Position numbers and translations under genes: made by a program
Assembly: GCA_021835185.1 (NCBI GenBank)
Contig: JAKBQO010000099.1
Coordinates: 1-5,736 of the forward strand
DNA from: Thermoplasmata archaeon
GTDB taxonomy: Archaea > Thermoplasmatota > Thermoplasmata > Thermoplasmatales > Thermoplasmataceae
Direction: 5' to 3'
Length of the DNA stretch: 5,736 bases
In this document: piece after piece, positions 1 to 5,736 of the stretch
Layout of the letters: each line of letters opens with the position of its first letter
Position numbering within the stretch: the first letter of the stretch is position 1
The notes under the pieces: generated by a model
The model's input: the letters and a program-made list of their open reading frames with translations, nothing else
What the model was told of the DNA's origin: nothing
The model's database searches: none

Positions 1-900
1 CTGGGTCATGAAGCCATAGGCACTGTGATGGAAGATGGAACCATCTTTAAAAAAGGAGATATAGTAATGCCTGTAAACAGAAGAGGGTGCGGGAAATGCC
101 TGAACTGCATGGTTGGGAGGCCTGATTTCTGTGAAACGGGAAATTTTGTTGAAGCTGGAATAAAAGGCATGCAGGGGTTTATGGGCGAATATATATACGA
201 TGATGAGAAATATTTAGTGAGGGTCCCTGCCGGGATAAAAAACATGGCTATACTGGCACAGCCACTGGCTGATTTAGAAAAATCAATGGATGAGATTATC
301 AATATACAGAAAAGGATGATATGGAGATGCAGCGATAATACCTTCCACTGCCGCAATGCACTGGTAATAGGAACAGGAACAATAGGCATATTGTTTTCAC
401 TGCTTTTAAAAACATATGGGTTTAGTGTAACAATAGCAAACAGAAGATATGCACATGAAAAGGAAGTAAAAATATTTAATATGTCAGATATTAAATATTA
501 TAATTCAGCTACTGGATATAAATTTGATAATAATTCATTCGATTTAATAATAGAAGCATCAGGTTCCTCTGCAGATGTAATATCCCAAACAATGGGTTTT
601 CTAAAAAATAATGGAATATTTGGATTGTTCGGGTTTATAAGGTCAGGTGAGCTCAGTATAAATAGCCATATGCTTCAGGATTTCGTTTATAAATCAATTG
701 CAATGGTGGGACTGATCAACGGCCAGAAGCCACATTTTGAAATGGCAATGGATCATTTAATGCAATGGCAATATATGTATCCTGGAATAGACAAACTATT
801 GATAACAGATGAAATTAAAATATCAGATAGGGAGAAAATAACCACTGCATTGACAGAAAAATCTAAAGATGAAATAAAAACCAGGATATTATGGGATTAA
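1..900 (+). CDS. gdh: Glucose 1-dehydrogenase, zinc-dependent MDR family (5' partial)
   Basis: Oxidises D-glucose (and probably galactose) to the lactone with NAD(P)+, the first step of the archaeal Entner-Doudoroff pathways, in the cytoplasm. The reading frame is open from base 1, so the N-terminus is missing; 299 residues are present. Window residues H3-E4 (in LGHE) and Q87 (in LAQPLAD) match the catalytic-zinc ligands of the Sulfolobus solfataricus enzyme (H66, E67, Q150). C30, C33, C36 and C44 match its structural-zinc cysteines (93, 96, 99, 107) with a constant offset of 63, so about 63 residues, including the first zinc ligand, lie off the edge. The Rossmann loop GTGTIG is at 124-129 and the NADP-phosphate-binding NRR at 147-149. 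The C-terminus EIKTRILWD ends as in Sulfolobus. From memory the sequence is nearer to the Sulfolobus than to the Thermoplasma acidophilum enzyme. No frameshift is seen. Confidence 0.95.
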   Translation: MGHEAIGTVMEDGTIFKKGDIVMPVNRRGCGKCLNCMVGRPDFCETGNFVEAGIKGMQGFMGEYIYDDEKYLVRVPAGIKNMAILAQPLADLEKSMDEIINIQKRMIWRCSDNTFHCRNALVIGTGTIGILFSLLLKTYGFSVTIANRRYAHEKEVKIFNMSDIKYYNSATGYKFDNNSFDLIIEASGSSADVISQTMGFLKNNGIFGLFGFIRSGELSINSHMLQDFVYKSIAMVGLINGQKPHFEMAMDHLMQWQYMYPGIDKLLITDEIKISDREKITTALTEKSKDEIKTRILWD

Positions 901-1026
901 TTCAAACTATTTGATTGATATCTTCTATAATTCCCCTATTTATTAGTGAAGATGATATAATTTATGAATTCACCATTGATATACACGCGGGTTCTTCAAT
1001 GATCGTTTCTATTAGTAGAAAATAAG

Positions 1027-1054
1027 ATAATAAGCACTTGGAACTTCTTATTAT
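1027..1054. terminator. Possible hairpin between convergent genes
   Basis: Bases 1027-1034 (ataataag) and 1047-1054 (cttattat) form a perfect 8-bp stem around a 12-base loop, in the 166-bp spacer between the ends of the glucose dehydrogenase and MFS genes. It could end transcription from either side. Archaeal termination depends mainly on T-tracts, there is no long T-run on either strand here, and the stem is AT-rich, so chance is a real alternative. I see no other gene or signal in 901-1066. Confidence 0.3.
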
Positions 1055-1066
1055 ACTGCGCCTGGT

Positions 1067-2227
1067 TTAAACATGTTTTAGCGATTCAACATTCCTGAAT
1101 TTTACGATAAATATTATGCAGGCCACGAATCCGGTAAAAGTAGTAAAAAACCATATTTCGGAAGGAACGGTAAAAATAGTAAATGCCGCCCCTCCAAGAG
1201 TTGGTCCGATGGCTCTCCCGACACTTAAAAACGCATTATATATCCCCATATTCTTTCCAATATTTTCAGGTTTTGAAACTGCTGAAACCATGGAATATCC
1301 TACAGGGAATGCAAAATCTTCGCCGATTGTAAGTACAATTGTGGAAATAATCATTCCTATAATTCCGGTATCGAATGCATATGAAAAGTAGCCAAATGAA
1401 TAAACGAACGAACCTATTGCGAAGGATCCAAAGTTTCCTATTTTTCTGATAATTTTATATATGAATCCCTGCAATATTATTACAAATATCCCGTTTGTGA
1501 GGTATACTATGCCAAGCTGGTAAATTTTAATAGATCTGAATATAGTTGCATAATTGGTAAGTGTAACAGTTTCCTGGGACTGGACAACAAAGAGCAGAAG
1601 GGCAATCAATGATAACTGGATCAGCAATGTGTTGCTGGTAGTCAATGGTACCTTTCCGATTTTCCCATCATATTTTACATTCTTGAGGAACAGGCTGATT
1701 CCCAGGGAAATTATGCCCATAATAAGCCCGAATACAAAAAGCAGGTGATACCCTCCAAATGATTCAATAAATCCACCTATTGCAGGGCCAAAACCCCATC
1801 CTATATTATTTCCAACCCTCAGTATAGAAAATCCCTTAAGCTGTATATCTGAAGAACGCGATATAAGTGCATTGGAGGCAGGGGACATTATTGCATTTGC
1901 AATCATGAACATTATAAAAGCAACAGGATATAGAAGAGCTGAAAGTGAAACTCCTGGAACAAAACTTAGAATTGCATATATGACAACGGAAATTGAAAAA
2001 GAAAAAATCATAGTTTCCTTGTAACCCACCCTGTCAGATATTGCGCCTCCATAAATATTAACCAGGGCTGCTATAAAGCCTCCTGCGGTAAATATTATGC
2101 CAACATATAGAAGGGATATATGCAGGATATCGTGCATATACAGGGAACTATAAATCCATATTGATGAATAGCCAAAACCTCTTACAGTAGAGGCGCCGGT
2201 TATTAGTGGAACGTACCATGCAGCCAT
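1067..2227 (-). CDS. MFS transporter, 12 transmembrane helices, substrate unknown
   Basis: Complete 386-residue integral membrane protein of the major facilitator superfamily, moving a small solute across the cytoplasmic membrane by uniport or ion coupling. Twelve hydrophobic segments can be drawn: about 6-31, 39-60, 72-92, 96-122, 133-155, 160-181, then a basic cytoplasmic loop at 182-199, then 200-216, 233-257, 264-284, 287-312, 325-350 and 356-376. MFS motif A is in the loop after helix 2 (GGAISDRVGYK, 60-70). A motif C-like GFGPAIGG in helix 5 (145-152) is echoed by AIGPTLGG in helix 11 (339-346), reflecting the internal two-fold repeat; motif C is typical of antiporters. The ATG at 2227 is the first start after an in-frame TGA at 2240-2242 and lies 27 bp from a TATA box. 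It is a single gene, divergent from the binding protein and convergent with glucose dehydrogenase. A sugar, organic acid or drug are all possible substrates. Confidence 0.9.
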   Translation of the reverse strand: MAAWYVPLITGASTVRGFGYSSIWIYSSLYMHDILHISLLYVGIIFTAGGFIAALVNIYGGAISDRVGYKETMIFSFSISVVIYAILSFVPGVSLSALLYPVAFIMFMIANAIMSPASNALISRSSDIQLKGFSILRVGNNIGWGFGPAIGGFIESFGGYHLLFVFGLIMGIISLGISLFLKNVKYDGKIGKVPLTTSNTLLIQLSLIALLLFVVQSQETVTLTNYATIFRSIKIYQLGIVYLTNGIFVIILQGFIYKIIRKIGNFGSFAIGSFVYSFGYFSYAFDTGIIGMIISTIVLTIGEDFAFPVGYSMVSAVSKPENIGKNMGIYNAFLSVGRAIGPTLGGAAFTIFTVPSEIWFFTTFTGFVACIIFIVKFRNVESLKHV

Positions 2228-2248
2228 TTCCGCAGAGATTCAATTCCA

Positions 2249-2259
2249 TAATATATATT
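2249..2259 (-). promoter_or_regulatory. TATA box for the MFS gene
   Basis: On the minus strand this reads aatatatatta. Its centre is about 27 bp upstream of the ATG at 2227, the usual archaeal TATA-to-start distance, so transcription would begin at or next to the start codon. No Shine-Dalgarno-like sequence precedes the ATG, consistent with a leaderless mRNA. Confidence 0.55.
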
Positions 2260-2412
2260 GTTTGTTGCATTAACTTACTCTATTTCACTTTTTATATGTA
2301 TACAATTATATTTTCTCATTATTACAAAGTATTATATACTGAATAACGGAAACTTAAACATTAATCGAAATAGTATATTTTTGATATGAGACTTACTGGC
2401 ACTATAAAAACA

Positions 2413-2420
2413 TTTATATA
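2413..2420 (+). promoter_or_regulatory. TATA box for the binding-protein gene
   Basis: The sequence tttatata is preceded by an A-rich stretch (2406-2410) that could act as the BRE. Its centre is about 26 bp upstream of the ATG at 2442, again predicting a leaderless transcript. A second TATA-like string (tataaaaa, 2403-2410) lies just upstream and is the less well placed alternative. The shared divergent region 2228-2441 shows no convincing operator palindrome. Confidence 0.6.
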
Positions 2421-2441
2421 TTTCATATATATAATATTTTC

Positions 2442-3872
2442 ATGAAAAATCCTGAACAAGAGGAAATACCAGGCAAAACTAATAATACCAAAAAGATTTT
2501 GGCAATAGTTGTTGCTGTGGTGGTTATAGGAGTTGCAATTGGGGTAGCATACCACTATTTAGCTCCTCAACCCGTAAAAGAACAGACGCTTGCAGTGTAC
2601 CCGGGACCGGCGGGTGCAAACAATTCTGAGCATTTACTCGGTGGTTGCGTTATTGCTGAAGCATATAACCCGAACCTTAACTCTAGTAATATAGCTGCAA
2701 TGGATCAATTTGTCGCTTATATGCTTTCGCCAGAAGTGCAGTATACATGTGAACAGGCAACTGGATTTATACCGATAAGTTCGCATAACGTAACTGGAAC
2801 TGATGTGCCTTCAATATATAGCAAATCAAACGCCACTGTTCAAATAACATACTTCAATAGCCTTTCACCATCAGATTATAAAACAACAGAAAAAATCATA
2901 TCGAACTTTGAAACAAAATATCCAAATATCAAGATTAAAGCTACGAACGAATTAGCTACAGATATTGTAACCCAGGTAGAAACAGATAGATCATCATCTA
3001 GGACAACGCCGATTGTAATGACTATAGATAATCTCGATGTAGGTACACTGGCAAGCGGTTCATATCAAGGTGCATCTTATCTCGCAAATATGACAGGTTA
3101 TAAACAATTAATACCGGCAAATGTAATTCCTACAGTTACAAACTTAACAGAAACTGAATTGTCTATATATAATAGCGTTCCATTTATAACACAGTTAATT
3201 AACACGCCACTAGTATGGATAGATATGACAGCATTGAACTCAATAGGAATAACTCATGAACCACAGAATTACACCGCTCTTTTGAGTGATGCAAAGGCCT
3301 TGGATAAAAAATATGGCAGAGGAATGATAAATATGCAGGGGCATGGTGGAGCCAGTACTGCTACTGAATTATATCAGTGGATTGTCCAGTTTGGGGGAAA
3401 TCCGGTAACATTTAATTCCACAAACGATGTAAAAGCAATGTATGCTATGTATAACTTAAGCGCCTATTTCAGTCCAGAATACAAAACATCATACTGGGCA
3501 ACATACAAAGGTTTAGCATCTGACAAGTATGCAATGATGGATTATCAGTGGCCAGGTTCCGTAGACCTGAAAACAATTGGTATGAATACTTCTGCTCTAA
3601 CAGGAAATAACTCAGTACTTAACGTATCAATAAAAGCTATCTCTGAGGGAGTCTTTATAAGGGACCCGGTACCATGGATTTCAGAATGGCAGATATTAAT
3701 GGATAATGCGTGGACAACAATAATTACAGATGGAAATTCACAGAATTATTCAACAATTGCACATACGCTGAGTACTGAGAATCAGGATATGTTCAATCAT
3801 TTAGTAAGCAGCTACAACATAACCGTGGCAGATAACTATGAACAGGGTGTTTATCATCCTATAACTGCTTAA
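2442..3872 (+). CDS. Membrane-anchored sugar ABC transporter substrate-binding protein with rearranged segment order
   Basis: Binds a sugar or oligosaccharide outside the cell and hands it to an ABC permease (SBP_bac_1/MalE-like fold). Of 476 residues, 1-18 are a short charged cytoplasmic tail, 19-40 a hydrophobic anchor or signal (no lipobox cysteine), and the rest is extracellular with 14 N-x-S/T sequons, suiting an archaeal surface glycoprotein. The segment order is unusual. Residues about 49-125 (GPAG 55-58, LGG 66-68, SPEVQ 96-100, TGFIP 107-111) normally lie late in the chain. Residues 133-385 start like a mature N-terminus (VQITYFN, FETKYPNIKIK 156-166), continue through GITHEP (269-274), and reach the YQWPG ligand region (368-372). 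Residues 393-476 hold the C-terminal DPVPWISEW helix region (408-416). The order is anchor-B-A-C instead of anchor-A-B-C. The only cysteines are C69 and C103. The ATG is the first after an in-frame TGA at 2382-2384. The ligand is unknown; the neighbouring glycosidase suggests a glucan or oligosaccharide. Confidence 0.85.
   Translation: MKNPEQEEIPGKTNNTKKILAIVVAVVVIGVAIGVAYHYLAPQPVKEQTLAVYPGPAGANNSEHLLGGCVIAEAYNPNLNSSNIAAMDQFVAYMLSPEVQYTCEQATGFIPISSHNVTGTDVPSIYSKSNATVQITYFNSLSPSDYKTTEKIISNFETKYPNIKIKATNELATDIVTQVETDRSSSRTTPIVMTIDNLDVGTLASGSYQGASYLANMTGYKQLIPANVIPTVTNLTETELSIYNSVPFITQLINTPLVWIDMTALNSIGITHEPQNYTALLSDAKALDKKYGRGMINMQGHGGASTATELYQWIVQFGGNPVTFNSTNDVKAMYAMYNLSAYFSPEYKTSYWATYKGLASDKYAMMDYQWPGSVDLKTIGMNTSALTGNNSVLNVSIKAISEGVFIRDPVPWISEWQILMDNAWTTIITDGNSQNYSTIAHTLSTENQDMFNHLVSSYNITVADNYEQGVYHPITA
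2586..2816 (+). other. Relocated late-SBP segment (block B) within the binding-protein gene
   Basis: Codons about 49-125 encode the strand-strand-helix unit that in MalE-family proteins follows the GPW or QWPG ligand-binding region. In E. coli maltose-binding protein the matching stretch runs from about residue 242 (YGVTVLP) to about 311, most of it the second N-lobe piece (264-309). Here it precedes the block that begins the mature protein. Edges are approximate to within about ten codons, because they come from motif order and not from an alignment. Confidence 0.65.
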
Positions 3873-3873
3873 A

Positions 3874-3915
3874 TATTTTTAATTTTTTATCTTTTTATCT
3901 AAAGTTTTTATTTTT
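3874..3915 (+). terminator. Poly-T terminator after the binding-protein gene
   Basis: Five T-runs of five to six bases (3876-3880, 3883-3888, 3892-3896, 3905-3909, 3911-3915) begin right after the TAA stop at 3870-3872, with no hairpin. Serial T-tracts are the usual archaeal intrinsic terminator. It separates the binding-protein transcript from the glycosidase gene, which has its own promoter. Confidence 0.65.
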
Positions 3916-3971
3916 GTATAATATATCTGAATTCTGAAATTTAATAATATTTATATATAATATATTAAAAA

Positions 3972-3979
3972 TTTAAATA
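3972..3979 (+). promoter_or_regulatory. TATA box for the glycosidase gene
   Basis: The sequence tttaaata has its centre about 26 bp upstream of the ATG at 4001 and follows an A-rich BRE-like stretch. The surrounding DNA is almost pure A/T, and another TATA-like run (tttatatataatata, 3950-3964) lies upstream, so the choice rests on spacing. As with the other genes, no Shine-Dalgarno site is visible. Confidence 0.45.
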
Positions 3980-4000
3980 ATGAATATACATTTATAGAAT

Positions 4001-5200
4001 ATGGAAAAGGAATTGGAGGAAATAAGAAGTTCACTATTAAACGAATTAAATAAAATTCAATCAGTTGATGGTTATCCCTATGCCGGTTATCCGCGATTTA
4101 TGGAATTATTTGGCAGAGATTCTCTAATATCATCATTGCAATTATCATATTTGTACCCCGATTTTTTAAAGCACTCTCTGGAAGTTTTAAGCAAATATCA
4201 GGGGAACTCTTACAATATAGCCACCGGTGAGGAACCGGGTAAAATCCTCCATGAGCTCTCCAATTCAAATACATATATTTCAAATCCTGATAAAGAATCG
4301 TGGGTAGTTTTAAATAAACCCATATTTTTTTCTGTTGATAGTACACCTCTTTTTATTATTTCAGCAATATTGTTTATGAAAAAACATTCTGAAATGTATT
4401 TGTCTTCTATTATAAAATCAATTGAAAAGGCAGTAATATGGTTACTAAATAAATCTGAAAGTACAGGTTTCCTTACATATAACACCATGGAAATCCACAA
4501 TAAATTAGCATCAATGGGATGGATGGATGGGTCCTGGGATTTATATAGCAAATTATCAGGCGATATTGCGCTTATTGAAGTACAGGCCTATACTTATGAA
4601 GCTTTAAGGCTTTTTAATGAAATTTTTCCTTTTAGTAAATTGCATAAAATCATAGATGATAAACTCAGTTATTTAAGAAATAATATAAATAAATTCTTTT
4701 GGATTGATAGTATTAAATATTATTCTCCAGCAATTTCGATATCGAATGGTACCATAAACGCATTGAAAAATATAACATCTGGACCCGGGCATCTTCTAAT
4801 AACAGATATTATCGATTCACACAAAAAAAAGATGGTTGTCGAAACACTATTCGGAAAAAATATGATGACTTCATATGGAATAAGAACTGTAGCGACGAAT
4901 GATAACATATTTAATCCATTTAAATACCAGACCGGAAGTATATGGCCAAATGATAACTGGATAATAATGGAAGGGTTAAAAAGATCAGGTTTCAGCATTG
5001 AAGCTGAAAAATTACGAGTTAATCTATTAAATGCAGTAATCAGTTTAAAGGAGCCACTAGAATATTATTCAGTTGATATAAATAATAATATCATACCTTA
5101 TAAAGATCTATATATTAGTCCGTGCGAAATACAGGCATGGACAATTGGTATGTTTTTAAATGTAATAGACAATAAATTTCATGAGGGTTCGGAGTTATAA
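4001..5200 (+). CDS. Amylo-alpha-1,6-glucosidase-like (alpha/alpha)6 glycoside hydrolase, catalytic domain only
   Basis: Probably a cytoplasmic exo-acting glycosidase that trims glucose from imported or stored oligosaccharides; it has no signal peptide or membrane segment. Recognisable family motifs in order are FGRDS (37-41), SVDSTPLF (111-118), GWMDGSWD (173-180), IEVQAYTYEAL (192-202), GSIWPNDN (312-319) and PCEIQAW (374-380). The pattern is that of the glycogen-debranching/GH63-like six-hairpin clan. By analogy D176 is the likely general acid and E376 a candidate base, but these roles are inferred. At 399 residues it is far shorter than archaeal and bacterial debranching enzymes of this type (commonly about 600-700), which carry an N-terminal beta-rich domain; here the catalytic barrel starts almost at residue 1. 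Truncation is unlikely: an in-frame TAG sits at 3995-3997, and a TATA box is correctly spaced before the ATG. The gene looks AT-richer than its neighbours. Substrate (alpha-1,6 glucan, mannosylglycerate, another disaccharide) is open. Confidence 0.75.
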   Translation: MEKELEEIRSSLLNELNKIQSVDGYPYAGYPRFMELFGRDSLISSLQLSYLYPDFLKHSLEVLSKYQGNSYNIATGEEPGKILHELSNSNTYISNPDKESWVVLNKPIFFSVDSTPLFIISAILFMKKHSEMYLSSIIKSIEKAVIWLLNKSESTGFLTYNTMEIHNKLASMGWMDGSWDLYSKLSGDIALIEVQAYTYEALRLFNEIFPFSKLHKIIDDKLSYLRNNINKFFWIDSIKYYSPAISISNGTINALKNITSGPGHLLITDIIDSHKKKMVVETLFGKNMMTSYGIRTVATNDNIFNPFKYQTGSIWPNDNWIIMEGLKRSGFSIEAEKLRVNLLNAVISLKEPLEYYSVDINNNIIPYKDLYISPCEIQAWTIGMFLNVIDNKFHEGSEL

Positions 5201-5736
5201 TCTTCAGGCACAACAACATCTTCGAGCAAATTATCCTTGTATATATTGAATTTAATAAGATCAAAGTAAATATCATCACCAATAGCATACTTTTCCTTTG
5301 TTCTAATGACAATATTGGTATCATTGATATTGCAATGTATATAATAATTCCCCTCAGCATTTTCAATAAGGTTTACTTTGGCTTTTATCTTATCTCCCGG
5401 TTTCGCCCATATAGATCTGAATCCTACTGTTTTGCCAGGGTAACCGAGTATATCCCCATCAATAAAATTCATTGGATACGTTCCGATAAAATCACCAACC
5501 CATCTTGTAACAGGTTTTTCATATAATTCATCATATCTACCTATCTGTTCAATAACACCATTATGCAATACAGCTACTCTATCGGCCAGGTTAGATGCTT
5601 CAAGTTGATCATGTGTTACATAAATGAATGTATAATTTAACTCTCTCTGCAATCTTTTTAGCTCCTGCCTAGAAGTGTACCTTACCCTGGCATCTAAATT
5701 GCTCAGCGGTTCATCAAGAAGAAATAAAGCCGGGTC
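5179..5736 (-). CDS. Sugar ABC transporter ATP-binding protein, MalK/UgpC type (5' partial)
   Basis: Hydrolyses ATP on the cytoplasmic side to drive sugar import. The reading frame stays open to the window edge; 185 C-terminal residues are present, and Walker A and the LSGGQ signature lie off the edge. Window residues 4-9 are Walker B (LFLLDE), 11-15 the D-loop (LSNLD), and 40-44 the H-loop VTHDQ with H42. The stretch ADRVAVLHNGVIEQIG (51-66), then ELYEKP and GTYPMNF (85-91), is typical of the carbohydrate-uptake CUT1 ATPases. A C-terminal OB/TOBE regulatory domain follows, with VGFRSIWAKPG (104-114) in place of the usual GIRPE motif; at about 95 residues it is shorter than in E. coli MalK. 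The TTG at 5650-5652 is an internal leucine codon, not the start. The gene converges on the glycosidase gene and overlaps its last 22 bp. It is the likely partner of the binding protein, with permeases probably beyond the right edge. Confidence 0.93.
   Translation of the reverse strand, partial: DPALFLLDEPLSNLDARVRYTSRQELKRLQRELNYTFIYVTHDQLEASNLADRVAVLHNGVIEQIGRYDELYEKPVTRWVGDFIGTYPMNFIDGDILGYPGKTVGFRSIWAKPGDKIKAKVNLIENAEGNYYIHCNINDTNIVIRTKEKYAIGDDIYFDLIKFNIYKDNLLEDVVVPEDYNSEPS

Follow-up and report, generated by a model that had tools for sequence, protein, structure and literature searches.

A substrate-binding protein of acidophilic archaea in which an internal block precedes the usual start of the chain

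Background

Domain dislocation, reportedly put forward by Fukami-Kobayashi in 1999, is the process proposed for the old split between the type I and type II folds of binding proteins. Among solved proteins, those of cluster D-I follow the chain order N-I, C-I, N-II, C-II with three hinge segments, as set out in PMC13084667; for the cluster member TdCIBP (9XF5) the limits given there are N-I 53-168, hinge I 169-171, C-I 172-315, hinge II 316-319, N-II 320-385, hinge III 386-393 and C-II 394-432. A natural permutation has been described for TpMglB-2 (Tp0684) of Treponema pallidum and its homologues, named 'Type Ic / Cluster Bc'. According to PMC4990184 it has the type I fold, and a circular permutation has relocated three N-lobe strands to the C-terminus and given the chain a fourth crossing; its authors raise tethering as a possible reason for the permutation. 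In a literature search of one open library, TpMglB-2 was the only natural binding-protein permutation recognised, and no description of an archaeal permuted case was recognised there.

The DNA analysed here (the window) is a stretch of 5,736 nucleotides from a Thermoplasmata archaeon (GCA_021835185.1, contig JAKBQO010000099.1, forward strand). A preliminary description, made from its letters, proposed that one of its genes encodes a substrate-binding protein (SBP) in the block order anchor-B-A-C instead of A-B-C. As a whole, the gene product is very probably a tethered CUT1 sugar receptor, a member of SBP_bac_1 whose chain has had an internal block moved to the front.

The gene and its parts

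ORF 2442-3872 on the plus strand encodes 476 amino acids from an ATG start in a single unbroken frame (Table 1). The motifs that first drew attention to it were found again at their reported positions: VYPGPAG (52-58), LLGG (65-68), SPEVQ (96-100) and TGFIP (107-111) stand at the front, and VQITYFN (133-139) and FETKYPNIKIK (156-166) come after them. Between QWPG (369-372) and RDPVPWISEW (407-416) lie a short linker and one helix, nothing more. The moved block is now limited to about residues 48-112, replacing the earlier 49-125, with 113-131 as linker; an AF2 strand occupies residues 48-51 of its first segment. Block C, about residues 392-476, is last as in the normal order.

Table 1. Features of the window, with the basis of each assignment
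Feature	Position	Strand	Basis
ADH/glucose-dehydrogenase-like gene	1-900		
MFS transporter	1067-2227	-	
Permuted substrate-binding protein gene, order anchor-B-A-C	2442..3872	+	ORF call, SBP_bac_1 match, block order
N-terminal membrane-anchor helix (putative anchor role), residues 15-40	2484..2561	+	AF2/DSSP helix, hydrophobic stretch
Moved block B, residues 48-112	2583..2777	+	Alignments, block profiles, PDB-chain and Pfam matches
Segment of B equivalent to last C-I strand and next loop, residues 48-62	2583..2627	+	9xf5 alignment, lobe limits of PMC13084667
Hinge II equivalent in B, residues 63-66 (EHLL)	2628..2639	+	PDB-chain alignment, TdCIBP lobe limits
N-II strand and two helices in B, residues 67-112	2640..2777	+	AF2 model, PDB-chain alignment, TdCIBP lobe limits
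New B-to-A linker, residues 113-131	2778..2834	+	Junction reading, selection analysis
Block A, residues 132-373	2835..3560	+	Alignments, block profiles, TdCIBP lobe limits
Subdivision of block A: N-I 132-254, hinge I 255-257, C-I 258-373			
QWPGS, residues 369-373	3546..3560	+	GS in B-A-C rows versus Y[IV] in A-B-C rows
New linker at B's vacated place, residues 374-391	3561..3614	+	Putative C-lobe-to-N-lobe crossing
Last N-II helix equivalent, retained beside C, residues 392-403	3615..3650	+	AF2 model, alignments, TdCIBP lobe limits
Hinge III equivalent, residues 404-411 (VFIRDPVP)	3651..3674	+	Alignments, TdCIBP lobe limits
C-II, residues 412-476	3675..3869	+	Block profiles, alignments, TdCIBP lobe limits
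Putative glycoside hydrolase (MGH1-like / GDE_C) gene adjoining SBP gene	4001..5200	+	Pfam, partial matches
MalK/UgpC-type ABC ATPase gene, 3' part, running off the window	5179..5736	-	Full-length counterpart in L001

Evidence that block B has moved

The permuted order B-A-C is real in ORF 2442-3872: alignments, block profiles and swapped stretches in PDB chains all bear out the proposal that B precedes A and that C comes last. In a 25-row alignment, 10 relatives of the Sulfolobales/Nitrososphaerota type, which are 36-42% identical, carry the same B motifs between QWP and PVPWI and lack them at the N-terminus. When block B alone is compared with the normal-order Sulfolobus protein P0071, it pairs with residues 298-344, with 18 of 51 positions identical (E 1e-7, for a single comparison).

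Profiles of the permuted order (62 proteins) and of the normal order (31 proteins) were both run against PDB chains. With the permuted profile the matching stretches are swapped: in 9xf5, positions 115-295 pair with chain residues 35-211 and positions 59-126 with 310-376; in 9lff, 130-287 pair with 40-198 and 64-120 with 317-375; and in 1eu8, 144-286 pair with 14-157 and 63-154 with 286-384. The B stretches are individually weak (i-E 0.077, 4.6e-4 and 1.1, respectively), and all map late in the chain; for 3uor and several 7c0/7c1 entries, too, the best stretch found with this profile is the late chain part. The normal-order profile matches 9xf5 (40-405 with 32-409) and 1eu8 (56-404 with 13-382) in single stretches.

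Pfam matches show the same displacement. Residues 33-104 of the Picrophilus protein P0017 match positions 202-263 of SBP_bac_8; in P0071, positions 2-306 of SBP_bac_1 are matched as one stretch. Late alignment of block B, on which the preliminary description depends, is seen with P0071, with the PDB chains and with SBP_bac_8. The window protein belongs to SBP_bac_1 (PF01547) by score, exceeding the gathering cut-off of 26, and matches the profile in two stretches and not in the profile's own order. Normal-order profiles under-score permuted proteins (36.9 bits for the window protein versus 86.3 for P0071 with SBP_bac_1), and several of these are annotated as hypothetical in database records. 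Separate profile searches, as originally suggested, gave an SBP_bac_1 match for residues 124-476 (30.6 bits) and a weak Pfam match for the window's excised block B (SBP_bac_8 227-262, E 0.11). Ranges in the VIA-align list nearly all start at 125-134 (4mfi alone at 77); no chain that pairs with the front block B was noticed in this list, which may nevertheless hold one.

Distribution of the two orders

The block profiles, which are themselves order-free, draw on 62 rows of the permuted order and 31 of the normal one. By these profiles 96 database homologues comprise 62 B-A-C, 31 A-B-C, 2 B-A and 1 A-C proteins, the last three being truncated (296-313 residues), and 73 genome loci comprise 28 B-A-C and 40 A-B-C genes, 4 genes cut at contig ends and 1 broken gene (L063). 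(The three sets, of proteins, loci and genomes, share members and should not be read as independent.) The B-A-C order occurs in records with contigs between 1.15 and 1.68 Mb long that carry the names of cultured isolates: P0017 (Picrophilus oshimae), P0027 (Thermogymnomonas acidicola) and P0050 (Oxyplasma meridianum). Its members come from Thermoplasmata and from Parvarchaeota- or Nanoarchaeota-titled records, and the Nanoarchaeota-titled loci L038 and L042 have the order A-B-C. Within the class to which locus L001 belongs, 39 of 300 genomes match, and a block-profile check of 30 of these gave 15 B-A-C and 15 A-B-C; matches were found in 2 of 279 genomes of the Parvarchaeal genome's phylum, both B-A-C, and in 25 of 197 genomes of the Sulfolobales genome's class, 24 of them A-B-C and 1 a C fragment only. 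The search of archaeal genomes that had been recommended recovers the permuted order repeatedly, in Thermoplasmata and Parvarchaea, and agrees with the suggested spread over acidophilic archaea. One genome (G002) carries both orders, a B-A-C gene and the A-B-C gene L080.

A profile-based protein search yielded five new matches, none of them a new complete B-A-C protein: two A-B-C proteins and a fragment of that order, a piece of A whose start corresponds to the end of a front of B-A-C type, and a distant protein whose A match is weak. In all complete B-A-C rows that were examined C comes last, as it should if the permutation is not a simple circular one, and the view that the protein is not a fusion of two proteins is likewise supported. 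A second B block, for which a check had been advised, is present in none of the ORFs and proteins scored with the block profiles. Rows without B are short, at contig ends or broken, with two exceptions, a 693-residue ORF adjoining the gene of L049, with a weak A match only (30 bits), and L138, a 299-residue piece.

Three loci deserve separate mention. In L063 (Thermogymnomonas acidicola JCM 13583, about 7854-9295) the gene lies in three frames; because the adjoining permease matches are also split, the frame breaks suggest sequencing errors in that record, and the full-length B-A-C protein P0027 is present in another record of this species. The SBP genes of L050 (Thermoplasmatales) and L051 (titled Dehalococcoidia) have identical block scores and spacing, and the bacterial title of L051 is probably a binning error.

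Origin of the permutation

The order B-A-C is taken as derived because the solved relatives and the A-B-C branches have the normal order. Its breakpoints, located by visual inspection of the junctions in 86 rows, fall at about LGMNS|STLGVYPG and AYxNLP|NxSAV of the normal order. Thinning at 85% identity reduced 162 complete sequences to the 86 from which trees were built, and block B was not part of the main tree; truncated and broken genes were kept out, except P0058, which is without the front half of B. In this A+C tree (315 columns, 86 rows) all 39 B-A-C rows fall on one branch (support 91/82), with one change of order (92% of 200 bootstrap trees), and the Thermoplasmata and Parvarchaeal B-A-C subgroups have support of 100/100 each. 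Among the thinned rows, QWP is followed by GS in 39 of 39 B-A-C rows and by Y in 47 of 47 A-B-C rows.

The permutation would most simply have occurred once, before its spread in acidophilic Thermoplasmata and Parvarchaea. That it arose twice, in Parvarchaea and in Thermoplasmata at about the same breakpoints, is unlikely, but has points in its favor. Trees in which the two groups stand apart are not rejected by AU tests (p-AU 0.20 and 0.17). In block B the Parvarchaeal sequences are, on average, closer to normal-order proteins (about 0.50) than to Thermoplasmata B-A-C (0.34), and in A+C they are closer to the Sulfolobales-type A-B-C group (0.51) than to Thermoplasmata B-A-C (0.44). Moreover, five Parvarchaeal-type B-A-C loci (L025, L026, L028, L029, L031) keep the gene order SBP-MalF-MalG-MalK; a same-strand MalF gene follows the SBP gene in 40 of 40 A-B-C loci, as it does here, and in 0 of 23 Thermoplasmata B-A-C loci, where the transporter genes, if seen, are arranged otherwise. 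These points are opposed by the single branch in the best tree, by the B-only tree, which is compatible with one B-A-C clade (p 0.45), and by the QWP-GS mark common to all B-A-C proteins, although this mark could stem from the cut itself.

A single rearrangement would likely have followed the simplest route, a tandem duplication of A-B after which the outer copies were lost, taking A-B-A-B-C to B-A-C. There is no direct sign of this route, and no A-B-A-B-C intermediate was seen among the ORFs and proteins scored with block profiles. It is distinctly unlikely that B was instead captured from a paralogous binding-protein gene and that the host gene lost its own B. Paralogues do coexist, since G002 and G191 each hold a B-A-C gene plus a second family match (in G002, the A-B-C gene L080). 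Nevertheless, permuted B resembles the B of its own family, with a mean identity of 0.35-0.50 to the nearer A-B-C groups and 0.23-0.32 to the farthest; a close-paralogue donor would be indistinguishable from a move within the gene, and the B-only tree has too few columns to place a donor.

Predicted fold, hinges and lobe crossings

Because direct alignment to E. coli maltose-binding protein gave no usable alignment, the lobes were mapped through TdCIBP, whose limits, as given in PMC13084667, place the three hinges at the residues listed in Table 1. From these mapped hinges it follows that B would open with the final C-I strand, run through hinge II and take in the first part of N-II, whose last helix, an N-lobe element in this solved relative, would have remained with C. 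The window protein does not have the cluster D-I order. From an ancestral N-I, C-I, N-II, C-II, the chain would have come to run: anchor, C-I strand, hinge II, part of N-II, linker, N-I, hinge I, C-I, new linker, last N-II helix, hinge III and C-II. The preliminary description had envisaged one lobe crossing instead of three. This part of it is not supported, because B appears to start with the last C-lobe strand and to carry hinge II, and helix 392-401 maps to the N-lobe; with the TdCIBP limits there would be four crossings (hinge II, hinge I, the new linker and hinge III), versus the ancestral three.

The AF2 monomer model, whose input alignment consisted of permuted rows (62 of 62), is confident overall and for block B, and weaker in the new linker (pLDDT 66 at 371-380 and 78 at 381-390). 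It is compatible with the usual two lobes, in keeping with the earlier expectation that the protein could still fold, and homology, DSSP and the confidence values together suggest that B is docked in its old place. If the pieces refold in this way, the cleft would therefore close on its sugar as in other binding proteins, and the tether would enter beside the hinge-II strand, formerly at the first N-lobe strand. The front block might also swap into a partner molecule to give a domain-swapped dimer, which the variable linker 113-131 could permit and for which PMC10601554 offers a precedent, swapped elements being reported for circularly permuted ribose-binding protein constructs; given the confident monomer prediction for B and for the whole chain, such a dimer is very unlikely.

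Selection, transporter context and candidate sugar

All three blocks show purifying selection. For B, dN/dS ranges from 0 to 0.14 over nine pairs, with two values printed as 0 owing to saturated dS; the B-A linker is loose in some pairs (dN/dS up to about 1.1). That the gene is an assembly chimera or a gene-calling artefact of a normal-order gene is rejected as next to impossible, given this selection, the single open frame, and the same order in 62 of the 96 proteins, from many sources that include the three records with megabase contigs.

Homologues of MalK, MalG and MalF flank the SBP gene in 25, 23 and 23 of 28 B-A-C loci and in 34, 37 and 40 of 40 A-B-C loci, respectively. Among these transporter genes the window itself shows part of the ATPase gene only. 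The CUT1 gene context, two permeases and a MalK-type ATPase, is found through L001, which has the complete set and, close to it, a GH15 gene and a gene for the same small hydrolase, and through homologous loci. The hydrolase-like protein adjoining the window's SBP gene has 399 residues and homologues in 13 of 28 B-A-C and 13 of 40 A-B-C loci; it has no NCBIfam match at E 0.001. Its gene and the ATPase gene converge, with a 22-base overlap of their 3' ends. The SBP gene, which precedes the hydrolase gene in the window, lies in L001 beyond the permease genes, on the far side of the ATPase gene. Between the GH15 and small hydrolase genes of L001 (2072-3879) are serine-recombinase-like and TnpB-like ORFs, a pair that looks like an IS607-type insertion.

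With CUT1 ABC importer genes in the neighborhood of most copies, the permuted protein is read as a membrane-anchored alpha-glucoside receptor. Neighbors and relatives point to an alpha-glucoside such as trehalose or a maltooligosaccharide as the candidate sugar, and in JGI records several proteins, of both orders, are annotated as trehalose transport system substrate-binding protein. Hinge III has an arginine that varies in neither order, R407 in the window protein and R385 in P0071. It may be likened to the hinge-loop-3 arginine with which mycobacterial LpqY binds trehalose, according to PMC7949145. The Cuniculiplasma proteome reported in PMC7285479 includes a sugar-binding protein, CSP5_1649, which is a candidate for the permuted protein.

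Comparison with known systems

Normal-order archaeal relatives of the SBP_bac_1 family (from Sulfolobales, Nitrososphaerota and other Thermoplasmata, for example P0071) have the same three blocks at 36-42% identity, and share with the permuted proteins the motifs QGHGGAST..ELYQW and R.PVPWI and nearby transporter genes; they differ in the order A-B-C, in the Y that follows QWP, and in the MalF gene that follows the SBP gene. Here a protein has been re-wired during evolution with all its parts retained, and both orders can be seen side by side in proteins of this similarity, once within one genome (G002). Since the breakpoints can be located and the branch recovered, the event and its effects on folding, hinge motion and tethering are directly testable. 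The domain dislocation proposed earlier is likewise a change of core order during the evolution of binding proteins.

The cluster D-I proteins TdCIBP (9XF5/9XFU), T. litoralis TMBP (1eu8) and T. maritima MalE3 (6dtr) have homologous blocks and hinges that are alike by alignment; they differ in following the order described in PMC13084667. The fold of cluster D-I comprises two lobes, with a sheet of five strands in the N-lobe and one of three in the C-lobe, and the permuted protein is predicted to share the two lobes. The 'new topological class' of the preliminary description stands as a variant inside SBP_bac_1/cluster D-I, and does not extend beyond it; TpMglB-2, a naturally permuted binding protein of the other fold type, is already published. 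Whether this is the first known natural non-circular permutation in a type II (cluster D) binding protein, with three hinges kept, a fourth crossing added and the arrangement fixed across acidophilic archaea, is about an even call.

Like TpMglB-2, as described in PMC4990184, the archaeal protein would be a natural permutation of a tethered sugar-binding protein that is fixed in its family and has a fourth crossing. It lacks both marks of Type Ic / Cluster Bc, an MglB-related type I fold and a circular permutation: TpMglB-2 is a circularly permuted protein of the type I/cluster B fold, whereas the archaeal protein is a non-circularly permuted homologue of SBP_bac_1/cluster D-I. If this reading is right, tethered sugar receptors have been re-wired twice, in two fold types, each time with the anchor point moved and a fourth crossing added, and such re-wiring possibly relieves strain from the membrane tether.
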